14,119 bases of DNA from Anaerolineae bacterium (GTDB lineage: Bacteria; Chloroflexota; Anaerolineae; B4-G1): assembly GCA_016783285.1 (NCBI GenBank), contig JADHWW010000056.1, forward strand, positions 1 through 14,119, in the 5' to 3' direction. Positions within the stretch are counted from its first letter, which is position 1; every line of letters begins with the position of its first letter. The translations under genes and the position numbers were made by a program. Below, in pieces: positions 1 through 14,119 of this stretch. Under the pieces are notes generated by a model. That model ran no database searches. It saw only the letters and a program-made list of their open reading frames with translations, and had not been told where the DNA came from.

Positions 1-1
1 C

Positions 2-1108
2 CAGCGCCGTGCCGCTACGGTGCAGGACGTGCGGGACTCGACCCGCCTGCTGGATGCGCTGGATAGCGTGACTACCATCACCCCCTGCTTCACCCCCCAG
101 GACGTGCCCGGCCCGCTGATGTCGCTGGCGATGTACCGGCATGCCCTGCCTTACACGACCAAGCCTGTTCAGGGACCCGGCGTGCAGACCGGCGCCGAGG
201 TGCGCTACGTCAGCCGGATGGCTGCTGTCGTTGGCCCGCCCGCGGAAGTGCTCACTCTGGGCATCTCCCCCATCAGCCCGCTAACCTTCCCGGACGACGT
301 GGCGGAGGCGATGACGGAGGCTGCCCGGCTAGGGATACCGCTAGGGCCGCTGCCGTGCCCGATCGCCGGGGCCACCGCGCCGATGTCGCTGGCGGGGGCG
401 CTGACGCAGCAAAACGCGGAGGTGCTGGCGTCGGTGGTGCTGGCCGAATCGGTACGTCCGGGACTGCCTATCGTCTACTGTGGTCGGCTGGCGATGATGG
501 AGCCGCGCACCGGCGTCTCGGTATGGGGTGGGGTGGAACTGGGATTGGTCTCTGCGGCGACGGTGCAGATCGGCCACCGCTATGGCCTGCCGGTCAACGT
601 CTACGGACTGACCACCAACGCCCACGTTCTGGACCTGCAGAACGGCTACGAGCGTGCTCTCAACGCCGCCATCCCGGCGTTGGCGGGGGCGGACGAACTT
701 TCCGGCATCGGCGAGATGGAAGCGGGAGTGACGAGTTCCTACGCCCAGATGGTAGCCGACGACGAGATCGCTGCCAGCGTCCGCCGGCTGCGGCGCGGTC
801 TCGTAGCGGACGAGGACGCGCTGGCCGTGGACGTCATCGCGGCGGTGATGGACGGCCCGCGCAACTTTCTGGGAGAGCGGCACACGGTGCGTTACCTGCG
901 GGCAGGGGATGTGCTGCACACCCACCTGGCGGAGCGGGGCTCCTGGGAGGGGTGGGACCGGGCAGGCCGGGAGGGTATGGCCGGGCGGGCCCAGGCGGAG
1001 GCGGAGCGGCTGCTGGCCGAGCACGAGATCCCGCCACTGACGGAGGAACAGGAACGGGAACTGGACGCCATCATGCAAGAGGCGGAGAGCGAACTGGTGA
1101 AGGAGTGA
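2..1108 (+). CDS. MttB-family (trimethylamine methyltransferase-like) protein, 5' end outside window
   Basis: This is the C-terminal 368 residues of an MttB-superfamily protein (COG5598), a family that moves a methyl group from a quaternary or tertiary amine to a corrinoid protein. The frame is open to the left edge. The GTG at 20 lies inside the conserved text RRATVQDVRDSTRLLDAL, so it is not the start; the family is usually about 480-500 residues, so roughly 120 residues are missing. Family text includes PCPIAGATAPMSLAGAL, NAEVLASVVLAE, and GYERALNAAIPALAGADELSGIG. No in-frame amber codon occurs before the terminal TGA, so the visible part does not encode pyrrolysine and this belongs with the non-Pyl betaine-type members. 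The substrate cannot be read from the sequence. The gene is followed two bases later by a C45-type hydrolase. Its corrinoid partner is not in the window. Confidence 0.9.
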   Translation, partial: QRRAATVQDVRDSTRLLDALDSVTTITPCFTPQDVPGPLMSLAMYRHALPYTTKPVQGPGVQTGAEVRYVSRMAAVVGPPAEVLTLGISPISPLTFPDDVAEAMTEAARLGIPLGPLPCPIAGATAPMSLAGALTQQNAEVLASVVLAESVRPGLPIVYCGRLAMMEPRTGVSVWGGVELGLVSAATVQIGHRYGLPVNVYGLTTNAHVLDLQNGYERALNAAIPALAGADELSGIGEMEAGVTSSYAQMVADDEIAASVRRLRRGLVADEDALAVDVIAAVMDGPRNFLGERHTVRYLRAGDVLHTHLAERGSWEGWDRAGREGMAGRAQAEAERLLAEHEIPPLTEEQERELDAIMQEAESELVKE

Positions 1109-1110
1109 CG

Positions 1111-2178
1111 ATGAGCCTGCGAACCGTGCCCATCATCAACGTCAAGGGACCACCCCGTGAACGGGGGCGACAGCAAGGGGAGGGAGCGCAGTCCCAGATC
1201 GCCAGTATGCTGGCCGCTTACCGCGAACTCCTCCCCGTCGTAAGCAAAATGACGTGGAAGGAGACGATACGCGAGTCGCGCAAATACCTGCCCTACGCCG
1301 AGGCTGCCTTTCCGCATTTCGTCGAGGAACTGCGTGGCATCGCCGAGGGGGGCGCTGTCCCCTTTGAGGACGTCTGGCTGCTCAACTGCTACGAGAAGGT
1401 GAGCGAGAGCCAACGTATGGCCTGCACATCGGTAGCCGTGCGGGACGACCGCACCGCCGACGGTCACGTCCTGTTGGCCCACAACGAGGACTGGATCAGC
1501 GTGGACCGCGACCACGTCTACCTGGTGCACGCGGAACCGGACGACGGTGGGCCGGCTTTCATCGGTGTGAGCTACGGGGCCTTGCTGGTCAACGTCGGTT
1601 TCAACGAAGCGGGGATTGGCGTGGCAATCAACTCGGTCTACAGTACCGATGTGCAGAGCGGCGTGCCGCGTATCCTCTTCTCGCGGGCCATCCTGGCCGC
1701 CCGCACCATCGGCGAGGCGATTCAGGCCTGCGTGCCCCGACAGCGGGCCGGCGGCTACCATTACTTGCTGACCGACGCTCACGGCGAGCTGTACAGTGTC
1801 GAAAGTTCGGCCACCGCCCACGTCATCCTGTACGGTGAAGGTGGCTGGCTGGCCCACACCAACCATTACCTGTCCCCAAAGATGCAGGCGTTGGAGCAGC
1901 CCGGCACCTACGCTGGATCCCACGTGCGGCTCAACCGCGCCCGGCGGCTGCTACAGGCCCAGATGGGAGAAGGAAAAGTGAGCCTGGAGGGTCTTCAAAC
2001 ATTGCTGCGAGACCACATTAACCGTCCGAACTCTATCTGCAGTCACGAGGACCCCACCGAGCCACCCCACGAGCGAGAGCAGACCGTGATCTCGCTGGTG
2101 ATGGACCTGACCGAGCGCGCGGTGTGGGCCGCACCGGGGCCGCCGTGCGAGGGAGAGTACGTTCAGCACCGGCTGTGA
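1111..2178 (+). CDS. C45-family autoproteolytic acyltransferase/hydrolase (Ntn hydrolase fold)
   Basis: This 355-residue protein resembles the acyl-CoA:6-aminopenicillanate acyltransferase (peptidase C45) family. Members are made as precursors, cleave themselves before a cysteine, and use that new N-terminal cysteine to hydrolyse or transfer amide-linked acyl groups. The candidate nucleophile is C105 in RMACTSVAV, which would give a short alpha chain of about 104 residues and a beta chain of about 251. The residue before it is Ala rather than the Gly of the fungal enzyme. The HNEDW motif at 124-128 matches the family's Asn/Asp-Trp signature after the nucleophile. Further family text is GVSYGALLVNVGFNEAGIG and the later LLTDAHGELYSVE. 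The ATG at 1111 has AAGGAG at 1100-1105, five bases away and overlapping the end of the MttB-like gene, so the pair is translationally coupled. The reading frame stays open upstream to 355, but that part only shadows the MttB gene. The substrate is unknown; it could release or modify the amine used by its neighbour. Confidence 0.85.
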   Translation: MSLRTVPIINVKGPPRERGRQQGEGAQSQIASMLAAYRELLPVVSKMTWKETIRESRKYLPYAEAAFPHFVEELRGIAEGGAVPFEDVWLLNCYEKVSESQRMACTSVAVRDDRTADGHVLLAHNEDWISVDRDHVYLVHAEPDDGGPAFIGVSYGALLVNVGFNEAGIGVAINSVYSTDVQSGVPRILFSRAILAARTIGEAIQACVPRQRAGGYHYLLTDAHGELYSVESSATAHVILYGEGGWLAHTNHYLSPKMQALEQPGTYAGSHVRLNRARRLLQAQMGEGKVSLEGLQTLLRDHINRPNSICSHEDPTEPPHEREQTVISLVMDLTERAVWAAPGPPCEGEYVQHRL

Positions 2179-2397
2179 CAAGCCTGTGCGTGCCGCCGTG
2201 CGCTTTGTGGGTCTCCTTGAATTGTTGGGAAACTTGACAAGAATACACCTGCCTGCAATCTGTCTATTGCCAGGCTCCGGGACGCCGGTAGATGGGAGTG
2301 ACTTCTTTCTAATCCGTTGGCTCTCGCCATCAGCAACAGGCCAGCTATGGGCAGCAAAAAAACGCGCCGACAACCCAAATCCGATAGCCTGATACCT

Positions 2398-2451
2398 GAA
2401 AAGTGACTGACTGACTCTTACTCCAAACCGCGTGTCAGTCACTCACTTTCC
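2398..2451. repeat. Imperfect 18-base inverted repeat (large hairpin)
   Basis: The left arm 2398-2415 (GAAAAGTGACTGACTGAC) pairs with the right arm 2434-2451 at 16 of 18 positions, across an 18-base loop. The left arm contains a CTGA/GACT tetramer run. No T-run follows on either strand, so it is not a classical intrinsic terminator. It may be a 3'-end processing or stability structure for the upstream operon, a protein-binding dyad, or a remnant of a small inserted element next to the tRNA. Confidence 0.75.
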
Positions 2452-2505
2452 AAAAGTGGGGCGTGAAGAACAATCCAATTTGGCCTCTCAGTGAACCAAA
2501 ATAGC

Positions 2506-2533
2506 AAAAAACCCGCTTGCAAAGCGGGTTTTT
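2506..2533 (-). terminator. Intrinsic terminator of the tRNA-Phe unit
   Basis: On the minus strand it reads AAAAACCCGCTT-TGC-AAGCGGGTTTTTT. It is a GC-rich stem (ACCCGCTT with AAGCGGGT) and a three-base loop, followed by a six-base T-run. It begins one base beyond the encoded CCA end of the tRNA. A-runs on the other flank mean it could also stop plus-strand transcripts arriving from the C45 gene. Confidence 0.88.
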
Positions 2534-2534
2534 A

Positions 2535-2611
2535 TGGTGCCGAGAGACAGATTTGAACTGTCGACTCCCTGATTTTCAGTCAGGTGCTCTACCAGGCTGA
2601 GCTATCTCGGC
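2535..2611 (-). tRNA. tRNA-Phe (anticodon GAA), CCA encoded
   Basis: The minus strand folds as a 77-nt cloverleaf. It has a 7-bp acceptor GCCGAGA/TCTCGGC, D arm GCTC/GAGC with a 9-base loop, anticodon stem CCTGA/TCAGG with loop CTGAAAA (anticodon GAA), a 5-base variable region, T arm GACAG/CTGTC with loop TTCAAAT, discriminator A, and a genome-encoded CCA at 2535-2537. It is transcribed alone, with a promoter at 2621-2648 and a terminator at 2506-2533. The neighbouring tRNA nucleotidyltransferase gene is on the same strand but upstream. Confidence 0.97.
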
Positions 2612-2620
2612 GTGTCTGGT

Positions 2621-2648
2621 ATTCTATCCTAAATAACCGGATTGTCAA
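2621..2648 (-). promoter_or_regulatory. Sigma70-type promoter for tRNA-Phe
   Basis: On the minus strand, TTGACA (2643-2648) and TAGAAT (2621-2626) are separated by 16 bases. The expected start point is a few bases before the tRNA 5' end at 2611. A small hairpin (AAGCGA/TCGCTT, 2647-2662) overlaps the -35 element and could be the 3' end structure of the upstream nucleotidyltransferase transcript. Confidence 0.85.
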
Positions 2649-2696
2649 GCGAATAGTCGCTTCAAGGGATAACGGAACCCCTATCACTGACGCCGA

Positions 2697-4205
2697 CTAC
2701 AGCCGCCGCGCCAGCGCCAACGCCTCCTCCCGCGTATTGATCTCCCCGGCCGCCTGGGCCTCCCGCAGTGTTTCCAGCAGCCGCCCAATCTCCGGCCCTT
2801 CCGCCAGATGCAGTTCGGCCATCAGGTCGTGGCCCGTGACCAGCGGAGGCGGGGCCACCGTCTCCAGGTACCGCTCGAAGTAGTGGGTCAGCAACGTCTC
2901 CGCCACCTCCAGCCGTCGCCCCCAGTAGGGCTCCTGGAGATTCGGGCCACAGGTCGCCAGGTAATCGGCCAGGCTTAGCAGCACCACCTCGATGCCAGCG
3001 TCGCCTGTGGCGCGGAAGTAGCGATAGACGGCGCGGCGGGTGACCCGTTCGGCGCGGGCCAGGTGAGCCGGGCGCAGGTGTCCTCTGACCATGGCGCGCA
3101 CTCGCGCCACCTCGTCGTGGCCAAAACGCAGCGCCCGCAGCCGCGCTGCCGCCATTCGTGCTCCCACCGGTTCGTGATTGTAGAAATGGATATGGCCGTC
3201 TTCGCCCTGTGACCAGGTCTCGGGCTTGCCAACGTCGTGCAGTAGCGCCGCCAGTTTGAGCAGCAGCGCCCGGTCGCGCCCACCGCTGATCTCGACCGCC
3301 AGGTGTGCGCTCACGTCGCTGGCGAACTGGCCCAACACCCGTGTCAGGTCGCCCCAGACGGCGGGAGGCCCGTCCGCCAGAGTGCATGGCCCGATCTTGT
3401 GTCCCGTGACGGCAGCGACGACTCCCTCCAGCGCGTCCACCATCAATAGCGTGTGCTGCCACACGTCGAAGCGGTGCGGCGACGACTGGGTGACGCCCTT
3501 GAGCAGTTCCAGTTCCGGCACTACGTGGGGCAGCAGGCCAAGTTCGTCGAGACGTTGCAGGTGAAGGGCTGCGTTTTGTGTCGCGAGCACACGCGCAAAC
3601 TCATCCCGCACTCGCTCTGCCGCCGGGAGGGTCAGCAGGGGCGCGTCACGGCGAATCCAGTCTGCCGTCTGCGGCTCGATCTCGAAGCCCAGTTCGGCCT
3701 CTATCCGCGCGGCGCGCAGCAGTCGCACCGGGTCATCCCGGAAAGCCCACTCGCTCGTCGCGCGGATGTGCCTGGCCTCCAGGTCGGCCTGGCCGCCCGT
3801 CGGGTCCACCAGCACGCCCGCCTCGTCCAGCGCCAGCGCGTTGATGGTGAAGTCACGCGCGAGCAGGTCGGCCTCCAGGTCAGCGCCCCGCAGGGCCGCG
3901 AAGTCCAGTTCCAGCCCGGCGCCGTCCGCAGCCGTCAGCACGACCCGGCCGGCATCCCGCTCCACGTCCAGTGGGAAGTAGGCCCCGCCCAGTGTATTGG
4001 CCACGGCCCGCGCCAGGCCCATCGCGTCCTGGTTCACGGCGAAGTCCCAGTCGTGTACAGACCGGTCCAGCAGCGCGTCCCGCACCGCGCCCCCCACCGG
4101 CCACACCCGCGCCCCGCGCTCCCCGGCCAACCGGCGCACGACCTGCCAGGGCCAGTCAGGCAGGCGTATCTTTGTTTTCGTTGTCATCTTTGTCATCTTT
4201 GTCAT
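2697..4205 (-). CDS. cca: CCA tRNA nucleotidyltransferase / poly(A) polymerase-family protein with HD domain
   Basis: This 502-residue class II nucleotidyltransferase repairs or adds the 3' CCA (or A) of tRNAs in the cytoplasm. The head domain shows GGAVRD at 38-43, the metal-binding DWD at 52-54 and a third acidic residue D101 (LELDFAALR). Next come RDFTINALALD at 117-127 and the template-reading helix DDPVRLLRAAR at 157-167. An HD phosphohydrolase domain follows, with H251 (WQHTLLMVDAL), LLHDVGKPET at 321-330 and NHEPVGA near 343. The tail (LVTGHDLMAEL, then TREEALAL) is family-typical. The start at 4205 is supported by GGAGGTG at 4210-4216, with four bases between it and the ATG, inside the 3' end of the upstream small gene. 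Starts at 4196 and 4187 are possible within the repeat. The MTKMTKMTTKTK N-terminus is encoded by a tandem repeat and is probably dispensable. Whether it adds CCA or only A cannot be decided; the nearby tRNA already encodes its CCA. Confidence 0.9.
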   Translation of the reverse strand: MTKMTKMTTKTKIRLPDWPWQVVRRLAGERGARVWPVGGAVRDALLDRSVHDWDFAVNQDAMGLARAVANTLGGAYFPLDVERDAGRVVLTAADGAGLELDFAALRGADLEADLLARDFTINALALDEAGVLVDPTGGQADLEARHIRATSEWAFRDDPVRLLRAARIEAELGFEIEPQTADWIRRDAPLLTLPAAERVRDEFARVLATQNAALHLQRLDELGLLPHVVPELELLKGVTQSSPHRFDVWQHTLLMVDALEGVVAAVTGHKIGPCTLADGPPAVWGDLTRVLGQFASDVSAHLAVEISGGRDRALLLKLAALLHDVGKPETWSQGEDGHIHFYNHEPVGARMAAARLRALRFGHDEVARVRAMVRGHLRPAHLARAERVTRRAVYRYFRATGDAGIEVVLLSLADYLATCGPNLQEPYWGRRLEVAETLLTHYFERYLETVAPPPLVTGHDLMAELHLAEGPEIGRLLETLREAQAAGEINTREEALALARRL

Positions 4206-4389
4206 CGGTCACCTCCACGGTTGGCACGAAGATCACTCGTGGCTTCTCCTTGGGACGGCTGCGCTGGGCAGCCCGGCGTGCCTCGCCGGCCGTCCAGCCC
4301 ACTCCGGCCACGCGCCCGCGCACCAGCGCCACCCAGCGGCCGGCGTAGGGCGCGAGGTCAGCCCACCGTAGTCCCACGGCTTCCGTCAT
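4156..4389 (-). CDS. Small DUF5678-like protein
   Basis: This 77-residue protein of unknown function has the pattern LAPYAGRWVALVRGRVAGVG at 12-31, then a short helix (GEARRAAQ) and the strand PRVIFVP. The pattern matches, from memory, the DUF5678 family of small proteins that are often upstream of unrelated genes in Chloroflexota. The acidic-lysine tail DDKDDKDDNENKDTPA comes from the 9-base tandem repeat and lies within the 50-base overlap with the nucleotidyltransferase gene, suggesting translational coupling. The ATG at 4389 has no Shine-Dalgarno. Instead a promoter at 4399-4426 would place the transcript start within a few bases of the ATG, so it is probably leaderless. No catalytic residues are visible. 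Confidence 0.75.
   Translation of the reverse strand: MTEAVGLRWADLAPYAGRWVALVRGRVAGVGWTAGEARRAAQRSRPKEKPRVIFVPTVEVTDDKDDKDDNENKDTPA
4183..4205. repeat. 9-base tandem repeat in a two-gene overlap
   Basis: On the plus strand the unit GTCATCTTT occurs 2.6 times at 4183-4205, with degenerate copies continuing to about 4168. On the minus strand it encodes MTKMTKMTT at the start of the nucleotidyltransferase and, in another frame, DDKDDKDDN at the end of the DUF5678-like protein. A 9-base unit can be gained or lost without breaking either frame. Confidence 0.85.
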
Positions 4390-4398
4390 CGCAACTGT

Positions 4399-4426
4399 AT
4401 GATAGCGGAGAAACCGATGATGTCAA
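4399..4426 (-). promoter_or_regulatory. Near-consensus promoter giving an almost leaderless mRNA
   Basis: On the minus strand, TTGACA (4421-4426) and TATCAT (4399-4404) are separated by 16 bases. The start point expected about 7 bases downstream is near 4392, only about three bases before the ATG at 4389. It drives the DUF5678-like and nucleotidyltransferase genes and is divergent from the IclR promoter about 70 bases away. Confidence 0.75.
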
Positions 4427-4492
4427 GCCACCCGGTCTGCAGATCCAAGGGCGGTCAATGGTAAAACGCAGCCAAATCGCCGGCTTTTCCCC

Positions 4493-4521
4493 TTGACACC
4501 GGCGGTAAACGCTGGTATAAT
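4493..4521 (+). promoter_or_regulatory. Perfect-consensus extended -10 sigma70 promoter for the IclR gene
   Basis: TTGACA at 4493-4498 and TATAAT at 4516-4521 have exactly 17 bases between them, plus an extended -10 TGG directly before TATAAT. The expected start is near 4528, leaving a leader of about 150 bases before the IclR ATG at 4678. Such a strong promoter upstream of a regulator usually implies repression by the regulator itself. Confidence 0.9.
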
Positions 4522-4523
4522 GA

Positions 4524-4560
4524 GTTTTGTATAGGAAAACAGAGTTATGCATAGCAAAAC
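4524..4560 (+). promoter_or_regulatory. Candidate IclR operator overlapping the transcription start
   Basis: GTTTT (4524-4528) and AAAAC (4536-4540) form a dyad with a 7-base centre directly over the predicted start point. A further AAAAC ends at 4560, and the 8-base palindrome TATGCATA lies at 4546-4553. A 17-base dyad of this kind fits the short palindromes bound by IclR-family dimers. Its position would block transcription, consistent with autorepression. The assignment rests on position and symmetry only. Confidence 0.45.
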
Positions 4561-4677
4561 CTGATACACGCGGTCAATATCCTGTCGTCATTGTCTATCG
4601 TTATTGAGTAAACAACCCCGTCCCGCTATCCAGATCAGAGACTCGATTACACCGCTCACGTACGGCCGCATACGACA

Positions 4678-5451
4678 ATGAGCGAGAAGAAATACTACAT
4701 CAAATCCCTGGGCCGAGGCCTGCAAATACTGGAAGTTTTCTCCGCGGCTTCGCCCAGCCTGAGTCTGACTGAGATTGCCTCGATTGTCAATCTCGACAAA
4801 AGCACGGCATTCCGTTTCGTCTATACCCTGGAGAAGTTGGGTTACCTGGAGCGAGATCCAGAGACGAAACGGTATCGTCCGGGTTTGAGAGTGCTGCGGT
4901 TGGGCTTCGCCGTGCTCAACAGCCTGGAAGTGGCTCAGATCGCTCAGCCCTACTTGAAAGCCCTGTCTGCTGAGTGTGGCGAGACGACGAACATGACAGT
5001 TCGTGATGGCCAGGAAATCGTCTACGTCGCGCGGAATAAGACCAGCCAGATCATCAGCGTCAATTTGCAGCCAGGGTCCCGCCTGCCTGTCTACTGCACC
5101 TCAATGGGCAAAGCCCAACTGATAGACCTTCCCCGACGAGAACTCTACGATTTACTGGGCACAGGGCCATACCCCAGGGTGGGGCCGAACACCATCACCA
5201 CTCTCAATGGTCTGGTAGCCGAACTCGATAAGGTACGTCAACAAGGATACGCCATCAACGACGAAGAACTAACAGCGGGATTACGCTCGGTGGCAGCCCC
5301 CATCCGAAACCACAATAGTGAAATCGTGGCCGCCGTCAATATTTCTATCCCCAGTGCCCGCGTATTGCGCCAGGAGGTGGAGGATGTCCTGGCTCATCAG
5401 GTGATGAACACCGCCCACGAGATTTCCCTGGCGCTGGGCGCCGGTGTTTGA
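4678..5451 (+). CDS. IclR-family transcriptional regulator
   Basis: This 257-residue protein has an N-terminal winged helix-turn-helix at about residues 8-75, with typical text SLGRGLQILEVFS and LTEIASIVNLDKSTAFRFVYTLEKLGYL. A C-terminal IclR effector-binding domain spans about 80-255 (QPYLKALSAECGETTNMTV, then the late GLRSVAAPI and VNISIPSAR). The ATG at 4678 agrees with the family's usual N-terminus (YYIKSLGRGL). There is no in-frame alternative start back to the stop at 4609. No Shine-Dalgarno precedes it, which is odd given the perfect promoter. It lies 146 bases upstream of the transporter operon in the same direction and probably senses the transported compound or a breakdown product. 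The effector is unknown. Confidence 0.93.
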   Translation: MSEKKYYIKSLGRGLQILEVFSAASPSLSLTEIASIVNLDKSTAFRFVYTLEKLGYLERDPETKRYRPGLRVLRLGFAVLNSLEVAQIAQPYLKALSAECGETTNMTVRDGQEIVYVARNKTSQIISVNLQPGSRLPVYCTSMGKAQLIDLPRRELYDLLGTGPYPRVGPNTITTLNGLVAELDKVRQQGYAINDEELTAGLRSVAAPIRNHNSEIVAAVNISIPSARVLRQEVEDVLAHQVMNTAHEISLALGAGV

Positions 5452-5479
5452 AGGCTCAGCGTCGCTCTATCTCTAGCAT

Positions 5480-5490
5480 AAGGAGGTGAT
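5480..5490 (+). promoter_or_regulatory. Orphan perfect Shine-Dalgarno sequence
   Basis: AAGGAGGTGAT is an 11-base exact complement of the bacterial 16S rRNA 3' end, yet no ATG, GTG or TTG lies at a usable distance. The only GTG (5487) is inside the motif and opens a nine-codon frame ending at TAG. The real start of the binding-protein gene is about 108 bases further on, with its own site. It may mark a lost small gene, a ribosome standby site, or chance. Confidence 0.4.
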
Positions 5491-5539
5491 AAGTACCAAA
5501 AAATACATTAGATAGCAGGAAAGTCAGATTTTTTGCCGG

Positions 5540-5562
5540 CAGTCTCAGAACTGATGGGACTG
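5540..5562 (+). promoter_or_regulatory. Dyad/hairpin in the leader of the transporter operon
   Basis: CAGTCTCA (5540-5547) pairs with TGGGACTG (5555-5562) across a 7-base loop, with one G-T pair. It lies 35 bases upstream of the binding-protein ATG. It may be a second regulator site or an RNA structure. No convincing sigma70 promoter was found in 5452-5597, so the operon may be read through from the IclR promoter or use a weaker activated promoter. Confidence 0.4.
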
Positions 5563-5597
5563 ACACTGAAACTCACATAAATAAAAGGAGAAGAGAA

Positions 5598-7934
5598 ATG
5601 CACAGGCAATGGATGATGCCTACGTTAGTACTGGTGTTGGTGCTGTCTACACTGGTCGGGCTGGTCGCCTGCGGAGGCCAGCCAACCGCAGCGCCAGAGG
5701 AGGCACCAGAGGAGTCCATAGAGGCCGAACTGGAGCCCATCAAGGTGGGATGGTTTGGCGCGCTCACGGGCGACTGGGCGCTCTGGGGAGAGGCCAGCAG
5801 GAACGGCACCCAGTTCACGATAGATATGGTTAACGAGGCCGGCGGCGTTCTGGGCGGCCGGCAGCTCGAATTGATCGCCTACGACAACAAGAGCGACCAG
5901 TTAGAGTCGGTCAACGTGGTGCGACGCCTGATCACGGAGGACGGGGTGGTGGCCGTCATCGGCACCAACAGCAGTGGGTCGAACATCGCTGTTGCGCCCA
6001 TCGCCGAAGAGAACAAAGTGCCCGTTATCGCCACCTACGCCACCAACCCCCGTGTCACTCAGCCCGAAGAAGGGGTGTTGATGGAATACACCTATCGCGT
6101 CTGCTTCACCGATCCCTATCAGGGTTCAGTGATGGCCGACTTTGCCTTCAGCGACCTGGGCGCCCGCAAGGCAGCCATACTCTACGAGATCAGCTCCGAC
6201 TACTCCGTCGGCTTGCGCGACTTTTTCGTGCAGCGCTGGGAAGCGTTAGGCGGCGAGCTGGTCGCCGACGAGGCCTTTAAGACCGGCGACGTCGAGTTCC
6301 GCGCACAGCTTACGTCCATCAAGGATGCCGATCCTGACGTGATCATCATGCCCTTCCTGGCCAAAGAGGTCGCCCTGGCGGCCAAGCAGGCCCGCGACCT
6401 GGGCATCACCGTGCCCTTCATCGGCGGCGACGGCTGGCCCTCGCCCACTTTGTTGGAGATGGCGGCTTCTGCGGTGGAAGGCTGCTACTTTGTGGATCAC
6501 ACGAACGTGAACGCCGAGAACGTGCAGGATTACCGCGCAGCGTACGAGGCGGAGTATGGTAAGGACATCCAGGTCAATGCCATCATGACGCACGACGCCG
6601 TGATGGTACTCGTGGCCGCCATCGAAAAGGCCGGCTCGGCCGACCCCGTGGCGATTCGCGACGCTTTGGAACAAATAGACCCGGTGGAAGGCTTCACCGG
6701 CAACATCACCATAGATCCAGAGACACACAATCCCCTCGGTAAATCGGCCGTCATCATGACGATCAAAGACGGCGCGTTCGAGTACTACAAGGTGTTCGAG
6801 CCTATGGGAGAGGTCGAGGCGCCAGAGGAGCCGGAGGAACCGGCGGCCGAACTGGAGCCTATCAAGGTGGGATGGTTTGGCGCGCTCACGGGCGACTGGG
6901 CCCTGTGGGGAGAGGCCAGCAGGAACGGCACTCTGTTCACGATGGAGATGATCAACGAGGCCGGCGGCCTTTTGGGCGGCCGGCAGTTCGAGTTGATCGC
7001 CTACGACAACAAGAGCGACCAGTTAGAGTCGGTCAACGTGGTGCGGCGACTGATCACGGAGGACGAGGTAGTGGCCGTCATCGGCACCAACAGCAGCGGC
7101 TCCAATATCGCCGTCGCCCCCATCGCCGAAGAGAACAAAGTGCCCGTTATCGCCACCTACGCCACCAACCCGCGCGTCACTCAGCCTGAAGAAGGGGTGT
7201 TGATGGAGTACACGTTCCGCGTCTGCTTCACCGACCCCTACCAGGGCTCCGTGATCGCCGATTTTGCTTACGGCGACCTGGAAGCCCGCAAAGCGGCCAT
7301 ACTCTACGAGATCAGCTCCGACTATTCCGTTGGCCTGCGCGATTACTTTGTGCAGCAATGGGAGGCGCTGGGCGGCGAGTTGGTTGCCGACGAGGCCTTC
7401 AAGACCGGCGACGTCGAGTTCCGCGCGCAACTCACTTCCATCAAAGATGCCGAGCCTGACGTGATCGTCATGCCCTTCCTGGCCAAAGAGGTCGCCCTGG
7501 CGGCCAAGCAGGCCCGCGACCTGGGCATCACGGTGCCCTTCATCGGCGGCGACGGCTGGCCCTCGCCCACTTTGTTGGAGATGGCCGCTTCCGCAGTGGA
7601 AGGCTGCTACTTTGTGGACCACACGAACGTGAACGCCGAGAACGTGCAGGATTACCGCGCCGATTACGAGGAACGGTTTGGCTCGGACATCCAGGTCAAT
7701 GCCATCATGACGCACGACGCCGTGCTGGTGCTGGCGGCCGCCATCGAAAAGGCCGGCTCGACCGACCCCGCAGCGATCCGCGACGCTCTGGAGCAAATAG
7801 ACCCGGTGGAGGGTTTTACCGGCAACATCACCATTGATCCGGAGACGCACAACCCCGTCGGCAAATCGGCCGTCATCATGACGATCAAAGACGGCGAGTT
7901 CGAGTTCTACACAGTAGTTGAGCCGATGAAATAG
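5598..7934 (+). CDS. Tandem-domain branched-chain-amino-acid-type ABC substrate-binding lipoprotein
   Basis: This 778-residue extracytoplasmic binding protein of the LivK/Peripla_BP_6 class contains two complete domains. The N-terminus is a lipoprotein signal (MHRQWMM, a hydrophobic stretch, lipobox LVAC with C25), followed by an acidic linker. Domain 1 spans residues 44-403 and domain 2 residues 418-777. They align without gaps over 360 residues with 30 differences by hand count (about 92% identity). Most differences are conservative (V/I, D/E, F/Y, M/L). Likely ligand-pocket segments are unchanged in both: YDNKSDQLESVN, IGTNSSGSN, ATYATNP, DPYQGSV, YEISSDYSVGLRD, GGDGWPSP. Domain 2 has no signal of its own and is tethered through linker 404-417, which resembles the post-lipobox linker. 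Relatives are about 380-420 residues with one domain. The start has AGGAG at 5586-5590, seven bases upstream. The ligand is not identifiable from sequence; this class binds branched-chain amino acids but also many amides, ureas and aromatic acids. Confidence 0.95.
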   Translation: MHRQWMMPTLVLVLVLSTLVGLVACGGQPTAAPEEAPEESIEAELEPIKVGWFGALTGDWALWGEASRNGTQFTIDMVNEAGGVLGGRQLELIAYDNKSDQLESVNVVRRLITEDGVVAVIGTNSSGSNIAVAPIAEENKVPVIATYATNPRVTQPEEGVLMEYTYRVCFTDPYQGSVMADFAFSDLGARKAAILYEISSDYSVGLRDFFVQRWEALGGELVADEAFKTGDVEFRAQLTSIKDADPDVIIMPFLAKEVALAAKQARDLGITVPFIGGDGWPSPTLLEMAASAVEGCYFVDHTNVNAENVQDYRAAYEAEYGKDIQVNAIMTHDAVMVLVAAIEKAGSADPVAIRDALEQIDPVEGFTGNITIDPETHNPLGKSAVIMTIKDGAFEYYKVFEPMGEVEAPEEPEEPAAELEPIKVGWFGALTGDWALWGEASRNGTLFTMEMINEAGGLLGGRQFELIAYDNKSDQLESVNVVRRLITEDEVVAVIGTNSSGSNIAVAPIAEENKVPVIATYATNPRVTQPEEGVLMEYTFRVCFTDPYQGSVIADFAYGDLEARKAAILYEISSDYSVGLRDYFVQQWEALGGELVADEAFKTGDVEFRAQLTSIKDAEPDVIVMPFLAKEVALAAKQARDLGITVPFIGGDGWPSPTLLEMAASAVEGCYFVDHTNVNAENVQDYRADYEERFGSDIQVNAIMTHDAVLVLAAAIEKAGSTDPAAIRDALEQIDPVEGFTGNITIDPETHNPVGKSAVIMTIKDGEFEFYTVVEPMK
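5691..7928 (+). repeat. Two-copy direct repeat of about 1.1 kb inside one gene
   Basis: Copy 1 starts at 5691 and copy 2 at 6819, both with GCGCCAGAGG in the linker. The aligned domains are 5727-6806 and 6849-7928, offset 1122 bases. The copies are mosaic. Positions 6346-6463 match 7468-7585 with one mismatch in 118 bases, whereas the segment around 5973-6006 differs from its partner at many synonymous sites. The junction keeps the frame, and the duplicated unit includes the acidic linker. Confidence 0.95.
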
Positions 7935-7949
7935 GCGTATCAAGCATCA

Positions 7950-7981
7950 GTCTGGGAGGAGAGTGCTATCTCCTCCCAGAC
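7950..7981 (+). promoter_or_regulatory. Perfect 13-bp hairpin between binding-protein and permease genes
   Basis: GTCTGGGAGGAGA (7950-7962) pairs perfectly with TCTCCTCCCAGAC (7969-7981) around the six-base loop GTGCTA. It begins 16 bases after the binding-protein stop and has no T-run behind it. It is best read as an mRNA 3'-end stabiliser or partial attenuator that would leave more message for the binding protein than for the permease. The 5' arm's GGGAGGAG also resembles a ribosome binding site that the hairpin would mask. Confidence 0.8.
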
Positions 7982-8000
7982 CTGCTAACCTTGTTTACCT

Positions 8001-8016
8001 GTCTACTTGTCTACTT
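8001..8016 (+). repeat. Short tandem repeat in the livH leader
   Basis: GTCTACTT occurs twice in tandem (8001-8008, 8009-8016), preceded by the related TGTTTACCT. It fills the space just before the livH ribosome binding site (GGGAGG 8023-8028). No function is evident. Confidence 0.6.
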
Positions 8017-8033
8017 CTTAATGGGAGGTTCAG

Positions 8034-8912
8034 ATGAGCACAGTCTTGCAGCAAGTGATCAACGGTATCTCTATCGGCAGCGTGTACGCGCTGATCGCTG
8101 TGGGCTATTCGTTGGTCTATAGCATTTTGAAATTCTCGAACTTTGCTCACGGCGGTGTGCTGATGCTGGGTTCGTACTTTGGATTCTTTGCGCTGACCCT
8201 GTTTGGAATGCCGTTTTGGGCGGCCTTGCCCCTGGCGATAATTGGGGCCGGGCTGCTGGGCGTTCTCAATGAGCGTCTCGCTTACCGGCCAATCCGGATA
8301 CGCAATTCTCCGCTGCTGTACTTGATGATCTCGTCGCTGGGAGCCTCTATCTTTTTGGAAAACTTTACTATTGTCACCATTGGCCCCACATTTCGCACCT
8401 ACCCGGAGGTCTTTGCCATCTCCCCCTTTATGATAGGGGACTTGAGTATCGGGCGACTGGACATTATCATTTTCGTGATCGCAGCCATATCGGTGGCGTT
8501 GTTGACCTGGATCATCTACGGCACGCGGATGGGCAACGCCATTCGGGCCACATCGTACGATATGCGGATAGCCAGCTTGATGGGCATCAATCCCGATATG
8601 GTCGTAGCGTTTGTGTTCTTTTTGGCCGGCGCGTCGGCCGGGCTGGGAGGGGTGCTGTTTGGCATCAAGTATACCGTCTGGCCTCAGATGGGCATCCTGA
8701 CTCTCAAGGCCTTTATCGCCGCCGTGGTGGGCGGGCTGGGCAGTCTGCCAGGGGCCGTGTTGGGCGCGATGGTGCTGGGCGTGACCGAGACCTTTGCGGC
8801 GGCCTTCGTTTCCTCGGCTTTCCGCGATCTGTTCTCGTACGCGCTAATGATCATCATCATCATCGTCAGACCTGGCGGCTTGATGGGCACAGTTACCGGG
8901 GAAAAGGCGTAA
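8034..8912 (+). CDS. livH: Branched-chain-amino-acid-type ABC transporter permease LivH
   Basis: This 292-residue integral membrane permease has about eight hydrophobic segments and forms the translocation pore with LivM. Family hallmarks are the N-terminal INGISIGSVYALIAVGYSLVY, the NFAHGGVLMLG motif near 36-46, and the EAA-like cytoplasmic loop AVVGGLGSLPGAVLGA near 230-245 that contacts the ATPases. The C-terminal IIIIIVRPGGLMG is typical. The start has GGGAGG five bases upstream. It is the first of four tightly packed transporter genes and is separated from the binding protein by a 99-base gap with a strong hairpin. Confidence 0.95.
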   Translation: MSTVLQQVINGISIGSVYALIAVGYSLVYSILKFSNFAHGGVLMLGSYFGFFALTLFGMPFWAALPLAIIGAGLLGVLNERLAYRPIRIRNSPLLYLMISSLGASIFLENFTIVTIGPTFRTYPEVFAISPFMIGDLSIGRLDIIIFVIAAISVALLTWIIYGTRMGNAIRATSYDMRIASLMGINPDMVVAFVFFLAGASAGLGGVLFGIKYTVWPQMGILTLKAFIAAVVGGLGSLPGAVLGAMVLGVTETFAAAFVSSAFRDLFSYALMIIIIIVRPGGLMGTVTGEKA

Positions 8913-8924
8913 AGGAGACGCAAA

Positions 8925-9797
8925 ATGTCACAGTATTACGTTGGTATTCTCATCTTGATCTGTATCAACCTTATCGCGGTGTTGGGGCTGTCGCTGATGA
9001 CGGGGTTCACCGGATTGTTCAACTTTGGACAAGCCGGGTTCCTGGCCGTCGGCGCGTATACGGCCACCATTCTCACCACTCGGTACGCGGCGCCCTTTCC
9101 GCTCGCCTTGCTGGCCGGTATGTTGGTCTCTGCCCTGGCTAGTTTCTTGATCGGCTATCCCACCTTGCGGCTCAAGGGGGACTATTTCGCCATTGCCACC
9201 CTGGGCTTTGCAGAAGTCGTGCGTTTGCTGGTGGAGAACCTGGAAAAGCTCACCGGCGGCTCCCGTGGCATCCCGCGCATCACCACCTACACCACTCTCC
9301 CCGTGACCCTGGGCATGACAGTTGTTGCTTTGTGGTTGATGGCTAACTATGTCCGTTCGCGTCACGGACGCAATTGCGTGGCCGTCCGCGAGGATGAGTT
9401 GGCCGCCGAATCTATCGGCATTAACTCTTTTCGCTACAAGCAGATTTCTTTCGCCATCAACGCTGCATTGGCCGGGCTGTCGGGCGGGCTGCTGGCCCAT
9501 TACGTCGGCTTTATTCAGCCCTCGATGTTCGGCATGATCAAATCCACCGAGTTGATCGTGATGGTCATCTTTGGTGGAATGCACAGCATTACGGGCGCGG
9601 TCTTTGCGGCCGTCGCGCTCACTTCGTTGCCGGAACTGCTGCGGGCGGCGCAGGCGTGGCGACTGGTCGCCTACGGCGTCCTGGTCGTGGTGATCATGGT
9701 TGTCCGCCCCGAGGGATTGATGGGCTCGTGGGAGCTCACCCCAGCCAATGTCAAAGCTCTATTCAACAAGCCGCGCCCGGCGCAAAAGGAGGGATAA
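8925..9797 (+). CDS. livM: Branched-chain-amino-acid-type ABC transporter permease LivM
   Basis: This is the second permease subunit, 290 residues. The family motif GLFNFGQAGFLAVGAYTA lies at about 30-47, followed by PTLRLKGDYFAIATLGFAEVVRLL and GGSRGIPRI. The ATPase-contact loop is VIFGGMHSITGAVFAA, and the C-terminus contains VRPEGLMG. At 290 residues it is the short form, without the longer N-terminus of the E. coli protein. AAAGGAG at 8911-8917, overlapping the livH stop, serves the ATG at 8925 with seven bases between. The gap to livH is 12 bases. Confidence 0.95.
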   Translation: MSQYYVGILILICINLIAVLGLSLMTGFTGLFNFGQAGFLAVGAYTATILTTRYAAPFPLALLAGMLVSALASFLIGYPTLRLKGDYFAIATLGFAEVVRLLVENLEKLTGGSRGIPRITTYTTLPVTLGMTVVALWLMANYVRSRHGRNCVAVREDELAAESIGINSFRYKQISFAINAALAGLSGGLLAHYVGFIQPSMFGMIKSTELIVMVIFGGMHSITGAVFAAVALTSLPELLRAAQAWRLVAYGVLVVVIMVVRPEGLMGSWELTPANVKALFNKPRPAQKEG

Positions 9798-9803
9798 GCC
9801 ACC

Positions 9804-10571
9804 ATGTCTCTGTTAGAAATTCAAAATCTCACCAAGAACTTTGGCGGCGTGCGGGCGGTAGATGACTTTTCCCACCGGTTGGAAACGGGGGGATTGTATG
9901 CCATCATCGGGCCTAACGGCGCGGGAAAGACCACCATCTTTAACCTCATCACCGGCATCTACGAGCCGACGAAGGGGCGCATCTCCTTCGACGGCGACGA
10001 GATCACCGGATTGAGAACCCACCAAATCGCCGGAAAAGGCATCGCCCGCACTTTTCAAAACATCCGCCTTTTCTCCGATTTTAGCGTGCTGGACAACGTG
10101 CGCACGGCCTGCCATCGTTATGCAAGCTATTCTATCTGGGAAGGGCTGCTCCCTACGCCGCGTCGCCGGCGTGAGGAAAAAGACCTGGCCGAGCGTTCCT
10201 GGCGTCTGCTAAAGCTGGTGAACCTCGACGACCGCGCCCAGGAGCTATCCAAGAACCTGCCCTACGGACACCAGCGGCGGTTAGAGATCGCCCGCGCTCT
10301 GGCCCAGGAACCCAAGATGTTACTGCTGGACGAGCCGGCGGCCGGCATGAACCCCGACGAGACGGTGCAGTTGATGGAGTTCATCGAGCAGATTCACGAG
10401 ACTTTTGATCTGACTATCCTGCTCATTGAGCACCACATGGAAGTGGTGATGGGTCTGGCCGACGACATCGTGGTGATCGACTTTGGCCGCACCATCGCCC
10501 AGGGCACGCCGGAGGAAGTGCAGTCCAACCCGGTGGTGATCAAGGCCTACCTGGGAACAGAGGAGGGATAA
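9804..10571 (+). CDS. livG: Branched-chain-amino-acid-type ABC transporter ATPase LivG
   Basis: This 255-residue cytoplasmic ATPase has Walker A GPNGAGKTT at 36-44, Q-loop text ARTFQNIRLF, Walker B MLLLDEPAAG, and the switch histidine in LLIEHHMEVV. The signature motif reads LPYGHQRRLEIARAL; the usual family form is LSYGxQ, so Ser is replaced by Pro here. The length and the C-terminal GTPEEVQSNPVVIKAYLG are LivG-typical. AAGGAGGG at 9786-9793 overlaps the livM stop, and six bases separate the two genes. It should pair with LivF as a heterodimer under LivHM. Confidence 0.95.
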   Translation: MSLLEIQNLTKNFGGVRAVDDFSHRLETGGLYAIIGPNGAGKTTIFNLITGIYEPTKGRISFDGDEITGLRTHQIAGKGIARTFQNIRLFSDFSVLDNVRTACHRYASYSIWEGLLPTPRRRREEKDLAERSWRLLKLVNLDDRAQELSKNLPYGHQRRLEIARALAQEPKMLLLDEPAAGMNPDETVQLMEFIEQIHETFDLTILLIEHHMEVVMGLADDIVVIDFGRTIAQGTPEEVQSNPVVIKAYLGTEEG

Positions 10572-10574
10572 GTT

Positions 10575-11291
10575 ATGGCGCTGCTAGAGATCAAAGATAT
10601 CTACGTCGCTTATGGCGGCATTCAGGCATTGCAGGGCGTCTCGCTCCACGTGGACGAGGGGGAGATCGTGACCATCATCGGCGCCAACGGGGCCGGCAAG
10701 TCCTCTTTGTTGAACGCCATCTCGGCGATGGTCCCGTACCATCGGGGCGAGGTCGTCTACCAGGGTCAGTGCCTGCCGGACAAACCACACCAGGTTGTCG
10801 CCCAGGGCATCATCCAGGTGCCCGAGGGGCGGCAGGTTTTCGCCAATCTCAACGTGGAGGATAACCTGCGCATAGGCGCATTTTTGCGCCGGGACAATGC
10901 CGGCATTGAGTCCGACCTTGAACAAGTCTACACACGCTTCCCGCGCCTCAAGGAGCGCCGGCAACAATACGCCGGCAGCCTGAGCGGCGGCGAGCAGCAG
11001 ATGTTGGTCATGGGACGAGGCATGATGGCGCGGCCCGGCGTGTTGCTGCTGGACGAGCCGTCGCTGGGTCTGGCCCCCATGTTGGTGGCGGAGGTTTTCA
11101 GCATTATCCGCGACATCAATGCCGAAGGAACCACCTTGCTGCTAGTAGAGCAGAACGCCCGCAAGGCGCTGGCTGTAGCCGACCGGGCTTATGTTTTGGA
11201 GACGGGCAAGATCATCCGTGAGGGTGTTGGGACGGCCTTGCTCGAAGACCCGTCGGTCCAGGAGGCATACCTGGGCATTAAGCGTGAATAG
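10575..11291 (+). CDS. livF: Branched-chain-amino-acid-type ABC transporter ATPase LivF
   Basis: This 238-residue ATPase has Walker A GANGAGKSS at 36-44, the LivF hallmark QVPEGRQVFANLNVEDNL, signature LSGGEQQMLVMGRGMM, Walker B VLLLDEPSLGLAP, and LLLVEQN in the switch region, where LivF proteins characteristically carry Gln rather than His. AGGAGGG at 10561-10567 lies seven bases before the ATG and overlaps the end of livG, which stops three bases earlier. The racemase-family gene starts three bases after its stop, which ties the transporter to that enzyme. Confidence 0.95.
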   Translation: MALLEIKDIYVAYGGIQALQGVSLHVDEGEIVTIIGANGAGKSSLLNAISAMVPYHRGEVVYQGQCLPDKPHQVVAQGIIQVPEGRQVFANLNVEDNLRIGAFLRRDNAGIESDLEQVYTRFPRLKERRQQYAGSLSGGEQQMLVMGRGMMARPGVLLLDEPSLGLAPMLVAEVFSIIRDINAEGTTLLLVEQNARKALAVADRAYVLETGKIIREGVGTALLEDPSVQEAYLGIKRE

Positions 11292-11294
11292 CGC

Positions 11295-11316
11295 ATGGGC
11301 GAATGGCGAATGGCGA
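11295..11316 (+). repeat. Heptamer tandem repeat on the racemase start codon
   Basis: ATGGGCGA, ATGGCGA and ATGGCGA follow one another (11295-11316), with a degenerate ATATCGC after. The first and third ATG (11295, 11310) are in the racemase frame; the one at 11303 is not. The repeat supplies the first residues (MGEWRM) and leaves no Shine-Dalgarno, so the true start is ambiguous. Confidence 0.75.
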
Positions 11317-12365
11317 ATATCGCACAACAACTGCTGGAGCAATTTCCTGATCGGCTCGTTACCATAGACTCCCACACCGCCGGCGAGCCGACGCGCTTGA
11401 TCGTCGGCGGTGTCCCGCCCATCCCCGGCGAGACGATCGCCGATAAGCGACTGTACCTCATGCGCGAGTGGGATCACATCCGGCTGCAACTGACCAGCGA
11501 GCCGCGCGGCCACCGCGACATGATCGCCGCGCTGGTCACGGAGCCTACGACCGAGGGAGCGGATTTCGGGCTGATCTATATGGACGCCCGCCGCTACCCC
11601 TACCTGTGCGGCCATGCCACCATCGGCGCTGTTACCACACTCGTCGAGGCCGGGGCTGTGGAAGCCGTCGAGCCGGAGACTTTGGTGACGATAGACACCC
11701 CATCCGGCCCGGCCACGGCAGTCGCTCACGTGCAGGGGCAAAAGGTCGAGTCTGTGACCATCCGGCTGTCGCCCTCGTTCGTCTATGGCGAAAATCAACC
11801 CCTGAACGTGCCGGGGCTGGGACGCATCCAGGTGGACACCGTCTGCGTGGGCGGCTTTTTCGCCATGGTCTCGGCCGAGCAGATTGGCCTGGCGTTGAAG
11901 CCGGAGAACGCCGGACGGTTGATCGAACTGGGCATGGCCATCATCGAGTCTGCCAACGAGCAGTTGACCGTCTGCCACCCGGCCCGCCCTGAAGTGACCA
12001 CGGTGGACGTGACCGAATTCTACGATCTCTCCGGGCATCGGCAAGGACGAGGGCTGAGCGCGGTAATCTACGGCGAATCCCACATAGACCGCTCCCCGTG
12101 CGGCACCGGCACGTCCGCCAAGATGGCCTTGCTCCATCACCGGGGCCAACTGGCTCTCAACCAACCATACATCAACGCAGGCATCCTCGGTACCACTTTC
12201 GAGGGACGATTAGTAGCCGAGACGATGGTGGGCGATCCTTCTACAGGCTCAGGACAGGCTTTACCAGCCGTTGTGCCAGAGGTACGGGGAAGTGCTCATG
12301 TTACCGGCGTGCACCAGTTTGTCCTTGACCCAAGGGACCCGTTTCCTCGGGGGTTCCTATTGTGA
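11295..12365 (+). CDS. Proline racemase / 4-hydroxyproline epimerase-family protein
   Basis: This 356-residue member of the proline racemase family (PF05544) belongs to a group that inverts or dehydrates proline and hydroxyprolines by two-base chemistry. The core begins VTIDSHTAGEPTR at 22-34. The first catalytic cysteine is C105 in YLCGHATIG and the second is C269 in DRSPCGTGTSAK. Both cysteines are kept, which favours a racemase or 2-epimerase over trans-3-hydroxyproline dehydratase, where one cysteine is replaced by Thr. The late conserved text is interrupted: VGD (312-314) and PAVVPE (324-329) are normally almost adjacent but are separated here by PSTGSGQAL, encoded by an inserted repeat. 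The end, HQFVLDPRDPFPRGFLL, is intact. The start is 11295 or 11310; both lie in the heptamer repeat and neither has a Shine-Dalgarno, so it may be translated by coupling to livF three bases upstream. The substrate was not determined. Confidence 0.92.
   Translation: MGEWRMANIAQQLLEQFPDRLVTIDSHTAGEPTRLIVGGVPPIPGETIADKRLYLMREWDHIRLQLTSEPRGHRDMIAALVTEPTTEGADFGLIYMDARRYPYLCGHATIGAVTTLVEAGAVEAVEPETLVTIDTPSGPATAVAHVQGQKVESVTIRLSPSFVYGENQPLNVPGLGRIQVDTVCVGGFFAMVSAEQIGLALKPENAGRLIELGMAIIESANEQLTVCHPARPEVTTVDVTEFYDLSGHRQGRGLSAVIYGESHIDRSPCGTGTSAKMALLHHRGQLALNQPYINAGILGTTFEGRLVAETMVGDPSTGSGQALPAVVPEVRGSAHVTGVHQFVLDPRDPFPRGFLL
12234..12263 (+). repeat. Dispersed-type repeat inserted in frame in the racemase gene
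   Basis: The core CTACAGGCTCAGGACAGGC contains ACAGGC-TCAGG-ACAGGC. It resembles a short interspersed repeat (related form: TTCGACAGGCTCAGGACAGG) that I recall as frequent in Chloroflexi-type genomes and that often reads STGSGQA or similar in proteins. Here it adds about nine residues between two conserved motifs without breaking the frame. The family name is from memory, not from a search. Confidence 0.65.
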
Positions 12366-12382
12366 AATGCGCATTGGCCACA

Positions 12383-12442
12383 CTATTATGAAACGGGTAT
12401 GACTAAAGTTTTCCACAGGTTTTAGCCAGGCTACTATGAAAC
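12383..12442 (+). repeat. Direct repeat CTAYTATGAAAC upstream of the amidohydrolase gene
   Basis: CTATTATGAAAC (12383-12394) and CTACTATGAAAC (12431-12442) match at 11 of 12 positions, 48 bases apart, and fill much of the 86-base gap before the amidohydrolase. The second copy overlaps a possible -10 (TACTAT) preceded at 16 bases by TTTCCA, a weak promoter candidate. They could be regulator sites or a small duplication. Confidence 0.5.
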
Positions 12443-12451
12443 AGAGGTACG

Positions 12452-14065
12452 ATGAACGAACTATTTCTAGTCAACGGCAGTTTTCATACCCAGGACTCAG
12501 CCTACCCCCGCGCCACGGCCGTAGCCATCCGCGATGGCCGCGTATGGGCCGTGGGCGATGATGAGGAAATCCGCACCCTGGCCAGGCCTGATGCACAGAT
12601 GATTGACCTGGAAGGCCGCCTGGTGCTGCCCGGCCTGACCGATGCGCATTTCCACTACCACGATTGGGCGCTCGGTCGCCGCCGGCTGACTTTGGCCGAG
12701 GCAACCTCCCTCGCCGACGTGCGAGAGCGACTGGCCCAAATAGTAAATGAGACGCCTCCCGGTCACTGGGTGCTGGGCCAGGGCTGGAACGAGACCCGCT
12801 GGCCCGAACCGCGTCAGCCCCGCCGCGTCGACCTGGACGACGTGGCCCCTGACCGCCCCGTCATCCTGTGGCGCAACGACCTGCACCTGGCAGTGGTCAA
12901 CTCGCGGGCACTGCGGGAAGTGGGTATCACGGGAGATACCCCCGACCCGCCCGAAGGCATCATTGACCGGGACGAATCGGGACAGCCAACCGGCATCCTA
13001 CGCGACCTGGCTATCAACCTGGTGGTCGACGTCATCCCCCCGCCCACCGAGGAGGAGACGGTCGCGGCCATGCGTGACGGGTTCGCCATCCTCCACCGGC
13101 TGGGCCTGACCGGTGTCCACGACTACCGCATCATGGGCGGGGCCGATGGGCCGCCAGCGTTTCGTGCCTATCAACGTTTGCAGGCAGCGGGCGAACTGGC
13201 CCTGCGGATGTGGATGCACATCCCCGGCGAGCGATTGGACGAGGCCATCGCCCTGGGCCTGCGCACCGGTATGGGCGGCGACTATTTGCGCGTGGGGCAC
13301 GTCAAGCTATTTTCGGACGGCGGACAGGGCGCGCGCACCGCCTGGATGTTGGAACCTTACGAAGACACTGGCGATTGTGGTATGCCCCTCACCCCGATGA
13401 AAGAGATCGCCGAGGCGGTACGCAAGGCCGACCTGGCCGGGCTGGCCGTGGCGATCCACGCCATCGGCGACCGGGCCAACCGGGAACTGATCACTACCTT
13501 TGAACAAGTCCTGAACAGTGAGCGAGAATCCACCACCGCGCCACCTGTGGCTCCCCACCGCATCGAACACGTGCAGATGATCCGTCCCGACGACGTGATC
13601 CGGCTGGGGCAATTGGGCGTCGTGGCCTCAGTGCAACCCATCCACGCCCCTGATGATATCCCGATGATCGAAAAGTCGGTCGGCCCACGCGGGCGCTTCG
13701 CCTATCCCTTCCGTGATATGTTGGAGGCCGGGGTCACGCTGGCCTTTGGCTCCGACTGCCCCGTAGCGAACCCCAACCCGATGTTTGGCATCCACGCTGC
13801 CGTCACTCGCCAACAGCGAGACGACGAGCCACAGGGCGGCTGGTACCCCCGGCAGCGGTTGACCGTGGCCGAGGCGGTGTGGGGCTACACTATGGGCACG
13901 GCTCTGGTCGCTGGTCGGGAGGCGGAGTTGGGCAGCATCACCCCCGGCAAGCTGGCCGACCTGATCGTCCTCGACCGTGACATTTTCGCTGTCGAACCGA
14001 TGGATATCGCTCAGGCGCAGGTAGTGATGACCATTTTCGATGGGCAAGTGGTACATAGCAATTAG
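12452..14065 (+). CDS. YtcJ-type metal-dependent amidohydrolase
   Basis: This 537-residue protein belongs to the amidohydrolase superfamily, YtcJ/COG1574 group (N-substituted formamide deformylase-like), which hydrolyses amide or related C-N bonds in a TIM-barrel metal site. The N-terminal beta-sandwich (FLVNGSFHTQD, IRDGRVWAVG) leads into the metal motif DAHFH (H66, H68) at 64-68. Next come GQGWNETRW at 109-117, VKLFSDGG near 284-291, AIHAIGDRANR with H336, RIEHVQM with H373, SVQPIHAPDD, and FGSDCPV with the catalytic Asp D435. C-terminal text GSITPGKLADLIVLDRD is typical. The ATG at 12452 has AGAGG at 12443-12447. Length matches the family (about 530-560). It lies 86 bases after the racemase gene, same strand, probably in the same operon. 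Its substrate could be the imported compound or an amide derivative; the sequence alone does not say. Confidence 0.92.
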   Translation: MNELFLVNGSFHTQDSAYPRATAVAIRDGRVWAVGDDEEIRTLARPDAQMIDLEGRLVLPGLTDAHFHYHDWALGRRRLTLAEATSLADVRERLAQIVNETPPGHWVLGQGWNETRWPEPRQPRRVDLDDVAPDRPVILWRNDLHLAVVNSRALREVGITGDTPDPPEGIIDRDESGQPTGILRDLAINLVVDVIPPPTEEETVAAMRDGFAILHRLGLTGVHDYRIMGGADGPPAFRAYQRLQAAGELALRMWMHIPGERLDEAIALGLRTGMGGDYLRVGHVKLFSDGGQGARTAWMLEPYEDTGDCGMPLTPMKEIAEAVRKADLAGLAVAIHAIGDRANRELITTFEQVLNSERESTTAPPVAPHRIEHVQMIRPDDVIRLGQLGVVASVQPIHAPDDIPMIEKSVGPRGRFAYPFRDMLEAGVTLAFGSDCPVANPNPMFGIHAAVTRQQRDDEPQGGWYPRQRLTVAEAVWGYTMGTALVAGREAELGSITPGKLADLIVLDRDIFAVEPMDIAQAQVVMTIFDGQVVHSN

Positions 14066-14119
14066 CGGTTGGTGCTGATGGACATACGGCAGCTCTTCTA
14101 AGCCACCTATCGCCGATAC

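Follow-up and report, generated by a model that had tools for sequence, protein, structure and literature searches.

The question raised by this locus is what a substrate-binding lipoprotein might gain from carrying two nearly identical LivK-type domains in one chain. The window—that is, the whole stretch of 14,119 nucleotides that was analysed, with a G+C content of 61.6%—contains at 5598..7934 on the plus strand one uninterrupted reading frame, which starts with ATG and encodes 778 amino acids. The Pfam family Peripla_BP_6 matches this protein in two stretches (411 bits; cut-off 31.7), the best of which covers positions 1-342 of the 343-position profile, and the family model was matched by both domains. 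The LivK subfamily model PRK15404 (NCBIfam) scored 238 bits, under its curated cut-off of 477. A single signal and the lipobox LVAC, with Cys25, are predicted by eye; Cys25 is invariant across 13 aligned tandem proteins and is followed by a 22-residue, acidic/proline-rich tether. The earlier note's description of one frame with one lipoprotein signal and two full Peripla_BP_6 domains is thus borne out. The parts are as follows, with one further residue after D2 before the chain ends:

5598..5738, plus strand: signal, lipobox Cys25, and acidic/proline-rich tether, residues 1-47 (sequence; invariance of Cys25)
5739..6806, plus strand: D1, first Peripla_BP_6 (LivK) domain, residues 48-403 (Pfam, HMM coordinates, AF2/Foldseek)
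6807..6860, plus strand: inter-domain linker of 18 amino acids, residues 404-421 (pLDDT; DNA alignment with the tether)
6861..7928, plus strand: D2, second Peripla_BP_6 (LivK) domain, residues 422-777 (Pfam, HMM coordinates, comparison with D1)

Structure prediction gave two LivK folds on a flexible linker. The AF2 model, built from 16 aligned sequences (mean pLDDT 85.3, pTM 0.51), contains two complete domains of the type I periplasmic-binding fold, and its top Foldseek matches were one-domain LivK/LivJ structures (TMt 0.90 for 3td9 and 0.92 for 4gnr). The linker between the two folds is disordered in the model, with pLDDT below 50 at residues 405-418, and confidence is also low at 18-43. Because of this disordered linker and the pTM of 0.51, the arrangement of the heads relative to each other is not fixed by the model, as for beads on a string, and no confident head-head interface was found in it.

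The gene neighborhood is that of a HAAT importer, with two BPD_transp_2 permeases and two Liv-type ABC ATPases encoded beside the two-head gene (Pfam):

4678..5451, plus strand: IclR-family regulator, upstream and on the same strand (Pfam)
8034..8912, plus strand: LivH-type permease (BPD_transp_2; best NCBIfam model PRK10740 LivH, 191 bits, cut-off 379)
8925..9797, plus strand: LivM-type permease (BPD_transp_2; best NCBIfam model PRK11301 LivM, 193 bits, cut-off 366)
9804..10571, plus strand: LivG-type ATPase (ABC_tran, BCA_ABC_TP_C; best NCBIfam model PRK11300 LivG, 296 bits, cut-off 362)
10575..11291, plus strand: LivF-type ATPase (ABC_tran; best NCBIfam model PRK11614 LivF, 245 bits, cut-off 441)
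11295..12365, plus strand: proline-racemase-family enzyme (Pro_racemase; best PDB match 7pb3 AsProR; PRK13969, 365 bits, cut-off 556)
12452..14065, plus strand: amidohydrolase, Amidohydro_3 (Pfam)

Since the Liv models score best yet remain under their curated cut-offs, the four subunits are, by these profile scores, of the Liv type but not confirmed branched-chain amino-acid equivalogs. The amidohydrolase possibly belongs to the same transcription unit, and the IclR-family protein would be a candidate regulator of the operon. The ligand is probably an amino acid and, given the neighboring racemase family, possibly a proline-like one. A more exact ligand assignment by way of the racemase-family enzyme was attempted. 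The enzyme has both catalytic-type Cys residues in an alignment with AsProR and, counted by eye, Ile at TcPRAC position 102 and Val at 270; these positions separate proline racemase from hydroxyproline epimerase (PMC1964878). Neither signature fits: that of PRAC (Phe102, Cys/Leu270) is absent despite the Cys-Cys pair, and that of HyPRE is absent as well, with Ile found where Ser/Val is expected and Val where His is expected. The same gene contains at 12237-12253 a 17-base match, with one mismatch, to the repeat CCTTCGACARGCTCAGG (0 of 200 shuffles had such a match), located where the protein has an STGSGQA insertion relative to AsProR, and this match looks like an in-frame repetitive element within the gene. 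The repeat is common in other genomes. At the other end of the window, its edge cuts an MttB-family (trimethylamine or related) methyltransferase, of which the C-terminal part is present (20-1108; Pfam); a member of the AAT family (acyl-CoA:6-APA acyltransferase) comes next (1108-2178; Pfam). The minus strand carries a CCA tRNA nucleotidyltransferase-type gene (2697-4205) with a tRNA-Phe gene directly downstream of it (2535-2611).

With respect to known systems, each head is the same full domain as in LivK/LivJ of the HAAT family (type I fold; for example TM1135, 3td9, and pneumococcal LivJ, 4gnr, the top PDB matches in sequence as well as in fold), and the protein likewise has a lipobox (here by eye) and is encoded next to livHMGF-type genes; however, the ten best-matching PDB chains comprise 346-395 residues with one domain each, and the window protein has two. 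Two serial binding domains on flexible linkers are also present in GlnPQ of Lactococcus, although the SBDs of GlnP belong to a fold type other than LivK. The window protein has two SBDs per chain without fusion to a permease and without the GlnP-type fold: it is a separate lipoprotein, LivH and LivM being separate genes, with the LivK fold and heads that are 92% identical. The two permease subunits of OpuA each carry one fused SBD, whereas both binding domains of the window protein lie in one separate chain. The SBDs of GlnP are fused to the permease and unequal in ligand, the inter-SBD linker measures 14 amino acids, close to the 15-18 in the LivK tandems, and linker length affects transport by GlnPQ (PMC8025302). 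OpuA resembles the window protein in having more than one binding domain per translocator (PMC11065425). CdgH has two tandem periplasmic PBPb sensor domains in series, as here, but is a diguanylate cyclase, serving signalling and not transport, with domains of another class (PMC5431781). These systems also bear on a cooperative receptor, in which the heads would touch and bind or deliver ligand cooperatively. The SBDs of OpuA interact transiently, with apparent cooperativity of transport (PMC11065425), whereas the tandem domains of GlnPQ were found to bind independently, with no cooperativity in SBD1-2 (PMC8025302). Together with the disordered linker and the AF2 model lacking a confident interface—contact between the heads would still be possible—this makes cooperativity possible but unsupported here, and a cooperative receptor appears very improbable.

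Detailed comparison of D1 and D2, which are offset by 1122 nt or 374 amino acids, showed that 30 of 356 residues are unequal (48-403 versus 422-777); a hand count of 30 differences between 44-403 and 418-777 was reproduced exactly by computation. At the DNA level, 108 of 1,068 nucleotides over the 356 aligned codons are unequal, the differences are distributed 16/17/76 over the three codon positions, and exact matches extend over 64 nt at most, with a mean of ~10 nt between differences. Three methods gave a dN of 0.036-0.042 and a dS of 0.38-0.59, with a dN/dS of 0.06-0.11. On this substitution pattern, both copies are subject to purifying selection, and the tandem is an old duplication, with a similarity far beyond chance, and neither a recent nor a collapsed repeat; a recent duplication is ruled out by the dS. 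No gene-conversion tract was found in the window copies (third positions agree over at most 25 consecutive codons, p 0.15). The 30 differences fall in helices (16), strands (9), and elsewhere (5) of the AF2 model, and none falls on the listed motif residues, which we take to be pocket positions as in LivK/LivJ. These residues—W63, S125/S126, A148-T149-N150, Y202, and D278 in D1, and their counterparts W437, S499/S500, A522-T523-N524, Y576, and D652 in D2—are invariant in the 13 aligned tandem proteins. The proposals that the putative pocket segments are conserved in both domains and that both copies look intact therefore hold up, the latter judged from low dN, high dS, and conservation of both. 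Furthermore, the linker DNA looks like the N-terminal tether in diverged form, by a local alignment from which the shared last 18 nt were excluded (3 of 500 shuffles reached its score), suggesting that the duplicated unit was probably tether plus domain. Linkers of 15-18 amino acids are present across the 13 tandem proteins.

A search with the full-length protein, in which 7,991 candidates were scored, gave 159 proteins at E ≤ 1e-10, and among the 120 of these that were listed, 13 are full tandems including the window protein, with 86-100% identity. The same layout spanning both domains is thus present in 12 other proteins, whose records come from ENA, JGI, and NCBI sources with contigs of up to 117,702 bases. 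Two of them, P0002 (1 residue different from the window protein) and P0003 (2 residues different), may come from the same species. Near-identical repeats, here of 1.1 kb, are a known source of error in metagenome contigs, and one relative, P0009 (348 identical amino acids on a 2,406-base contig), could be an assembly or cloning artefact; for the window, however, copies that differ every ~10 nt on average with no exact run beyond 64 nt, together with separate records in which diverged relatives show the two-domain arrangement, rule out an assembly artefact, and an artefactual origin of any kind is scarcely credible.

No further tandem was found by a profile search with nine tandem proteins in the best 120 of 3,229 hits (7,997 candidates scored). 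A search with D1 alone returned, among the matches listed, complete single-domain relatives with 78-89% identity (P0121-P0130, P0014). The 120 matches listed for D1 included the following named Chloroflexi bacterium: P0124 (84% identity), P0131 (88%), P0133 (70%), and P0154 (62%); also listed were a Holophaga protein, P0182, at 64%, and proteins with Clostridium and Spirochaetales names at about 50%. The tandem gene itself probably belongs to a Chloroflexota bacterium. For the loci of close relatives, a contig search gave one distant locus (27% identity) and viral contigs gave none. In the phylum of L001 (Clostridia bacterium; not Chloroflexota), 121 of 149 genomes had a match at E ≤ 1e-40, and among the matches listed none shares an open frame with a second match, the longest frame being 571 amino acids. 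In a 21-genome sample, one match lies in a 958-amino-acid open frame, but the ORF from its first ATG is 471 amino acids, one domain long. Searching plasmids gave 1,331 records, of which 1,056 "cover" 80% of the query; in the 10 matches listed, both query halves align to one stretch of ~1.03-1.06 kb. Because both halves can match the same single domain, full query coverage in a translated search is no proof of a tandem, of which annotators should be warned. Among the papers listed from open-licence texts, where synonyms could be missed, none described a separate lipoprotein with two LivK domains. The earlier note's view of the layout as unusual agrees with these results: neither the homologue search nor the whole-genome search, each of limited scope, gave a sign that double LivK proteins are common, and the layout is uncommon in the collections searched. 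As a separate observation, Pfam assigned both Peripla_BP_6 and BPD_transp_2 to P0053, P0091, P0092, P0093, and P0097, which are possible LivK-permease fusions and would represent a GlnP-like solution in the Liv family.

Seven more two-domain proteins were identified from HMM coordinates among the 120 listed, namely P0015, P0016, P0017, P0019, P0021, P0024, and P0085, with two Peripla_BP_6-type domains per chain like the window protein. In P0017, the first domain is cut, and P0016 has at least 3 domains, the first of them partial: 63 residues of an extra domain, located at the N-terminus of the protein, are 83-90% identical to the two full ones. Unlike those of the window group, the domains of these proteins share 28-43% identity with the window heads, and they look like separate duplications. 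A domain tree, with several long branches and 18 hand-picked single-domain rows, placed P0085, P0015/P0016/P0017, and P0019/P0021/P0024 in groups of their own. With these three separate groups and the window group, the double layout appears to have arisen at least four times in this sample.

The history of the window group was followed in a domain tree of 50 rows, from which P0002 was left out since it has the same domains as P0001. The D2 domains form a clade (support 97/92) that also holds both domains of P0008, both of P0009, and the single-domain P0125 and P0132; the D1 domains fall in two groups outside this clade (83/91 and 84/48), not separated from single-domain relatives, and D1 and D2 of P0013 pair together on the D1 side. 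Every one of the 13 tandem proteins has Lys398 in D1 and Thr772 in D2 (K398/T772). Met at column 75 with Phe/Tyr at column 90 is found in 11 of 13 D2 domains, 1 of 13 D1 domains (P0009), and 0 of 11 single-domain relatives, the D2 domains of P0007 and P0010 lacking both. These counts and those for column 348 were repeated with all 13 tandem proteins; P0002 was excluded from the conversion-run, tether/linker, and first residue-mark analyses, and P0003 also from the latter two. Among the single-domain rows read by raw column, P0122 and P0130 are unreliable at 348-400, P0123 and P0130 end differently, and P0131 and P0132 are partial sequences. Identical D1/D2 stretches extend over 231 amino acids in P0008, 245 in P0013, and 348 in P0009; by permutation over variable sites with the observed number of differences, runs as long occurred in 0, 0, and 3 of 5,000 trials, respectively, and the other nine tandem proteins gave p values of 0.04-0.54.

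The D2-marking residues, K398/T772 in 13 of 13, and the tree strongly indicate a single duplication in the ancestor, after which the copies were homogenised in some relatives. The identical stretches are best read as gene conversion. A separate recent duplication in each relative is less likely, since P0008 and P0013 retain D2-type residues outside the identical middle, at columns 75, 90, and 348, and K398/T772 holds in all 13 tandem proteins. For P0008 and P0013, an origin of the stretches in repeat assembly is possible, and the identity in P0009 may be such an effect. Against the simple account, D1 of P0008 joins the single-domain P0125 in the tree (86/84) and not its own D2, although a count gives more differences from P0125 (20 positions) than from its own D2 (14). 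The absence of two D2 marks from P0007 and P0010 likewise fits it imperfectly. In other lineages, the tandem has perhaps collapsed to a single domain, for example in P0125.

This history admits a neutral or near-neutral duplication, in which unequal exchange creates the tandem, exchange between the copies homogenises or collapses it, and two heads confer no advantage, each copy being selected only because a misfolded head is harmful. The single- and double-domain proteins side by side in one close group, the position of single-domain P0125 and P0132 (partial) inside the D2 clade, and the long identical tracts in P0008, P0009, and P0013 are consistent with such a process; P0125, with Ile/Leu at columns 75/90 and a D2-type C-terminus, resembles a D1-D2 collapse product, though an ancestor may match as well. 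The layout and common D1/D2 signature in 13 tandem proteins, and a dN/dS indicating that both copies were long retained while single copies are evidently viable, argue otherwise, and we consider the neutral account unlikely.

Alternatively, the heads could have different jobs, with unequal affinity or ligand, or with one docking on LivHM and the other acting as a reservoir or sensor. The unequal ligands of SBD1 and SBD2 in GlnPQ are a precedent, and the fixed K398/T772, the D2-type end residues that persist around an identical middle in P0008 and P0013, and the faster divergence of D2 than D1 in one subgroup would fit. In five relatives, D2 diverges faster in 10 of 10 pairs, which are not independent, and in a second set its divergence is slightly above that of D1 in 3 of 3 pairs; D2 could thus be under weaker constraint. 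In view of the motif residues identical in both heads and the identical core in three relatives, a division of labor seems rather improbable.

The reading that we favor, as the probable one, is a two-headed lipoprotein of a LivHMGF-type importer that offers more receptor per anchor, with largely independent heads. On this view, a HAAT (LivKHMGF-type) amino-acid importer would receive its substrate from this lipoprotein, whose gene underwent an in-frame duplication of domain and tether, so that one lipid anchor carries two flexibly strung binding heads. Each head would bind the amino acid, dock, and deliver in turn to a single LivHM permease. The gain would be that each anchor, and each secreted protein, brings more receptor close to the permease and that, once the first head has delivered, a second loaded head is already tethered nearby for fast re-delivery; receptor density and fast re-delivery are proposed as the likely gain by analogy with GlnPQ and OpuA. 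Several observations count against this reading of a two-headed receptor: the close single-domain relatives (P0121-P0130, P0014) indicate that such a protein can do with one head, the 30 differences may make D1 and D2 unequal in docking or affinity, D2 diverges faster in some relatives, and the branching on the D1 side of the tree is poorly separated.

Tandem binding domains for ABC import are of a known kind, and what is new here is the carrier, a separate type-I LivK lipoprotein with heads apparently kept alike. Tethering would be useful in Chloroflexota, which mostly have no outer membrane. The best-studied tandem compared here, GlnPQ, is permease-fused with heads unequal in specificity (PMC8025302); near-identical heads on a separate lipoprotein would make it possible to see how receptor number acts apart from specificity, and the one-head relatives with 78-89% identity offer a ready comparison. 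Tentatively, and at somewhat less than even odds, the window group may represent a lineage-specific multi-headed receptor strategy, probably of Chloroflexota, with near-identical LivK heads kept by conversion, position-specific ends, one anchor, and one permease—two heads per array here and at least 3 in an unrelated group. If true, nature would here offer a way to ask whether selection in ABC import can favor a larger number of receptors on its own, with specificity unchanged.
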